From the NCBI GenBank assembly GCA_013349405.1, contig DUZS01000004.1:1-64000 (forward strand): a DNA stretch of 64,000 nucleotides, written 5' to 3'. The position numbers and the translations under genes are program-made. The notes beneath the pieces were generated by a model. It saw only the letters and a list, made by a program, of their open reading frames with translations. It was not told the DNA's origin and ran no database searches. Below are positions 1-64,000 of the stretch, in pieces (positions within the stretch are counted from its first letter, which is position 1; the number at the start of each line of letters is the position of its first letter). This stretch comes from Desulfuromonadales bacterium (GTDB lineage Bacteria; Desulfobacterota; Desulfuromonadia; Geobacterales; Pseudopelobacteraceae).

Positions 1-1
1 G

Positions 2-118
2 GCCAAGGTAATCAGTCACCGGGCCTATGGATTCAGAACGGCAAAAAACTTCATTCTCAACTTGTATCACTGCATGGGCGATCTAACCATGCCAACTACT
101 TTGCACAGGTTTGTGTGA
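2..118 (+). pseudogene. C-terminal end of an IS transposase (ISL3-like), cut by the window edge
   Basis: The frame from base 2 is open for 38 codons and ends in TGA at 116-118. It contains a HRAYGFRTAKNF stretch followed by a short Leu/Tyr/His-rich tail. The K-R-x-A-Y-G-F-R-x-x-x-N-F pattern is typical of the last catalytic block of ISL3-type DDE transposases. Only the tail is visible, so it cannot be told whether the element is intact. No obvious terminal inverted repeat follows; there is only a 13-base palindrome (CCTTATAATAAGG, about 123-135) before the next gene. The family call is from a short motif. Confidence 0.5.
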
Positions 119-148
119 GGAACCTTATAATAAGGAGCGAGCGTATTT

Positions 149-958
149 ATGACTGGTTATATAATGCTATTTTTTACTGTTTTGCTCGCATCTTGCAGCA
201 TTTTATACGCATCTGATTGTTATATGATTGAATATCCTGAAAAAATCGACCTTATTTGTAACGGATTACAAAAGGACAAAACCCAAAAAGATATACCAGT
301 ATACAGACCGTCACAGCCTGCTGTAGCTCAAATTGAAGCCCCCAAACCATCAGTAAATGCTTGTAAAATGCTTCAGGCAAACCATTACGATATTGCAAAA
401 AACTCAATAGTTGATGTTGAAATAAGTTGCAGTGTAACAGGACAAAAATCAGAACAGGTTGAGTTTTTACTATACGGACTAAATGGGAATAATGAGCGTT
501 TACTTACAACAGTGATTATTGGACAGCTTGATAATTTTGGCTTTGGAGATTTAAAAAAAACATTTGGTGCTGAATTCTCAAAATTTATAAATGTTCATAG
601 ATGGGAGCCAGATACCATAGGTGGGACGATACTAATGTCCAAAAAGTATTTGTATAATGAGACGGAAACAATAGCTCGTGCTGTACAAATAAAAAATGTA
701 TTCGAAGATTGGGAAAAACAAGCAACTACTGCTAATTTATCAACACCATCTGGTGATAATGTTTTACGTGCCTCAATGGGGTCGGTTACATTTAAACACT
801 CTACGCATTCCAGCGAATCATGTTCATCTTGTCATACAGGATCTACGCAAGCCAGAATTCCAGAACTTAGCAAGGACTGGGCACACAAGACCTGTAAGGG
901 TTGCCATACTGAAAGTAAACGTGGTCCAACAGGCTGTAAGGATTGTCATAAAAAATGA
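149..958 (+). CDS. Secreted triheme cytochrome c7-like protein with an unknown N-terminal region
   Basis: The product has 269 residues. Residues 1-21 look like a signal peptide, so it is probably periplasmic. The last ~67 residues are a triheme cytochrome c7 domain of the PpcA type. Three CXXCH sites lie at 225-229, 249-253 and 263-267, and the distal histidines H217, H220 and H246 fall where PpcA has its bis-His ligands. The spacing around CKGCH and GPTGCKDCHKK is almost that of Geobacter PpcA. PpcA-family proteins carry electrons across the periplasm. Residues ~22-200 are not recognised; they include three cysteines and no heme motif. A full-length PpcA is only ~70 residues, so this is a fusion or a new architecture. 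The gene is clearly more AT-rich than the genes after 2992. The ATG follows AAGGAG at 132-137; an in-frame ATG at 164 is an alternative start. Confidence 0.8.
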   Translation: MTGYIMLFFTVLLASCSILYASDCYMIEYPEKIDLICNGLQKDKTQKDIPVYRPSQPAVAQIEAPKPSVNACKMLQANHYDIAKNSIVDVEISCSVTGQKSEQVEFLLYGLNGNNERLLTTVIIGQLDNFGFGDLKKTFGAEFSKFINVHRWEPDTIGGTILMSKKYLYNETETIARAVQIKNVFEDWEKQATTANLSTPSGDNVLRASMGSVTFKHSTHSSESCSSCHTGSTQARIPELSKDWAHKTCKGCHTESKRGPTGCKDCHKK

Positions 959-1010
959 TTTTATAAACAAATTTAAAAATACTTAGTGTCATTGGAGGTA
1001 ACTTGAGTAA

Positions 1011-1188
1011 CTTGAGGGACGTTGCTTGCTAATTAACTATTAGCGTGGAGTTCCTGGAGTCGCATAGGGTCTGGCTTGCAAGATTGCAAGTTGCACCACT
1101 ATAGAAATCAACACCAAAACCGGTGGGCAATAAATCCTGCCCACCCTACAAAACCAAGCTAAACCAAGTCGTTATGAGTGAGCATGAG
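1011..1188. repeat. Direct repeat, copy 1 (~180 bp)
   Basis: This stretch recurs at 1310-1488 with a few tens of substitutions. It contains two hairpins. One is CTTGCAAGATTGCAAG at 1075-1090. The other has 8-bp arms GGTGGGCA (1122-1129) and TGCCCACC (1138-1145). No reading frame or transposase lies inside it. It could be a small non-autonomous mobile element or an intergenic repeat family. No target-site duplication could be assigned. Confidence 0.75.
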
Positions 1189-1252
1189 CAGGAATCACTG
1201 GGGTGATGTGGGGCTGGTAATATACGGGGGCGCTGGTGACTGGGGTAAAACG

Positions 1253-1309
1253 ATGAAGAGATATTCAGACCAGGAATTGTTTGAGCTACTCGATTCTCTT
1301 GAGAGGAAC
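1253..1309 (+). pseudogene. N-terminal scrap of an AlbA_2/Schlafen-type gene
   Basis: An ATG at 1253 starts MKRYSDQELFELLDSLERN, which resembles the first residues of AlbA_2-domain putative DNA-binding/helicase-like proteins (Y-[ST]-D-x-E-L-x-x-L-L-x-x-L-E). The similarity stops where the second ~180-bp repeat begins at 1310. The frame then runs into a stop within the repeat. I infer a gene truncated by, or recombined at, the repeat. The call rests on about 19 residues. Confidence 0.4.
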
Positions 1310-1488
1310 CTTGAGGGACGTTGCTTGCTAATTAACTATTGGCGGGTAGTTCCGTGAGTCGCATAGGGTCTGGCTTGCAAGATTGCAAGTTGTAACACAA
1401 TAGAAATCAATACCAAAACCGGTGGGCAATAAATCCTGCCAACTCTACAAAAACAAGTCAAACTAGGTCTTGACGAGTGGGCAAGAGC
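1310..1488. repeat. Direct repeat, copy 2 (~180 bp)
   Basis: This is the second copy of the 1011-1188 repeat, offset by about 299 bases. The CTTGCAAGATTGCAAG hairpin is kept at 1374-1389. The second hairpin is decayed on one side: TGCCAACT replaces TGCCCACC. The remaining 1489-1635 upstream of the nuclease gene has no gene I can recognise, only a short GGCGGT/ACCGCC inverted repeat. Confidence 0.75.
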
Positions 1489-1635
1489 CGTCAAGGATAC
1501 AGATTTTGGGCGGTGTAAGTCCGTCTACCGCCAATTACCCGATTCGAGCGGTTAGCATAATCCCGATTATTATCATGAAAACGCAGGGCAGAGCGCCGGA
1601 CTACATCGCGTGGGAATGAGAAAAAAGGAACGAAC

Positions 1636-2811
1636 ATGAAATTCGAACAGCTACTGACTCTCTTTCATGGTACTCACTTGGAGTTGCAAAAACGGGCCGC
1701 CCGATCTGTTGATATTGCGCTGGTAATTAGAAATTGGCTGTTCGGTTACTACATTGTAGAGTTTGAACAAGGCAATGCCAACCGCGCTGAATTGTACGGG
1801 AAACGGCTAATAGAGCGGCTTTCCAAGGAACTAACTGCTGCACAATTGGGGCGGGGATTTTCAAAGCGTTCACTGGAACAGTATCGCCGCTTCTACGATT
1901 CATACAAAGAGATTGCGCAGGTACTGCCTGCGCAATCTTTGGAGAACAATCTTGCACGGCAGGAGATTGGTCAGGCACTGACTGGCGAATCTTTTGAGAC
2001 TTTTGCTGCAAATTTAGAAGTTTTGCAGGCAGTGTCCACCGAATTGACAAAACGATTCGTTCTTGGCTGGACACACTATGTCTCGCTGCTCACCATTTCA
2101 AGCCCTGACGAACGTAGCTTCTACGAAATTGAAGCGTATGAAAATAGTTGGGGAACCCGTGAACTGGAACGCCAGATTGCCTCATCACTTTATGAACGAT
2201 TGACATTAAGTCGTGACAAAGCAGAGGTAAAAAAGCTTTCGCAAAAGGGACTTGTTATTGAGAAACCTTCCGATGTAGTAAAAAATCCATATGTACTTGA
2301 ATTTTTGGATTTGGATGAAAAAAGTGGTTATTCAGAACACGAACTGGAGTCCGCTATCATTGACAAGCTGGAACACTTTCTGCTGGAATTGGGAAAAGGT
2401 TTTCTGTTTGAAGCACGACAGAAACGCTTCACATTTGATAATGATCATTTTTATGTGGATCTGGTATTTTACAACCGTCTGCTGCGTTGCTATGTCCTTA
2501 TTGATCTGAAACGCGACAAATTGACCCATCAGGATTTGGGGCAGATGCAGATGTATGTCAACTACTTTGACCGCTTTGTCAAAACCGATGACGAGCTGCC
2601 CACTATCGGAATTGTGCTTTGTCACCGCAAAAACGATGCTCTGGTCGAAGTAACCCTGCCTAAAGACTCAAACATCTTCGCATCAAAATATCAACTCTAT
2701 CTGCCATCCAAAGAAGAATTTAAAAAACAGTTGGAATACGCTGCCGGGATTGAACATAAAGATGATATGGGGCCACATCAGAACGATCCTTGGCAAAATA
2801 AAGGACATTGA
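1636..2811 (+). CDS. YhcG/DUF1016-type PDDEXK nuclease family protein
   Basis: This 391-residue protein has the two-part layout of the YhcG (DUF1016) family. An N-terminal helical domain contains the family-like pieces RGFSKRSLEQYRRFY and LGWTHYVSLL. A C-terminal PDDEXK nuclease fold has catalytic-type residues D275 (in FYVDLVFYN) and D290-x-K292 (in VLIDLK). Family members are predicted DNA nucleases often found with restriction or defence genes and mobile DNA; the biological role is not settled. Nothing obviously paired with it is seen here. The start is an ATG preceded by AAAAAAGGAACG. An intragenic 12-bp palindrome (1910-1938) inserts a Leu/Gln-rich segment in the linker before the LGWTHY block. 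Base composition is lower in GC than the genes after 2992, fitting an acquired gene. Confidence 0.87.
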   Translation: MKFEQLLTLFHGTHLELQKRAARSVDIALVIRNWLFGYYIVEFEQGNANRAELYGKRLIERLSKELTAAQLGRGFSKRSLEQYRRFYDSYKEIAQVLPAQSLENNLARQEIGQALTGESFETFAANLEVLQAVSTELTKRFVLGWTHYVSLLTISSPDERSFYEIEAYENSWGTRELERQIASSLYERLTLSRDKAEVKKLSQKGLVIEKPSDVVKNPYVLEFLDLDEKSGYSEHELESAIIDKLEHFLLELGKGFLFEARQKRFTFDNDHFYVDLVFYNRLLRCYVLIDLKRDKLTHQDLGQMQMYVNYFDRFVKTDDELPTIGIVLCHRKNDALVEVTLPKDSNIFASKYQLYLPSKEEFKKQLEYAAGIEHKDDMGPHQNDPWQNKGH

Positions 2812-2854
2812 TGTGGTACTGTTTTACATAACTGCAAACACGGAAAATGGCAAT

Positions 2855-2941
2855 CACCCCGCCCCTGCGGGGCACCCCTCCACAGGAGGGGAATTAAATT
2901 CCCCTCCTGTGGAGGGGTGGCAGGCGAAGCCTGACGGGGTG
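2855..2941. repeat. Long nested palindrome (REP-like)
   Basis: The core is a perfect 23-bp inverted repeat, 2873-2895 against 2897-2919, with a single unpaired base. Outer arms CACCCCG (2855-2861) and CGGGGTG (2935-2941) extend the structure. It lies downstream of the nuclease gene and upstream of the next operon. It may act as a terminator-like structure, but there is no T-run. It resembles the G/C-rich palindrome at 24353-24425 in style. Confidence 0.8.
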
Positions 2942-2991
2942 GTGCTTTCCCCTCCGAAGGATGGGAATTAAAGAACAGAGAGGGAGAATAG

Positions 2992-3840
2992 ATGCTCAAT
3001 ATCGGAAACTACAATAAACTCGAAATTGCCCGTATCACCGCCTCCGGAGCTGTTTTCAAGACAGAAGAGGGTGATGTGCTGCTGCCGCTGCGTCTTGTTC
3101 CGAAAGGGGCTGAGGTAGGAACTCATCTTGATGTCTTTGTCTACGTCGATTCTGAAGAGCGCCTGACAGCCACCACGAAACGGCCCCGCGCTGTTGTGGG
3201 GGAATTTGCCCTGCTCAAGGTCATTGAATCGACAACGGTCGGTTCGTTTCTTGACTGGGGACTGGAGAAGGATCTGCTGCTGCCGTTTGGCGAACAGCTG
3301 GAGCCGGTCAGGCGCGGCAATCAGGTGCTGGTGCGGATTTATCGTCATTCCAGCGGGCGGATTGCGGCGTCGGCGAAACTTGATAAATTTATCGCCCCGG
3401 TTGATGACACTCTGGCTGAAGGTGATGAAGTAGATCTGCTGGTCTATGCACACACCGATCTTGGTACCAAGGTGATAATCAATGACCGCTTTGGTGGACT
3501 GATCTTCCATACCGAACTGGTCGTCAAGCCGGGCTCTGGAGAGCGTCTGCGCGGCTATGTGAAGAAGATCAGGGAGGATGGCAAGGTTGATGTCACGTTG
3601 CGTCAGGGTGGCGCGCAGGAGGCGGAGAAAGATCGTAGAATCATTCTGGATGCGTTGGCTGCGGGCAACGGCTTTCTGCCGCTGACCGACAAAAGTTCTC
3701 CGGAAGCGATCGCCACGCTGCTCCGCCTGAGCAAGAAAAGCTTTAAAAAGGCGCTCGGCGGGTTGTATAAAGAGGGAGCGGTAACTCTGCTTCCAGATGG
3801 CGTTCGCTTGAGAGCTGTACAAACAAAGGCTGCGTTGTGA
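2992..3840 (+). CDS. cvfB: CvfB-like S1 RNA-binding protein
   Basis: This 282-residue protein has tandem S1-like OB folds in the first ~215 residues, with the repeated pattern of short beta-rich units (for example TTVGSFLDWGLEKDLLLPFGEQ). A C-terminal winged-helix segment of about 60 residues follows, with LRLSKKSFKKALGGLYKEG typical of the CvfB/YitL family. CvfB in Gram-positive bacteria binds RNA and affects virulence gene expression; in this lineage its role is not known. The start ATG follows GAGAGGGAGAATAG. Its stop overlaps the GTG start of the zinc transporter gene, so it heads a likely operon with znuACB. Confidence 0.85.
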   Translation: MLNIGNYNKLEIARITASGAVFKTEEGDVLLPLRLVPKGAEVGTHLDVFVYVDSEERLTATTKRPRAVVGEFALLKVIESTTVGSFLDWGLEKDLLLPFGEQLEPVRRGNQVLVRIYRHSSGRIAASAKLDKFIAPVDDTLAEGDEVDLLVYAHTDLGTKVIINDRFGGLIFHTELVVKPGSGERLRGYVKKIREDGKVDVTLRQGGAQEAEKDRRIILDALAAGNGFLPLTDKSSPEAIATLLRLSKKSFKKALGGLYKEGAVTLLPDGVRLRAVQTKAAL

Positions 3841-4772
3841 ACATGAGAATCAGTGTAGTCGTCATATTTATGGTGTATTGTGCCCTGTTTCTTTCCGGCT
3901 GCAAAAAAACCGAAGTCGCTCCTGTCCCCGGCTTACAGGTTGTTACCACTCTGTTCCCGCTCTATGATTTTGCCCGTACGATTGCCGGAGACAAGGCGCA
4001 GGTGACCATGCTGCTGCCGCCAGGCGTCGAGCCGCATACCTTCGAACCAAAACCGGAAGAGATGATCAGGATCGGTCGAGCCGGGCTGTTTATATACACC
4101 AGTAAGTACATGGAACCGTGGGCGGAAAAAATTATCAGTGGTATAGAGAGTAAAACGCTGCGGGTAGTAAATGCCGGTGAACGGGCCAGCTATCGAACAG
4201 CATCGGGACAAGATGAGCATAGCCATGACCGGAAAGGGATGGATCCACACATCTGGCTTGATTTCAGCAACGCTTCGCTCATGGTTGATACCATTCTGGC
4301 CGGATTTGTTGCTGCTGATCCAGGTAACGGTACACTGTACCGGCAGAATGCGGAGGCATTGAAAGTTCAATTGGCAGCACTCGACCAACGCTACCGGAGC
4401 AGCCTTTCCACCTGCTCGACCAGAAAACTTCTCCATGGCGGGCATTATACGTTCGGCTATCTCGCAGGCCGCTACAATCTCGATTATTACGCGCTCAGCG
4501 GTCTCTCGTCTGATGCGGAGCCTTCGGCAGAGCGGATGATTGCCCTTGTCCGGGAGATCAAAACGTCCGGCATCAGGTACCTGTTTGCCGAAGAGTTGTT
4601 ATCGCCACGCCTGACCGAAACACTGGCCAAGGAGGCGGGTGTCGGGGTATTGATGCTTCATGGCGCTCATAACGTCTCACGGGACGATCTCTCCCGCAGT
4701 GTCAGCTTTTTTGATCTGATGGAGCGCAATCTCGAACAGTTGCAGAAGGGGCTCTCATGTCGAGCGAAATAG
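3837..4772 (+). CDS. znuA: Zinc/manganese ABC transporter substrate-binding lipoprotein (ZnuA-like)
   Basis: This ~310-residue cluster A-I metal-binding protein starts with a lipoprotein signal ending in the lipobox LSGC (C22), so it is probably anchored in the periplasm. Likely metal ligands are H67 (GVEPHTFEP), H138 (MDPHIWLD) and H203 (GGHYTFGYL), plus a C-terminal acidic residue. A short His/Asp-rich loop (DEHSHD) precedes H138, as in zinc-specific members. It delivers metal to the ZnuB/ZnuC pair encoded next. The GTG at 3837 overlaps the previous stop; an ATG two codons later (3843) is equally possible. Zinc rather than manganese is inferred from the His-rich loop. Confidence 0.87.
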   Translation: MNMRISVVVIFMVYCALFLSGCKKTEVAPVPGLQVVTTLFPLYDFARTIAGDKAQVTMLLPPGVEPHTFEPKPEEMIRIGRAGLFIYTSKYMEPWAEKIISGIESKTLRVVNAGERASYRTASGQDEHSHDRKGMDPHIWLDFSNASLMVDTILAGFVAADPGNGTLYRQNAEALKVQLAALDQRYRSSLSTCSTRKLLHGGHYTFGYLAGRYNLDYYALSGLSSDAEPSAERMIALVREIKTSGIRYLFAEELLSPRLTETLAKEAGVGVLMLHGAHNVSRDDLSRSVSFFDLMERNLEQLQKGLSCRAK

Positions 4773-5509
4773 TGGCAACCGAGTCGCTGTCATGCAGTTA
4801 CCGGGAGGGGAGGGTGCTTGAGGACATTTCCTTCCAGGTTGAGCGTGGCGATTATGTCGGCATTGTGGGACCGAATGGTTCCGGCAAGAGTACACTGATC
4901 AAGGCGCTGCTCGGTCTGGTAAGCATCGGCACCGGTTCCGCACGGCTCTTTGGCACCCCATTGTCAGGATTTCGCGACTGGCACAAAGTCGGCTATCTCC
5001 CCCAAAGCCTCCATCTGGTTAATCCGGTATTTCCTGCGACGGTACACGAAACAGTCGGTCTCGGCCTGTTAAGTCTCAAATGCTTCCCGAAGCGGTTGAA
5101 TCGTGATGACACCGCTAAAATAGATATAGTGTTAGATGAATTAGGTATTTCAGACCTTAAATATAAACTGATTGGTGAACTGTCAGGTGGTCAGCTGCAG
5201 CGCGTGCTGCTTGCCCGGGCCATCGTTAATAATCCGGAACTGCTCGTTCTCGATGAACCGACCGCAGCTCTTGATCCGGAAACAAGAGGCCGTTTTTATA
5301 CCATGATTGCCGATATCAACCGTACACGCGGCGTTACGGTGCTACTGGTGACACACGACAGCGGCGCCATAGGTGAGCATGCTTCCAAAATGCTCTATCT
5401 TGATAAAAAGCTGCTTTTTTTCGGCAGTTTTGATCAATTCTGCTGTTCAGCCGAGATGTCGTCGCTGTTCGGCGAACATTCCCAGCACCTGATGTGCCAC
5501 CGGCATTAA
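4757..5509 (+). CDS. znuC: Zinc ABC transporter ATP-binding protein (ZnuC-like)
   Basis: This 250-residue ABC ATPase has Walker A GPNGSGKST (residues 38-46), the signature LSGGQLQR, Walker B LLVLDEPTAALD and the H-loop VTHD. It energises metal uptake with the permease and binding protein on either side. The start codon lies inside the end of znuA (16-base overlap) and the end abuts znuB, so the three are translated from one message. Length and motifs are normal for the family. Confidence 0.9.
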   Translation: MSSEIVATESLSCSYREGRVLEDISFQVERGDYVGIVGPNGSGKSTLIKALLGLVSIGTGSARLFGTPLSGFRDWHKVGYLPQSLHLVNPVFPATVHETVGLGLLSLKCFPKRLNRDDTAKIDIVLDELGISDLKYKLIGELSGGQLQRVLLARAIVNNPELLVLDEPTAALDPETRGRFYTMIADINRTRGVTVLLVTHDSGAIGEHASKMLYLDKKLLFFGSFDQFCCSAEMSSLFGEHSQHLMCHRH

Positions 5510-5511
5510 CC

Positions 5512-6345
5512 ATGAATCTCCTTGAAATTCTCTCATACGGCTTCATTCAACGGGCGCTGCTCGCCGGTACCCTGATTGCTCTGCTCTGCTCGGTACTCGG
5601 GGTGTTCCTGGTTTTACGCCGTTTATCGCTGATCGGCGACGGTCTGGCGCACGTCACCTTCGGCAGTACCGCCATCGCCCTGGCGCTCAAGTTCTATTCC
5701 GTCATGTCGCTGCTGGTGACCATGCCGATTGTGCTGCTCGCGTCTCTCGGCATTCTCAAGTTGACCGAAAAGGGGCGCTTAAGCGGTGATGCCGCCATCG
5801 GTCTGGTGTCAGCCCTCGGAATCTCGGCCGGGATCATTCTCGCCAGTGTCGGAGGGGGGTATAATGTTGATCTGCTGAGCTATCTGTTCGGCAACATTCT
5901 CTCGATCCGGAGTGAAGAGGTGGTGATCGCGGCTCTGCTCTGCCTCGGAGTCATGCTGATGCTGACCCTCTATTATCACGAGCTGTTCGCTATTTCCTTC
6001 AGCGACGAGCTTGCCAAAGTATCCGGCATTCACACCTCATTCATCAATGCATTACTGGTGCTGCTGACCGCGCTGTCGGTAGTTCTCGCGATGAAGCTGG
6101 TCGGCATCATGCTGATTTCATCCCTGCTGATTGTCCCGGCGGCCGGTGCTCTGCAGCTGGCGCGTGGTTTTAAAGTCTGTATCATGCTCGCCGCCGTACA
6201 GGGGTGCAGCTCGGTGCTTATCGGTATTATTGTTTCCATCATGGCCAACCTCCCGGCCAGTGCCACCATCGTGTTGGTCAATCTACTCTTTTTCGCCGCC
6301 GCGTGTACCATTCGCCGGTTTATTTACCCGGCGCACAGCAACTGA
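5512..6345 (+). CDS. znuB: Zinc ABC transporter permease (ZnuB-like)
   Basis: This ~277-residue integral membrane protein has eight or more hydrophobic segments and the ABC-3 family pattern (LVLRRLSLIGDGLAHVTFG near the start, a central GNILSI). It forms the inner-membrane channel for the metal. I place the start at ATG 5512, two bases after the znuC stop, because the family begins near LLEILSYGFIQRALLAG. An upstream in-frame GTG at 5494 would add six residues overlapping znuC. Confidence 0.88.
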   Translation: MNLLEILSYGFIQRALLAGTLIALLCSVLGVFLVLRRLSLIGDGLAHVTFGSTAIALALKFYSVMSLLVTMPIVLLASLGILKLTEKGRLSGDAAIGLVSALGISAGIILASVGGGYNVDLLSYLFGNILSIRSEEVVIAALLCLGVMLMLTLYYHELFAISFSDELAKVSGIHTSFINALLVLLTALSVVLAMKLVGIMLISSLLIVPAAGALQLARGFKVCIMLAAVQGCSSVLIGIIVSIMANLPASATIVLVNLLFFAAACTIRRFIYPAHSN

Positions 6346-6354
6346 TACAGAGCC

Positions 6355-6891
6355 ATGACGTTACTTCAGAAACAGCAGAATTTAATCTTGATCGGTATGC
6401 CGGGCGCCGGCAAAAGTACTATCGGTGTCATCCTGGCAAAACTCACCTCACGCGGTTTTATCGATACCGACCTTCTCATTCAGACGTCTACGGGACGGCC
6501 GTTGCAGGATATTGTTGACAGAGACGGCTACGCAGTACTGCGGAAAATTGAGGAAGAGGTACTGCTTGAGCTTTCTGTCTGTAACTGCGTTATTGCCACC
6601 GGAGGGAGTGCTGTGTACAGTGAAACCGGTATGGCTCACCTGAAGTCTAACGGTATTGTCCTGTTCCTTGATGCCGATATGACGACACTTGAAGCACGGA
6701 TTCATGACTACAGTACAAGAGGCCTGGCAAAAAGAGCTGACCAGAGCTTTGCAGAGATGTTTAGCGAGCGCTTTACCCTTTATACCAAGTATTCCGACAT
6801 CACAATCACATGCGCCGGCCTGACTCATGAAGAAGTCTGTTCACGAGTCATGGCATCGGTACGGAGAACAGATCATGCCCCATCTCTTTGA
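6355..6891 (+). CDS. Shikimate kinase-like P-loop kinase
   Basis: This 178-residue protein has Walker A GMPGAGKST (about residues 15-23), the DTD motif (FIDTDLLI), an R-x-x-E helix (LRKIEEEVLLEL) and an ATGGSAVYS loop. These map on to shikimate kinase: magnesium-binding Asp, the substrate-binding Asp/Arg, and the glycine-rich substrate loop. The loop has GGS where textbook AroK has GGG, and the gene is in a metal-transport/redox run rather than with other aro genes. Shikimate phosphorylation (aromatic amino acid synthesis) is therefore the best but not a certain call. It follows znuB by nine bases and overlaps the next gene. Confidence 0.72.
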   Translation: MTLLQKQQNLILIGMPGAGKSTIGVILAKLTSRGFIDTDLLIQTSTGRPLQDIVDRDGYAVLRKIEEEVLLELSVCNCVIATGGSAVYSETGMAHLKSNGIVLFLDADMTTLEARIHDYSTRGLAKRADQSFAEMFSERFTLYTKYSDITITCAGLTHEEVCSRVMASVRRTDHAPSL

Positions 6892-7972
6892 ACCACTCAC
6901 CCTGCGCAGTGTTACACTTCCCAACCGGATCGCCGTATCCCCGATGTGCCAGTATTCAAGCGTTGACGGTTCAGCTAATGATTGGCACCTCGTTCATCTC
7001 GGCAGTCGGGCGATTGGTGGCGCCGGCCTTGTGCTGACCGAGGCGGTGGCCGTAACCCCGCAGGGGCGCATCAGTCCGCATGATCTCGGGCTTTGGAGTG
7101 ATGAACAGATCGACCCATTGGCACGTATCGTCACTTTTATTTCCCGGCGGGGGAGCGTTGCCGGCATTCAGCTGGCGCATGCCGGCCGTAAGGCGAGTAC
7201 TTCGCCGCCATGGACGAACCGGGGCATCACCTTGACGGAAGCGGAGGGTGGCTGGCCGATTGTCGCCCCGAGCGCTGTTGCCTATGACGACGGCTGCATT
7301 GTGCCGACGGCATTGACCGAAGCGGGGATACAGGAGATAATGGCCGCCTTTGCCGGGGCCGCCCGCCGGGCGCTGCTGGCAGGGTTTCTGGTTGCCGAAA
7401 TCCATGCCGCTCACGGCTACCTGCTGCACCAGTTTCTTTCACCGCTCAGTAACCGACGCAGTGACCGGTACGGCGGCAGCTTTGAGAACCGTATCCGGCT
7501 GCTCCGGGAGGTTGTGACCGGCGTCCGGAACGTCTGGCCGGAGCATCTGCCGCTCCTGGTGAGGATTTCTGCAACCGATTGGGTCGAGGGGGGGTGGGAT
7601 CTCGAACAATCTCTTGAACTGGTGCGCCAGCTGCTCCCCCTTGGGGTTGACCTGATTGACTGCTCCTCCGGCGGCTCGGCACCGCAGGCTAAAGTACCGG
7701 TGGGGCCGGGCTATCAGACACAATTTGCCGAACAAATTCGGCGGGAAACCGGCAGCAGGACCGGTGCCGTGGGGATGATTACCGATCCGGCTCAGGCTGA
7801 CCACATCATCCGCTCCGGCCAGGCCGATCTGGTGCTGCTCGCCCGGGAACTGCTCCGTGATCCTCACTGGCCGCTCCGCGCTGCCCGTGAGCTCGGTCAT
7901 CCGGCCCCCTGGCCCGCCCAGTACGTCCGCTCGGCCCCGGCTCACACTCCGGCGTATCTGCCGGAACAATAG
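6875..7972 (+). CDS. Old yellow enzyme family NAD(P)H:flavin oxidoreductase (YqjM/NamA-like)
   Basis: This 365-residue TIM-barrel flavoprotein has the N-terminal LFEPLTLRSVTLPNRI, the Cys of SPMCQYS that tunes the FMN in YqjM-type enzymes, IHAAHGYLLHQFLSPLSN, and RSDRYGGSFENRIR. Members reduce activated C=C bonds of enones and nitro compounds using NAD(P)H. I chose the ATG at 6875, preceded by GGAGAACAG, because the family begins there. An upstream in-frame ATG would add 16 residues inside the kinase gene. Overlap with the kinase gene indicates co-transcription. The natural substrate cannot be read from sequence. Confidence 0.88.
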   Translation: MPHLFEPLTLRSVTLPNRIAVSPMCQYSSVDGSANDWHLVHLGSRAIGGAGLVLTEAVAVTPQGRISPHDLGLWSDEQIDPLARIVTFISRRGSVAGIQLAHAGRKASTSPPWTNRGITLTEAEGGWPIVAPSAVAYDDGCIVPTALTEAGIQEIMAAFAGAARRALLAGFLVAEIHAAHGYLLHQFLSPLSNRRSDRYGGSFENRIRLLREVVTGVRNVWPEHLPLLVRISATDWVEGGWDLEQSLELVRQLLPLGVDLIDCSSGGSAPQAKVPVGPGYQTQFAEQIRRETGSRTGAVGMITDPAQADHIIRSGQADLVLLARELLRDPHWPLRAARELGHPAPWPAQYVRSAPAHTPAYLPEQ

Positions 7973-8003
7973 TACCTATGAGCAGCGTAAAGGCAGCAGC
8001 TTC

Positions 8004-9818
8004 ATGCTCATAATTGTCGAATCGCCCACCAAGGCAAAAAAAATCCAGGCGATCCTGAAAACCAAGGCCATGTCTACCGTGGGACACTTCAAGGATCTGC
8101 CCGATGCCTCGCTTGGTGTTGACCTCACCACCTACGAACCGACTTTCGTCTACCACGAAAAGAAGGCACACCTCCCGAAAGAGCTTCGCGCCGCAGCACG
8201 CGGCGAAACGGTCATGCTCGCCGGCGACCCGGATCGTGAAGGGTATGCCATCAGCTGCCATATTTATGATGAGGTGAAGTCGGTTGCCAAAGAGTGCCTG
8301 CGTATGGAGATCTTTGAGGTCACCGAGAAGGGGCTGAAAGAGGCGCTTGCCAAGGCGGTACCGTTCGAGCAGACCAACCGCGGCCTCTATAATGCCTTTC
8401 TCGGACGCCGCATCGGCGACCGCCTGGTCGGCTACATCCTCTCCCCGCTTACCAGCAAGGCTCTCCGCAGAGGCTACAGCGTCGGCCGGGTCCAATCCCC
8501 GGCGGTCCGGTTGGTGGTGGACCGGGAGCGCGAGATCCGGGCGTTTAACTCATCCCCGTACTGGATGCTCGATATTCAGTTGGATAAAGACGGCACAACC
8601 TTTCTGGCCCGTCACGTTAACGGTAAATTTGCCCAAAAAGCGGATGCCGAACTGATCAGTGCCGCCATCGCTGCCGAAACTCATGCGCTTGCGGAAAAAG
8701 TGGAAAAGAAAGAGGCCAAACAGTCCCCCAAGCCTCCGTTCACCACGGTTGATCTGCAGGCCGCTGCCGCCACCCGCCTGAAGTTCACCCCGGAACATAC
8801 CATGAAGCTGGCTCAGGCGCTTTTTGACCACGGCATCATTACCTATCACCGAACCGATTCGGTCCGGATGGACGATGCCTTTGTCGCTGAGATTCGGGAA
8901 TTTCTCGGTAAAACGCTCGGTAACGACTACCTCCCTGATAAGCCGTACCAGTACAAATCAAAAAATTCTCAGGCAGAGGCTCACGAAGGTATCCGTCCGA
9001 CCCATATGCACTCAGGTGCCGATATCGCGGCCATGATCAAAAAAGAGGGGCTCACGCCCGACCATGGCCGGCTGTATGAGTTGATCTTCAAACGTGCGGT
9101 TGCCAGCCAGATGGCAGCAGCCCGCTACGACTCGACCGTCATGCATTTCACTGTTGCCGGTGAGCGTTTCAAGGCCGCCGGGCGCGTGTTGACCTTTGAT
9201 GGCTTTCTCAAAGTGTACGCGGAGGTGGACGAGGAAAAGGAAAAGAAGGGGGATGAAGATGCCAGGCTGCAGTTGCTTCCGCCGGTAGAAGTTGATGAAT
9301 TGGTGCCGAAGGTGCAGGAAATTCTTGACGAAAAAAAGACCAAGCCGCCCGGACGATTTACGCTCGGCTCATTGGTGAAGGAGTTGGAGCGTCTCGATAT
9401 CGGTCGTCCTTCAACGTATGCCGCTATCACTAAAAATATCACTGATCGTGGCTATGTCACGGAGGAGAAGGGCAAGGTTGTTCCGCTGCCTCCCGGGGAA
9501 ACGCTAATAGACTACCTGAGAGACAAACATGGCTGGGTAATCGATTATGCGCTGACCAGCAAGATGGAAAATTTCCTGGATCTGGTTGTAGAGAACAAAG
9601 AGACTTGGCAGCGCTTTTGCCGGGGTGTTCATAACAAGATGGGTTTCTCCGTTCCGCCAGCCAGGGCGGTGGGCGGTGGGCCGAGTGAAGCGCAGCTGAA
9701 ATTTGCAGCCAGCCTTGCCCTGAAAAACGGTCTCGTTATAGCGGAGGAAATATTGAAGAGTGGCAGAGCGTTATCCGTGTGGATTGATAACGCTCTTGAA
9801 AAGAAGAGTACCAATTAA
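8004..9818 (+). CDS. Type IA DNA topoisomerase, short form without zinc fingers
   Basis: This 604-residue protein has the Toprim start LIIVESPTKAKKIQ, GHFKDLP, the acidic triad D75, D77 and E79 (DPDRE) and catalytic Tyr281 in ITYHRTDS. It relaxes negatively supercoiled DNA by a 5'-phosphotyrosine mechanism. Two points differ from E. coli TopA. The residue two after the triad Glu is Tyr (DPDREGY) rather than Glu, and the catalytic Tyr is followed by HRTDS rather than MRTDS. There is no four-cysteine zinc-ribbon tail; the protein ends soon after SAL-type core residues and a short basic end. This suggests a second, specialised topoisomerase rather than the main TopA. The start at ATG 8004 matches the family N-terminus; an upstream open frame overlaps the flavoprotein gene. 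Confidence 0.86.
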   Translation: MLIIVESPTKAKKIQAILKTKAMSTVGHFKDLPDASLGVDLTTYEPTFVYHEKKAHLPKELRAAARGETVMLAGDPDREGYAISCHIYDEVKSVAKECLRMEIFEVTEKGLKEALAKAVPFEQTNRGLYNAFLGRRIGDRLVGYILSPLTSKALRRGYSVGRVQSPAVRLVVDREREIRAFNSSPYWMLDIQLDKDGTTFLARHVNGKFAQKADAELISAAIAAETHALAEKVEKKEAKQSPKPPFTTVDLQAAAATRLKFTPEHTMKLAQALFDHGIITYHRTDSVRMDDAFVAEIREFLGKTLGNDYLPDKPYQYKSKNSQAEAHEGIRPTHMHSGADIAAMIKKEGLTPDHGRLYELIFKRAVASQMAAARYDSTVMHFTVAGERFKAAGRVLTFDGFLKVYAEVDEEKEKKGDEDARLQLLPPVEVDELVPKVQEILDEKKTKPPGRFTLGSLVKELERLDIGRPSTYAAITKNITDRGYVTEEKGKVVPLPPGETLIDYLRDKHGWVIDYALTSKMENFLDLVVENKETWQRFCRGVHNKMGFSVPPARAVGGGPSEAQLKFAASLALKNGLVIAEEILKSGRALSVWIDNALEKKSTN

Positions 9819-9845
9819 CCAACGACACACCAAAGATACCCAATC

Positions 9846-9944
9846 ATGAAACTTGATACCCCCACCATAATTGTCCTCACCATCATCAACGTCCTGACCA
9901 TGGTGATGATCCTGGTACACACACGCATGCCCCGAAAAACCTAA
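9846..9944 (+). pseudogene. N-terminal membrane segment of a lost signalling gene
   Basis: An ATG opens a 32-residue frame that is nearly all hydrophobic (PTIIVLTIINVLTMVMILV) followed by a short basic tail. Such a start is common in diguanylate cyclases and sensor kinases of this group. It stops at once and is followed in another frame by the end of a receiver/Hpt protein. I read it as the front end of a gene that lost its middle, or a remnant of a different gene. A genuine small membrane peptide is possible but less likely. Confidence 0.45.
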
Positions 9945-10396
9945 CTCTGGTGCGGACGATACGGAGGGATGAACAGCAGGCCGGTACGCAGAGGCTGCGC
10001 ATCATCGCCCTTTCCGCCAATGCCTATCCCGAAGACAAACGCACCGCACTGGAGGCTGGCTGTGACAGTTATCTGTCGCGCCCCTTCGACACAAACAGCC
10101 TGTTACGGGTGATGGCTGTGGCATCGCCGGATAATTGCGGTAATCAACATGAACTTGAACAGCAGCTTGATCTTTTACGTGTTGCCGCCAGGAGCAGGAT
10201 TGCCGCTTCGGTTGCGATTATCAAGGAGGCACTCACGCGTGGTGACAACAAGGTAGTCAGGTATGAAGGCCACCGGATCAAGGGGCTGGGGATGTCACTG
10301 GGAATTGCGGATGCCGAGCGGATCGGGACTGCTTTGGAGTTGGCTGGTCGGGATGGGACGTTGGAGGGGATTGGGGTGTTGCTGGAGGGGTTGTAG
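9938..10396 (+). pseudogene. C-terminal fragment of a hybrid sensor kinase (REC end + Hpt)
   Basis: The open frame carries the second half of a receiver domain (LRIIALSANAYPEDKRTALEAGCDSYLSRPF, here shown only as family shape: the switch Ser/Thr in ALSA and the Lys-equivalent position as SRPF). A histidine phosphotransfer-like domain around YEGHRIKGLGMSLG follows. The receiver Asp half, the kinase core and a proper start are missing. The Lys that normally precedes PF is Arg. A GTG at 9950 could start a 148-residue product, but an isolated half receiver would not fold normally, so I call it a remnant. Confidence 0.65.
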
Positions 10397-10402
10397 TTTC
10401 GT

Positions 10403-10431
10403 TTGACATTAGTATCACAATATGATACTGG
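10403..10431 (+). promoter_or_regulatory. hicAB promoter with a 7-bp inverted repeat operator candidate
   Basis: TTGACA at 10403-10408 fits a -35. AGTATCA (10411-10417) and TGATACT (10423-10429) form a perfect inverted repeat with a 5-base spacer, between the -35 and the hicA start at 10438. The -10 within it is poor (GATACT or TACTGG). HicB antitoxins repress their own promoter, so this palindrome is a reasonable operator. Confidence 0.5.
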
Positions 10432-10437
10432 ATAGCC

Positions 10438-10692
10438 ATGAACAACAAGCACCGGAAAACGTTACAGGCACTGTTTGCAACTCCGATTCAATCCGGCATA
10501 AACTGGGCGGATATTGAGGCGCTCTTTATGATTTTAGGTGCTGAACGATACGAGGGGAACGGTTCCCGTGTCCGGTTCTTGCTGAATGACGTCAAAGCGA
10601 CGTTTCACCGCCCACATCCGCACAAAGAAACTGATAAGGGCGCTGTTGTTTCGGTACGGAACTTTTTAAAAGCAGGAGGAATCGAACCATGA
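10438..10692 (+). CDS. hicA: HicA family mRNA interferase toxin
   Basis: This 84-residue protein contains the HicA double-stranded RNA-binding-like fold with the catalytic histidine motif in the FHRPHPHKE segment and the closing VVSVRNFLKAGGI. HicA toxins cleave mRNA independent of the ribosome when not bound by HicB. It precedes and overlaps hicB (ATGA, 10689-10692). The pair is intact, unlike the gene fragments on both sides. Toxin activity is inferred from the family. Confidence 0.86.
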   Translation: MNNKHRKTLQALFATPIQSGINWADIEALFMILGAERYEGNGSRVRFLLNDVKATFHRPHPHKETDKGAVVSVRNFLKAGGIEP

Positions 10693-11015
10693 TGGAATAT
10701 AAAGGGTATGTAGGCAAAGTTGAATTTGATGATGAGGCGGGTATTTTTCATGGTGATGTCATTAACACCCGTGACGTAATTACCTTTCAGGGTACCACTG
10801 TTGAAGAAATACGCTCCGCATTCCATGATTCTGTGGAGGACTATCTTGAATTTTGTGCTCAGCTTGGTCATGCTCCCGAAAAGCCTTTCACCGGAAAACT
10901 CATGCTGCGTCTTCCACCGGATCTACACCGGAAAGCTTACATTGCCGCGCAACATGCCGGCAAAAGCCTTAATGCCTGGATAGCTGATTGTATCGGCGAA
11001 ACAGCACACGTCTAA
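10689..11015 (+). CDS. hicB: HicB family antitoxin
   Basis: This 108-residue protein has a degraded RNase H-like domain (YVGKVEFDDEAGIFHGDV, then ITFQG, then FHDSVEDYLEFC) and a C-terminal Arc/MetJ-like ribbon-helix-helix (KLMLRLPPDLHRKAYIAAQHAGKSLNAWI). The first part binds and neutralises HicA; the second binds the promoter. Its start overlaps the hicA stop, as usual for this pair. The stop at 11013-11015 lies about ten bases from the truncated end of an opposing luxR-type fragment. Confidence 0.88.
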   Translation: MMEYKGYVGKVEFDDEAGIFHGDVINTRDVITFQGTTVEEIRSAFHDSVEDYLEFCAQLGHAPEKPFTGKLMLRLPPDLHRKAYIAAQHAGKSLNAWIADCIGETAHV

Positions 11016-11024
11016 TGAAGGGGT

Positions 11025-11519
11025 AACTGTCTGTTCGCTTATTTCCATCTCCTCCGCAATCTGCTTTACCCGCATGTCATCGGCAATCCGTGTTACCACC
11101 TGTTTTTCCCGTGGCGTCAGCAGCGGTGCAGGGGCATGTTTGCGGTTCCGTTCATCCAGATAGGCTTTGGCGATAATGGCGCTTACCTGGGGTGACAGAT
11201 ACTGCTCCCCGGCGACTGCCGTTTCGATAGCCAGCTTCAGTTCGCGGGGGGAGGCCCGTTTCAGCAGAAAACCGTCCATTCCTTCTTCCAAAGCCCGGGT
11301 AATCTGGAGAGGATCTTCAAGCGCCGTCAGTGCGATAATCTTTATCTTCGGCTGAACAGCTTTTATCCATTTCGTCGCTTCCACGCCCCATCCATATCCG
11401 GCATACGCAGATCCATCAGGATCAAATCCGGTTTAAGCAGCCGGGCCTGTGCCACCGCTTCCACACCGGTTGATGCCGTGCCTGCCAGTGCAACTCTCTC
11501 AAAACACTGTCGGGGCAGG
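11025..11519 (-). pseudogene. Frameshifted and truncated NarL/LuxR-type response regulator
   Basis: Read on the minus strand, residues resembling a receiver (ASTGVEAV, PDLILMDLRMPDMDG) run from ~11519 to 11390. Four G bases in the DG codon region (11386-11389) then shift the frame; two would keep it. The protein continues as VEATKWIKAV, KIIALTALEDP and an HTH (LTPREKQVVTRIADD, EEMEISEQTV). Similarity ends inside the recognition helix at ~11025, next to the hicB stop. The first ~20 receiver residues are also missing at the 11515 side. The gene is therefore broken at three places. Confidence 0.75.
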
Positions 11520-11658
11520 TACGGCGATTACGCCAAACGATATATTTGCCTTGAATACCGGCTATTCACCATACAAGGTCGTCGGATTTGATGCGGCCAG
11601 CAATAGCAGCGTAACCATGACCGGAAAGGTTAAAACAGCGCTGGAGGTTGTGCGGTAG
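11513..11658 (+). pseudogene. Unrecognised C-terminal protein fragment
   Basis: From the point where the opposing regulator remnant stops, a plus-strand frame encodes about 48 residues (including ITPNDIFALNTGYSPYKVVG) and ends at 11658. Its composition (Thr, Asn, Gly, Ser) looks like the end of a secreted or structural protein, but I do not recognise the family. There is no start codon belonging to it. The bases 11659-11741 after it hold nothing I can identify. Confidence 0.35.
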
Positions 11659-11741
11659 GGTAGTTGACTATTTCATGATGGAATCTGCATAACACAAGAT
11701 CGAGGATGACAGGTGCACCAGATACAAGAAAGGCTACACCG

Positions 11742-12302
11742 TTATGGAGTGGCCATATTACTTACGAGCATTGCGCGGGCAATGCTATCAGAAGTGGCCT
11801 GATTGGTAAGGCGTGCGACCAGAGCAAGTCCAAAATCAATGGCAGTACCCACCCCCTGACTGGTAATGATGGTGCCGTCACTGACAACGGTGGTATCTTC
11901 ATAGATACCGCCATTCAACCGGTCACCATACGTAGGATAGCAGGTCACTTTTTTTCCGTTGAGCAGCCCCGCTGCGGCAAGCACAATAGGTGCCGCGCAG
12001 ATTGCGCCGGTAGGCTTATTTTGAGCCGAAAACTCTAACAATAGAGCTTGAATACGGGGATCAGCGTTGAGATTGTCAGTGCCCGGCTGACCTCCCGGGA
12101 GGACGATCAAGTCGAATGAGTCGGCATGTATGGCGTCTATGGTCGTGTCGGGAACAACCGTAATTGCGTGGGTACCTGTAACCGGTCCGGGTAGAAGGCC
12201 GGCAATAACAACCTCAATCCCGGCTCTCCGAAGTATGTCTACTACTGCAAGCGCCTCAATCTCCTCAAAACCTGGTGCCAGTGGCATAATAACTCTTGGC
12301 AT
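11742..12302 (-). CDS. DJ-1/PfpI family protein (YajL-like)
   Basis: This 186-residue protein has the DJ-1 fold with the nucleophile-elbow cysteine in GAICAAPIVLA, the conserved Glu near the start (FEEIEAL) and the usual VLPGGQPGTDNL loop. DJ-1/YajL proteins are linked to oxidative stress protection and repair of glycated or thiol-damaged proteins. The exact activity here is unknown. The start ATG is preceded by GAGGGGGAATAA. It lies downstream of cheR on the same strand, with a 90-base gap, so it may be transcribed separately. Confidence 0.87.
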   Translation of the reverse strand: MPRVIMPLAPGFEEIEALAVVDILRRAGIEVVIAGLLPGPVTGTHAITVVPDTTIDAIHADSFDLIVLPGGQPGTDNLNADPRIQALLLEFSAQNKPTGAICAAPIVLAAAGLLNGKKVTCYPTYGDRLNGGIYEDTTVVSDGTIITSQGVGTAIDFGLALVARLTNQATSDSIARAMLVSNMATP

Positions 12303-12392
12303 TTATTCCCCCTCTAAAAAAAATTAAATTATTTTCAGTGCCATTCGTACCAGAAGTTCCGGAAGTTCCTGTAAGCCTTGATTCATCTGCCG

Positions 12393-13226
12393 CTATTTTT
12401 TTGCATAGCGTTTCCGATAAATCTGCATCCGTGGTGTTAACGCCTCATACCGGTCTGAGATGTGGCGAAATTCAAGGTTCTCTTTCGTACCGAGACAGAG
12501 GAAGCCGCCCGGTATCAGGCTGGTGTCAAAGAGAGCAAACACCCGCTCTTTCAGCGCTTGTTTGAAATAGATCATGACATTGCGGCAGAGGATCAGGTTC
12601 ATCTCGCCAAAATCGGTATCAACAGCCAGGTTATGAGCAGCGAAGACGATATGTTCCCGCAGTGAAGGGGACAGAATTGCATGGTTGTAACGGGCGGTGT
12701 AATAATCGGAAAAAGAGCCGGTACCGCCGGAATGCTGATAGTTTCTGGTAAAGTGCTGCATATTCAGCAGTGGGTAGATACCTTCCTCGGCCTTGTGGAT
12801 GACCTCTTCGTTAATATCGGTAGCATAGATGCGGAAGCGTCCCTTTAATCCCTCTTCCTGCAGGAGGATCGCCATTGAATACGCTTCTTCCCCGGTAGCG
12901 CAGCCGGCGTGCCAGATTTTGACGAAGGGATAGGTTTTCAGATACGGTACGACCTGCTCTCTGATTGCCGTAAAAAAGCCGGGATCACGGAACATCTCTG
13001 AAACATTGACCGTGATTCCCCGCAGCAGTGTGTCAAACAGGGTGCGGTCCCGCAGCAGGTCGGATTGAGCGAGAGAGAGGGTTGCATATCCGGAACCGGA
13101 AAGCCACTGAGCAAGGCGTCGCCGGAGTGACGCCTCGGCATACCCCCTGAAATCATAGCCATAAACCTGGAAAACACCTTCCAGCAAAAGTTCTATTTCG
13201 AGGCCGATGAGCTCGTCTGCCGTCAT
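12393..13226 (-). CDS. cheR: CheR-type protein-glutamate methyltransferase
   Basis: This 277-residue protein has the CheR N-terminal helical domain and a SAM-binding domain with WHAGCATGEEAYSMA (motif I), YATDINEEV, and FGEMNLILCRNVMIYF. CheR methylates glutamates of chemoreceptors. No receptor, cheA or cheW gene is nearby. Instead it follows a hybrid kinase with a 4-base overlap (13223-13226), an arrangement in which CheR/CheB-like enzymes work in a kinase pathway outside flagellar chemotaxis. No cheB was found here. Confidence 0.9.
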   Translation of the reverse strand: MTADELIGLEIELLLEGVFQVYGYDFRGYAEASLRRRLAQWLSGSGYATLSLAQSDLLRDRTLFDTLLRGITVNVSEMFRDPGFFTAIREQVVPYLKTYPFVKIWHAGCATGEEAYSMAILLQEEGLKGRFRIYATDINEEVIHKAEEGIYPLLNMQHFTRNYQHSGGTGSFSDYYTARYNHAILSPSLREHIVFAAHNLAVDTDFGEMNLILCRNVMIYFKQALKERVFALFDTSLIPGGFLCLGTKENLEFRHISDRYEALTPRMQIYRKRYAKK

Positions 13227-16200
13227 ACGGTCTCTTCTGGCGAATACAGCCAGACCCTCAACAGGGAAAACAATTTTTCCATATCAACCGGCTTTGGAAT
13301 GTAGTCGCTGGCTCCGGCCTTCAGGCACTCTTCACGATCCCCTTTCATCGCCTTGGCAGTCAGGGCGATGATCGGCAGTGCGTGGAAACGGGGATTACTT
13401 CTGATAGCACGCATTGCCTCGTAGCCATCCATTTCAGGCATCATGATATCCATCAGCACCAGATCAATATCTGGAAATTCATCGAGCCGATTAAGTGCCT
13501 CAAGTCCGTTCTCCGCCTCAAAAATAACTATCTCCTTTTCTGCAAGCGCGCTGGAGAGTGAGAATATATTGCGCATATCGTCATCAACGATCAGGATTTT
13601 TTTACCTGCCAACAGAGTCTCTTTGTCGAGCGCAGAATAAATCAGGTGCTGTTTGTTCGGGGCAAGCGAGGTTTCAACCAGATTGAGGAAAAGTGTTACT
13701 TCATTCAAGAGCCGTTCGTGGCTTTTTACCCCTTTGATAATGATACTCACGGCATAGTGATGCAGGCGTTTCTCCTCTTCGTGATTCAGCTCGCGACCGG
13801 TGTGGATAATGACCGGAATGAGACGCTCAGGGTCAATTTTTTGCAGTTCCTCCAGTAACTCATACGCACCCATGTCGGCCAAGCCGAGATCGAGCACAAT
13901 GCAGTCAAATCGTTCATTGGAGAAAAATGCAACCGCTTTGGCACCGTTATCAGCAAGAGTGACGGTCACTTTCCGCTCTCCTAAAAGAGCTGTCAATGCA
14001 GCGGCCTGATGCTGGTCGTCTTCAACAATCAGCAGTTTTTTCATAGAGTTGTCATTCGCAGCCGCAAGCGTGACAAAAACGGTGTCCGACTGTTCACTGG
14101 TCTGACTGACCGCTCTGTCCGCTTCCTGATTGATATCGCAGAGCCCCGTAACCGGCAGATACAGGGTAAAGGAACTTCCGGTCCCGGTCTCACTGGTTAC
14201 AAAAATTTCGCCACCCATGGAGCGGGCAAGCCGCCGTGAAATGGAAAGTCCCAGGCCGGTTCCGCCATAGGTCCTGCTGGTGCTGCCGTCAGCCTGTTGG
14301 AACGCGTTGAAAATCAGCGATTGCTTGTCAGCAGGGATGCCGATACCGGTATCAGTAACGACAAAGGCCACGGCTTCACTGTGTAACGGGTTCTCTTTCT
14401 CTCCCGGGGTATATGTATGGAGTGAGACCGACCCCTGGCTGGTGAATTTACAGGCATTGGAAAGCAGATTTTTAAGAATCTGCTCGGTTCTCAGGATATC
14501 AGTGGTGATGGTCTCCGGAAGTGTAGCGTCACGAGAGACCGTGAGTTCGATCCCTTTTTCACTGGCGATGGGGTTAAAAACAGCCTGAAGATGTAGACAC
14601 ATATCCGCAAGAACCAATTGCTCATAGTGAAATTTCATATGCCCTGACTCTATTTTTGAGAGGTCCAGGATATCATTGATCAAGAGCAGCAGATCGCGTC
14701 CGGCACTGTTGATAGTTGCGGCAAAATCAACCTGTTTGGATGTCAGATTGCCTTCACGATTATCTCTCAGCAAGCTGGAGAGGATCATTAAACTATTGAG
14801 AGGGGTGCGCAGTTCATGCGACATATTGGCCAGAAATTCAGATTTATAGGTGCTGACGCGCTCGAGTTCATCGGCTTTGCGCTGGAGTTCAAGGCTGGTC
14901 GCCACAACTTCACGGTTTTTGGCACGAATTTCTTCTCGCTGCTGCTCCAATGTCCGGGAACGTTCTTCCAGCTCTTCATTAATCTGCTGCAGCTCTTCCT
15001 GCTGGACACGCAACTCCTCTGTTTTGGCCTGGGTCAGTTCCAGCAGTTCGTTGACCTTCTGGCGGGATTTGGTAATGGTGAGGGTGGCGGCAAGCGGTTC
15101 CATAATCCGGTGGAGGAATTCCTGGTCATCTTCACTGAACGGAGAGAAAGATGCCATTTCCAGCAGACCGGTCAAAGCGTCGCTCTGTACCAGGGGGAGG
15201 GCGATGATAGAGACCGGTTGCGCTGCATCGAGCCCTGACCTGAAGCTGAGATGGTCGGGAGGAACCGAGTTCAGGCAGATCATTTTCTGGTCGAGCGCCG
15301 CCTGTCCGGCAATGCCTTCACCCAGATGCAGGTGCCGCGGGGCAATCTGGCCGGAAACCGCAAAGGTAGCGGCAGCGGTAAGAGCGTTCTCCGTTTCGTC
15401 GAACAGGTAAAAAACGCCGATTCCGGCCCGGAGATAGGTAACCAGAAAGGCGAGCGCGCGTTCGGTAAATTCAGCGGCACTTGTGTCTCTCTGCAGGATC
15501 GTTGCAAGCTTGAGCCGCCCCTCCCGGAACCAGTTTCTCAGTGCCTCTTTGTCACGGCTGTTTCGCAGCGCGTCCGTCAGACTGACAAAAGCCTGGTCCT
15601 GGAGATGCTGCATCTCGCTCATTTCGACAATGGCCCTCAGCAACATCCCCGTTTCATCGCTGCTGACCTGGCCCTCATCAAGTGTCAGCGGCATACCTAC
15701 AGTAACTTCGCGGCTCAGATCACCGGCAGCGATTGCTTCCACAAGGAGCGACTTCTCTCTGACGGTCCTCTGCTGCATGAGCATGGCCACCTGTATCCGT
15801 TTGAGAGGGGTCGCGATACTGCGCGTTATAATCAGAGCCATCAGAGCCGCGAGCAATGTTGAACCTATGATAAGAAACAGCATGACTTGGCTGGAGGCTT
15901 TTGCCGCTGCAATATTCTGATCCGAAAGTTGTTTGGCCGATGATGATAAATACCCGGATAACAGATCGATCTCTGCGATCATTTCACGTTCGGTTTTGTG
16001 GGTAGTGTGAAGAGTGAAGTATGTCGCTTCTGCATCTAAATTTTTTTTTGCAATTTCAATGGTATGTATCAGGTCTGCGCCGTATTTCCTATTGGTTTCG
16101 ATGAAGGAGTCAAACAGAATTTTTGCCTCTTCATCCGGAAGTGATTTTTCAAGATCCGCAGCCGCCAGGTTGGCTTTTTCACGAAATAACCAGACCCGTT

Positions 16201-16459
16201 TCTCGCAGGCGTCAATCTCCTCCGGACTGTTTTCCAGAATTATTTCACGGACATTAGTGCGTACCCGCTGGAAATTCGAACTGACGATACCGATCTGTTC
16301 CAGTGCCAGAACCCCTTTTTCATAGAGTCTGGTATTGGCAGCAACGATTTTACTGATCTGCGCATAGCTGAAGATACCGACAGCCAGAGTCATTGCAACA
16401 ACCGTTAAAAAGCCGAAAATCAACTTGTTCCTGATTGTAAGGTTGCGGTAGAAATTCAT
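13223..16459 (-). CDS. Membrane hybrid sensor histidine kinase with GAF and two receiver domains
   Basis: This is a 1078-residue multidomain protein. Transmembrane helix 1 (~13-33), a periplasmic four-helix sensor region (~34-185) and helix 2 (~190-212) are followed by HAMP, a GAF domain (~310-455) and a coiled coil rich in Glu/Gln/Arg (~465-535). A HisKA domain follows with phospho-acceptor His in NMSHELRTPLNS, then an HATPase with NLLSNACKFT, DTGIGIP and GGTGLGLSIS. Two receiver domains close it, the first with VLDLGLADMG and the second with LMDIMMPEMDG. It senses an unknown signal. The order regulator, kinase, cheR in one operon suggests they form one pathway. The first receiver has a Leu/Ala-rich phosphorylation loop but keeps its Asp. 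Confidence 0.92.
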   Translation of the reverse strand: MNFYRNLTIRNKLIFGFLTVVAMTLAVGIFSYAQISKIVAANTRLYEKGVLALEQIGIVSSNFQRVRTNVREIILENSPEEIDACEKRVWLFREKANLAAADLEKSLPDEEAKILFDSFIETNRKYGADLIHTIEIAKKNLDAEATYFTLHTTHKTEREMIAEIDLLSGYLSSSAKQLSDQNIAAAKASSQVMLFLIIGSTLLAALMALIITRSIATPLKRIQVAMLMQQRTVREKSLLVEAIAAGDLSREVTVGMPLTLDEGQVSSDETGMLLRAIVEMSEMQHLQDQAFVSLTDALRNSRDKEALRNWFREGRLKLATILQRDTSAAEFTERALAFLVTYLRAGIGVFYLFDETENALTAAATFAVSGQIAPRHLHLGEGIAGQAALDQKMICLNSVPPDHLSFRSGLDAAQPVSIIALPLVQSDALTGLLEMASFSPFSEDDQEFLHRIMEPLAATLTITKSRQKVNELLELTQAKTEELRVQQEELQQINEELEERSRTLEQQREEIRAKNREVVATSLELQRKADELERVSTYKSEFLANMSHELRTPLNSLMILSSLLRDNREGNLTSKQVDFAATINSAGRDLLLLINDILDLSKIESGHMKFHYEQLVLADMCLHLQAVFNPIASEKGIELTVSRDATLPETITTDILRTEQILKNLLSNACKFTSQGSVSLHTYTPGEKENPLHSEAVAFVVTDTGIGIPADKQSLIFNAFQQADGSTSRTYGGTGLGLSISRRLARSMGGEIFVTSETGTGSSFTLYLPVTGLCDINQEADRAVSQTSEQSDTVFVTLAAANDNSMKKLLIVEDDQHQAAALTALLGERKVTVTLADNGAKAVAFFSNERFDCIVLDLGLADMGAYELLEELQKIDPERLIPVIIHTGRELNHEEEKRLHHYAVSIIIKGVKSHERLLNEVTLFLNLVETSLAPNKQHLIYSALDKETLLAGKKILIVDDDMRNIFSLSSALAEKEIVIFEAENGLEALNRLDEFPDIDLVLMDIMMPEMDGYEAMRAIRSNPRFHALPIIALTAKAMKGDREECLKAGASDYIPKPVDMEKLFSLLRVWLYSPEETV

Positions 16460-16495
16460 GAACTATTCCTTGAAGTACATGACACAGGAAGGTTT

Positions 16496-17455
16496 TTACC
16501 CCAGCACCACCCGGTTGCGCCCTGCATTTTTTGCCTGATACAGGGCGGTATCCGCCCTTCTGATCAGGATGTCGGCATCGTCACTCTCCTGAAGCTGCAC
16601 CACACCGAAGCTGGCTGACAAATTAATCGCTTTGGCGCCGACTGTCTGCTTTTCAAAGGCGGTCCGTATCCGTTCAGCCAGGGCTGCCGCAGCTTCACTG
16701 GCGGTGTGTGGCAGAAGAACAATGAACTCTTCACCACCCCACCGGGCAGCAACGTCCTCCGTCCTGATAATATCGCGCAACAGGTCGGAAAAAGTTTTCA
16801 GTATCAAGTCTCCGGCACTGTGGCCATAAGTGTCATTGACGCTTTTAAAATGGTCAAGATCGATCATAATCATGGCAAGAGGGTATGTGTGACGCCGTGC
16901 TGCACTTACCGCTCCATGTAAACATTCGTTGAAATACCGGCGATTGAAGAGTGACGTCAGTTCATCCGTTGCTGCCAGAAGTGAAATGGTCTTGTTTGCT
17001 TCCTTCAATTCCGAGGTGCGCTCTTCAATCAGCTGTTCAAGATTAGTGTAAAACCGTTCGATCACTTTACGCTGCAGGTACAGTTCCCGAAAGACCTGGA
17101 GTTTGCTGCGCAGAATTATCGGCTCAAACGGTTTGATCAGATAATCAACCGCCCCGGTTTCATATCCTTCAATCTGGTCAAGAAGATCCTTTATTCCGGC
17201 GGTCACAAAAATTATCGGAAAATGATGAGTTTTCGGATTTGAGCGGATAAGACGAGCTACCTCAAAGCCGTTCATGCCCGGCATCTGTACGTCGAGAAGC
17301 AGCAAGGCAAAGTCGTGTTTCAGTGATAGTCTCAGGGCGTCATTTCCTGATGAGGCGGTAATAACATCAAAACCTTCATCAGCAATAACTGCTTCAATGG
17401 CCATGATGTTTTGCGGCAGGTCATCTACAATAAGTATCGGGACTTTTTCGGTCAT
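16496..17455 (-). CDS. Response regulator with GGDEF diguanylate cyclase output
   Basis: This 319-residue protein has an N-terminal receiver with phospho-Asp in LLLLDVQMPGMNG and the switch Lys in LIKPFEP, a helical linker (~125-155), and a GGDEF domain with active site RWGGEEFIVLLP. The R-x-x-D inhibitory site upstream is not evident. Such proteins make c-di-GMP when phosphorylated. ATG 17455 is preceded by AAGGAGATTGGA. It is the first gene of the kinase/cheR operon, so the hybrid kinase is its likely partner. An HD-GYP protein further along (59858) could be on the degradation side, but no link is shown. Confidence 0.91.
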   Translation of the reverse strand: MTEKVPILIVDDLPQNIMAIEAVIADEGFDVITASSGNDALRLSLKHDFALLLLDVQMPGMNGFEVARLIRSNPKTHHFPIIFVTAGIKDLLDQIEGYETGAVDYLIKPFEPIILRSKLQVFRELYLQRKVIERFYTNLEQLIEERTSELKEANKTISLLAATDELTSLFNRRYFNECLHGAVSAARRHTYPLAMIMIDLDHFKSVNDTYGHSAGDLILKTFSDLLRDIIRTEDVAARWGGEEFIVLLPHTASEAAAALAERIRTAFEKQTVGAKAINLSASFGVVQLQESDDADILIRRADTALYQAKNAGRNRVVLG

Positions 17456-17471
17456 TCCAATCTCCTTACAA

Positions 17472-18719
17472 TCAGCGCTTTCCGCCGGACATCCTACAGC
17501 TTTCCGGAGTTCTCCGCAACATCCACATAAAAACCGGCCCGGCTAGTCCACCAATGCCTATACAGGCAAAGGCAACTCCCCATTCCGAACGGATTCCGGG
17601 GAGAATCTGCCAGTCACGAAATGTGTCGAGAGCCCAGCCGAAAACGGTCGGAGAAATCATGCCCATTGAATAGCCTATCAGCGATTGCAGCCCCATGGCG
17701 GCGCCAAGATAGCCGGGAGCAACAAGTTCGGTTAAACCGGTTGAAAACACCGGTGACTCGGCGACAATCAGATATCCGTAGACGAGACCGATCGCCAGCG
17801 TCAGCGGAAGGCTGGTGTTAATCAGCCAGCCGAAGGAGAAAGAGAGGATTGCACTGGCAGACATGACGGCGGTAATGGTCGCTGTCCGGCCAAAACGGTC
17901 GGAAAGGGTGCCGGTAATAGCGGTTGAAAAGGCGCCGATTCCGATGAGAACGGCCGCGATGGCCGAAGCGAGTCCGGTGGCCCGGGATGTTTCATAGCCC
18001 CAGCCAACAAGTGCCGACGTGAAAAAGGGCGCCAGCCAGCTGCGCATGCCATACATCTCCCACATATGGGCAGCATAGCCGAAAATCATCAGCAGGGCCG
18101 GGCGGTTTTTGAGGACCTCCCCGGTATAACCGGCTTTACTGCAGGTACGGAGTGGCGGGCGATATCCGGCAAAAAGCGGGAAAGAGAGCAGCGCGCCGGT
18201 ACAAACGCCGAGAGAACAGCATATGAAGGCGACTCTCCAGCCATAGATTCCGGTCAGTACGCCGGTTACCGCCAGAGAAAATGAACCGCCGAGCACCAGC
18301 GAGCCGACATACATGCCGATGGCTTTGCCCCGCTGTCCCGGCTCAAAACGTTCAGCCACAAGTTTAAGTCCCGGCATATAGGTGCCGCCCATGCCGATGC
18401 CGGTCAGGGCACGAAAGAGCATGCCGCTGTAAAAATCATCTGCGTAGAGGGCGAAGAGGAGATTGCCGGCAGCTGAGCAGAACGCTGCAGTGATGAATAT
18501 ATGTTTAATATTGATGCGGTCCGAGAGGATACTGAGGAGGACGCCCGAGGCAATGTAGCCGAGCTGGTAGACCGAAAAGATCATGCCGGCGCGGGTGTTG
18601 TTCATACCCCATTCCTGGCGAAGAACGGGAAGAACGGCGGAGTAGTTAATAAATACCAGCATGATGAAGAGCTGACAGCAGCAGAGAAGCATCAACCAGC
18701 GGGTATTTGAACGAATCAT
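17472..18719 (-). CDS. Major facilitator superfamily transporter
   Basis: This 415-residue protein has twelve predicted hydrophobic helices and a typical MFS start (VFINYSAVLPVLRQEWGM) plus a SDRFGR loop between helices 8 and 9. MFS proteins move small solutes using the proton gradient. The substrate cannot be read. Its start codon overlaps the rfbC-like stop (18716-18719), so it is co-translated with the epimerase and could export or import a sugar-related compound, but this is only context. No signal of specificity was found. Confidence 0.85.
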   Translation of the reverse strand: MIRSNTRWLMLLCCCQLFIMLVFINYSAVLPVLRQEWGMNNTRAGMIFSVYQLGYIASGVLLSILSDRINIKHIFITAAFCSAAGNLLFALYADDFYSGMLFRALTGIGMGGTYMPGLKLVAERFEPGQRGKAIGMYVGSLVLGGSFSLAVTGVLTGIYGWRVAFICCSLGVCTGALLSFPLFAGYRPPLRTCSKAGYTGEVLKNRPALLMIFGYAAHMWEMYGMRSWLAPFFTSALVGWGYETSRATGLASAIAAVLIGIGAFSTAITGTLSDRFGRTATITAVMSASAILSFSFGWLINTSLPLTLAIGLVYGYLIVAESPVFSTGLTELVAPGYLGAAMGLQSLIGYSMGMISPTVFGWALDTFRDWQILPGIRSEWGVAFACIGIGGLAGPVFMWMLRRTPESCRMSGGKR

Positions 18720-19261
18720 GGGAACAGGTCGGCGTCCTTGAATAACATGCCCTGGCTATCTTTGGCAGAAACATTCGGCGCAGTTTTCAGCGGCCATTGA
18801 ATAGACAGTTCGGGGTCATTCCAGGCGATGCAGCGTTCATGTTCAGGGGCATAATATTCGGTGGTGAGATAGAGAAATTCAGCAGCGTCAGACGTTACGC
18901 AGAAACCATGAGCAAAACCGGGTGGAAGCCACATCTGGCGCTTGTTGTCAGCAGACAGCAGTGCGCCGAACCACTGTCCGAATGTTGGCGAACTCCGGCG
19001 AATATCAACAGCAACATCAAAGACCTCGCCAGTTGTCACCCGTACCAGTTTCCCCTGGGGCTGCCGGATCTGGTAATGTAGTCCTCTCAAAACACCGCCT
19101 GCAGAGCGGGAATGATTGTGCTGCACGAAATGGAGATCGACTCCGGTCAATTCCCGCCAGCGTCGTTCATTGAAGCTTTCGAAAAAAAAGCCGCGTTCGT
19201 CACCGAATACGGTCGGCTCAATGATCAAAACGTCAGGGATGGTTGCAGGTGTAATCCGCAT
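18716..19261 (-). CDS. rfbC: dTDP-4-dehydrorhamnose 3,5-epimerase-like protein
   Basis: This 181-residue cupin-fold protein has the RmlC/RfbC pattern: PTVFGDERGFFFESFNERR, QHNHSRSAGGVLRGLHYQ (catalytic His in the RGLHYQ), and GFAHGFCV. RfbC epimerises dTDP-4-keto-6-deoxyglucose on the way to dTDP-L-rhamnose. No rfbA, rfbB or rfbD gene is nearby, so either those are elsewhere or the enzyme acts on a related sugar. It overlaps the MFS gene. Confidence 0.88.
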   Translation of the reverse strand: MRITPATIPDVLIIEPTVFGDERGFFFESFNERRWRELTGVDLHFVQHNHSRSAGGVLRGLHYQIRQPQGKLVRVTTGEVFDVAVDIRRSSPTFGQWFGALLSADNKRQMWLPPGFAHGFCVTSDAAEFLYLTTEYYAPEHERCIAWNDPELSIQWPLKTAPNVSAKDSQGMLFKDADLFP

Positions 19262-19278
19262 GTCAGTCTCCGGAATTT

Positions 19279-20013
19279 TCAGGGGGTTTGATTTTTCAGA
19301 ACGTACGCGGTGCTGCGCTGTTCGGCAAAGGTAAGATGAGCCATCATCGCTTTACGGGCAGCTTCAGAATCCTTTTGGCGGATTGCTTCAAAAATGCTGC
19401 GGTGATGCCGGTAGAGTTGATGATGATCTTCGCTGGTAATATATACCGCCCTCCAGACACTCTGCTGAAATTCCTTCATGGCGTCGAAGAGACTCTGCAT
19501 CAGGTGCAGCCAGACAATGTTGTGGGTGGCCCGGGCAACGACAATATGAAAATTGGCATCAAGATCTTCAGAGGGGAGCAGGCCATCGAGGTTGCGCTCC
19601 ATCCCGGTGATTATCTCCTCCAGACGGCGAATGTCCTCCGGCAGTGCCCGCTCTGCGGCATACCAGGCGGTCCATGATTCCATGCATTTGCGCACCTCGA
19701 TAACATCCAGTGCCCGGTCTTGCTGCACGCGAATCAGTTCACTCAAGGTGTTAGTCGCGGAGGTGTCCACCAGAGACATAACAACGGTGCCGCCCCCCTG
19801 ATAAGACAGTACCAGGCCGGATGAAGCGAGAACATTGAGAGCTTCCCGGACAGACGGGCGGGAGACGCCGAACATTTCGGCAAGCTCCCGTTCCGGCGGC
19901 AGTTTATCCCCGGGGGCGAATTCACCGGACAGGATAGAGGCGCGAATCTGGTCAGCTATCTGGGTTGAAACTTTTTTCGGTTTAATCGGTTGAAAATTCA
20001 TGATCCGTTCCAT
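19279..20013 (-). CDS. FadR/GntR-family transcriptional regulator, likely lactate-responsive
   Basis: This 244-residue protein has an N-terminal winged helix-turn-helix (IADQIRASILSGEFAPGDK, then PPERELAEMFGVSRPSVREA) and a C-terminal FCD ligand-binding domain (~95-235) with conserved His and Asp (for example LDANFHIVVA, HHRSIFEAI). FCD regulators of the LldR/PdhR group bind TGGT-N3-ACCA-like operators and respond to lactate, pyruvate or similar acids. The gene is near the lactate dehydrogenase, permease and lut genes, so lactate control is a sensible inference. The second Met (20001) is an alternative start. Its own upstream region has GGTTGTGCAACC at 20065-20076. Confidence 0.85.
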   Translation of the reverse strand: MERIMNFQPIKPKKVSTQIADQIRASILSGEFAPGDKLPPERELAEMFGVSRPSVREALNVLASSGLVLSYQGGGTVVMSLVDTSATNTLSELIRVQQDRALDVIEVRKCMESWTAWYAAERALPEDIRRLEEIITGMERNLDGLLPSEDLDANFHIVVARATHNIVWLHLMQSLFDAMKEFQQSVWRAVYITSEDHHQLYRHHRSIFEAIRQKDSEAARKAMMAHLTFAEQRSTAYVLKNQTP

Positions 20014-20107
20014 TCAAAAAAAGGGTGCCGGAAGCAGTCGCCCTCTTTCTATAATATTTTTTACGGTTGTGCAACCGGGGCAGTACTGTCTTTGAGATAA
20101 AATCAGT

Positions 20108-21202
20108 TCAGAAAAGTGTATCAAGGAGATCAAAATCGAGATAGGACTCTGCAAGGCTTTTGATCAAGGTCAGCTTTTCGGTGTCGTCGGCGGTTATTTT
20201 TGACACATCCTCAGTGACGATCCGGTAGAGTTCCGCCGTGGAGAGTTGCTCGGCGCGCATATACGGAATATTACTGCGATCAAGGATCATCTGCGTGATC
20301 GTGCTGACCGGAGCCGTCCCGGGGATGACGAGGCCGACAATCAGCTGGCGATATGCCGGAATTTTATAGAGGTTTGCCAGAGTTACCAGTAACTCGTCAC
20401 GACTGCTGGTAACAATCAGCAGTGATGGTTCACAGATAAGTTCCGTAACCCGCTGAGTTGAAGGGGCACCGATGAGGATATGATGTATTATTCTGCTCGC
20501 TTCGCGCCTGTTACCATGGATGGGCAGTCCGAGCAGTCGGGAGATGCGCCTGAGCGTCGGATTGGCCAGAACCGGATGATAGTCAACGCCGCCGATCACT
20601 CTCATTTTCTCGTCAGCAAGGGCGCGAGTAAGATAATCAAGGGTGCGCTCACGTTTTTCAGGTATCAGTTTATTGGCAAGCACTGCCCGTACCTCGACCC
20701 CCTCTTTCTCGAACAGAGCCAACCCCATATAGATTTTATCAACAACATTGCCCAGGCCGCCGCCGGTCACCATTAACACGGGAGCATTCAACATCCGGGC
20801 AATGTGAGCGTTGGATGTCTTCATCACTGATCCGACTCCGGGGTGCCCTGAGCCCTCGATAATAATGAAATCACATCTTTTTTCAAGCTCCTCATAGGCC
20901 CGCATGATTCGTTCATGCAGTTCATGGGGGGATATTTCTCCATCAACCACCTTACGTGTCGTCTCGGGATGAACCACAACCGGTGACATCCAGCGCAGCT
21001 CTTTTTCCAGGTCAAAGACCTGTGCAATCAGCGCGGCATCCTTGTCTACCGAGAGGCGATGGTACGTGGCCGGCTTGGGGCCGAGCGGCTTGAAAAATCC
21101 GACGTTGCGATATTTTTTACGGGCTAGATGCATCAAGCCGATACTGGTGGTGGTTTTGCCGCAGTTTTGTCCGGTTGCCGCAATGAATATTTTTTTTGCC
21201 AT
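20108..21202 (-). CDS. P-loop/DRTGG protein resembling the N-terminal part of phosphotransacetylase
   Basis: This 364-residue protein begins with a BioD-like P-loop (IFIAATGQNCGKTTTSIGL) and continues with a VMMVTGGGLG-type nucleotide-domain core (FIIIEGSGHPGVGS), then a C-terminal DRTGG-like domain (~215-335). This is the regulatory half of long phosphotransacetylases. The catalytic PTA domain is absent. Stand-alone versions of this architecture exist and have no agreed function. The start at 21202 follows GAGGAACACCATCA; an upstream ATG would add nine residues. It lies between the regulator and the lactate dehydrogenase. A link to acetyl-phosphate is only suggested. Confidence 0.75.
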   Translation of the reverse strand: MAKKIFIAATGQNCGKTTTSIGLMHLARKKYRNVGFFKPLGPKPATYHRLSVDKDAALIAQVFDLEKELRWMSPVVVHPETTRKVVDGEISPHELHERIMRAYEELEKRCDFIIIEGSGHPGVGSVMKTSNAHIARMLNAPVLMVTGGGLGNVVDKIYMGLALFEKEGVEVRAVLANKLIPEKRERTLDYLTRALADEKMRVIGGVDYHPVLANPTLRRISRLLGLPIHGNRREASRIIHHILIGAPSTQRVTELICEPSLLIVTSSRDELLVTLANLYKIPAYRQLIVGLVIPGTAPVSTITQMILDRSNIPYMRAEQLSTAELYRIVTEDVSKITADDTEKLTLIKSLAESYLDFDLLDTLF

Positions 21203-21309
21203 TGATGGTGTTCCTCGCTCGTGACACAAAATAGAGGATATGTCAGCAGCGGTTTATAGCATTAATTCCGCTAAAACGGAGCAAATTTCTTCGCTTATAA
21301 ATGAATTCA

Positions 21310-21334
21310 GCCGGAGGAAATCCTTCCCTCCGGC
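21310..21334. terminator. Hairpin downstream of the lactate dehydrogenase gene
   Basis: GCCGGAGG (21310-21317) pairs with CCTCCGGC (21327-21334) around a 9-base loop. It lies in the 178-base gap after the FAD/Fe-S dehydrogenase stop and upstream of the P-loop/DRTGG gene. There is no U-run on the minus-strand side, so termination strength is doubtful. Confidence 0.45.
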
Positions 21335-21407
21335 CTGGAAAGGAGCACAAATGGCAGTATGTGCTCGTCCGGCACTCATAATACCGGAATTGTATCGACT
21401 GAGTACG

Positions 21408-24317
21408 TCACACCCAGTTCGTTGACTCCAGCTGCACTTCGTCACCGTTATTCAGATTCCTGCGGGTGGTACAGCGATCCACCAGATAGGCGATGGACTG
21501 ATAGTTGATACCGCTGTGTTGTGACAGGCCGATTTCGCAGGGGCGGCTGTTGGAGTAGCCGGTTTTGCACTCTTTCGGCAGAGATGGTTTCAGTTCTGCG
21601 AGCGCCGTTGCTGTCAATTCCGGCGTATCAAAGCCTTTGCTGCCGGCAAATCCGCAGCAGGTGACTTTGGTCGGCGTAACGATCTTTGCAACACAGGCGA
21701 GGGCAACGGCCCTGAACTTTTCCGTCAACAGCATTTTGGTGGAACTGCAGGTGACATGGATTGCCACTGTTTCCGGTGACCTGGTAAAGATCAGGCGTTG
21801 CATGAGGAAGTCATGAATAAATTCAACTGTTTCATAGAGTTTGAGTTTTTTATCCAGTACTTGGCGCATGCGATACAGGCAGGGACTGGTATCACAGAGC
21901 ACCGGATATTCACCATTGTTGCTGGCGGTCATCAGCGTTTTTTCCAGTTCACGGCTTTTGGTTTCTGCCGCTTCAAAGAAACCTTTGCTGTCAAAGGCCA
22001 TACCACAGCAGAGTTTGTCCATATCCTCCGGCAGGATCACTTCATAACCGGCTTTTTCCAATACCGCCAGTACCGCCTGGTTGAGCGGTCGCTGGTCGGG
22101 ATCACTCTGTGCCGGCCCCATCATTCTGCTGGAGCAGCTGGGGAAATAGACCACTTTCGGTTTTTTGCCGGCTGCGTGTTGTTGTGCTGAACATGGGCTT
22201 GAACCACGCTGCGGCATCCAGGGTGTCCAGAGTGGCATGGCATTCTGAGACAGTCCACGGGCTGTGCCGGTCAAGCGCAGCATGGCCGGGGTACCAAGTG
22301 CCTTGTGCATCAGGTCAGCAAACGTGAGACCGGTTCGCACCAGAGCTGCGGTGCCGGCAAAATGGCGGGCTACAAAGTTGGCGGTGGCATTGGCCTGTGA
22401 ACCATGTTTTTCGTTGCGCAGTATCTTGGTGTAATCGCCGCTATTGATGGAGACCGGGCAGGTGGTGGCGCACAACCCGTCCACCGCACAGGTGGCTTCA
22501 CCCCAATAGTTGTAATCCTGCTCAAGGCGCTGCAGCTGGCTTGCGTCTGCTCCGGATTGCCGCAAGCCGGCTATCTGCCGTTGGGCAGTGATGCGCTGAC
22601 GTGGCGTGGCGGTCAGGTTCTTTGACGGGCACATGATCTCGCAGAATCCGCATTCAATGCACTTGTCGATCTTCTCATGCGCCTGCGGCATGTGTTTGAG
22701 GTTCTCCAGATACACGGCTGGATTGTCGTTGATGATAACCCCGGGGTTGATCAGATTGTGCGGATCAAAGGCTTTCTTGATCCGTTTCATCAGGCAATAA
22801 GCCTTGACTCCCCATTCCATCTCGACAAACGGGGCCATGTTGCGTCCGGTGCCATGCTCGGCCTTCAGGGCGCCGCCGTAGCTGTTGACCACCATGGCGC
22901 AGACTTCCTTCATGAAGGTGTCATACTGCTCGACCTCCTCCTGCTGGGTGAAATCCGGGGTCAACACAAAATGCAGGTTGCCGTCCAGGGCATGTCCGAA
23001 AATGATGGCATCACCATAGCCGTTGCGTATCATCATGCTGCGCAGTTCAACCGTCGCCTCAGCCAGTCGTTCCAGTGGGAAGGCGATATCTTCAATAATA
23101 ACCGACGTTCCGATACGCCGCACGTTGCCGACAGCCGGGAACAGACCCTTACGGATATTCCAGAGTGCTTCATATTCCGCTTTGACATCGGTAAAAGCGA
23201 TCGGGAATACCGTTGGTATGCCGTTCAGTCGCTGCCTGACTTTTTCCACCTGTTGGTCCAGCTCATCATGGTTTTCTCCCCGAACCTCCACCAGCAGGGA
23301 TGTGACGTTTTCGTCAAGGGTTTTCAGATATTCCGGCATACCCGGTTTATCTTCCACAGCACGCAGCGATATCCGGTCCATCAGTTCTGCTGCGGAAACC
23401 ACCGTGCGATCGAGCTGCATGACCCCGCGGCAGGCAGTGGCGATATCGGGAAAGAAAATCAGGGCTGATGCCTTATGGGCATGTTCGATAATGGTACGAA
23501 AGGTGATGTCGGCGATAAAACCGAGAGTGCCTTCGGAACCGATCATCAGATGCTTGATAATTTCGATAGGGTCCTGGTGATCGACAAACGAGTTGATACC
23601 ATATCCGGTCGTGTTTTTGATCTTGTATTTGCGCGTGATCAGCTCAAACAGGGAACTGTCGGCAGCGATCTCGTCGCGAATAGACTCAACCGTTGTAACC
23701 AGTTCGCGGTGACCGGCCAGAAAATCTGCACGGGATGCCGGGTCGGAAGTGTCCAGGAGGGTACCATCGTGAAAGATGATTTTCATCTCCGTAACGGTCT
23801 TGTAACTGTTGTCGGTGGTGCCGCAGCACATGCCGCTCGCGTTGTTGGCGGCAATGCCGCCGATCATGGCATGGTTGATCGAGGCCGGGTCCGGTCCGAT
23901 CTTGCGGTCATACGGTTTCAGGTAGGCATTGGCTTCAGCGCCCAGGATGGCAGGTTCCAGCGAGATGGTATCGCCGTTGTCAGAAATAACGCATTTTCCC
24001 CAGCCGCCGGACATGACCAGCAGCACCGAATCAGTAACCGCCTGGCCGGAAAGACTGGTGCCGGCAGCCCGGAACGTGACGGCAATTTTGAGAGAGCCGG
24101 CAACCCTGATGATGTGCGTCATTTCCTCTGCAGTCCTGACTTTGATGACAATTTTTGGTATCAGGCGGTACACGCTTGCATCGGTTCCGTAGGCCATGGT
24201 GCTGATCGGATCGCAGAACATCCGTGATTCCGGGATGAACGAGATGCACTCGTGGTAGAAGGTGCGATATGCGTCCGGGAGGCGGGCAATGTCAGCAGAA
24301 TTCGTTTGTGTGATCAC
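21408..24317 (-). CDS. FAD- and Fe-S-containing dehydrogenase, probable D-lactate dehydrogenase (Dld-II-like)
   Basis: This 969-residue protein has an N-terminal FAD-binding (PCMH/BBE) domain with VTFRAAGTSLSGQAV and GTGRNMAPF, and the long C-terminal part is Fe-S protein-like. Two four-cysteine clusters (CIECGFCEIMCP near residue 553 and CAVDGLCATTCP) are followed by two CCG-type domains (CCGMAFDSKG, CCGFAGSKGF). The fused glycolate oxidase/CCG layout matches Dld-II-type D-lactate dehydrogenases, which pass electrons to quinone. Neighbours support lactate: the permease lies directly upstream on the same strand and the LutCB system diverges from it. D-2-hydroxyacids other than lactate (for example 2-hydroxyglutarate) are an alternative. 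A 119-base gap with a G/C-rich palindrome separates it from the permease. Confidence 0.83.
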   Translation of the reverse strand: MITQTNSADIARLPDAYRTFYHECISFIPESRMFCDPISTMAYGTDASVYRLIPKIVIKVRTAEEMTHIIRVAGSLKIAVTFRAAGTSLSGQAVTDSVLLVMSGGWGKCVISDNGDTISLEPAILGAEANAYLKPYDRKIGPDPASINHAMIGGIAANNASGMCCGTTDNSYKTVTEMKIIFHDGTLLDTSDPASRADFLAGHRELVTTVESIRDEIAADSSLFELITRKYKIKNTTGYGINSFVDHQDPIEIIKHLMIGSEGTLGFIADITFRTIIEHAHKASALIFFPDIATACRGVMQLDRTVVSAAELMDRISLRAVEDKPGMPEYLKTLDENVTSLLVEVRGENHDELDQQVEKVRQRLNGIPTVFPIAFTDVKAEYEALWNIRKGLFPAVGNVRRIGTSVIIEDIAFPLERLAEATVELRSMMIRNGYGDAIIFGHALDGNLHFVLTPDFTQQEEVEQYDTFMKEVCAMVVNSYGGALKAEHGTGRNMAPFVEMEWGVKAYCLMKRIKKAFDPHNLINPGVIINDNPAVYLENLKHMPQAHEKIDKCIECGFCEIMCPSKNLTATPRQRITAQRQIAGLRQSGADASQLQRLEQDYNYWGEATCAVDGLCATTCPVSINSGDYTKILRNEKHGSQANATANFVARHFAGTAALVRTGLTFADLMHKALGTPAMLRLTGTARGLSQNAMPLWTPWMPQRGSSPCSAQQHAAGKKPKVVYFPSCSSRMMGPAQSDPDQRPLNQAVLAVLEKAGYEVILPEDMDKLCCGMAFDSKGFFEAAETKSRELEKTLMTASNNGEYPVLCDTSPCLYRMRQVLDKKLKLYETVEFIHDFLMQRLIFTRSPETVAIHVTCSSTKMLLTEKFRAVALACVAKIVTPTKVTCCGFAGSKGFDTPELTATALAELKPSLPKECKTGYSNSRPCEIGLSQHSGINYQSIAYLVDRCTTRRNLNNGDEVQLESTNWV

Positions 24318-24352
24318 GGCATGCTCCTGTTGGTGCGTTGGTAGGAAAATCT

Positions 24353-24425
24353 AACCCCCCTCGCTCCCCCCTTATCAGGGGGGAAGTTTAAAGCCCTCCC
24401 CTGATAAGGGGAGCGGGGAGGGGTT
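24353..24425. repeat. G/C-rich inverted repeat between the lactate permease and dehydrogenase genes
   Basis: Left arm about 24353-24384 and right arm about 24394-24425 are near-perfect complements, with core CTTATCAGGGG / CCCCTGATAAG and a short AGTTTAAAG-like spacer. It may be an mRNA processing or attenuation site, or simply a repeat. It is similar in style (C-rich/G-rich arms, AT-rich centre) to the element at 2855-2941, but the sequence is not the same. Confidence 0.75.
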
Positions 24426-24435
24426 GGGGTTGCCG

Positions 24436-26388
24436 TTACGGTATCATCCACTGGAGGTAGTAGGCCTGCAGGTACACTATAACCCCGACGACAATCGTCA
24501 GAATTATGGAGTGCTTGAGGGTAAAGCGGAACAGAGTTCCTTCTTCTCCAACCATGCCGCAGGCTGCGGTAGCGACAGCCAGAGATTGTGGCGATATCAT
24601 CTTGCCCATGACGCCGCCGCTTGTGTTGGCTGCGCCGGTCAGGATCGGATTGAGGCCGAGCTGTTCGGCAGTGGCTTTCTGCAGTCCGCCGAAGAGGACG
24701 TTACTGGAAGTGTCGGAACCGGTCAGGAATACGCCCAGCCAGCCGAGGAAAGGCGAGATGAACGGGAACCAGTGGCCGGTTTTGGTGAAGACAAGGCCGA
24801 GACAGTTGGTCATACCGGAGGTGTTCATGACATAGGCCAGGCCGAGCACGGAGGCAACTGTGACGGCGGGGAAACGCATATCATAGAGCGTCTTGCCGGC
24901 CAGTTTAAAGACATCGCCGAAACCGACGCCACAGAGCAGGGCGGAGAGGAAGGCGGCGATCAGAATTGCGGTTCCGGCAGCGGACAAGAAGTTGAAGTTG
25001 TATTTCGCCGGCAGTTTGATGGGAAGCTGATCTGCAGTGGCTTTAGCCAAAGGCTTGAATTGATCTTTGGCAGTGACCTTGTTCTTTTCGAGGTCATCCT
25101 TGACCAGTTTCAGGATATCGGCGCTCTTCTTTGCTATGGCGTTGAATCCGGCATTGCGTTCTTCGCTCAGAACGGCACCTTTGCCGGCAAGACCCTGTTC
25201 AACCGGCAGAAATTTATCTTCCAGCCCCTTTAATTCATTCAGCATGGTTATCACGCCTGCCAGCTTCGGCTCCGCTGCAGGCAGTGCAGCAATAAGTTTA
25301 TCTGCTTCTGCTGTCACGGCGCTGATTTTTTTCAGCCCGTCCTCAGGTTTGGAAACCTTCTTGACAATCATGCTGTCGAGGCCGGCAACGGTGATAACTA
25401 CTTTGCTCTTGTCAAGCTCAGCTTTGATCGAAGGGATACCCCACAGCAGTACCATCACGGTCAGCGCCAGATAGGGAGACCAGGCTCGAAATACCTCGCC
25501 GGCAGAATAGTGGTGCTGCACCTTCGTACCGGTGTGTGTTTCATGGTCGAATACATAATTCTCTTTGGGCTGCCATACCTGCAGAAGCGCCACCAGGGCA
25601 ACCATGGAAGCGAGCGAGGCGGTGATGTCAGGAAGATACGGGCCGAGATAGCTGGCTGTTGCCCACTGTGAAACCGCAAAGGTCAGGCCGCAGACAATGA
25701 TTGCCGGGAGAACCTCGATGGTCTTTTTCCAGCCGACCATGATCATGATGACATAAAAAGGAATTACCACAGAGATGAAGGGGAGCTGACGGCCGACCAT
25801 GGTAGAAAGCTTCATCAGACCACCATCGTCATAGCCCATGACCCCGGCAAGAGCAACAACAGGAATACCGATGGCGCCGAAGGCGACCGGCGCGGTGTTG
25901 GCAATCAGGCAGACACCGGCGGCATAGAGCGGCCTGAAACCGAGACCGACGAGTGTGGCGCCGGCAATGGCAACCGGGGTGCCGAAACCGGCAGCGCCCT
26001 CGATGAAGGCGCCGAAACAGAAGGCGATCAGCAGCGCCTGGATACGACGGTCGCCGGTGACACCGGCCAGCGAGGCCCGGATAACTTCAAACTGGCCACC
26101 TTTCACCGTGATGTTGTAGAGGAACAGTGTTGTGATAACGATGTAGAAGACCGGAAAGAGACCGAAAGCGGCACCCTGCATAAAAGCCAGTCCTGCCAGT
26201 TTGGCCGGCATCCCCCAGACCATAATCGCAATGCCGATTGCTGAAGCTACTGCCAATGGGCCTGCTTTGTGAGCTTTCATTTTCAGTACGGCGAGACAGA
26301 CAAAAATGACGACGAGCGGGATGGCGGCGATAAGCGCCGACAAGCCAAGACTTCCTCCAGCGGGTGTGTACGTTTGAATCCAGGGCAT
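24436..26388 (-). CDS. lctP: L-lactate permease (LctP family) with an extra hydrophilic loop
   Basis: This 650-residue membrane protein has the LctP family pattern, including GAFIEGAAGFGTPVAIAGA, ANTAPVAFGAIG and NVLFGGLQKATAEQ near the end. The family imports lactate or glycolate with protons and is usually about 530-560 residues. Here ~135 residues (about 325-462), mostly Lys/Glu/Ala-rich and soluble, sit between membrane helices, where known members have a short loop. The gene has a strong minus-strand promoter-like sequence and an operator-like site in the gap to lutC. The dehydrogenase gene follows it on the same strand. Confidence 0.87.
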   Translation of the reverse strand: MPWIQTYTPAGGSLGLSALIAAIPLVVIFVCLAVLKMKAHKAGPLAVASAIGIAIMVWGMPAKLAGLAFMQGAAFGLFPVFYIVITTLFLYNITVKGGQFEVIRASLAGVTGDRRIQALLIAFCFGAFIEGAAGFGTPVAIAGATLVGLGFRPLYAAGVCLIANTAPVAFGAIGIPVVALAGVMGYDDGGLMKLSTMVGRQLPFISVVIPFYVIMIMVGWKKTIEVLPAIIVCGLTFAVSQWATASYLGPYLPDITASLASMVALVALLQVWQPKENYVFDHETHTGTKVQHHYSAGEVFRAWSPYLALTVMVLLWGIPSIKAELDKSKVVITVAGLDSMIVKKVSKPEDGLKKISAVTAEADKLIAALPAAEPKLAGVITMLNELKGLEDKFLPVEQGLAGKGAVLSEERNAGFNAIAKKSADILKLVKDDLEKNKVTAKDQFKPLAKATADQLPIKLPAKYNFNFLSAAGTAILIAAFLSALLCGVGFGDVFKLAGKTLYDMRFPAVTVASVLGLAYVMNTSGMTNCLGLVFTKTGHWFPFISPFLGWLGVFLTGSDTSSNVLFGGLQKATAEQLGLNPILTGAANTSGGVMGKMISPQSLAVATAACGMVGEEGTLFRFTLKHSIILTIVVGVIVYLQAYYLQWMIP

Positions 26389-26493
26389 GATACTACTCCT
26401 TTCCTATCTTGGGGGTATGAAGCTACTGTAACAACGTAAATCTATGTGGTGGATCCCTGATTGAAATTCAAAATAAAAACAGGTTATGTAAAT

Positions 26494-26531
26494 TTGTATT
26501 ACCAATTACATTCTTTCTAAAATACTGTCAA
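26494..26531 (-). promoter_or_regulatory. lctP promoter with an operator over the -10
   Basis: On the minus strand TTGACA (26531-26526) and TAATTG (26508-26503) are 17 bases apart. TGGTAATACAA (26504-26494) overlaps the -10 and the probable start. It matches the TGGTNNNACNA form of FadR/LldR-type operators, so binding would block the promoter. The -10 is a weak match. Confidence 0.55.
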
Positions 26532-26562
26532 GTGTTTTTTAAAATAAAAAATAAAATCCTTA

Positions 26563-26614
26563 TTGACAAAGAGTATAGAGATGAAATAGGGTGGCTTACA
26601 ATCTGGTTTTACAA
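26563..26614 (+). promoter_or_regulatory. lutC promoter candidate with an operator downstream
   Basis: TTGACA (26563-26568) is followed after 18 bases by TAGGGT (26587-26592), a poor -10. TGGTTTTACAA at 26604-26614 lies just downstream of the expected start. It has the same TGGTNNNACAA form as the site on the lctP side, giving a symmetrical, jointly controlled divergent region. Confidence 0.45.
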
Positions 26615-26740
26615 ATTCTAACAGCATATTTCAGGACGAAATATATGTAGATTAAAAATTGGTATGCCGCATTTGATACTAAAATAGTTTGCGGTTATAT
26701 GGAACAGTGTCTCTCAATTCAGATGTACGAGGAGGATCCT

Positions 26741-27292
26741 ATGTTGTATGAGCAGTTCAAGGTAAGGGCAGAGGGGGTCAGTGCAGAGGTGACTCGCTAC
26801 GCCACCAAAAATGAGGCTCTCGAGCATCTGCTTCAGTTTCTTCACAAAGAGGGTCTGGCCGATACTCCGCAATCAACGGCACTCTGGGCGGAATGTTCGT
26901 TCCTCGATGGCATGGATCGCAGCGAGTTGACCAAAAATGCCGGTTTAACATTCGAGGTCACCCGCGAACTGTCGGCGCAGGCCCGTTTCGGCATCAGTCA
27001 GATGGAGTGGGCTCTGGCCGATACCGGGTCGTTGGCGCAGAATTCTACCGCCATCGAACAACGCCTGGTGTCGTCGCTGCCGAGCATTCATATCGCCCTC
27101 GCGCCGACAAACGGCATACTGCCGGACATGCCGACACTTCTGTCACGGGTACATCCACAGGAGTGCGCATATCTTGCCATGATAACCGGTCCGAGCCGGA
27201 CGGCGGATATTGAGCGGGTACTGACGATTGGCGTGCATGGCCCTGACCGGTTGATTATCATTTTTGTTGACGAATTGGGAGGGGACAACTAA
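26741..27292 (+). CDS. lutC: LUD-domain lactate utilisation protein (LutC-like)
   Basis: This 183-residue protein has an LUD domain: FEVTRELSAQARFGISQMEWALADTGSL, the SLPSIHIAL element and ITGPSRTADIE near the C-terminus. LutC acts with LutA and LutB in Fe-S-dependent L-lactate oxidation to pyruvate. The ATG at 26741 is preceded by a strong GAGGAGGATCCT site; an upstream ATG at 26699 would add 14 residues and has no site. Its stop shares bases with the next start (TAATG, 27290-27294). Confidence 0.88.
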   Translation: MLYEQFKVRAEGVSAEVTRYATKNEALEHLLQFLHKEGLADTPQSTALWAECSFLDGMDRSELTKNAGLTFEVTRELSAQARFGISQMEWALADTGSLAQNSTAIEQRLVSSLPSIHIALAPTNGILPDMPTLLSRVHPQECAYLAMITGPSRTADIERVLTIGVHGPDRLIIIFVDELGGDN

Positions 27293-29427
27293 TGGGAACT
27301 GAATTTAAAGAATCAATTACCAAAGCGGTCAACAATGCCAACCTGACCGGGGCGCTTGGCAAGTTTTCCGAAGCCTATAAAGTTAACCGCGCCAAGGCAT
27401 ACGAAGGGATAGATTTTGAAGAGCTGCGCGGGAGGATTGCCGACCTGAAGGGGTACGCCGCTGCCCATCTTGATGAACTTTCCGATCAGTTCCAGAAGAA
27501 CGCCGAAGCGTGCGGAGCAAAAGTGTTCAGGACGAAAGATCCGGCCAAAGTCAGGGAATACATCCTGAAGGTTGCTCAGGACAACGGCGTTAAAACGGTC
27601 ATCAAGTCAAAATCAATGGCGACGGAAGAGATTCATCTCAATCAGTATCTTGAGAAAGCCGGCATAGAAGTTGGCGAGACCGATCTTGGCGAATGGATCA
27701 TCCAACTGGCCGGACAGACCCCGTCGCATATGGTTATGCCGGCTATTCATATGACCAAGGAAGAGGTTTCCGATCTGTTCAGCAAGGAGGTCAACGAACG
27801 GCTGACCTCCGATATTCCCCGTCTTGTCAAAGTAGCCCGTGAAAAACTCCGCCCCACCTTTCTCGCAGCCGATATGGGCATTTCCGGCGGCAATATTGCT
27901 GTCGCGGAAACCGGCAGCATTGTCCTGATGACCAACGAGGGGAACGCCCGACTGGTCACCTCGCTGCCAAAAATACATATCGCACTGGTCGGCATCGAAA
28001 AACTGATTGAAAAATATGCCGATGTCGCCACAATTTTAAAAGCACTCCCCCGCAGTGCCACTGCCCAGCTGCTGACCAGCTATGTCTCGATCATCACCGG
28101 CCCGACGCCGAATAGCGACGGCTCGATGAAGGATATGCACATCATTCTCATGGATAACCGCCGCTCCGAGATGGCGGCTGATCCGAAGTTCAAGCAGGCG
28201 CTGCAGTGCATCCGCTGCGCCTCGTGCCTCAACGTCTGTCCGATTTTCCGCCTCGTCGGCGGTCATGTGTTCGGCAAAGTGTATACCGGCGGTATCGGTA
28301 CGATTCTGACCGCCTGGTTTGACGAATTAAAAAAATCCGAAGATATCCAGGGGCTCTGCATCCAGTGTGGCGCCTGCACTGATGTCTGCCCCGGCAAAAT
28401 CGATATTCCTGATCTGATTATGGAGATCCGGCGTCGCCTGGTGCAGGATCAGGGTTTACCGCTGCTGCAGAAGACCATCTATGCCGTGGTCAATAATCGC
28501 AAACTGTTTCACGGCATGCTGCGGGCCGCCTCTATTGCCGGAAAACCGTTTACCTCAGGCAAATTTGTCCGTCATCTGCCGCTGTTTCTGGCGGATCTCA
28601 CCGACGGTCGCAGTCTACCGGCCATCGCGGCGGAACCGTTTCGTGATCGTTTCAAAAAGATCAGGCAACCAAAGCTCAAAGAAAAAGCGGCCTTTTATGC
28701 CGGCTGCCTGATTGATTTTGCCTATCCGGAAATGGGAGAATCATTGGTCAAAATCCTCAATAAGGGCGGTATCGAGGTGATCTTCCCGGATGACCAGACC
28801 TGCTGCGGTGCTCCGGCACGCTATAACGGCGCCTACGAGGTGGCCGCCAGTAACGCCGTTGACAACATCAAGGCGCTGCTTCGCGAGGATGTTACCTATG
28901 TTGTTTCGGCGTGCCCGACCTGCACCGTAGCGCTTGATCATGAATTTATCAGCACTTTTGAAAGTCTTGGCCAGACGGAATGGCTGCCGCAGGCAAAAAT
29001 TCTTGCTGCAAAGACAATCGATTTGTCCACTCTGGTCACAAAGCTGGTCAAAGAGGGGCGCTTGACCCTGAAAGAGGGGCAGAAGCTGGGGAAAATAACC
29101 TACCACGATTCCTGTCACTTGAAACGGACGCTGAAGGTCTCCGAACAGCCGAGAGAGCTGCTGCAGGGAGTGGGCTATGAAGTGACTGAAATGTTCGAGT
29201 GCGATACCTGTTGCGGTATGGGGGGATCCTATTCAATGAAGCTGCCGGAAATCTCCGCGCCGATTCTGCAGCGCAAACTGAGGAATATCAAGGAGACCGG
29301 TGCGCCTACGGTTGCCATGGATTGCCCCGGCTGTGTCATGCAGATCAGGGGCGGCATGGATCAGGATGGTGCCACTGTTCAAGTGAGGCATACAGTGGAA
29401 CTGCTTGCGGAACAACTGGAAAAATAA
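27292..29427 (+). CDS. Fused LutB-LutA-like lactate oxidation protein
   Basis: This 711-residue protein combines two families. Residues ~60-290 are the LUD domain of LutB (for example GISGGNIAVAETGS, SLPKIHIAL, SIITGPT). Residues ~300-365 hold two 4Fe-4S sites, CIRCASCLNVCP (~306) and CIQCGACTDVCP (~356). Residues ~465-700 carry two CCG domains with TCCGAP (~502) and TCCGMG (~639), as in LutA. LutA and LutB are separate in Bacillus, so this is a natural fusion. Together with lutC it would oxidise L-lactate to pyruvate. It overlaps the lutC stop by one base. No other gene follows closely. Confidence 0.9.
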   Translation: MGTEFKESITKAVNNANLTGALGKFSEAYKVNRAKAYEGIDFEELRGRIADLKGYAAAHLDELSDQFQKNAEACGAKVFRTKDPAKVREYILKVAQDNGVKTVIKSKSMATEEIHLNQYLEKAGIEVGETDLGEWIIQLAGQTPSHMVMPAIHMTKEEVSDLFSKEVNERLTSDIPRLVKVAREKLRPTFLAADMGISGGNIAVAETGSIVLMTNEGNARLVTSLPKIHIALVGIEKLIEKYADVATILKALPRSATAQLLTSYVSIITGPTPNSDGSMKDMHIILMDNRRSEMAADPKFKQALQCIRCASCLNVCPIFRLVGGHVFGKVYTGGIGTILTAWFDELKKSEDIQGLCIQCGACTDVCPGKIDIPDLIMEIRRRLVQDQGLPLLQKTIYAVVNNRKLFHGMLRAASIAGKPFTSGKFVRHLPLFLADLTDGRSLPAIAAEPFRDRFKKIRQPKLKEKAAFYAGCLIDFAYPEMGESLVKILNKGGIEVIFPDDQTCCGAPARYNGAYEVAASNAVDNIKALLREDVTYVVSACPTCTVALDHEFISTFESLGQTEWLPQAKILAAKTIDLSTLVTKLVKEGRLTLKEGQKLGKITYHDSCHLKRTLKVSEQPRELLQGVGYEVTEMFECDTCCGMGGSYSMKLPEISAPILQRKLRNIKETGAPTVAMDCPGCVMQIRGGMDQDGATVQVRHTVELLAEQLEK

Positions 29428-29490
29428 ATTGCCTTCACGGACGTAACGATATATGTATTGGAAACTAATGACGTATTTCTAAATTAATGG

Positions 29491-30498
29491 ATGATACATA
29501 CCATGAATGAATCTGGTGGAGATATTTCCCGCTTGATGGAGATGGCTGAAGCGGTGCGGCTGCAGAAAGAGTTTACTTCGGCTGAGACGTATTACCGTCA
29601 GGTGCTTGAACTTGACCCGGAACATATCCTCGCGTTGCGGGGTCTCGGTGACGCCCTGAGGGGATTACATCAATTCGAGACGGCTATTGAGATCTGGAAA
29701 AAAATATTTGATCTGAAAGGTGATGAGGATGTTTTTTTACTAACCCGCATTGCTGATTGCTATAAGGCTCTCGAAAAGTGCGAAGATGCTCAGCAGTACT
29801 ATATGAAAACGCTCTCGCTTAAAAAACATAACCGCTATGCTCTGATCGGTCTGGCTGATCTGTATCACAAACATGGTGAGGATGCGCTGGCGATTGAGTA
29901 TTATGAAAAAGCTCTCGCCAGCGGCGTGACTTTGATAAAAATTCTGACTATTGTGGGAAGTCTCTATTATCGACTGAGAAATTACGAAAAGGCCCGCTTT
30001 TATTACGAAAAAACTCTTGAGCAGGAGCCGGATAACACCTATGCATTGTACGGTCTGGGCAATTACTATCGCTGGAAAAGTGATTATCGCCGTGCGGTAC
30101 AGATGTGGGAAAAGGTAACGGTAAAGCATGCCGGTTCCGTCAATATGATTGCCCGACTCGGCGATGCATACCGGAATATCGGACAGTTTGAGGACGCTGA
30201 ACGAGCGTACAAGAGTAACCTTGATGAAAGGTATCACAAATTTTCCCTGTCCGGGCTGATTAAGCTCTACGCTCTGCAGGGGCGGATTACTGAAGTCTGC
30301 GCGTGGTATGACGAACTGCTGCGAAACGAGCATGCTGAAGAAAAAAGTGTCTTATCAGAAGTTGGCGAGTTACTGATCAAGCGAAAGAAAGTCGGCCTGG
30401 CCCGGCAGTTTTTACTCCATGTTCAGGCTCGTCAGTCAAAGAGTCCAGCTGTCTGTCGCATTATTGAAGAAAAACTCCGGCTGCTCGAAAACAGCTGA
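29491..30498 (+). CDS. Tetratricopeptide repeat protein
   Basis: This 335-residue soluble protein is built of TPR units (for example YYRQVLELDPEHILALRGLG and YEKTLEQEPDNTYALYGLG), with a spacing of about 34 residues. TPRs mediate protein contacts; the partner is not known. The ATG at 29491 or the one at 29503 may start it; neither has a strong ribosome site. It lies between the lut genes and ispG with 42 bases to the latter. Confidence 0.78.
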   Translation: MIHTMNESGGDISRLMEMAEAVRLQKEFTSAETYYRQVLELDPEHILALRGLGDALRGLHQFETAIEIWKKIFDLKGDEDVFLLTRIADCYKALEKCEDAQQYYMKTLSLKKHNRYALIGLADLYHKHGEDALAIEYYEKALASGVTLIKILTIVGSLYYRLRNYEKARFYYEKTLEQEPDNTYALYGLGNYYRWKSDYRRAVQMWEKVTVKHAGSVNMIARLGDAYRNIGQFEDAERAYKSNLDERYHKFSLSGLIKLYALQGRITEVCAWYDELLRNEHAEEKSVLSEVGELLIKRKKVGLARQFLLHVQARQSKSPAVCRIIEEKLRLLENS

Positions 30499-30521
30499 AT
30501 AACCGGGAACGTCCACCGTTC

Positions 30522-30550
30522 TTGACTTTCCCGTCCGCTTTTGGCACTAT
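30522..30550 (+). promoter_or_regulatory. ispG promoter with an almost absent leader
   Basis: TTGACT at 30522-30527 and CACTAT at 30545-30550 are exactly 17 bases apart. The expected start (about 30557) falls two bases before the ATG at 30559, and there is no ribosome binding site. If correct, the message would be leaderless. Readthrough from the TPR gene is the alternative. Confidence 0.5.
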
Positions 30551-30558
30551 GCCGCTCC

Positions 30559-31605
30559 ATGAAAAAACTGACCAGACTCATTCATATAGGTTCGGTGCCG
30601 ATAGGTGGTAATGCCTCCTGTTCAGTACAGTCGATGTGCAGCACCGACACGCGTGATATACCGGCTACAATTGGCCAGATAACAGGTCTGGCTGAAGTCG
30701 GATGCGAAATAGTCCGCTGTGCTGTACCTGATCGTGATGCGGCCGGTGCGCTGGCTCAGATTAAAAAAATGAGTCCTATCCCTGTTGTTGCCGATATCCA
30801 TTTTGACTATAAACTGGCGCTTCAGGTGCTTGAGGGGGGTATTGACGGACTGCGTCTCAATCCGGGCAATATCGGCGAGAAGTGGAAGGTAGCCGAAATT
30901 GTGGCCTCTGCAGCTGAACGAAATGTACCAATAAGAATCGGCGTAAATGCTGGTTCGCTTGAAAAAGAGCTGCTGCAGCGCTATGGACACCCGTCAGCTG
31001 AAGCCATGGTTGAATCGGCGCTCGGGCATATTCGCATTCTTGAAGATTTAAATTATCAGGAGATTAAAGTATCATTGAAGGCCTCTGATGTGATGAAGAC
31101 GGTAGCGGCATACCGTCTGTTTTCGCAACAGTCCGATTATCCGCTGCATATCGGTATTACCGAGGCGGGCACTCTTTTTTCCGGAACCATAAAATCGTCG
31201 GTCGGGCTTGGTATACTGCTGGCGGAAGGCATCGGTGACACGCTGCGCGTTTCGCTGACCGGTGCTCCGAACGATGAGGTGAGGGTCGGGTATGACATTC
31301 TCAAAGCGGTCGGCGTGCGCCAGCGAGGGGTGGATTTTGTCTCCTGCCCTACCTGCGGGCGCTGTCAGATTGACCTGGTCAGGGTTGCTGAAGAGGTAGA
31401 AAAGCGGCTGCAAGGGGTTGATAAACAGATTACTGTTGCTGTTATGGGGTGTGCAGTAAACGGGCCTGGCGAAGCGCGCGAAGCGGATGTCGGTATCGCC
31501 GGTGGTAACGGTGAAGGCCTCGTATTCCGCCACGGTGAAATAGTTCGTAAGGTGCCGGAAGCGCAGTTGGCTGATGCCTTACTGGAAGAGATAGCAAAAT
31601 TGTAG
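30559..31605 (+). CDS. ispG: 4-hydroxy-3-methylbut-2-enyl diphosphate synthase
   Basis: This 348-residue protein has the TIM-barrel part (VPDRDAAGALAQIKK, VADIHFDYKLAL, GLRLNPGNIG) and C-terminal Fe-S cysteines in SCPTCGRCQ and GCAVNGPGEA. It catalyses the reductive step from methylerythritol cyclodiphosphate in isoprenoid synthesis. The ATG at 30559 gives the family N-terminus (KKLTRLIHIG); an in-frame TTG at 30541 would add six residues. The gene is followed by proS, 31 bases away. Confidence 0.95.
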   Translation: MKKLTRLIHIGSVPIGGNASCSVQSMCSTDTRDIPATIGQITGLAEVGCEIVRCAVPDRDAAGALAQIKKMSPIPVVADIHFDYKLALQVLEGGIDGLRLNPGNIGEKWKVAEIVASAAERNVPIRIGVNAGSLEKELLQRYGHPSAEAMVESALGHIRILEDLNYQEIKVSLKASDVMKTVAAYRLFSQQSDYPLHIGITEAGTLFSGTIKSSVGLGILLAEGIGDTLRVSLTGAPNDEVRVGYDILKAVGVRQRGVDFVSCPTCGRCQIDLVRVAEEVEKRLQGVDKQITVAVMGCAVNGPGEAREADVGIAGGNGEGLVFRHGEIVRKVPEAQLADALLEEIAKL

Positions 31606-31636
31606 TGTAACGACTTTATCTGTCTGGAGATAAGTA

Positions 31637-33367
31637 ATGCTGTATTCCCGTTATTTTATACCAACAATCAAGGAAACTCCCTCAGATGCCGAAGTTGTTT
31701 CGCATCAACTCATGCTGAGAGCCGGGATGATCCGCAAGCTGGCATCCGGAATATACAACTACCTGCCACTCGGGCTGCGCTCGATACGCAAGTTTGAAAA
31801 CATCGTCCGTGAAGAGATGAATAAGGCTGATGCCATTGAGATGCTGATGCCGAGTGTCCAGCCTGCGGAGTTATGGCAGGAATCAGGGCGCTGGGCTTTT
31901 TATGGCAAGGAACTGTTACGCTTTAAAGACCGGAAAGAGGCTGAATTCTGTATGGGGCCAACCCATGAAGAGGTCATTACCGACATGGTGCGGCGTGAGA
32001 TCAAAAGCTATCGGCAGATGCCGCTTAATTTTTATCAGATCCAGACCAAATTCCGTGACGAAATCCGCCCACGCTTCGGTTTGATGCGCGGCCGCGAGTT
32101 CATTATGAAGGATGCATACTCTTTCGACGTAGACAGCTCTGCGGCGGACCTCTCCTACGAAAAAATGTACACCGCATACATGCGTATTTTTGAACGCTGC
32201 GGTCTCAATTTCAGGGCGGTTGAAGCTGACACCGGCAGTATCGGCGGATCCTCATCACATGAATTCATGGTGCTGGCAGATTCCGGCGAAGATGCCATTG
32301 TTTCCTGCGATGCGTGCCGCTATGCCGCAAATATTGAGAAGGCAGAATCGCCTTTATTTACCGTATCATCCGGTGCAGCTCTGAAAGCTTTAGAGAAGGT
32401 ATTGACACCGGAAATGAAAACCATTGCCGATGTTGCCGCATATATGAACGTTGCCGCTGATACAACGATAAAAACCCTTGTCTACGCCTCCGAAGCCGGA
32501 GATCTGGTAATGGCACTGCTGCGTGGCGATCATGAACTGAACGAGCTTAAACTCAAGAATCACCTCGGCTGGGAAGATATTCAGATGGCCTCTGAAGAGC
32601 AGATCTTTGCCTGTACCGGCTCTCCTGTCGGGTTCCTCGGGCCGATCGGGCTGAAGCGTGAGATCACGGTTATTGCCGACAGAGTCGTTCAGGGCATGAC
32701 CAATGTTGTTGTCGGAGCCAATGAACGGGATCAGCATTTTACAAACGTCAATTGCGGCCGTGATTTTGCGGTCCCCGCGTTTGTTGATATCCGAACCGTT
32801 GCTGCTGGCGACGCCTGTCCGCGCTGCGAATCAGGTAAACTTGAGATGTGGCGTGGCATCGAAGTCGGGCATGTATTCAAGCTTGGCACGAAATATTCGA
32901 AAGCGCTTAACGCAACGTATCTTGATGCCAACGGCAGAGAGCAGATTATTTTTATGGGGTGTTACGGTATTGGTATCGGGCGAACCGTTGCCGCTGCCAT
33001 CGAGCAGAACCACGATGAAAACGGCATCATATTCCCGATTCCGATCGCCCCGTTTCACTGCTCCGTCGTTGCTGTCAATACCAAAGACGCCGGAGTCATG
33101 GCCGCTGCCGAAGAAATTTATTTCCGTCTCGAAAAGCAGGGTATCGAAGTGCTGTTCGATGATCGAGACGAGCGCCCCGGGGTAAAGTTTAAAGATAACG
33201 ACCTGATTGGTATACCGATCCGGATTGTTGTTGGCAGCAAAGGCCTGGCTGATGGTACCGTTGAGGTAAAGTTCCGTTCAACCGGAGAAGTGCTGTCACT
33301 TTTGCTTGATGATGTGGTATCAACTGTTACGCAGCGTATTGATGCCGCATTGGCGCATCCGGAATAG
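31637..33367 (+). CDS. proS: Prolyl-tRNA synthetase
   Basis: This 576-residue class II synthetase of the bacterial type has motif 2 (FRDEIRPRFGLMRGREF), motif 3 (GCYGIGIGRTVAAAIEQ) and the editing INS domain between them (~220-390). It also has a C-terminal anticodon-binding domain (FHCSVVAVNTKD). It charges tRNA-Pro with proline and clears mischarged alanine. A GGAG site precedes the start. A strong terminator follows at 33401. Confidence 0.95.
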   Translation: MLYSRYFIPTIKETPSDAEVVSHQLMLRAGMIRKLASGIYNYLPLGLRSIRKFENIVREEMNKADAIEMLMPSVQPAELWQESGRWAFYGKELLRFKDRKEAEFCMGPTHEEVITDMVRREIKSYRQMPLNFYQIQTKFRDEIRPRFGLMRGREFIMKDAYSFDVDSSAADLSYEKMYTAYMRIFERCGLNFRAVEADTGSIGGSSSHEFMVLADSGEDAIVSCDACRYAANIEKAESPLFTVSSGAALKALEKVLTPEMKTIADVAAYMNVAADTTIKTLVYASEAGDLVMALLRGDHELNELKLKNHLGWEDIQMASEEQIFACTGSPVGFLGPIGLKREITVIADRVVQGMTNVVVGANERDQHFTNVNCGRDFAVPAFVDIRTVAAGDACPRCESGKLEMWRGIEVGHVFKLGTKYSKALNATYLDANGREQIIFMGCYGIGIGRTVAAAIEQNHDENGIIFPIPIAPFHCSVVAVNTKDAGVMAAAEEIYFRLEKQGIEVLFDDRDERPGVKFKDNDLIGIPIRIVVGSKGLADGTVEVKFRSTGEVLSLLLDDVVSTVTQRIDAALAHPE

Positions 33368-33400
33368 CGGTCAGCAAAATTCACTTTTTCATACATGTGT

Positions 33401-33442
33401 AAAGCCGCTCACCAGCAGTGATGCTGATGAGCGGCTTTTTTT
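33401..33442 (+). terminator. Intrinsic terminator after proS
   Basis: AAAGCCGCTC (33401-33410) pairs with GAGCGGCTTT (33429-33438), with an inner stem around CAGCA/TGCTG. A run of T follows (33436-33442). This is a classical rho-independent terminator. Confidence 0.85.
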
Positions 33443-33504
33443 CTGAATATTTTGCACTAATCGTATATACTCGACGAAATAACCCGCTCAAAAGAAGGAA
33501 ACAA

Positions 33505-33966
33505 ATGACTACGAGAGAATTATCCGCTGGTGATATTATTGAATCGCGCTGCACAAAGTGCCGTGAAGTGCTGAATCACAGGATCGTCGCAATGGTGGAA
33601 GGTAAAGTTATACGGGTTGAGTGCAACACCTGTAACGGTGTACATAACTATCATGCGCCTCCTGTAGCAAAAGAGCCGAAAGCCCCGAAAAAAATCGCAG
33701 TCAGCAAACCCCGCGTATCGAGCACCGCCCCTCGTGTTTCCCGGAAAGATCCGGCTGAGGTTGAACGCGAAGAGTGGGCGTCACTCCAGCCGACGTTTGA
33801 TCCGGAAAAAGCGCTTCCGTATGATATGAATGGCAGGTTCCTGGCAAAACGTCTCGTTCTTCACCCGTCGTTCGGACTTGGGATCGTCAAAACAGTCACC
33901 GTGCCGAATAAAATGCAGGTCCTCTTCAAAGACGGTATCAAGCTGCTTCGCTGTAACTACCTTTGA
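33505..33966 (+). CDS. Small zinc-ribbon protein of unknown function
   Basis: This 153-residue protein has an N-terminal zinc ribbon: CTKC and, after ~24 residues, CNTC (residues ~13-45). A Lys/Pro-rich linker follows. The C-terminal ~45 residues contain LVLHPSFGLGIVKTV and MQVLFKDGIKLLRC, a short beta-rich unit like the end of CarD/UvrD-type tudor modules. I do not recognise a named family. It could bind RNA polymerase or DNA. The ATG at 33505 follows AAAAGAAGGAAAC; an upstream frame reaches further but has no site. It stands alone after a terminator. Confidence 0.65.
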   Translation: MTTRELSAGDIIESRCTKCREVLNHRIVAMVEGKVIRVECNTCNGVHNYHAPPVAKEPKAPKKIAVSKPRVSSTAPRVSRKDPAEVEREEWASLQPTFDPEKALPYDMNGRFLAKRLVLHPSFGLGIVKTVTVPNKMQVLFKDGIKLLRCNYL

Positions 33967-33982
33967 TTGAATAAATTTTGCC

Positions 33983-34011
33983 TTGATTTATGAGCCTGTT
34001 TGCATTACTAA
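33983..34011 (+). promoter_or_regulatory. Promoter of the fumarase gene
   Basis: TTGATT (33983-33988) and TACTAA (34006-34011) are 17 bases apart in the 89-base gap before the fumarase ATG. A strong AAAAAAAGGAGAG site lies directly upstream of the start at 34056. Confidence 0.55.
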
Positions 34012-34055
34012 ACAGTTTTGTCTCTTTCTAACTAATCAAAAAAAGGAGAGTACCT

Positions 34056-35681
34056 ATGTCTGTCAAACCATTTGTGTATCAGGATCCGTTCCCGCTGGCA
34101 AAAGATGAGACCACGTACCGCAAAATTGAAGGTTCAGAAAAATACATACTGGTTGAAAAATTTGCCGACACCGATGTGGTAAGAGTCTGCCCAGAAGCGC
34201 TCTCGATTCTTGCCAATGAAGCGATGAAGGACGTCTCCTTTCTGCTCCGCCCGGCTCACAATGAGCAGGTTGCCGCCATCCTGAGTGATCCGGAAGCGTC
34301 GATGAACGACAAGGGCGTTGCACTGGCCTTTCTGCGTAATGCCGAGATTGCCGCACAATTTGATCTGCCGGTCTGTCAGGATACCGGTACCGCGACCGTT
34401 GCAGCTAAAAAAGGTCAGCAGGTCTGGACCGGCGTTAAGGACGAGCAGTGGTTATCGAAAGGGATATATAAAACCTATACCGAAGAAAATCTGCGCTATT
34501 CACAGACCGTAGCACTCGATATGTACGAAGAGATCAATACCGGTACCAATCTGCCTGCCCAGATAGATATTCTTGCCACGGAAGGAGAATACTACAAGTT
34601 TGTGTTCATGGCCAAAGGGGGCGGTTCTGCCAACAAGACCATGCTCTATCAGGAAACAAAAGCGCTCCTGACACCGGACAAGCTGTTCAAGTATCTCGTC
34701 GAAAAGATGAAATATCTTGGTACGGCGGCATGTCCTCCGTATCACATCGCCTTTGTCATCGGTGGCACTTCAGCTGACGCCTGCATGAAGACGGTCAAGC
34801 TGGCAACAGCCAAGGAACTGGACGGACTGCCGACGAGCGGCAATGAGCATGGCCAGGCCTTTCGTGATATCGAACTTGAGGACAAACTGCTGGTAGCTGC
34901 ACAGCAGCTTGGTATCGGTGCCCAGTTTGGCGGTAAATATTTTGCCCATGATGTGCGGGTCATTCGCCTGCCGCGCCATGGCGCTTCCTGTCCCATAGGA
35001 ATGGCGGTCTCCTGCTCGGCTGACCGCAACATCAAAGCTAAAATCACCCGGGATGGCCTTTTTGTCGAGGAGATGGACCGCAACCCGGGCCGCCTGATCC
35101 CTGCGCAGTATCGCGGCAAACATGAGCATGGTGTCAAGATTGACTTGAACAAGCCGATGAAGGAAATTCTGGCCGAGCTTACCAAACATCCGGTCTCCAC
35201 ACCACTGCTGCTTTCCGGCACCATCGTGGTCGGTCGTGACATTGCTCATGCCAAATTCAAGGAAATCATGGATAGCGGCAAACCGCTCCCTGAGTATCTC
35301 CTCAACCATCCGATCTATTATGCCGGTCCGGCCAAGACGCCGCCAGGTAAGGCATCAGGCTCTTTTGGACCGACGACTGCCGGCAGAATGGATTCATACG
35401 TTGATGAACTGCAGTCAAAAGGCGGCTCACTCATCATGATTGCCAAGGGAAATCGCAGCCAGCAGGTTACCGATGCCTGCAAGAAGTACGGCGGCTTCTA
35501 CCTCGGGTCAATCGGTGGACCGGCCGCAGTTCTGGCTGAAGAAAATATCAAGAAAGTTGAGTGCATCGATTTTCCGGAGTTGGGTATGGAAGCGGTCTGG
35601 AAGATTGAAGTTGAAAATTTCCCGGCATTTATCCTGGTTGATGACAAAGGGACTGACTTTTTTAAACAACTTGGACTGTAG
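34056..35681 (+). CDS. fum: Fumarate hydratase, class I (FumA-type)
   Basis: This 541-residue Fe-S hydratase has cysteines that fit the 4Fe-4S site in [20 protein letters not shown] and [10 protein letters not shown], plus the C-terminal beta-subunit-like segment ([26 protein letters not shown]). It interconverts fumarate and malate in the TCA cycle. Both alpha and beta parts are in one chain, as in E. coli FumA. The arnT-like gene starts only five bases after its stop. Confidence 0.93.
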
Positions 35682-35686
35682 CATAC

Positions 35687-37348
35687 ATGAAATTGATTAC
35701 TGATTTTATTTCCAGAAAAGAAGGAGGGGTCGCTGCCGATCTTGGTATTCTCTCCCTGATTTTTTTTACCGCATTTTTTCAGTTCCTTGGGCGCTTTCCG
35801 CTCATTGGGACCGATGAAGCGCGCTATATGGAGATTCCCCGGGAAATGATCGAACGGGGAGATTTTATTACTCCGACGCTCAACTATGTCAAGTATTTTG
35901 AAAAGCCGCCTCTCCACTACTGGTGTAATGCCCTTGCAATGCAACTATTCGGTGAAACAGAATTTGCCGGCCGGTTTTTCGGGGCTCTCTGGGGGGTACT
36001 GGGAATATTGTTTGTCTATCACATGGGGCGCAAACTCTTCGGGAGGCGCGAAGCGCTACTCTCGGCACTGATTCTCGGTACCTCAATTGGCATCATCGCT
36101 CAGGCACGCATCAACATAACCGACACGACCCTGACTATCTGTATGACCGCCTGCCTTGGCTGTTTCCTTCTTGCTGTCCAGGAAAACGAGCAGAACAAAG
36201 GGCGGTATTACTATCTGTTCTACATTTTTTCTGCTTTAGCTGTTCTTGCTAAAGGTTTGATCGGAATTGTTCTGCCCGGCGGCGTCATCTTTTGTTTTAT
36301 ACTGATCACCAGGCGCTGGCGTCTCCTCCGGGAAATGAGACTCCTCACCGGTATCATGCTCTTTCTGATTGTCTGCGCCCCCTGGTTTGTCATCGTTTCC
36401 ATCAGAAACCCGGAATTTGCGCGGTTTTTCTTTATCCATGAACATTTTGAACGCTTTCTTACCAAGGTGCATGGCCGTTATCAGCCCCCCTGGTTTTTTA
36501 TCCCGATCCTGTTCGGCGTCATGCTTCCCTGGTCGTTCTTCATTCCGACTGCAATTGCCCGCTTCTGGCAGGAACGGAAACAGACGGGTGCCGATAACCG
36601 CTTGTTCCTGTTTCTGTGGGCTGCTGTTATCTTTGTCTTTTTTTCAAAATCCGATTCAAAGCTTATTCCCTATATACTTCCGGTTTATCCGGCAGTGGCC
36701 CTGCTGCTTGGAATTACATTCGCCGCTGCCTTTGATCGTGGTTTTTCCTCCCTGAAAATACCGGCACTGCTTCTTTCGGCGGTTACTATTGTTCTCGGCG
36801 TGGGCTGCATAGCCTATCCACATCTGGCGAGCGATCCGAAAATAACAGCAGGGGGCGGAATTATAATGGGTGGCCTCTTCTTCTCTCTTGGCGTTGTTGC
36901 ACTGTTCAACACAACCAGGGATAAAACAGCACCGCTTTTCGCCGGTTTGGCAATCATGGCTCTTCTTGTCGGCATCTTTGCTCCGCCGACCATCTATGCC
37001 AGAATGGCAAAGGACAGGTCTGCCCGCGAACTCGCATTGATCGTTAAGGAAAAAGCTGATAAAAATGCCATAGTAGCGGTATTTGACTACGAGCAGGGGT
37101 TGCCGTTTTATGCCCGTCGCCGGGTTGTCGTTGTGGGGGGGCGTAATGAGCTGGAATTCGGCAGCCGTCTGGGGGATCAGTCGGCCTGGTTCATAGAACC
37201 GGAGAAATATGCGCAACTCTGGGCCGGACCGGCTCAGGTTTTTACACTCATAAATTTACAAGAATTAGAAAATTTTTCAAAAACCAGCAGCCCGCCGCCG
37301 ATCCTTCTGGGTAAGAGTGGCCGCAGGGCTCTCATTACCAACCGTTAA
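35687..37348 (+). CDS. arnT: ArnT-like glycosyltransferase (family 39/83)
   Basis: This 553-residue membrane protein has about twelve hydrophobic helices in the first ~430 residues. The periplasmic acidic motif of this class is in GTDEARYMEIPREM, and EKPPLHYW is typical of PMT/ArnT proteins. It transfers a lipid-linked sugar to an acceptor; here the neighbours indicate 4-amino-4-deoxy-L-arabinose to lipid A. It starts five bases after the fumarase stop, so both may be on one transcript. The arnB gene follows after 72 bases. The exact acceptor is inferred. Confidence 0.85.
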   Translation: MKLITDFISRKEGGVAADLGILSLIFFTAFFQFLGRFPLIGTDEARYMEIPREMIERGDFITPTLNYVKYFEKPPLHYWCNALAMQLFGETEFAGRFFGALWGVLGILFVYHMGRKLFGRREALLSALILGTSIGIIAQARINITDTTLTICMTACLGCFLLAVQENEQNKGRYYYLFYIFSALAVLAKGLIGIVLPGGVIFCFILITRRWRLLREMRLLTGIMLFLIVCAPWFVIVSIRNPEFARFFFIHEHFERFLTKVHGRYQPPWFFIPILFGVMLPWSFFIPTAIARFWQERKQTGADNRLFLFLWAAVIFVFFSKSDSKLIPYILPVYPAVALLLGITFAAAFDRGFSSLKIPALLLSAVTIVLGVGCIAYPHLASDPKITAGGGIIMGGLFFSLGVVALFNTTRDKTAPLFAGLAIMALLVGIFAPPTIYARMAKDRSARELALIVKEKADKNAIVAVFDYEQGLPFYARRRVVVVGGRNELEFGSRLGDQSAWFIEPEKYAQLWAGPAQVFTLINLQELENFSKTSSPPPILLGKSGRRALITNR

Positions 37349-37420
37349 GCCGTTTCTCAGCTTTTTGTAAGTTCAGCTGATGCGCCAATTACCAATACCA
37401 CTTTTTTACGGAGTTATGTA

Positions 37421-38584
37421 ATGCGTAGTGAGTTCCTCCCGTTTTCAACGCCGACAATTGATGAAGCAGAGATCGCTGAGGTGGTTGATTGCCTCCGCTC
37501 CGGCTGGATTACCACCGGTCCAAAGGTCAAACGTTTCGAGGAATCGTTCGGCGCGTATGTCGGCGCTCCTTTTGCAGTTCCGCTCAGTTCGGCTACCGCC
37601 GGATTACATCTGACCCTGCTGGCGCTGAAAATTAAGGAGGGGGATGAAATAATCACCACGCCGATGACCTTTGCCTCTACCGTCAGCATGATTGTGCTCT
37701 GCGGCGGCACTCCGGTGTTTGTAGACATTGAACTCGGCACGCTGAACATTGATGCAACAAAGATTCGCGAGAAGATAACCTCCCGGACCAGAGCCATCAT
37801 CCCGGTGCATTTTGCCGGTCAATCGTGCGACATGGACCCGATTTTTTCTCTAGCCGGCGAATTCGGTTTGACCGTGATCGAGGACGCTGCTCATGCCGCC
37901 GGTACCGAGTATAAAGGGCAGCGGATCGGTTCGTTGGACAGTATTTCCATTTTCTCCTTTCACCCCAACAAGAACATTACCACCGGCGAAGGTGGGATGG
38001 TCTGCACCGGCGACGAGACGCTGGCCGAAGAGATCTCACTGCTTAAATTTCACGGCATGAACCGCGAAGCGTGGAAACGTTTTGCCGCAAGCGGCACTCC
38101 CAACTACGACATTGTTCTCCCCGGTTTCAAGTACAACATGATGGATATTCAGGCTGCACTAGGTATCCATCAGCTGCCGAAACTGGATGGCTTCATCAAT
38201 AAACGTCAGGAAATTGCCGATTTTTATAGCCATGCGCTTGCCGAGATCCCGGAATTGGCCCTGCCAGAGTATGCCCCCTTTGCCCAGCGTCATGCGTGGC
38301 ATCTTTACACGCCGCTCGTGAAAATTGAGAAGTTGTCGGTTGATCGCGATCAGTTCATGACCGCTCTGAAACAGGAAAATATCGGCACCGGCCTCCACTA
38401 TAAGGCTGTGCATCACCACGCCTGGTACAAAGAGAACCTGCCGCAACCGGAGGGTTCTCTCCCCAATGCCGATTACGCCTCGGATCGAATCCTCTCGCTG
38501 CCGCTTTTCCCGAAAATGACTCTGGACGATGCCCGTGATGTCGTTGAGGCCGTAAAAACAGTCATCACAAGGTGCAAAAAATGA
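37421..38584 (+). CDS. arnB: UDP-4-amino-4-deoxy-L-arabinose synthase (aminotransferase)
   Basis: This 387-residue DegT/DnrJ/EryC1 enzyme has the PLP-lysine in FHPNKNITTGEGGM, EDAAHAAG and the LVKIEKL-type end. ArnB transfers an amino group from glutamate to UDP-L-Ara4-ketone. The start ATG follows ACGGAG. Its stop overlaps arnC by four bases (ATGA). The gene order supports the arn assignment over other sugar aminotransferases. Confidence 0.9.
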   Translation: MRSEFLPFSTPTIDEAEIAEVVDCLRSGWITTGPKVKRFEESFGAYVGAPFAVPLSSATAGLHLTLLALKIKEGDEIITTPMTFASTVSMIVLCGGTPVFVDIELGTLNIDATKIREKITSRTRAIIPVHFAGQSCDMDPIFSLAGEFGLTVIEDAAHAAGTEYKGQRIGSLDSISIFSFHPNKNITTGEGGMVCTGDETLAEEISLLKFHGMNREAWKRFAASGTPNYDIVLPGFKYNMMDIQAALGIHQLPKLDGFINKRQEIADFYSHALAEIPELALPEYAPFAQRHAWHLYTPLVKIEKLSVDRDQFMTALKQENIGTGLHYKAVHHHAWYKENLPQPEGSLPNADYASDRILSLPLFPKMTLDDARDVVEAVKTVITRCKK

Positions 38585-39516
38585 CACCGTACCTCTCAAT
38601 CGTCATCCCGGTCTATAATGAGGAGCCGAATATCCAGCGCCTCTTCGATCGTCTCTATCCGGTAATGAAGGGGATCGGCAAACCGTTCGAAATAATCTTT
38701 ACCGATGACGGCAGCCGCGATCATTCTCTGGAGCTGCTTACGGGGCTGGTTGCTGCATATCCGGAAGTACGGGTGGTAGAGTTTAACGGCAACTTTGGCC
38801 AGCATATGGCAATCATGGCCGCCTTTGAAATCAGTCGGGGCGAGATCGTCATCACTCTGGATGCCGATCTGCAGAATCCGCCGGAGGAGATTCCCAAACT
38901 GATAGCCGCAATGGAGCAGGGACACGATGTTGTCGGGAGTATCCGTCAGCACCGGCAGGACTCTTTTTTTCGCAAGAGCGCCTCAAAGATGGTCAATATC
39001 ACTACCCGGAAAATGACCGGTATGCAGATGAGTGACTACGGGTGTATGCTGCGTGCCTATCACCGCAACGTGGTCGATAACGTTAACCGCTGCGGTGAAC
39101 GTACCACTTTTATTCCCGCTCTGGCGCAAACATTTGCTGTTAACCCCGGCGAGGTTGCAGTAGCCCATGCCGAGAGGCTTGAAGGGGAGAGCAAATACTC
39201 GTTTTACAGCCTGATTCGCCTCAACTTTGATCTGATGACCGGTTTTTCAGTGGTGCCGCTCCAGCTCTTCGCTCTGATGGGAATATTGACATCCCTCTTC
39301 GCTGTCGCTTTTGCTGTCTTCCTGCTGGTACGCCGGTTCATAGTCGGTTCCGAGGTTGAAGGGGTCTTCACCCTGTTTGCCATCCTCTTTTTCTTCCTCG
39401 GCATTACCATCTTCGGCATCGGCATTGTCGGTGAGTATGTGGGGAGGATTTACCAGGAGGTGCGGCGCCGGCCTCGTTATGTCGTTCGCAAACTGCATGG
39501 GGTTGTTAATGAGTGA
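38581..39516 (+). CDS. arnC: Undecaprenyl-phosphate 4-deoxy-4-formamido-L-arabinose transferase
   Basis: This 311-residue protein has a GT2 domain (SIVIPVYNEEPN, TDDGSRD, VITLDADLQNPPEEI) and two C-terminal membrane helices (~230-290), as in ArnC/DPM1-like enzymes. It attaches formylated L-Ara4N to undecaprenyl phosphate. ATG 38581 overlaps the arnB stop. The last bases overlap the formyltransferase start (39509). Confidence 0.9.
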   Translation: MTPYLSIVIPVYNEEPNIQRLFDRLYPVMKGIGKPFEIIFTDDGSRDHSLELLTGLVAAYPEVRVVEFNGNFGQHMAIMAAFEISRGEIVITLDADLQNPPEEIPKLIAAMEQGHDVVGSIRQHRQDSFFRKSASKMVNITTRKMTGMQMSDYGCMLRAYHRNVVDNVNRCGERTTFIPALAQTFAVNPGEVAVAHAERLEGESKYSFYSLIRLNFDLMTGFSVVPLQLFALMGILTSLFAVAFAVFLLVRRFIVGSEVEGVFTLFAILFFFLGITIFGIGIVGEYVGRIYQEVRRRPRYVVRKLHGVVNE

Positions 39517-40420
39517 TAGAGTTGTCGTATGCGCCTATCATAATGTCGGTTTCCGCTGCCTGGAGGAACTGCTCCGGCAAGGGGCGGATATCCGGCTTAT
39601 CTTCACCCATGAGGATTCCCCGACGGAAGAGATCTGGTTCCGCTCGGTGCGCGAGCTGGCGGAACGGCACGGTATCCCGTATGTAACAGCGGATATCAAT
39701 GAACCGTTAAATGTTGCGCGAATACGAGAAATTGCCCCGGCATTTCTTCTTTCGTTTTACTACCGGAACATGATTAAACCGGAGGTTCTGGATCTGGCAT
39801 CAAAGGGTGCCTTGAACCTTCATGGTTCTTATCTGCCCAGGTATCGCGGCCGTGTTCCGGTAAACTGGGCAGTGATCAACGGGGAGACAGAAACCGGCGC
39901 AACCCTTCACTACATGGAGGGCAAGCCTGATGCCGGTGATATTGTCGATCAGATTACGATTCCTATTGCATTCACTGATACCGCCTTTGACGTCTTCAAT
40001 AATTTGACCGAAGCAGCGGTTGAAGTAATCAGCCGTGCATGGCCGCAGCTGCTCGGCGGCACGGCACCCCGCATCAAAATGAATCTTGATCAGGGCAGCT
40101 ATTTTGGTGGTCGTAAGCCTGCCGATGGCGCCATTGACTGGAGGAAAAGTGCGGTACAGATATACAACCTGATTCGAGGCGTCACCCATCCCTATCCGGG
40201 GGCATTTACCGGGCTTGATGGCAATCGGGTCATAATCTGGGAGGCCTGGCCGGTTTCCGGAAACGGTGCACCGGGCAGAATTATTGCCTCGGAACCGCTG
40301 CTGGTTGGCACTGGTGAAGGGTTGTTAGAAATTCGCGCGTTGCAGGTTGAGGGAGGGGTTGAGGAAACTGCTTCAACATTTGTAGAGAATAATGATGTAA
40401 CAACAGCACATTTTACATAA
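39509..40420 (+). CDS. UDP-L-Ara4N formyltransferase (N-terminal half of ArnA as its own gene)
   Basis: This 303-residue formyl-THF-dependent enzyme has catalytic Asn and His in GALNLHGSYLP and Asp in KPDAGDIV. It matches the first domain of E. coli ArnA. Start at 39509 gives MSDRVVVCAYHNVG, a proper beta1, and overlaps the arnC stop by eight bases. A longer upstream frame lies inside arnC. The dehydrogenase half is encoded separately, 42 bases downstream. Confidence 0.88.
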   Translation: MSDRVVVCAYHNVGFRCLEELLRQGADIRLIFTHEDSPTEEIWFRSVRELAERHGIPYVTADINEPLNVARIREIAPAFLLSFYYRNMIKPEVLDLASKGALNLHGSYLPRYRGRVPVNWAVINGETETGATLHYMEGKPDAGDIVDQITIPIAFTDTAFDVFNNLTEAAVEVISRAWPQLLGGTAPRIKMNLDQGSYFGGRKPADGAIDWRKSAVQIYNLIRGVTHPYPGAFTGLDGNRVIIWEAWPVSGNGAPGRIIASEPLLVGTGEGLLEIRALQVEGGVEETASTFVENNDVTTAHFT

Positions 40421-40462
40421 TAGTCTATCGTTTACCAGAACATTCAAAAGGAGACCTGTTCA

Positions 40463-41503
40463 ATGAAAGTATTAATTCTGGGTGTCAACGGATTTATCGG
40501 CAACGCCCTTACCCACCGTATTCTCACTACCACCGACTGGGAGGTCTTCGGCCTCGATATGGCCTGCGACAAGCTGGAACATTCAATCGGCGACGACCGT
40601 TTCCACTTCCTTGAAGGCGATATCACCATTAACAAGGAGTGGATCGAGTACAACATAAAAAAATGTGATGTCGTGTTGCCGCTCGTGGCTATCGCCACCC
40701 CGGTTACCTACGTCAAGGATCCACTGCGGGTTTTTGAACTCGATTTCGAGGAAAATCTGAAAATTGTCCGCTTGTGCGCAAAGTACAGGAAACGGGTCAT
40801 CTTTCCGTCTACATCCGAAGTGTACGGTATGAGCCCGGACCGGGAATTTGACGAGGAAACGTCTCCTCTGATGCTCGGCCCCATCAACAAGGAACGTTGG
40901 ATCTACTCCTGCGCCAAACAGATGCTGGACAGGGTGATTTATGCCTATGGCAATCATGAAGGGCTGCAATACACGCTGTTCCGTCCCTTCAACTGGATCG
41001 GCCCCAAGCTTGACAGCATAAGCACCGCCAAGGAGGGGAGCTCTAGGGTTCTTACCCAATTCCTCTATAATATTCTCGCGGGAGAGCCGATTCAACTGGT
41101 TGATGGCGGCAATCAGCGTCGTTCCTTCACTTTCGTTGAAGACGGTATCGATTGCCTGATGAAGATTATTGCCAACAAAAACGGCTGTGCCAGCGGCGGT
41201 ATTTTTAATATCGGTAACCCGAATAATGACCTGTCCGTCAGGGAATTGGCCGAGAAATTGATTGCTTTGGTCAAAGAATTCCCTGCGTATCGGGAGAAGG
41301 CTGAAAACTGCAAACTAATAGAGGTAACCTCCGGCGATTTCTACGGCAAAGGGTACCAGGATATGCTGACCCGGGTTCCATCTGTGAAAAATGCCAAAGA
41401 AAAACTCGGCTGGGAGCCAAAAACAACAGTCGACGATGCCCTGCGTGCAACCCTGAATTTTTACCTGGTTGAAGACCGGCAGAAGATCGAGCATCTGCTG
41501 TGA
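40463..41503 (+). CDS. UDP-glucuronate oxidative decarboxylase (C-terminal half of ArnA as its own gene)
   Basis: This 346-residue Rossmann-fold enzyme has GVNGFIGNALTHRIL (NAD binding), STSEVYGM and Y-x-x-x-K in WIYSCAKQMLD. FRPFNWIGPKLDS and the tail motif YGKGYQDM closely follow the second domain of ArnA. It oxidises and decarboxylates UDP-glucuronate to UDP-4-keto-pentose. Together with the preceding formyltransferase it replaces the fused ArnA. Confidence 0.9.
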   Translation: MKVLILGVNGFIGNALTHRILTTTDWEVFGLDMACDKLEHSIGDDRFHFLEGDITINKEWIEYNIKKCDVVLPLVAIATPVTYVKDPLRVFELDFEENLKIVRLCAKYRKRVIFPSTSEVYGMSPDREFDEETSPLMLGPINKERWIYSCAKQMLDRVIYAYGNHEGLQYTLFRPFNWIGPKLDSISTAKEGSSRVLTQFLYNILAGEPIQLVDGGNQRRSFTFVEDGIDCLMKIIANKNGCASGGIFNIGNPNNDLSVRELAEKLIALVKEFPAYREKAENCKLIEVTSGDFYGKGYQDMLTRVPSVKNAKEKLGWEPKTTVDDALRATLNFYLVEDRQKIEHLL

Positions 41504-41531
41504 CCAGCGCAAACACCTGTAATCGTTTTTT

Positions 41532-42440
41532 ATGAAAGATATGCCACCAGCAGTTGCCCTGAAAGTTGATGTGGATACCTTCGTCGGAACACGTGACGGC
41601 ATTCCCAACCTGTTACGTATCCTGCTGCAATTCGGCATACGGGCAACTTTTTATTTTTCTCTTGGCCCGGATAATTCGGGAAAGGCGATCAGACGGATCT
41701 TTCACAGGGGGTTTCTCAGCAAGATGCTGCGCACCCGTGCCCCTTCGATGTATGGCGTGCGCACATTGCTCTACGGGACGCTTCTTCCCGCCCCGATGAT
41801 TGGCGAAGGGCTGCCGGATGTTATGCGCAGCGTTCAGCTGGCCGGGCACGAGGTCGGCATCCACTGTTGGGATCATGTCAGATGGCACGATTATCTGTCA
41901 CGCTTTCCGAAACAGACCACTTTCCGCGAGCTTGACCAGGCACGCACCTCATTCGAAGAAATCTTTGGCCAGCGTGCCCGGTCCACCGCCGCCCCTGGCT
42001 GGACCGTTTCTGCCGACTCTCTCGAAATCCAGGACCGTATGGAACTGAGCCACTGCAGTGATGCCAGGGGGACCGGCCCGTTCTTCCCGGCAATGGCCGG
42101 GCGGCGTTTCTCAACACTGCAGATACCGACAACATGGCCCACTATGGATGAACTTCTCGGCGAAAACGGTATCACTCTTGACACAATTAACGACCACTAT
42201 CTACAGCTTCTGCAACCGGGGCTCAACGTCCATACCATCCACGCAGAACTTGAAGGAAATGCACTCAGTTCCACCTTTATCGAGCTGTTGCAGCGGCTTG
42301 CCGAGCGCAACGTCCGCTATTTGACCCTTGCCGAGGTTGCCGATGAATTCGGCGCGCATGCGCCAAGCTGTGAACTTGGTATGAAATATATTGCCGGGCG
42401 TGCCATGCCGGTCGCAATTCAAGGAGCACCCATTTTATGA
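41532..42440 (+). CDS. arnD: Deformylase of the arn pathway (polysaccharide deacetylase fold)
   Basis: This 302-residue NodB-type deacetylase has the metal site near ALKVDVDTFVGTRDG (D-D pair) and HEVGIHCWDHVRWHDYL (His-x3-5-His), with a C-terminal HAEL-type segment. ArnD removes the formyl group from undecaprenyl-linked L-Ara4FN. It follows the ArnA-like dehydrogenase gene by 28 bases. The wbuC start overlaps its stop by four bases. Confidence 0.9.
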   Translation: MKDMPPAVALKVDVDTFVGTRDGIPNLLRILLQFGIRATFYFSLGPDNSGKAIRRIFHRGFLSKMLRTRAPSMYGVRTLLYGTLLPAPMIGEGLPDVMRSVQLAGHEVGIHCWDHVRWHDYLSRFPKQTTFRELDQARTSFEEIFGQRARSTAAPGWTVSADSLEIQDRMELSHCSDARGTGPFFPAMAGRRFSTLQIPTTWPTMDELLGENGITLDTINDHYLQLLQPGLNVHTIHAELEGNALSSTFIELLQRLAERNVRYLTLAEVADEFGAHAPSCELGMKYIAGRAMPVAIQGAPIL

Positions 42441-42913
42441 ACAAACTCAGTTTTAGCACTCTCTCCAGCCTGAGCGCTGCAGCTGAGCAGTCACCGCGCA
42501 AGCGCATGAATCACAATCTCCATTCTGAATTATCAGACCCTGTCCAGCGTTTAGCCATTGCAATGGAACCTGATACGTATATTCGTCCCCATCGTCATCT
42601 TCAATCGTGGGAACTGCTGACGTCGTTACGTGGCCGTTTCGTGGTGCTGACTTTTGATGATGATGGTGTGGTTATTGACCGCGCAGTGTTGGGAGAAAGC
42701 GATTCTGTGGCCGAAACTCCTGTTGCAGGCTGGCATGCAGTGCTTTCCCTTGATACCGGCGGCGTTATCTTTGAAGTAAAACAGGGTCCGTATATGCCGT
42801 TCAAAGAAGAAGATTTTGCGCCGTGGTCCCCCTCTGCTGCTGATGACAATTATAAAGCGCTCATGCGGTGGTTTTGCGGTGCCGAAGTCGGGCAGCGTTG
42901 GTCTGGGTGCTGA
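42437..42913 (+). CDS. WbuC-type cupin metalloprotein
   Basis: This 158-residue protein has a WbuC cupin pattern: RKRMNHNLHSELSDPVQR, PHRHLQSWE (metal-binding His pair), and a WHAVLSLDTGGVIFEVKQGPY closing motif. WbuC-type genes occur in O-antigen and lipid A clusters, but their activity is unknown. It overlaps arnD by four bases. It is a candidate accessory factor of this pathway. Confidence 0.85.
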   Translation: MNKLSFSTLSSLSAAAEQSPRKRMNHNLHSELSDPVQRLAIAMEPDTYIRPHRHLQSWELLTSLRGRFVVLTFDDDGVVIDRAVLGESDSVAETPVAGWHAVLSLDTGGVIFEVKQGPYMPFKEEDFAPWSPSAADDNYKALMRWFCGAEVGQRWSGC

Positions 42914-42928
42914 TTTGAAACTCTTACC

Positions 42929-44077
42929 GTGAAACGCATTTTATCCCTCTACATCATTCGTGAAATTTCCTCGCTCTTCCTGCTGGGCATCATTCTGTTT
43001 ACGCTGATTCTTCTCATGGCCCGCCTCATCAATTTAACGGAGCTGGTTGTGTCTCATGGCGTTGCCATTGCGGACGTCTGTAAGATGATCCTGTATCTCA
43101 TTCCGTCATTTCTGATTTATACGATTCCTATGGCCTTTTTGTTAGCGGTACTCCTGGCATTCGGGAGACTTTCCGCCGACAATGAGATTGTCGTTATAAA
43201 GGCCTGCGGAATAAGTCTTTTCCAGGTGATGCCGCCGGTTATGTTCTGTGCTTGTGTCGCTGTTCTGCTTGCTTTCGGCGTTAGTACGATCGGAATCCCG
43301 TGGGGAAACAGCTCATTCAGGGAGCTGAGCCAACAGGTGCTGACGAAGAATATAGCAGGGACAATTCGGGAAAAGACGTTTTGGGATGATATCCCGGGTC
43401 TGGTCATGTATACGGATCACTATGAGGAGAAGAGTCAGCAGTTGAAGGGGGTTGTTATCCATGATGGCCGCAATCAGTCTCGGCCCATGACAATTTTTGC
43501 GCGTGATGGCGTTATTTCCGGCGCATCTCAAAGTAATGCACTCCTCTTGTCTTTGCAAAACGGTTCTATTCATATGGCCGGAGAAGGTGGGAGTTACCGG
43601 ATGGTTCATTTCGGAGAATACAGCATGACGGTTGGTGACAGGGAAAAACGCACGCCACAATCCCGTAACGAGTCAGACATGTGGCTCTCTGATTTGAAAA
43701 GCAGGATAGACGACCCTGCCATCCCTGCCACTCTTCGTATCAGCTATCTCATTGAGTACCATAGCCGTTTTACCTTTCCCTGCGCTTCATTTGTGTTCGC
43801 ACTACTTGCTGTGCCATTGGGGATACAGAATCGACGTTCCGGTAAATCGGGCGGCTTTGCGGTAAGTATCTTAATAATACTCTTCTATTATGTTATGATG
43901 TCGGTCGCCAAGAGTTTTCCGGAGAGGGGTATCTTGCCCGCCTCGATTGCACTTTGGCTGCCCAATCTGTTTTTCTTCAGTATTGGCTTATATTTTCTGC
44001 GAATGGCATCCATGGAACAGAGTCTTCCCCGGTTGCGGCTCAATACACGTTTTAATTTTTTTCGCAGGTCAACCTGA
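42929..44077 (+). CDS. LptF/LptG-family lipopolysaccharide export permease
   Basis: This 382-residue protein has N-terminal helices (REISSLFLLGIILFTLILLMA), a periplasmic beta-jellyroll (~140-265) and three C-terminal helices. It looks like an LptF/YjgP protein of the LPS transport ABC complex. A GTG start at 42929 gives VKRILSLYIIREI, the family N-terminus. Only one such gene is here; LptF and LptG are usually neighbours. It follows wbuC by 15 bases, so it is probably in the arn operon. Confidence 0.86.
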   Translation: MKRILSLYIIREISSLFLLGIILFTLILLMARLINLTELVVSHGVAIADVCKMILYLIPSFLIYTIPMAFLLAVLLAFGRLSADNEIVVIKACGISLFQVMPPVMFCACVAVLLAFGVSTIGIPWGNSSFRELSQQVLTKNIAGTIREKTFWDDIPGLVMYTDHYEEKSQQLKGVVIHDGRNQSRPMTIFARDGVISGASQSNALLLSLQNGSIHMAGEGGSYRMVHFGEYSMTVGDREKRTPQSRNESDMWLSDLKSRIDDPAIPATLRISYLIEYHSRFTFPCASFVFALLAVPLGIQNRRSGKSGGFAVSILIILFYYVMMSVAKSFPERGILPASIALWLPNLFFFSIGLYFLRMASMEQSLPRLRLNTRFNFFRRST

Positions 44078-44104
44078 TGTATATAGTTATCGGAGGGAAT
44101 TCCA

Positions 44105-44983
44105 GTGCTCAAAAGTATGACCGGATATGGCAAAGGGGAAGCATCTACGCCGCACGGCTCTTTTATCGTCGAAATACGTTCGGTCAACCATCGCTACGGT
44201 GAAATTTCCGTTCGGCTGCCGCGAACATTTTATGCTCTTGAAAACGATGTAAAACGTCTCGCTTCGGCACTCCTCAAGCGGGGGAAAATTGATATTTCCG
44301 TGCAGTGGGATGAAACAACTGCAGCTAACGCGATGCCGCAACTGGATATGGCTGTAGCACGGGGCTATTTTGAAGCCTATGCCCGTTTGGCAAAAGAGCT
44401 TAACCTGCCGCAGGATGCTGCGCCGTCGTACCTCATGTCACTCAAGGGTGTGATGAAAGAGATGGCCGTCTCAGTGGATGAAACTGAATTACAGCCGCAG
44501 TTGCTGACTGCAGTCCAGGGTGCGGTTGCAGCACTGGAGGGCATGCGAAACCGTGAAGGTGAAGCACTCTCCGCTGACTTGAAGGCCAGACGAAAACAGA
44601 TTGCCGAGTGGTCGGCACAGATAGGTGCCCGGACGCCTCAGATGGTGATTGAATACCGCCAGAAACTGAAGGCACGGCTGGATCAGCTTCTAGACGGAGT
44701 GGAGATGGACGAAAACCGCTTGTCTCAGGAAGTTGCGCTGCTGGCTGATCGCTGCGACATTACGGAAGAGCTGGTGCGGCTTGCGAGCCATTTTAACCAG
44801 TTTGACGAGGCATTGTGCAGTACGGAGCCGGTCGGGAGGAAACTCGATTTCCTCATGCAGGAGATGAACCGGGAGGTTAACACGATCGGTTCAAAGTCAA
44901 ATGATGCCGGCATTACGAGCCTGGTAATTCAAATTAAGGCGGAAATGGAAAAAATGCGGGAGCAGGTGCAGAATGTGGAGTGA
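44105..44983 (+). CDS. yicC: YicC/YloC family endoribonuclease
   Basis: This 292-residue protein starts with LKSMTGYGKGE, has FIVEIRSVNHRY, and ends with RKLDFLMQEMNREVNTIGSKSND, the family's closing motif. YicC/YloC proteins are RNases acting on mRNA or sRNA. The GTG at 44105 is preceded by GGAGGG. It follows lptF by 27 bases. Confidence 0.92.
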   Translation: MLKSMTGYGKGEASTPHGSFIVEIRSVNHRYGEISVRLPRTFYALENDVKRLASALLKRGKIDISVQWDETTAANAMPQLDMAVARGYFEAYARLAKELNLPQDAAPSYLMSLKGVMKEMAVSVDETELQPQLLTAVQGAVAALEGMRNREGEALSADLKARRKQIAEWSAQIGARTPQMVIEYRQKLKARLDQLLDGVEMDENRLSQEVALLADRCDITEELVRLASHFNQFDEALCSTEPVGRKLDFLMQEMNREVNTIGSKSNDAGITSLVIQIKAEMEKMREQVQNVE

Positions 44984-44996
44984 AAAATCGTCAATC

Positions 44997-45071
44997 ATGC
45001 AGGGTAGAGAACTCTTTGCTCAGCTGCTGAAGGGAGCCAGAGAACATACTCTGTGCGGTACGTTTGGATGA
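44997..45071 (+). CDS. Possible 24-residue leader-like ORF upstream of the heptosyltransferase
   Basis: An ATG at 44997 opens 24 codons (MQGRELFAQLLKGA...) and the stop overlaps the ATG of the glycosyltransferase (ATGA, 45068-45071). No ribosome site is clear and no family is known. It could be a leader peptide or chance. Confidence 0.2.
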   Translation: MQGRELFAQLLKGAREHTLCGTFG

Positions 45072-46183
45072 ATATACGTCTGATGAAGCTGCTTGATGCC
45101 GCTGTCGGACGCATCGCGACATCCGTTTTCCCCGCACCTTCGCGCATAAATCCCCCTTCCACAATAACGTCCCTCCTCCTCATCCGCCCCGGCGGCATTG
45201 GTGATGCGTTATTGCTTGCTCCTGCCATCCGGACTCTCAACATAAACTATCCCAGGGCACAGATCACCGTTCTTGCAGAACGCCGTAACGCCGGAGCCTT
45301 TTCACTCATTCCGGGAGTTGCTGAAGTCTTCTGTTACGACCGTCCACGCGAGTTGTTTCAGGCATTGCAGAGCAGGTACGATATTGTCATTGATACCGAA
45401 CAGTGGCATCGTCTGTCCGCGGTGGTGGCGCGACTGGTTTCGGCGCAGGTCAAGATCGGATTTGATACCAACGAGCGTCGTCGGATGTTCACTCATGTAA
45501 TTTCCTACTCTCACGATGATTATGAGGCTGTCAGTTTTGCTCACCTGGTTGAACCGTTGGGGATTGGAGCGGGAGGGGGAGCGTTGGGAGTTTCGTTTTT
45601 GTCCATTCCGGATGCCGCGTCTGCCAAAACTGACATTCTGCTGGCATCACTCAGTGATGAGTTCTTTATCACACTTTTTCCCGGAGCAAGCATCACTGAG
45701 CGACAATGGGGAGCGGACCGTTTCCAGCGTGTAGCTGAAATTCTTACTGATTTCGGTATCAAAACGGTTGTTGTTGGTGGCAACGAAGATCAACATCAGG
45801 GAGAGGTGATAGTCGGTAATGGCCCGGGGCGTAATCTTGCCGGTATGACCTCGTTATCAGAAACCGCTGCAATAATAAAAAAGAGTGCGATGCTGCTGAG
45901 CGCCGATTCCGGGGTACTGCATCTTGCCGTTGGTCTTGGCGTGCCTACGGTGTCGCTGTTCGGCTCTGGAAGAGTAAAAAAATGGGCTCCGGAGGGTGAA
46001 TATCACCATGTGATCAACAAGGAACTACCATGCTCACCATGCACTATATTCGGAAACACCCCCGCATGTCCGGACAGTGTCCGCTGCATGCGGAATATTA
46101 CCGTTGATGAAGTCGTTAATGCCGTCACAACTCTGTTGACAGGCGTGCGAGCCATCCCCTCCCGGTATTGCACGCGAGAATAG
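45068..46183 (+). CDS. Glycosyltransferase family 9 (heptosyltransferase-like)
   Basis: This 371-residue protein has the GT9 layout: a beta-strand LLLIRPGGIGDALLLAPAI at the start, FFITLFPGASITERQWGADRF (ligand loop) and SADSGVLHLAVGLGVPTVSLFG. Such enzymes add heptose or related sugars to the LPS core. I chose ATG 45068 (MNIRLMKLLDA, family-like); a GTG at 45053 would add five residues. It ends three bases from the convergent metG gene. Placement near lptF and arn genes fits LPS synthesis. Confidence 0.87.
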   Translation: MNIRLMKLLDAAVGRIATSVFPAPSRINPPSTITSLLLIRPGGIGDALLLAPAIRTLNINYPRAQITVLAERRNAGAFSLIPGVAEVFCYDRPRELFQALQSRYDIVIDTEQWHRLSAVVARLVSAQVKIGFDTNERRRMFTHVISYSHDDYEAVSFAHLVEPLGIGAGGGALGVSFLSIPDAASAKTDILLASLSDEFFITLFPGASITERQWGADRFQRVAEILTDFGIKTVVVGGNEDQHQGEVIVGNGPGRNLAGMTSLSETAAIIKKSAMLLSADSGVLHLAVGLGVPTVSLFGSGRVKKWAPEGEYHHVINKELPCSPCTIFGNTPACPDSVRCMRNITVDEVVNAVTTLLTGVRAIPSRYCTRE

Positions 46184-46203
46184 CATCTATTCCTCTATTC
46201 TCG
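46175..46203. terminator. Hairpin spanning the convergent stop codons of the GT9 and metG genes
   Basis: CGAGAATAG (46175-46183) pairs with CTATTCTCG (46195-46203) around an 11-base loop. It includes the GT9 stop codon. No U-run follows on either side. It may act as a bidirectional barrier between genes only three bases apart. Confidence 0.45.
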
Positions 46204-47707
46204 GAAAAAGCGCTTCAGCCTTTGTTATTGCTGCGCCATCTTTCAAGCCTCCCCACGTAAGGCTCTCCTGAGAAATGGTTTCATTCCACCCGAGCGAGGT
46301 CAGTGCCTTTTCCGATGTTCCCGGCAAAAAAGCTGACAAAATACAGTGTGTAATGCGTTGTGATTCAAGCAGGGTGTACATGACCGTGGCAAGCCGTCTA
46401 CTGTTGGCCGGGTCCTTGGCCAGTGCCCAGGGAGCCATGTCATCGATGTATTTGTTGCCTGCCGAGATAACTTCCCAGATCGCCTGCAGTGCCTTGCTGA
46501 AGGCCAGTTCATCGATAAATTTATCGACAATCGTCACCATCGCTTCTGTTTTCTGCTTCAGTGCCTGATCCGCTTCTTCCAGCTGCGCCGCTGCGGGAAG
46601 AATGCCGTTAAAGTATTTAACCGCCATGGCGGTTGAGCGGCTGAGCAGGTTTCCGACATCGTTTGCCAGGTCGGAGTTGATTCGCTGAACAAGTGCCGTG
46701 TGGGAGAAATCACCATCGAGGCCGAACGGAACTTCGCGGAGCAGGAAGTATCTGACCGCGTCTACGCCGTATTTGTCGATCAGCATGTTCGGTTCGACGA
46801 CATTCATCAGACTCTTGCTCATTTTCTGCCCTTCAACCGTCCACCAGCCGTGGGCAAATACTTTTTTCGGCAACGGGAGTCCGGCAGCCATTAAAAAAGT
46901 CGGCCAGTAGACCGCATGAAATCGAAGAATATCCTTGCCGATCAGGTGGACATCAACCGGCCAGTAGCGGCCGTAATTTCCGGTCTCATCAGGATAGCCG
47001 AGGGCAGTGATGTAGTTGGTCAGGGCGTCAAACCAGACATAAATGATGTGCCGTTCGTTGCCGGGAACCGGGATGCCCCAGGAAAAGGTCGTGCGTGAAA
47101 CAGACAGGTCACGCAGCCCTTCATTGATAAAGGAGATAATTTCGTTGCGCTTGCTTTTGGGCTGAATAAAGTCCGGATGCGCTTCTATGTGAGCCAGCAG
47201 CTGTTGCTGATATTTACTCATGCGGAAAAAATATGATTCCTCCTTGAGTTTTTCCACCGGTCGGTTGCAGTCGGGGCAGCGCCCCTCGATCAGCTGGGTC
47301 TCGGTCCAGAAGGTTTCGCAGGGAGTACAGTACCAGTCTTCATACTCGCCGAGGTAAATATCACCGTTATCGAGGATATCTTTAAAAACCTGGCTGACGC
47401 CGTTTTTATGGCGCTCCTGGGTGGTGCGGATGAAATCGTTGTGAGAAATCCCCAAGCGCTCCCAGAGTGCCTGAAAGCGTTTAACCACCCGGTCAGCCAA
47501 TTCGAGAGGTGTTTCTCCGGCGGTCGTGGCGGCCTTTTCAACCTTCTGGCCATGTTCATCGCTGCCGGTGAGAAAATAGACATCATACCCCATCAGCCGT
47601 TTGTAGCGTGCAAGAACATCCCCGGCGACCGTGGTATAGGCGTGACCTATATGCGGGACATCGTTGACATAATAGATCGGAGTGGTTACATAAAAGGTCG
47701 GTTTCAT
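46187..47707 (-). CDS. metG: Methionyl-tRNA synthetase
   Basis: This 506-residue class I synthetase has the HIGH motif in VPHIGHAYTT, a four-Cys zinc site (CTPCETF, CPDC), KMSKS (GQKMSKSLMNVV) and SDEHGQKVEKAA. It has no C-terminal tRNA-binding EMAPII domain, as in some shorter bacterial versions. The ATG at 47707 is preceded by AGGAGCCTGAT; a longer frame upstream lies inside the PSP1 gene. It is downstream of the PSP1 gene, one base apart. Confidence 0.94.
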   Translation of the reverse strand: MKPTFYVTTPIYYVNDVPHIGHAYTTVAGDVLARYKRLMGYDVYFLTGSDEHGQKVEKAATTAGETPLELADRVVKRFQALWERLGISHNDFIRTTQERHKNGVSQVFKDILDNGDIYLGEYEDWYCTPCETFWTETQLIEGRCPDCNRPVEKLKEESYFFRMSKYQQQLLAHIEAHPDFIQPKSKRNEIISFINEGLRDLSVSRTTFSWGIPVPGNERHIIYVWFDALTNYITALGYPDETGNYGRYWPVDVHLIGKDILRFHAVYWPTFLMAAGLPLPKKVFAHGWWTVEGQKMSKSLMNVVEPNMLIDKYGVDAVRYFLLREVPFGLDGDFSHTALVQRINSDLANDVGNLLSRSTAMAVKYFNGILPAAAQLEEADQALKQKTEAMVTIVDKFIDELAFSKALQAIWEVISAGNKYIDDMAPWALAKDPANSRRLATVMYTLLESQRITHCILSAFLPGTSEKALTSLGWNETISQESLTWGGLKDGAAITKAEALFPRIEE

Positions 47708-47708
47708 A

Positions 47709-48830
47709 TCAGGCTCCTGAGGATGGTGCTGGTGCGGTGCTGTCGGACGGTTTGCGATGGCCATGCTTGCGGGAACGATGTTTTTTACGTTGCTGGTTCT
47801 CTTTTCCGGTTTCAGGCAGAGCCGGGATTGCAGCGGCTGTTTGCTCACGCGGTGCGGATGGAGCTGGCGCTGCTTTTGCGGACATGGTCTTCGCAGTATT
47901 CTCAGCCTGGTTATTATATGATTCAAGGGATGTTTTTTCCTGTTTGCGTCGCTGTTCGGGACGTCGTTCGCGGACACGCGGCGGAGCCTGTTGAGGTGAC
48001 TGCGCTGCAACTGCTTCCGAAGCGGTTAAGGGAGCGCCATCCCCGAGTATTTCATCACGTTTGATGACGATAATTTTGTTATCATCCAGTTTCAGCGTGA
48101 TGTTTCCGGTCAGGATATTGACTTTATCAACAACTCCGACAGCGTTGACGGTGCGTACCCGCTTACCGGATTTCGGGAAGTTTTTTCGCAGGCAACAGTA
48201 CGTTTCATATTCATAGTCAAGGCAGCAGAGCAGACGACCGCACTGCCCGGAAATCTTGTTGGGATTGAGAGCCAGATTCTGCTCTTTGGCCATTTTAACT
48301 GACACCGGCTGAAAGTCACGCAGGAACGAGCTGCAGCAGAGTTCCCGGCCACAGATGGCGATACCGCCGGTCATTTTAGCCTCATCACGCACGCCGATCT
48401 GGCGCATTTCGATGCGGGTATGAAATGAGTGGGCCAGATCCTTTACCAGATCCCGGAAATCGACCCTGCCGTCAGCAGTAAAGAAAAATACCGCTTTGCT
48501 GCTGTCGAACTGATATTCCACCCGCACCAGTTTCATCGGCATGGCGCGTTCGATAATACGATCGACGCAGAAACGGTAGGCCTCCTGTTCTTTCTGGGCA
48601 ATGCGCGTAATCGTTGCCATATCTTCGGGTGTAGCTTTACGTTTGACCAAAGTCAGGGAACCGGTTCCGGCGTCATCTTTTTCAACCGGCGGTTTCATCA
48701 CCTGCCCGACACCGACACCACGCTCAGTTTCTACAATGACGTGGTCTCCTGCGGCAAGTTCGAGTGTTCCGGCGTTGAAATCATACATCTTGCCGGCTTT
48801 GGTAAACTGGATCGTTACGATATGTATCAA
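47709..48830 (-). CDS. PSP1-domain protein (RicT/YaaT-like) with a basic tail
   Basis: This 373-residue protein has the PSP1 core (~1-265) with many cysteines (GRELCCSSFL, GQCGRLLCCLDYE) that fit Fe-S or metal binding in the RicT family. In Bacillus RicT is part of the Ric (Y) complex that affects mRNA processing. The last ~110 residues are Pro/Gln/Arg/Ala-rich and end in a Lys/Arg-rich stretch; they are likely disordered and could bind RNA. It lies between holB and metG. Confidence 0.88.
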   Translation of the reverse strand: MIHIVTIQFTKAGKMYDFNAGTLELAAGDHVIVETERGVGVGQVMKPPVEKDDAGTGSLTLVKRKATPEDMATITRIAQKEQEAYRFCVDRIIERAMPMKLVRVEYQFDSSKAVFFFTADGRVDFRDLVKDLAHSFHTRIEMRQIGVRDEAKMTGGIAICGRELCCSSFLRDFQPVSVKMAKEQNLALNPNKISGQCGRLLCCLDYEYETYCCLRKNFPKSGKRVRTVNAVGVVDKVNILTGNITLKLDDNKIIVIKRDEILGDGAPLTASEAVAAQSPQQAPPRVRERRPEQRRKQEKTSLESYNNQAENTAKTMSAKAAPAPSAPREQTAAAIPALPETGKENQQRKKHRSRKHGHRKPSDSTAPAPSSGA

Positions 48831-48863
48831 AAAGACCTCCTGGTTATATGGGTAAGGTGTTGC

Positions 48864-49835
48864 TTAGCCCGCCATGGCCATAAACAAGTTGTCCAGAGCC
48901 AGCTTGGGATTCGCATTGCGCTGGACATCGCGTCTGGTTGCGTAAATGCGTTCCAGCAGTTCAATATTTCGCGGATATGACCGTTGTGCGGCAATTGCTT
49001 CAATTGCCGGTCTGACCGAACGGTTGACAATTTCTCCAGTGCCGGCGCCAAGGTGAACTGCATCACGAAAGAACGAGAGCAGCATGTCGAGCAGCTCAAG
49101 AGTCGCATCCCGATTACCGGATAGCTCCTCGGCGGCATCAAAAACGGTGGCTATCCTGTTGAGCGACAGCTGACGTATCCGGGATAACACCGCTTCCCGG
49201 CGGACGGCCAATGCTTCATTGTCGAGCTCGAGTGCCCGCTGCAGACTGCCGCCCGCCATGGGGGCAACAAGAGCCGCTGCTTCAGGCGGCATACCGCTTC
49301 GCTCAAGAAGTGCGAGCAAATGTTCCGGAGAGAGCGGTGCAAATCGGATCAGTTGACAACGCGAACGAACCGTTGAGAGCAGCATGCCGGAATTTTCAGT
49401 CAGCAGTATTATCAGGGCGTTGCCGGGGGGCTCTTCAAGCGTTTTCAGAAGAGAGTTTGCGGCATTGACGCTCATCCGTTCGGCCGGGTCGATAATACAC
49501 GCTTTGCGCGGTGCCTCGTAGGGACGCAAAGACAAAATGTGCTGTAATTCTCGTAGCTGCTCGATACTGATGTCCCGTTTGTCCGGTAACGGACGTATAT
49601 GATGAATATCCGGATGGTTACCGTTTTCAATCCTACGGCACGAAGGGCAGACCCCGCAGGCGTCATCCGTAAGAGTCGTGCAGAAAAGCGCCTGAATCAG
49701 TGTCTGAGCGGTTTTTTTGCGGCCACACCCGGGAACGCCTTCAAACAGATAGGAATGAGCAGTTTTCCTGCTGCGAAGAGATCGTTGCAACACCTCAATA
49801 ATCCGGTCATGCCCCATGATGTCAGCAAACGGCAT
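48864..49835 (-). CDS. holB: DNA polymerase III delta' subunit
   Basis: This 323-residue clamp-loader subunit has FEGVPGCGRKKTAQ (P-loop-like), zinc cysteines CGVCPSCRR, ANSLLKTLEEPP and TVRSRCQLIRF. It is part of the replisome's clamp loader. I chose the start at 49835 (MPFADIMGHDRI), which matches the family; a longer frame continues inside tmk. It overlaps the tmk end by 14 bases. The P-loop lacks the usual GKT (GRKKT), normal for delta'. Confidence 0.92.
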   Translation of the reverse strand: MPFADIMGHDRIIEVLQRSLRSRKTAHSYLFEGVPGCGRKKTAQTLIQALFCTTLTDDACGVCPSCRRIENGNHPDIHHIRPLPDKRDISIEQLRELQHILSLRPYEAPRKACIIDPAERMSVNAANSLLKTLEEPPGNALIILLTENSGMLLSTVRSRCQLIRFAPLSPEHLLALLERSGMPPEAAALVAPMAGGSLQRALELDNEALAVRREAVLSRIRQLSLNRIATVFDAAEELSGNRDATLELLDMLLSFFRDAVHLGAGTGEIVNRSVRPAIEAIAAQRSYPRNIELLERIYATRRDVQRNANPKLALDNLFMAMAG

Positions 49836-50478
49836 GCAGGGCCTCCGGAATTCGTGCCACAACCTGAGTAGAAATTGCGACGAAAATTTCTTCAATTGTT
49901 TCAGTGCCATTGATGATCAGGAATCGGAACGGCTCTTCCGTGGCCAGATGCAGATACCCGCTGCGTACCCGACGGTGAAAAGCCAGCTCTTCCAACTCGA
50001 AACGTTCTTCACGAGGGCCGCTGGTTGCTTCTATCCGCCGGTGTGCCCGTTCCAGACCGACAACGGGGTCACAATCAACAAGCACAGTGAGATCAGGTGA
50101 CACCCCCTGGCATGCGTGAAAATTCAGGTCGGAAATAACACGCCGGTCAATGCCGCGCCCGAAACTCTGATACGCCACCGTTGCGTCGCAAAATCGATCA
50201 CAGAGGACTATTTTTCCTGCTTCGAGCGCCGGAGAGATAACCTCGGTAACATGCTGGGCTCTGGCGGCTGCATAGAGCATCAGTTCAGCCAATGGAGAAA
50301 GAGCTCTGTTTTCAGCATCCAGCAATATCGCACGGATCTTGTCGGCAATATCACAGCCTCCCGGTTCGCGGGTTAAAACCGTGCCGATGCCGTGAGCGGT
50401 GAGGTGTTCTGCCAAAAGTTTGATCTGGGTGGTTTTACCACATCCTTCAACGCCTTCAAATGTAATGAAAAAGCCCAC
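49822..50478 (-). CDS. tmk: Thymidylate kinase
   Basis: This 218-residue kinase has P-loop FEGVEGCGKTTQ, the DR(F/Y) motif in LCDRFCDATVAYQ, and a lid. It phosphorylates dTMP. I place the start at GTG 50478, giving VGFFITFEG, typical of the family; a GTG at 50487 would add three residues. The gene heads tmk-holB-PSP1-metG. Confidence 0.92.
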   Translation of the reverse strand: MGFFITFEGVEGCGKTTQIKLLAEHLTAHGIGTVLTREPGGCDIADKIRAILLDAENRALSPLAELMLYAAARAQHVTEVISPALEAGKIVLCDRFCDATVAYQSFGRGIDRRVISDLNFHACQGVSPDLTVLVDCDPVVGLERAHRRIEATSGPREERFELEELAFHRRVRSGYLHLATEEPFRFLIINGTETIEEIFVAISTQVVARIPEALHAVC

Positions 50479-50597
50479 GCATCTCACCCGGTGATACTCG
50501 CCAACTCAGCGATAAATTTAAAGCGTGGATTATAGGGAAATGCCCATGAATTATCAACTTAAATTCCCACAATTATTCGTTACGGTGCGACTTTCGG

Positions 50598-50626
50598 TTG
50601 CCAAAACGCCTGCATCTGGATATAGT
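50598..50626 (+). promoter_or_regulatory. Promoter of rnc
   Basis: TTGCCA (50598-50603) and TATAGT (50621-50626) are exactly 17 bases apart. The rnc ATG is at 50649, preceded by GAAGGGGGC. The region 50479-50597 holds the divergent tmk promoter area but nothing else seen. Confidence 0.7.
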
Positions 50627-50648
50627 TTGAGCGTTTTGAAGGGGGCTT

Positions 50649-51359
50649 ATGTCTAAAAGTCTGACACAACTTGAGTCGCTGCTGGAATATACGTTCATCA
50701 CTCAGAGTCTTCTGCTCCAGGCAGTAACACACCCTTCCTATCTCCATGAAGTGAGTGCCCATGATGGTGAGGACTACCAGCGTCTTGAATTTCTAGGCGA
50801 TGCGGTACTCGGGATGCTCCTGGCTGAAATGCTCTATATCCGTTATCCGCAGTGGCATGAAGGAGATCTCTCACAACTGCGCTCACGGCTTGCCGGTCAG
50901 GATGTCCTGGCAGAACGGGCACGGAAATTGGGAATCGGAGAGTATTTCCTCCTTGGCAGGGGAGAAGAGCAGACGGCTGGCCGGGAGAAGGATTCCATCC
51001 TTGCTGATGTCCTGGAGTCAATAATTGCCGCAATGTACCGTGACGGCGGACTTCAGGCTGCGCGAACTCTTGTTGCCCGGGTTTTTGGAGAGTTGATTGA
51101 TGCTCCCGACTTGCTTGTTTTGGGTCGTGATGCGAAGAGTGAACTGCAGGAATATCTCTCATCCGGTAACTATCCTCCGCCGGAGTACCGTCTTATTGAA
51201 GAATCCGGTCCGCCCCATAATCGGCTTTTTATGTTTCAGCTTCTTGCCGGCGACACGGTTCTCGGCTCCGGACAGGGTAAATCCAAAAAAAGTGCCCAGC
51301 AGGCGGCTGCCGCAAAGGCCCTTGATACATTGCAAAGCATGCGCAGGCAGGGTATGTGA
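50649..51359 (+). CDS. rnc: Ribonuclease III
   Basis: This 236-residue protein has the signature YQRLEFLGDAVLGMLLAE, the second acidic site in DSILADVLESIIAAMY, and a C-terminal dsRNA-binding domain (SKSELQEYL-like start, then GQGKSKKSAQQAAAAKALD). It processes rRNA and other double-stranded RNA. A good promoter lies upstream. Its stop overlaps the GTG of the radical SAM gene. Confidence 0.95.
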   Translation: MSKSLTQLESLLEYTFITQSLLLQAVTHPSYLHEVSAHDGEDYQRLEFLGDAVLGMLLAEMLYIRYPQWHEGDLSQLRSRLAGQDVLAERARKLGIGEYFLLGRGEEQTAGREKDSILADVLESIIAAMYRDGGLQAARTLVARVFGELIDAPDLLVLGRDAKSELQEYLSSGNYPPPEYRLIEESGPPHNRLFMFQLLAGDTVLGSGQGKSKKSAQQAAAAKALDTLQSMRRQGM

Positions 51360-52405
51360 AAGCGGTTACGGTTCCATTTTTCATCAGTCATCAGGGCTGT
51401 CCCCATACCTGTGTTTTTTGTGATCAACGCACAATTTCGGGGGCAAGCGGAGTGCTCCCTGCAAGTGAAGACATACTTGCCCGCATTGAACTCTGGCGAG
51501 CAACTTCAGGCAGCAGACCTTTGGAAGTCGCTTTTTTCGGCGGCAGCTTTACTGCCCTGCCAAAAGCAATTCAAGCGGAACTGCTACTGCCATTGCAGCC
51601 GTTACTGAATAATGGCACGCTTGATTCGGTGAGGATATCAACCCGTCCCGATTATATCGATGCCGGTCATGTAGAGTGGCTCTCGAACAGGGGCGTTCGC
51701 ACCATCGAACTGGGAGTTCAATCGTTGGATGACACTGTCCTGGCCTCTTCCGGGCGAGGTCATTCAGCAGCAGCGTCGTTGAATGCCATTGACTGCATTA
51801 AAAACAATGGAGTAAACGTCGGTGCCCAATTGATGCCCGGTTTGCCTGGTGATACGCCGGTTACCTCCCTTCATTCGCTGGAACAGGTTATTGCTGCCGG
51901 TGCAGATTTTCTCCGTATCTACCCGACGGTTGTGCTGGCTGGTACCGAGTTGGCGCGGCGCTATGGGGCAGGTGAATTTGCTCCGTTATCCCTTGAACGT
52001 GGCATATCTCTCTGCACACTGCTTCTACAGCGAGCCATGCAGGCTGATGTTCCGGTTATCAGAATCGGTCTGCAGGCGGATTGCGGACTTGATGTTGATC
52101 ATGTTCTGGCCGGCTGCTGGCATCCGTCATTGGGGCAGTTGGTTCGTTCAAAACTGTATGCCGATCTGCTCTGCCGTTATATCCCTCCCGGTAAGTGTGT
52201 GACGGTCTCGTGCCATCCGGCGCGGGTGTCGGATGTCGTGGGCATGAAGCGGAATAATCTACTCACTCTTGCCGGGCGTGGGGTGCAGATGCAGGTCATT
52301 CAGGATGCAACTCTCAAGAAGGAAGAGCTTAAAGTTACAACAGAAGATACATGTACCATCTATTCAATCAGTAAAGATATTACCTATTCTATCCATGAGG
52401 TGTAA
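51356..52405 (+). CDS. Radical SAM protein (Elp3-like, no acetyltransferase domain)
   Basis: This 349-residue protein has the radical SAM cluster CPHTCVFC at residues 15-22 and FFGGSFTALP, then VRISTRPDYID and IELGVQSLDD. These resemble Elp3-type radical SAM cores. Elp3 has an added acetyltransferase domain; here it is missing. The substrate is unknown, but tRNA or cofactor modification is typical. GTG 51356 overlaps the rnc stop (51357-51359). Confidence 0.85.
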   Translation: MKAVTVPFFISHQGCPHTCVFCDQRTISGASGVLPASEDILARIELWRATSGSRPLEVAFFGGSFTALPKAIQAELLLPLQPLLNNGTLDSVRISTRPDYIDAGHVEWLSNRGVRTIELGVQSLDDTVLASSGRGHSAAASLNAIDCIKNNGVNVGAQLMPGLPGDTPVTSLHSLEQVIAAGADFLRIYPTVVLAGTELARRYGAGEFAPLSLERGISLCTLLLQRAMQADVPVIRIGLQADCGLDVDHVLAGCWHPSLGQLVRSKLYADLLCRYIPPGKCVTVSCHPARVSDVVGMKRNNLLTLAGRGVQMQVIQDATLKKEELKVTTEDTCTIYSISKDITYSIHEV

Positions 52406-52408
52406 CCG

Positions 52409-53482
52409 ATGCGTAAAGAATCTCTGAAATTCCTGGAACAGCTGCTTGATGCCCCCAGTCCTTCCGGTTATGAACAGCCGGCCCAGCGCGTTTTTCGCGA
52501 GTACGTTGCCCCGTTTTGCGATGAACTGACGACTGATGTCATGGGTAATGTCTATGCCCGTATCAGCGGCAAGGGGAAAAATCTTCCGCGAGTGATGGTA
52601 GTCGGCCATACCGACGAGATCGGCCTGCAGATAAAGTACATTGACGACAAGGGCTTCCTCTATTTTGCGGCGGTCGGCGGTGTTGACGCCCATCTGACGC
52701 CGGGCAAACGGGTCGCCGTGCACACAGCCAATGGACCGTTGCCGGGAGTGATCGGTAAAAAGCCGATTCATCTGATGGACAACAAGGATCGTGAAACGGT
52801 CGTCAAGTTGGAGTCCCAATATATCGACATCGGCGCTAGTGACAAAAAAGAAGCGCAAAAGCTGGTCAGGGTAGGGGATGCTGTGACCTTTGACAGTGCT
52901 TTTACCCGCCTGCACAATGATCGGGTCTCGTCACGCGGCTTTGATGACAAGGCCGGCTGCTTTGTGGTCGCCGAGGTATTGCGACTCGTGGCGGCTTCGG
53001 GGAAAAAACTGGCAATCGATCTGTATGGTGTTTCTTCGGTGCAGGAAGAGATCGGCCTGCGTGGTGGGACAACCAGTTGCTACACGATTAATCCTGACAT
53101 CGGCATCTGTGTCGAGGTCGATTTTGCCACCGATCAACCGGATGTGGAAAAAAAACATAACGGTGAGGTTGCACTCGGCAAAGGGCCGATACTTGCACGT
53201 GGCGCGAATATCAACCCGCATCTGTTTGAGCTGCTTCTGGCAGCAGCCGGGAAAGAAAAAATCGCACTCCAGCATACCGCCAGCCCGCGCGCTACCGGCA
53301 CGGACGCCAACGTTATGCAGATTTCGCGTGGCGGAGTCGCTACGGCACTGGTCAAAATACCATTGCGCTATATGCATACGCCGATTGAGACGGTCTCACT
53401 GGGTGATATGGAAAATGCTGCCAGGTTAATCATGGCAACGCTGGGGAAAATTTCTTCACGGGAAGAGTTTATTCCGAGCTGA
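52409..53482 (+). CDS. M42-family aminopeptidase/glutamyl aminopeptidase
   Basis: This 357-residue dinuclear metallopeptidase has GHTDEIGLQ (His, Asp), SSRGFDDKAGCF (bridging Asp), QEEIGLRGG (catalytic Glu pair), CVEVDFATDQPD and PLRYMHTPIE. M42 peptidases trim peptides in the cytoplasm. Some earlier annotations call these endoglucanases, which is not supported. It follows the radical SAM gene by three bases. Confidence 0.91.
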   Translation: MRKESLKFLEQLLDAPSPSGYEQPAQRVFREYVAPFCDELTTDVMGNVYARISGKGKNLPRVMVVGHTDEIGLQIKYIDDKGFLYFAAVGGVDAHLTPGKRVAVHTANGPLPGVIGKKPIHLMDNKDRETVVKLESQYIDIGASDKKEAQKLVRVGDAVTFDSAFTRLHNDRVSSRGFDDKAGCFVVAEVLRLVAASGKKLAIDLYGVSSVQEEIGLRGGTTSCYTINPDIGICVEVDFATDQPDVEKKHNGEVALGKGPILARGANINPHLFELLLAAAGKEKIALQHTASPRATGTDANVMQISRGGVATALVKIPLRYMHTPIETVSLGDMENAARLIMATLGKISSREEFIPS

Positions 53483-53492
53483 GTAACCATAC

Positions 53493-53513
53493 AAACCGGG
53501 CAGTCCATTTCCC

Positions 53514-53529
<16 letters not shown>
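53493..53529. terminator. Hairpin between the M42 gene and guaB
   Basis: AAACCGGGCA (53493-53502) pairs with TGCCCGGTTT (53520-53529) around a 17-base loop. No T-run follows. It overlaps the guaB promoter candidate, so it may be more than a terminator. Confidence 0.5.
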
Positions 53530-55042
<1,513 letters not shown>

Positions 55043-55057
55043 TAAATCAAAACGCAT

Positions 55058-55084
55058 ATGCCCCGGGTCGAATAACCGGGGCAT
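55058..55084. terminator. Hairpin between guaB and guaA
   Basis: ATGCCCCGG (55058-55066) pairs with CCGGGGCAT (55076-55084) around a 9-base loop. It lacks a T-run, so partial termination or mRNA processing is as likely as full termination. Confidence 0.55.
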
Positions 55085-55120
55085 TTAACGTCCTGCCATG
55101 TATTTAAAGGAAAGGTTCTT

Positions 55121-56680
55121 ATGTCAGACATTCACCGTCAAAAAATTCTGATACTCGACTTTGGGTCCCAATACACGCAACTCATCGCCCGTCGAGTTCG
55201 AGAAGCTCATGTTTACTGTGAACTGCACCCGTTTGATATGGATCTCGACGCAATCCGCAGCTTTGCTCCGAGTGGCATTATTCTTTCAGGTGGCCCCTGC
55301 TCGGTCTATGACGAGGGTGCTCCTGCCGTTGCTGAAGAGCTGTTTGAGCTTGGTGTTCCGATACTTGGTATCTGCTATGGTATGCAGCTTATGAGTCGTC
55401 ACTTTGGCGGCGACGTCGTCCCGTCCGGTAAACGGGAATTCGGCCATGCCGAACTGCTCTCACTCGGACAGCCGGGGCCGCTTTTTGATGGCTTCTTTGT
55501 CGAAGGGACAAGCCCGGTCTGGATGAGCCATGGTGACCATGTCGCCCGGGTGCCGGATGGTTTCGAAATTATTGCTGAAACTGCCAACGCCCCGGTCTGC
55601 GCTATCCAGAATGTCAGTAGAAATCTCTATGGCGTTCAGTTTCATCCGGAGGTAAACCATACGCCGCGCGGTGAACAGTTCATTGATATGTTCGTCAGGA
55701 AGATCTGCGGCTGCAGCGGACAATGGACCCCCGGTCAGATTGTTGAGGATGCCATTGAACGAATCCGCCGTCAGGTCGGTGGAGATACCGTCATCCTTGG
55801 CCTCTCCGGCGGTGTTGACTCCTCCGTTGCCGCTGCCTTGATCCACCGTGCCATCGGTGACCAACTGGTCTGTGTTTTTGTCGATAATGGTTTGCTGCGT
55901 CTTGGGGAGGGTGATCAGGTCATGTTTACCTTCGCGCAGAATCTCGGCGTCAAGGTGATCCGGGTAAATGCTGAGGAGCGTTTTCTGTCTGCATTGGCTG
56001 GTGTGTCTGACCCGGAAAAAAAGCGTAAGATCATCGGCGGGCTGTTTGTAGATATTTTTGAAGAGCAGTCGAAGCTGGTTAATGATGCCAACTGGCTGGC
56101 CCAGGGGACTATTTATCCTGACGTTATTGAATCTGCCGGTGCAAAAACCGGTAAGGCTCAATCCATAAAAAGTCATCACAATGTTGGTGGATTGCCTGAT
56201 TACATGAAGCTTAAGCTTCTCGAACCGCTCAGGGAACTGTTTAAGGACGAAGTTCGTGCCATCGGTGAAGAACTTGGCCTGCCTCGCCAGATGGTATGGC
56301 GTCATCCCTTTCCCGGTCCCGGTCTCGGCGTGCGGATTCTTGGTGAGGTGAAAAAGGAGTACTGCGATATCCTGCGCCGGGCCGATGCGATATATATCGA
56401 AGAGCTCTACGCCTCTGGCCATTATGACAAGATCAGCCAGGCATTTGCGGTGTTTCTGCCGGTTAAGAGTGTCGGTGTCATGGGTGACGGAAGAACATAC
56501 GAATATGTCGTTGCGTTGCGGGCGGTCGAGACCAAAGATTTCATGACCGCCGGATGGTACCCGATGCCGTATGACGATCTGGCCCGTATCAGTGGGCGAA
56601 TCATCAATGAGGTTAAGGGAATTAACCGGGTAGTGTACGATATCTCCAGCAAACCCCCGGCAACAATTGAGTGGGAGTAG
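55121..56680 (+). CDS. guaA: GMP synthase (glutamine-hydrolysing)
   Basis: This 519-residue protein has a class I glutamine amidotransferase (GICYGMQL nucleophile Cys, QFHPEVNHT) then the ATP-PPase [11 protein letters not shown], and the dimerisation end ([18 protein letters not shown]). It converts XMP to GMP. It follows guaB by 78 bases. Confidence 0.96.
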
Positions 56681-56728
56681 CTGTATTCTGCTTATGATTG
56701 CCTATTGAAAATCGGATTGTCTTTTATA

Positions 56729-56757
56729 TTGACTTTTTGTGAACACTCTATTAAAGA
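56729..56757 (+). promoter_or_regulatory. Possible promoter of the cbb3 oxidase operon
   Basis: TTGACT (56729-56734) and TAAAGA (56752-56757) are 17 bases apart in the 158-base AT-rich gap before ccoN. No convincing FNR box was found. The -10 is weak. Confidence 0.35.
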
Positions 56758-56838
56758 TCAAAACAGTCATTTTTGTTGTATTAAAAAATATAAATTTAAT
56801 TGCAGGATTCGTTCCAACCTACGAAAAGGAGCAGAAGC

Positions 56839-58239
56839 ATGAAAGCATCAACGCGGTATGTGGATGACTCGGTAAAAGGCTTCATAACCTGGAGTATCAT
56901 CTGGGGGACAATTGCTGTCGTAGTCGGCATCCTGATCTCCCTGCAGCTGGCCTGGCCGCAGCTGAATGTCGCGCCGTATCTGACCTATGGTCGTCTGCGT
57001 CCGATCCATACCAATGCCGGTATTTTCGGTTGGGGCATCGGCAGCTTTATTGCCATGTTTTTTTACATTACGCAGCGGCTTACCAAAACGCCGCTCTGGA
57101 GCCCAAAGCTGGCACGAGTGACGCTCTGGATCTTTAATGTTGCCATTGCATCTGCTGCCGTGACGCTGGCCATGGGGATCAACCGCACCAAGGAATACGC
57201 TGAGCTGGAATGGCCTCTTGCAGTTATTGTTGCCATCATCTGGGTTCTTTTCTCGATCAATGTCTTTATGACAATCCTGAAGCGCAAGGAAGAGCAGATG
57301 TATATCTCGCTCTGGTACATCATGGCGGCTCTGGTCGGGGTGACCGTGCTGTATGTGGTTAATAATCTGGGGATGCCGCTCCATCTGTTCAAATCCTACT
57401 CCGCCTTTGCAGGAACCAATGACGCCAATGTCCAGTGGTGGTATGGTCATAACGCTGTGGCCATGGTTCTTACGGTACCGCCCCTTGCCATTTTTTATTA
57501 TTTCCTCCCGAAAATAACCAATAATCCGATCTATAGTCACCGTATGGGGATCATCGCCTTCTGGTCCCTGATTTTCATGTACCTCTGGACAGGTGCCCAT
57601 CATCTGCTCTGGACGCCGGTGCCTGACTGGATTCAGACCGTTGCCATGGCATTCTCGATCATGCTGATAGCACCTTCATGGGGTGCGGTTATAAACGGCT
57701 ATCTGACCATGAATGGTCAGTGGGAAAAAATGAAGTCCAACTATCTGGTCAAATTCATGATTGTCGGTATAACCTTTTACGGATTACAGACGTTGCAGGG
57801 TCCGATGCAGTCCATTCGCTCATTCTCGGCGTTTATTCACTACACCGACTGGGTTCCGGGGCATGTCCACATGGGAACAATGGGGTGGGTTTCCATGGTT
57901 CTGTTTGGTGCAACCTATTATGTGGCGACAACGTTGAGTGATACTGAGGTTTACAGTGTCAAGCTTGCCAATGCCCACTTCTGGCTGGTTCTGATCGGAC
58001 AGTTGATCTACTCCATCACCATGTGGATCGCCGGGGTTCAGCAGGGGAGCATGCTGCTTGCTACAAATCCTGACGGCACACTGCATTACAGTTTCATGGA
58101 AACCATGATCGCCATCTTCCCGTATTATAAAATCAGAGCGGTCAGCGGCTTCATCTATCTTGCCGGATTGGCGCTGTTTATTTACAACATTTACAAAACC
58201 TTCCAGAAGGGTGCGGCTGCACCGGCTGTCAAGGCGTAA
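56839..58239 (+). CDS. ccoN: cbb3-type cytochrome c oxidase subunit I
   Basis: This 466-residue membrane protein has about twelve helices. Heme and copper ligands are seen in RPIHTNAGIFGWG (low-spin heme His), WWYGHNAV (CuB His), WTGAHHLLWTP (His pair) and VPGHVHMGTMGW (heme His). It reduces oxygen. The ATG at 56839 follows AAAAGGAGCAG; an earlier frame start lacks a site. Genes for the c-type subunits follow directly. cbb3 oxidases work at low oxygen. Confidence 0.94.
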   Translation: MKASTRYVDDSVKGFITWSIIWGTIAVVVGILISLQLAWPQLNVAPYLTYGRLRPIHTNAGIFGWGIGSFIAMFFYITQRLTKTPLWSPKLARVTLWIFNVAIASAAVTLAMGINRTKEYAELEWPLAVIVAIIWVLFSINVFMTILKRKEEQMYISLWYIMAALVGVTVLYVVNNLGMPLHLFKSYSAFAGTNDANVQWWYGHNAVAMVLTVPPLAIFYYFLPKITNNPIYSHRMGIIAFWSLIFMYLWTGAHHLLWTPVPDWIQTVAMAFSIMLIAPSWGAVINGYLTMNGQWEKMKSNYLVKFMIVGITFYGLQTLQGPMQSIRSFSAFIHYTDWVPGHVHMGTMGWVSMVLFGATYYVATTLSDTEVYSVKLANAHFWLVLIGQLIYSITMWIAGVQQGSMLLATNPDGTLHYSFMETMIAIFPYYKIRAVSGFIYLAGLALFIYNIYKTFQKGAAAPAVKA

Positions 58240-58296
58240 CCTGACGTTACCGTCAGGAGAGTACCCCACAAATTCACTACGGACGAGGACGATACC

Positions 58297-59178
58297 ATGT
58301 TGGAAAAAAATCCCGTTATTTTTATTATTCTGGCTTTTGTCGTTATTATGATCGGCACTACGATTACCATGATAGCCCCTTTCAAATGGATTAACAGCGA
58401 AAGTGACAAGATTGCCGAGGTAAAGCCGTACACGCCGCTGCAGCAGGAAGGACGCGATCTGTACATGCGGGAAGGGTGCAATAACTGCCATTCTCAGACG
58501 GTGCGCACCCTGGCTGCTGATGTTGAGCGCTACGGCAACGGCGGCGGCTATTCGAAGTCGGGGGAATTTGTCTATGACCGCCCGCATCTGTGGGGTTCCC
58601 GCCGTACCGGTCCTGATCTGGCCCGCATCGGCCTGAAATATCCTGATCCCAAGGGTGCCTGGCACCGCAAGCATATGGCTGACCCACAATCGGTGGTTCC
58701 GGCATCAAACATGCCTGCCTACGCTTTCCTGAATACGCCGCTTGACACGACATATTCAGAGCGGAAGATGAAGCTGCTCAAATTTCCATATACACAGGCT
58801 GATCTCGATGATCTGAAGGGGAAAACCGAGATGGATGCCATGATTGCCTATATGCGTAAGCTTGGCACAGATATTCCGGTAAAAAAAGCTGCAGCGGCTC
58901 TTCAGACTCCCGTTACTTTGAAGAACCCGTTTAGTGATCTGAAGACAGTTGAAAAAGAAGCAGAAGCAATTTATAAGCAGCAGTGCGCGTCATGTCATGG
59001 CGAAAAGCGTGAGGGGACGCTTGGACCGGCATTGAAAGGTTCTGCCAGGTCGGATGCCGAGCTGTTTACCATCATCTCGAAAGGGATTGAGGCAAATGGC
59101 ATGCCGCCCTTTGCAGCCTCACTTGATGCACAGAAAATATGGAAGCTGGTAACCTATATCAAGCTGGATTCAAAGTAA
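58297..59178 (+). CDS. ccoO: CcoO-like subunit with an added C-terminal cytochrome c domain
   Basis: This 293-residue protein has one N-terminal membrane helix (~7-28) and the CcoO heme site CNNCHSQ (C61-H65), with NMPAYAFL as the distal Met. After ~190 residues a second c-type domain begins: CASCHGE (C230-H234) and NGMPPFAAS as the Met-containing loop. Usual CcoO is monoheme and ~200 residues, so a CcoP-like domain is fused here. It feeds electrons to CcoN. The small peptide gene overlaps its stop. Confidence 0.9.
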   Translation: MLEKNPVIFIILAFVVIMIGTTITMIAPFKWINSESDKIAEVKPYTPLQQEGRDLYMREGCNNCHSQTVRTLAADVERYGNGGGYSKSGEFVYDRPHLWGSRRTGPDLARIGLKYPDPKGAWHRKHMADPQSVVPASNMPAYAFLNTPLDTTYSERKMKLLKFPYTQADLDDLKGKTEMDAMIAYMRKLGTDIPVKKAAAALQTPVTLKNPFSDLKTVEKEAEAIYKQQCASCHGEKREGTLGPALKGSARSDAELFTIISKGIEANGMPPFAASLDAQKIWKLVTYIKLDSK

Positions 59179-59318
59179 TGTTTGATACCCGCTTCATTTT
59201 TTTGCTGTTAACGGGTTTTTTGCTGACGATCCTGGTTGCCATTGCTGTTTCGACGTTAAAAAAGAACCGTAAGCAAAAGCTGGAAGAACCTAAACACAGG
59301 ATGCTTGAGGACGACTAA
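59178..59318 (+). CDS. CcoQ-like small membrane peptide
   Basis: The start overlaps the previous stop (TAATG at 59176-59180). The 46-residue product has one hydrophobic helix (IFLLLTGFLLTILVAIAV) and a charged C-terminus (KKNRKQKLEEPKHRMLEDD). CcoQ proteins have this shape and stabilise cbb3 oxidase. Its position between the two cytochrome genes fits. Sequence similarity cannot be checked on such a short protein. Confidence 0.7.
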   Translation: MFDTRFIFLLLTGFLLTILVAIAVSTLKKNRKQKLEEPKHRMLEDD

Positions 59319-59339
59319 TTTTTTTCAAGGAGTGGCTGT

Positions 59340-59831
59340 ATGTCAAAACAGGAAGAGTACGACGGAATAACATATCGCGAAGAAAAAAGTTCTCCTGCTG
59401 TTTTCCGGATTTTATTTACCGTACTGATCGTATGGGGTGTGATTTTTATGGGGTACTATCTTTTTAGCGGATGGAATTCCCAGGCTGAGGCAGATGCCGC
59501 AAAAAAAGCGCGTGACGATCAGAAACAGATTGCCCATAAAGCGGTTGAGGCGAGCGGTACTGCATATCAAGGGAGTGGGCACAAGGTAGAGGCGTACATT
59601 GCTGTTGGTAAAAAATTGTACGGCAGTCTGTGTGTTGCGTGTCATGGTGAAGGTGCGAAAGGTGGCGTCGGACCTGATCTGACAATCTCGAAATATAAAT
59701 ACGGCAAAACGAGGCTGGATCTTACCAAATCTATCTCAGAAGGGCGCCCGGGCGGCATGCCGGCATTCAGCAGTCAGGTTGACAAGGAGCAGATTGAAGG
59801 TCTCGTTGAATATGTGCTCACGCTTAAATAG
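59340..59831 (+). CDS. Monoheme membrane-anchored cytochrome c (CcoP-like)
   Basis: This 163-residue protein has a CcoP-type start (YDGITYREEKSSPAVFRILFTVLIVWGVIFMGYY, with one helix at ~18-42). One heme site follows, CVACHGEGAKGG (about 99-103 for C-H), with GGMPAFSSQ as the likely distal Met. Canonical CcoP has two hemes; the second one is in the CcoO-like protein here. It follows the small peptide by 21 bases. Confidence 0.88.
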   Translation: MSKQEEYDGITYREEKSSPAVFRILFTVLIVWGVIFMGYYLFSGWNSQAEADAAKKARDDQKQIAHKAVEASGTAYQGSGHKVEAYIAVGKKLYGSLCVACHGEGAKGGVGPDLTISKYKYGKTRLDLTKSISEGRPGGMPAFSSQVDKEQIEGLVEYVLTLK

Positions 59832-59857
59832 TAATCGTGTTTCCTGAAGCACCCCCA

Positions 59858-61003
59858 TTATAGCGCAGATTCTTCCAACCCTGCAATTATCCGTAAAAAA
59901 TTCCGGGTAAGGGCAGGGTGGAGGTCCGTTCCGACCATACTGTGCAGCATATCAGTAATTTCAGCGAGAGGTACCGGTTCCCGGTAGGGACGTCGGGTAC
60001 GTAATGCATCAAAAAAATCTGAAATCATTGTCATGTGGCTGCAGAGATTCTGTTCCCACCCGGCTGCGACCCGCGGATAGCCACTTAAATTAAACTTCAT
60101 ATGATGTTCATACGCCGTAATGACTGCCAGTCTTGGCACTGCCGGTGTTTCCAATAGATGACGGGCGCCTTTGACCGGATGCTGCTTCATTATAATAAAC
60201 TCTTCGTCAGTGAGTTTGCCTGTTTTTGTTAGAATTTCTTCCGGAATGAAAAGTTTACCAATGTCGTGCAGCATAGCCGCCACACCAATGTCATTTAACA
60301 GCTGACCATTGATGCCGATCGCCATTGACTGAGCAAGATTAAGAATGCACACATTTGTTGAATGGGTAAACGTATATTCATCCGCATCGCGCAGGGCAGC
60401 CATGGCAAGCAGCGGTTTCCCCTCCTCCCGGAACACATTGATAAAGCCTGTTACGACTTCAGTGACCCCGTTAATCTGCAGTTTATGTTTGTTTTTCAGG
60501 GTAGTGTATATCTCCATGAATTGGGACAACTCTTTGCGCGGCATGTCGGGCAAAGACAGCTTCTCCGAATGTGAGCCGTTGTGTGCACTCTCTGCTGACA
60601 TTCCAGACCTGTTGACGTTTACTTTGCCAAGGCGGACGTGATCCGATGAAGTCATCAACTGAGCAGTATCTTCCAACTGTTTGGCTAATCCGCCTATCAG
60701 ACCGTCAACTTCCGATTTAGTGATGCCCTTATATAGTTTGAGAATGCCTATGCCCCGGGATTTCAGAATCTGCGTAAATCGGTTGATAAACAGGCTCACT
60801 GTATGGGGCTGACCATCAATGACCAGTTCATTTTCCACCACCATCAGGGTTATTTCCGGCCTGGATTGGAGCACCGTTTCAATGTTTGCAAAAGCCTGTT
60901 CCGAAAGGCGTGCAACCTGGGGATGAGATACGCCATACAAAGAGGCATTGGCAGTGGCGGAGAGCAGATGACAGATGAATTCGGTAATAGTAGCGCTGCT
61001 CAT
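59858..61003 (-). CDS. HD-GYP domain protein with a novel N-terminal domain
   Basis: This 381-residue protein has a C-terminal HD-GYP domain (~190-370) with LHDIGKLFIPEEIL (HD), EHHMKF and LSGYPR (the GYP motif). HD-GYP enzymes break down c-di-GMP. The first ~115 residues (with SHPQVARLSEQAF, ITLMVVENELVIDG, RGIGILKLYKGITKSEVDGLI) resemble the N-terminus of the gene upstream (61000-63171). The start overlaps that gene's stop (ATGA). In the HHxxx-loop the usual Glu/Asp is replaced by Lys/Phe/Asn, so activity should be checked. Confidence 0.83.
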   Translation of the reverse strand: MSSATITEFICHLLSATANASLYGVSHPQVARLSEQAFANIETVLQSRPEITLMVVENELVIDGQPHTVSLFINRFTQILKSRGIGILKLYKGITKSEVDGLIGGLAKQLEDTAQLMTSSDHVRLGKVNVNRSGMSAESAHNGSHSEKLSLPDMPRKELSQFMEIYTTLKNKHKLQINGVTEVVTGFINVFREEGKPLLAMAALRDADEYTFTHSTNVCILNLAQSMAIGINGQLLNDIGVAAMLHDIGKLFIPEEILTKTGKLTDEEFIIMKQHPVKGARHLLETPAVPRLAVITAYEHHMKFNLSGYPRVAAGWEQNLCSHMTMISDFFDALRTRRPYREPVPLAEITDMLHSMVGTDLHPALTRNFLRIIAGLEESAL

Positions 61004-63171
61004 GAACTTTTCCCTGAAATTATGCGTAATGTCTCTGCCGCCAGTCGGCCGATTTTGCCGGAATTTTTGGCAATAAGTTCAAGCACCGGCCGGGAAAATA
61101 ATAAGGGGTATTTTGGCAGAGAATGAATTATATCTGATTTTAGTTTTGTGAGTTGTCGAGAGTGAAGCAGGCTTCGCGAACGGAGAATTCTGGCAAGCTC
61201 CGGTAAAACCTCGACACGTCGACTCTCCCCCAACGTGTGCACTATGGTGCTTTTTATAGTACATTCACTTTGTGAATAGCCCCCCTGTACCAGCATTGCA
61301 GTCAATTTTGCAACAATTATCGGAGAGTCACAGCGTTCTGCAAGCTGAATTGCCGTTACTTGTAATTCCTGGTTCTGGCTGTTTAAATTATCCAATAACA
61401 GCTGTTCGGCATGAGGATCATGAAAATGCACCAGCGTTTTCAGTACTTCATGACGCAGACGGGGGTCTTCACTCTTCAGCAGTGGCCGGATTCGGCCGAC
61501 AATAGACGGGTCTTTCTGGGAAGAAAGAATAATCAGCATATTGCGCAGAAAATACCAGTGCGTTTCACTTTTAAGCCGGTTGAGGATCGGCACCCGTGAC
61601 ACCGGACCCAATGCAATGAGGCAGTCGATATATAATCGCCGTATCGACATCTTCTTCTCTTCAGATAATCGATCAAGCACAGCTTCTACAAACGGGCCGC
61701 CAATTTTGATGATCAGCGCTCGAATATCGTCATAGCATGGTTTACCCCAGACAGTAAGGCCATCCAGTATCTCCTCGAGAAATTCACGCCGTCCATATTC
61801 CTCGCGTAGTCGGTATTGAATCTCAACCGGAAAGGTACCGTCCTTAAGTTGGTCAATCATAACATGCAGTTGGCTGTAGTCACCGGTCTGGAGAAAAAAG
61901 CCGAACATGTCTGTCAGATTTTGCAATAACATATCCCGTTCTGCCGGGGATTCAACTCCTTCACGGATCATATTCATCAGAATGTTTCCGATACTCCCTT
62001 CAACAGCACGGCTTTCCATCGTTGTCAGCAGAGTTGAAACATCTTCCAGGTTACGGTTGAAAATATGGTCGGATGCAATAATTTTGTTGAGTTTTTTCTG
62101 GTAACTATCAGGAACAAACTCTTCTGAAGAATGTTCACGTAAGATCGTCTTCATTTTATGAGAGATCTCGTTGTCCTCTGTATCCTCCTCGCGTCTGTTT
62201 TGCTGTGATCCGGCATTGGCACCAAAGCGTTGCAGCAACCCGAACACTACCGGAGAAACGCTGAGGCGGTCGTGGCTGATATCATCAAGGGCTTCAATGA
62301 TCGCATTGTCAGAAAGAGAGCCAAGAATCAGTTCAATTGCTGCATGTCGCTCCGGGTGTATAGCACTAAAGGAGCTGTTGAGAAATTGCCTGCGCAGTTC
62401 GGGGGAAAGATTACTGATAACATCGGCCAGTTTTCTGTAAGGCTCCGGGGTATGAATTTCTGAAAAAGAATTTCCGTCTTCATTTTCAAAAAAGCATGCG
62501 ATAGCGGCACACACATCTGATTCATCAATGCCGCCTTCGACAAATCTCTGATTGAGTATGCGAGCAAGTATTTCCGGGGAAAAATCGGCTTCGCCGCCTT
62601 CTTCCGGCGTCAGACCGCCAAGCCTGAGTTTTCGTGCAAATGTATCCCATACGCTATCAGCCTGAATACTGCTTTGGGCAGCAGTGATGGAATCCTGATC
62701 AGATGCCGTAAAAAGGTCATAGCGAATTGGCCGGATAGTCATTGCAGTGATTCCCGCATTGGCCCATAGCTGTTCAATGCCGCCGTACTGCTGTATGTCC
62801 TCACGCTTAAGAGCTAATATGGCAATAAAATTGTCTAGTTCTCTCGCGGTTATACCGCTGTGAAACAGCAATGCTGCGATGCCGCGCTCAAAAAGCAGAC
62901 GGGAAAAATTCTTGTAAATGATGTTTGACTTTTCTAGGATAATACCATTCGCCATGAGGCCTTCATTGGTAACTCCGAGAATGATTTCATCATGTTCGTG
63001 CACAAGATTTTCGTAGCTGCGCAGCACTTTTTCCAAAGAGGCCGCTATGACCGGGTGGTCTTGCGGATACGCGCTCTTGTTCCTCCGGGCGATGTAAAGC
63101 TCGGTGATCAGTGACGCAAGATCCCTTTTTTCAGCTTTTTGCGCTGATATGATTTCTGGTTGAGGTGACAC
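61000..63171 (-). CDS. Large HEAT-like repeat protein with the same N-terminal domain
   Basis: This 723-residue soluble protein has an N-terminal ~115-residue domain (DHPVIAASLEKVL, IILGVTNEGLMANG, RGIAALLFHSGITARELDNFI) close to that of the following HD-GYP protein. The C-terminal third (~540-715) is helical with HEAT-like repeats (KSEDPRLRHEVLKTLVHFHD, NSQNQELQVTAIQLAERC). I do not recognise a named family. A GTG at 63171 starts it without a good ribosome site. Translational coupling with the HD-GYP gene suggests a physical pair. Confidence 0.7.
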   Translation of the reverse strand: MSPQPEIISAQKAEKRDLASLITELYIARRNKSAYPQDHPVIAASLEKVLRSYENLVHEHDEIILGVTNEGLMANGIILEKSNIIYKNFSRLLFERGIAALLFHSGITARELDNFIAILALKREDIQQYGGIEQLWANAGITAMTIRPIRYDLFTASDQDSITAAQSSIQADSVWDTFARKLRLGGLTPEEGGEADFSPEILARILNQRFVEGGIDESDVCAAIACFFENEDGNSFSEIHTPEPYRKLADVISNLSPELRRQFLNSSFSAIHPERHAAIELILGSLSDNAIIEALDDISHDRLSVSPVVFGLLQRFGANAGSQQNRREEDTEDNEISHKMKTILREHSSEEFVPDSYQKKLNKIIASDHIFNRNLEDVSTLLTTMESRAVEGSIGNILMNMIREGVESPAERDMLLQNLTDMFGFFLQTGDYSQLHVMIDQLKDGTFPVEIQYRLREEYGRREFLEEILDGLTVWGKPCYDDIRALIIKIGGPFVEAVLDRLSEEKKMSIRRLYIDCLIALGPVSRVPILNRLKSETHWYFLRNMLIILSSQKDPSIVGRIRPLLKSEDPRLRHEVLKTLVHFHDPHAEQLLLDNLNSQNQELQVTAIQLAERCDSPIIVAKLTAMLVQGGYSQSECTIKSTIVHTLGESRRVEVLPELARILRSRSLLHSRQLTKLKSDIIHSLPKYPLLFSRPVLELIAKNSGKIGRLAAETLRIISGKSS

Positions 63172-63288
63172 GATTGATCATACTACCATTAAATTAAAAT
63201 TTGACCACCAAAAACAAAGCAAAAACAACGCGATTATGCATGGTTTATTCGTGGCTCTGTTATTCATAGTATTGAAATTTCTTCGCAC

Positions 63289-63317
63289 TTGACCTAAACC
63301 ATTATTTACGCTAGCTT
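63289..63317 (+). promoter_or_regulatory. Promoter of rsmD
   Basis: TTGACC (63289-63294) and TAGCTT (63312-63317) are 17 bases apart in the divergent gap of 176 bases. The rsmD ATG is at 63348. No promoter was assigned with confidence for the opposite direction. Confidence 0.5.
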
Positions 63318-63347
63318 CGCCTGATTCAAAGTCAGCGGGTTGTACAT

Positions 63348-63908
63348 ATGAGAGTTATTGCGGGAACATGCCGGGGCAAAAAACTGTCAACACCACCTGG
63401 CGTGGTAACTCGACCTACCTCGGATCGAGTTAAAGAGGCTCTTTTCAGTATTTTGACCAGCAGGATTGATTTCTCTGGTATTCGTGCCCTCGACATCTGT
63501 GCCGGTACCGGCAGTCTTGGTATCGAAGCAATCAGTCGTGGTGCCGATTTCTGCTGCTTTATTGAAAGTAATCGATCGGTAGTGGCGATACTTGATAAAA
63601 ATCTGGCAGATAGCGGTTGTAAAAACAGATCGACAGTTTTGCATATGGATGCCGTAACAGCGCTGCGCCGTTGTGCGGGGCGTGAGAAGCATTTTGATCT
63701 TGTTTTTTTTGATCCACCATATGCGTCTGATTTGTATCAGGTCGTACCGGCGGCTCTTGCAACGAGCGATCTTTTAGCGCCTGCTGCCATTCTTGTTATT
63801 GAATGTTCTGTGCGAAATGAGTTGCCGGATTCGTATGGAGTGCTGAGACGTTTTGACCGCCGTGAGTATGGTGATACGGCTATTGATTTGTTTACAGTGG
63901 GGGGATAA
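63348..63908 (+). CDS. rsmD: 16S rRNA (guanine966-N2)-methyltransferase
   Basis: This 186-residue SAM enzyme has MRVIAGTCRGKKLSTPPG, RPTSDRVKEALFSIL, DICAGTGSLGIEAISRGA (SAM motif I) and the N6/N2 amino-methyltransferase motif FFDPPYAS. It methylates G966 in the small ribosomal subunit. It ends one base before coaD, the common arrangement. Confidence 0.94.
   Translation: MRVIAGTCRGKKLSTPPGVVTRPTSDRVKEALFSILTSRIDFSGIRALDICAGTGSLGIEAISRGADFCCFIESNRSVVAILDKNLADSGCKNRSTVLHMDAVTALRRCAGREKHFDLVFFDPPYASDLYQVVPAALATSDLLAPAAILVIECSVRNELPDSYGVLRRFDRREYGDTAIDLFTVGG

Positions 63909-64000
<92 letters not shown>

Follow-up and report, generated by a model that had tools for sequence, protein, structure and literature searches.

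Introduction

Triheme cytochromes of the Ppc type, small electron carriers with which relatives of Geobacter respire metals, are generally viewed as minimal, freely moving shuttles of the periplasm, so that an attachment-like region joined to one of them would depart from the accepted picture. In one account these proteins are termed "peptide-minimized", with ~9-10 kDa for three hemes (PMC12977616); another describes CbcL as a nine-heme periplasmic domain combined with a membrane b-type domain (PMC9129911). In CbcL and in the multidomain c7 polymers of Geobacter sulfurreducens the partner is represented by additional heme units or by a membrane cytochrome. Here, we describe a gene in which a c7 domain follows a heme-free exported module and a middle domain. 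It lies at the beginning of the analysed stretch of DNA (64,000 nucleotides, hereafter the window), the first position of which is base 1 of contig C4 in a genome (G000) of 3.43 Mb assembled in 60 contigs. With PpcA-E of Geobacter its product shares three CXXCH motifs, three distal histidines, their spacing and the end of the domain, but it differs in ~180 extra residues before the domain and scores 77.2 bits against a family cutoff of 120. Two other kinds of proteins come close from another side. Within the same order, small exported proteins whose genes lie close to those of multicopper oxidases likewise carry a signal peptide followed directly by a two-Cys module. Unlike the c7 domain of the window protein, the C-terminal parts of these proteins, for the most part charged or rich in Pro/Ala/Gln, have no heme motif listed. 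Their large multicopper-oxidase-like neighbours may be compared with OmpB and OmpC, putative copper-binding oxidoreductases, a tentative likeness based on Cu-oxidase_2 in the one example scanned whole. Neither the fusion nor the module was met in titles or abstract beginnings of open-licence papers among the matches listed; a term search gave 0 uses of "fusion" or "fused" in PMC12977616, and passages of PMC8833165 and PMC2700814 have no bearing on the fusion.

Organization of the gene and its predicted product

The gene (window 149-958, forward strand) starts with ATG and stays open through 269 codons with no stop inside; its parts are listed in Table 1. Its G+C content is 36.7% compared to 51.4% for the window, in agreement with the AT-rich character ascribed to it in an earlier note made on this DNA, and within the gene it amounts to 34.5% before the c7 part and 43.3% inside it. 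Residues 1-22, recognized by eye as a probable signal peptide, contain no K/R at the N-terminus and include a possible lipobox (LLAS-C16), which makes the type of cleavage ambiguous; as the N-terminal positive charge is absent, export should be regarded as likely rather than certain. The counterpart in a second genome (G018, see below) possesses an ordinary signal peptide containing K/R.

Table 1. Features of the cytochrome-fusion locus in window coordinates
Feature	Position	Strand	Basis
End of insertion-sequence-like repeat; frame end 2-115 (38 aa) resembling a transposase tail, candidate	1..124	+	Identical repeat copies
Probable ribosome-binding site AAGGAG of the cytochrome-fusion gene	132..137	+	Sequence
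Whole gene, 269 aa	149..958	+	ORF reading; second full copy in G018
Probable signal peptide, residues 1-22	149..214	+	By eye from sequence
Two-Cys module, residues 24-39 (C24 ... C37-N-G39), perhaps a disulfide-closed beta-hairpin	218..265	+	Profile matches in class genomes; 32-row alignment
Linker, residues 40-66	266..346	+	G018 copy differs in sequence and length
Middle domain, residues 67-191, perhaps beta-rich, Cys72/Cys94 conserved	347..721	+	46% gapless identity to G018
Short linker, residues 192-203	722..757	+	Comparison with G018 copy
PpcA-type triheme cytochrome c7 domain, residues 204-269	758..955	+	NCBIfam NF043011 E 1e-21, 77.2 bits; PDB c7 chains

The C-terminal part was assigned most firmly. 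CXXCH heme motifs begin at residues 225, 249 and 263, and none of 20000 shuffled versions of the protein contained three such motifs. Distal His 217, 220 and 246 align with those of cytochromes c7 in PDB and are kept in the G018 copy; the PDB c7 matches range from 3h4n (E 9.7e-16) down to PpcA itself (1os6, E 2e-11). The PpcA-type triheme domain proposed earlier is thus confirmed for residues 204-269 with complete predicted heme ligation, although the nine ligating positions counted at that time, all of which are indeed present, should read 12 residues (6 Cys and 6 His). Among curated models, NF043011 (CytC7_Geobact) is matched at E 1e-21, below its equivalog cutoff, and TmcA at 2e-9; in Pfam, Cytochrome_C7 scores 18.9 versus a cutoff of 24.8 and Cytochrom_CIII 23 versus 22.9. 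The mature length of ~247 residues, calculated after removal of the probable signal peptide, is at odds with the ~70 residues of a stand-alone PpcA-type c7. At least two further c7 genes are present in the same genome, and the other c7 locus found there (L002) has ~85% DNA identity to loci of an uncultured Geobacteraceae (L039) and a Desulfuromonadaceae (L042) genome, which places the host among the relatives of Geobacter. Judged by these sequence features, the gene very probably encodes an exported triheme carrier, which as a cytochrome is a variant of the Ppc type.

For the N-terminal part (approximately residues 22-204), no significant match was detected in Pfam, in PHROGs (best E 0.15) or, by means of a two-row profile, in PDB (best E 1.1), and when either this part or the full protein was compared with Pfam, NCBIfam, PHROGs and PDB, the c7 domain was the only significant match. 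None of the profile searches related the region to a known cytochrome domain; such a relationship would have spoken against the earlier reading. Structure prediction added little: single-sequence AlphaFold2 models were of low confidence, with pLDDT of 36.6 for residues 23-269 and 48.4 for residues 66-189. Foldseek with the latter model returned mostly antibody or nanobody chains among the 50 matches listed (E from 0.067 up, TM ~0.33-0.45), and these were not taken as evidence. The "unknown 180-residue secreted region" of the earlier note is probably exported and without a known family, as had been stated, but resolves into a two-Cys module with 46 other carriers, a linker and a domain of 125 residues.

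Recurrence of the fusion and constraint on its parts

A search for the same pairing elsewhere revealed one further full copy, located in G018, the genome of a congeneric species, where a protein of 288 residues has the same order of parts and 39% identity overall. Both full copies are intact, and as two species share the pairing, the fusion is no accident of assembly. The middle domains are 46.4% identical over 125 positions with no gaps. Differences at the first, second and third codon positions come to 0.38, 0.30 and 0.62 in the middle domain and to 0.31, 0.29 and 0.60 in a c7 block of 45 codons (51.1% identity), so that, being concentrated mostly at third positions in both, they point to a similar degree of constraint on the two domains. 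Retained in both copies are the 12 heme-binding residues of c7 together with C24, C37, C72 and C94.

The distribution of the complete N-terminal part is narrow. A two-row profile of it matched 6 of the 277 genomes of the class at E<=0.01, full-length in G000 and G018 only; in the four other genomes and at a second place in G018 the match was confined to the first third of the profile. The middle domain alone was found in 2 of 395 genomes drawn from the phylum (G018 not included), namely G000 itself and G611, where the weak match (E 0.0069) to part of the domain was taken as chance; no relatives of the middle domain outside the fusion were found. Other weak genome matches of the fusion protein at E<=1, besides G018 and the module carriers, were set aside. 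A scan of named genomes that yielded 73 loci relied on exact matches to 8-residue peptides taken from the window protein and, owing to this requirement, would miss a fusion as divergent as that of G018. Among ORFs of at least 80 aa in these loci, residues 1-203 had no blastp match better than E 8, while a c7 ORF was present in 71 of the 73, with L109 and L110 having none in that list. Loci with more than 45 residues before c7 appeared to be stand-alone c7 genes with starts called too early, because each extension has its own signal peptide at its end.

The two-Cys module and its carriers

The module follows directly after the signal peptide and is defined as C-x12-C-x-G or C-x15-C-x-G in which the second Cys is preceded by an acidic residue; the window protein conforms to this definition and matches a 32-row profile, in which its own sequence is included, at E 1.7e-9. 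In the 32 rows chosen both cysteines are invariant, and the acidic position before the second Cys and the Gly after it are nearly so. With a six-row profile (E<=0.05) the module was detected in 42 of 277 class genomes and with the 32-row profile (E<=0.01) in 44, of which 43 belong to the window's own order, three of these 43 matches being weak (E 0.003-0.005). In the draw from the phylum it was found in 4 of 345 genomes, again all four from this order. These E-values are flattering, since both the window sequence and most of the carriers went into the profiles, and the informative part of the survey is the confinement to one order. A match in G264 (E 0.0066, 9 positions) was taken as chance. 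Within G000 the module was found in the fusion gene and nowhere else.

No curated family covered the module above cutoff when 10 other carriers were compared with Pfam and 7 with NCBIfam, bearing in mind that HMMER can miss a module of such short length; weak Pfam matches to the eukaryotic families CEP76_C, RIC3 and LIN37, all below cutoff and of low complexity, were rejected. The spacing of 12 or 15 residues between the cysteines would suit a disulfide-closed hairpin, and the low-confidence model of residues 23-269 also places two predicted strands in this region. In the libraries and literature searched the module is without description, and it represents a more general lead than the cytochrome variant.

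Neighbourhoods were compared for 46 distinct carriers in the fetched loci (window excluded, G018 fusion included) using blastp at E<=1e-6, and neighbours were named by Pfam on chosen examples. A multicopper-oxidase-like ORF is present in the fetched stretch of 28 carriers, in 27 of these cases downstream and on the same strand. Since several carriers are nearly identical copies from related genomes, and since the oxidase locus has probably been passed on as a unit, the 28 cases are not independent. FKBP-type isomerase ORFs accompany 23 of the 46 (17 upstream and 6 downstream), an ORF joining cytochrome c to a periplasmic-binding-protein-like region lies near 9, and in 3 an ice-binding-like domain is part of the same ORF. 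For nine carriers, one of which is the G018 fusion, none of the four features tested was present; the flanks available for the carriers were often as short as ~1.3 kb. C-terminal parts of most carriers are low-complexity or charged. In the example of L222, Pfam identified Cu-oxidase_2 with FG-GAP repeats, SCO1-SenC, FKBP_C/FKBP_N and, below cutoff, Peripla_BP_6, whereas in L223 Peripla_BP_6 and Cytochrom_C are both above cutoff.

Two groups of ORFs met in this comparison are worth recording in their own right. In three genomes the module is followed by an ice-binding-like PF11999 domain at E 1e-72 or better (L156:1146-2288, L158:1107-2249 and L148:1450-2583). In three other loci an exported product combines one c-type heme motif with a periplasmic-binding-protein-like region (L223:968-2755, L222:1464-3149 and L237:1662-3356), an unusual-looking redox/binding fusion; these ORFs lie near module genes or multicopper oxidases, with Pfam run on L223 and L222 only.

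Mobile-looking surroundings and origin of the fusion

Repeats adjoining the gene, noticed before, were confirmed on both sides. Window 1-124 is duplicated with 100% identity at G000:C32:38761-38884 and, at the very start of a contig, at G000:C5:3-126; a stretch of C2 resembles window 29-132 at 89%. We interpret positions 1-124 as the terminal part of an insertion sequence, with the assembly breaking at this point. Its frame end of 38 residues gave no Pfam or NCBIfam match and is likely a transposase tail. Downstream, two intergenic repeats at positions 990-1150 and 1300-1470 of the window are alike and contain a short palindrome (GGTGGGCA...TGCCCACC); other sites of the genome have partial copies of these repeats, one at C16 with 92% identity over 87 bases. 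Farther on, a gene for a YhcG/DUF1016-type PDDEXK nuclease (window 1636-2811) neighbours the fusion gene. The second fusion has a mobile-looking neighbourhood as well, in which an HNH endonuclease gene is located upstream and an MqsA-type antitoxin gene downstream (L119, G018:C97).

A relative with a broken frame was encountered once. L109 (LaCa_MAG_21) is 88.4% identical to the G018 locus over 1115 bases from near the start of c7 onward, and there the end of an IS4-type transposase (L109:5446-6195) abuts the c7 part, leaving only c7. This transposase reaches 74.2 bits with its best NCBIfam model against a cutoff of 115, and DDE_Tnp_1 exceeds its Pfam cutoff. The N-terminal part was not detected at E<=1e-5 in the assembled stretches of the L109 genome, the three matches all belonging to the c7 end. 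Breakage in a related strain, which had been named beforehand as evidence against the earlier reading, therefore holds for this one case, while the two full copies are intact. Likewise, the supposed mobility is suggested by the insertion-sequence-like end, low G+C and patchy distribution, but transfer is not shown; plasmid and phage collections gave no match at E<=1, and two scans of viral contigs revealed no relative of the fusion.

The 24 bp between the insertion-sequence-like end and the start codon bring up the possibility that the insertion removed the native promoter. The gene may then be a stranded, silenced or decaying mobile element, its frame still open and yet unexpressed since the promoter was split from the ATG. 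Such an explanation would accommodate the short distance from the repeat end (124) to the ATG (149), the deviating G+C content, the occurrence of the full N-terminal part in only 2 of 277 class genomes and the transposase end lying against c7 in the relative of G018. It is hard to reconcile with 269 open codons, with the preservation of all heme ligands and with differences concentrated at third codon positions. The insertion may be recent, and outward-directed promoters can occur in insertion sequences. The promoter scan stayed at the level of chance: the hybrid candidate TGCACA-18-TATAAT (102-131) was rejected, as 4 sites were found where 3.8 are expected and as a start from it would probably cut off the ribosome-binding site. 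On balance we regard silencing or decay as rather unlikely.

The history of the fusion was approached by means of c7 trees built from 89 rows (identical domains merged, duplicate locus L009 out) and from 35 of these 89 (3 rows dropped, near-identical ones thinned). In both trees the c7 domains of the window and of G018 are placed apart, as would be the case if the tag and middle domain had captured two different c7 genes, and the modules of the two proteins also belong to different subtypes with 12 versus 15 residues between the cysteines. Nevertheless, both domains form long branches on 65-66 columns, and a tree with the two held together is not rejected (p-AU 0.171); we consider separate origins unlikely. 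Either a single fusion with subsequent fast change or replacement of the c7 part could account for the data.

Possible role of the fusion protein

Taken together, the data lead us to propose, tentatively, an exported electron carrier of three parts which is tethered rather than free. After export two pairs of cysteines would close as disulfides, the c7 domain would receive three hemes and exchange electrons in a PpcA-like manner, and the N-terminal parts would fix the cytochrome to a partner or place in the envelope, so that it would not diffuse freely as an ordinary Ppc protein does. The tethering function of the N-terminal parts is itself put forward with reserve. The case is weakened by the insertion near the start codon, by the single second copy and by poor structural models.

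An ordinary free periplasmic Ppc shuttle with a passive N-terminal extension would agree with the typical c7 part of the protein and with the presence of no fewer than two further c7 genes in its genome. The middle domain, however, is about as constrained as the cytochrome, and a module common to otherwise unrelated exported proteins is unlikely for a passive extension, which makes this explanation quite improbable. A redox sensor or signalling receptor, its middle domain reading the state of the hemes, would give a meaning to an extra conserved domain beside a redox domain, but with no second membrane segment visible by eye and no output domain recognized by Pfam in the sequence it is very improbable, although a partner regulator may be encoded among the neighbouring genes, which were annotated in part. 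Of the "binding or sensing module" suggested earlier, sensing is thus without support, while binding or tethering would fit better.

For the tethered carrier, the likeliest setting of its partner would be envelope or extracellular electron transfer, because the other module carriers are mostly located near large multicopper oxidases, FKBP isomerases and the cytochrome/periplasmic-binding protein. It is tempting to imagine the fusion as a carrier reaching an oxidase system in trans. Yet multicopper oxidases were not found on the contigs of either the window or the G018 fusion (the upstream side of the window ending at the contig end), with whole-genome matches located on C50 in G000 and on C63 and C111 in G018; it is consequently the module alone that connects the fusion to the oxidases, and a link of the fusion to multicopper-oxidase systems is considered unlikely at present. 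A broader and still more doubtful idea takes the module as an order-specific docking or address tag, a short N-terminal hairpin closed by a disulfide, which brings varied cargoes to one envelope partner, the fusion being an electron carrier wired into this scheme. Cargoes of the tag may then include accessory proteins of multicopper oxidases, ice-binding-like surface proteins and, rarely, a triheme cytochrome. Should the tethered reading be true, the protein would offer a natural example of a fixed triheme carrier and a handle on electron hand-over, and the module, with multicopper-oxidase loci at the centre of its distribution, gives a testable clue to what may be an accessory component of metal respiration.

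The genome of the window has one multicopper-oxidase locus, on G000:C50 (L237:3927-11279), whose ORF comprises 2450 residues. The small exported protein encoded before this oxidase is without the module. By eye, genes of the locus are similar to those for SCO1 and the cytochrome/binding protein in L222. The ORF of 2450 residues exceeds its two complete relatives (1060 and 1280 residues), others running off the fetched stretch, and between the SCO1-like gene and the cytochrome gene of the same contig an ORF of 316 aa is located.
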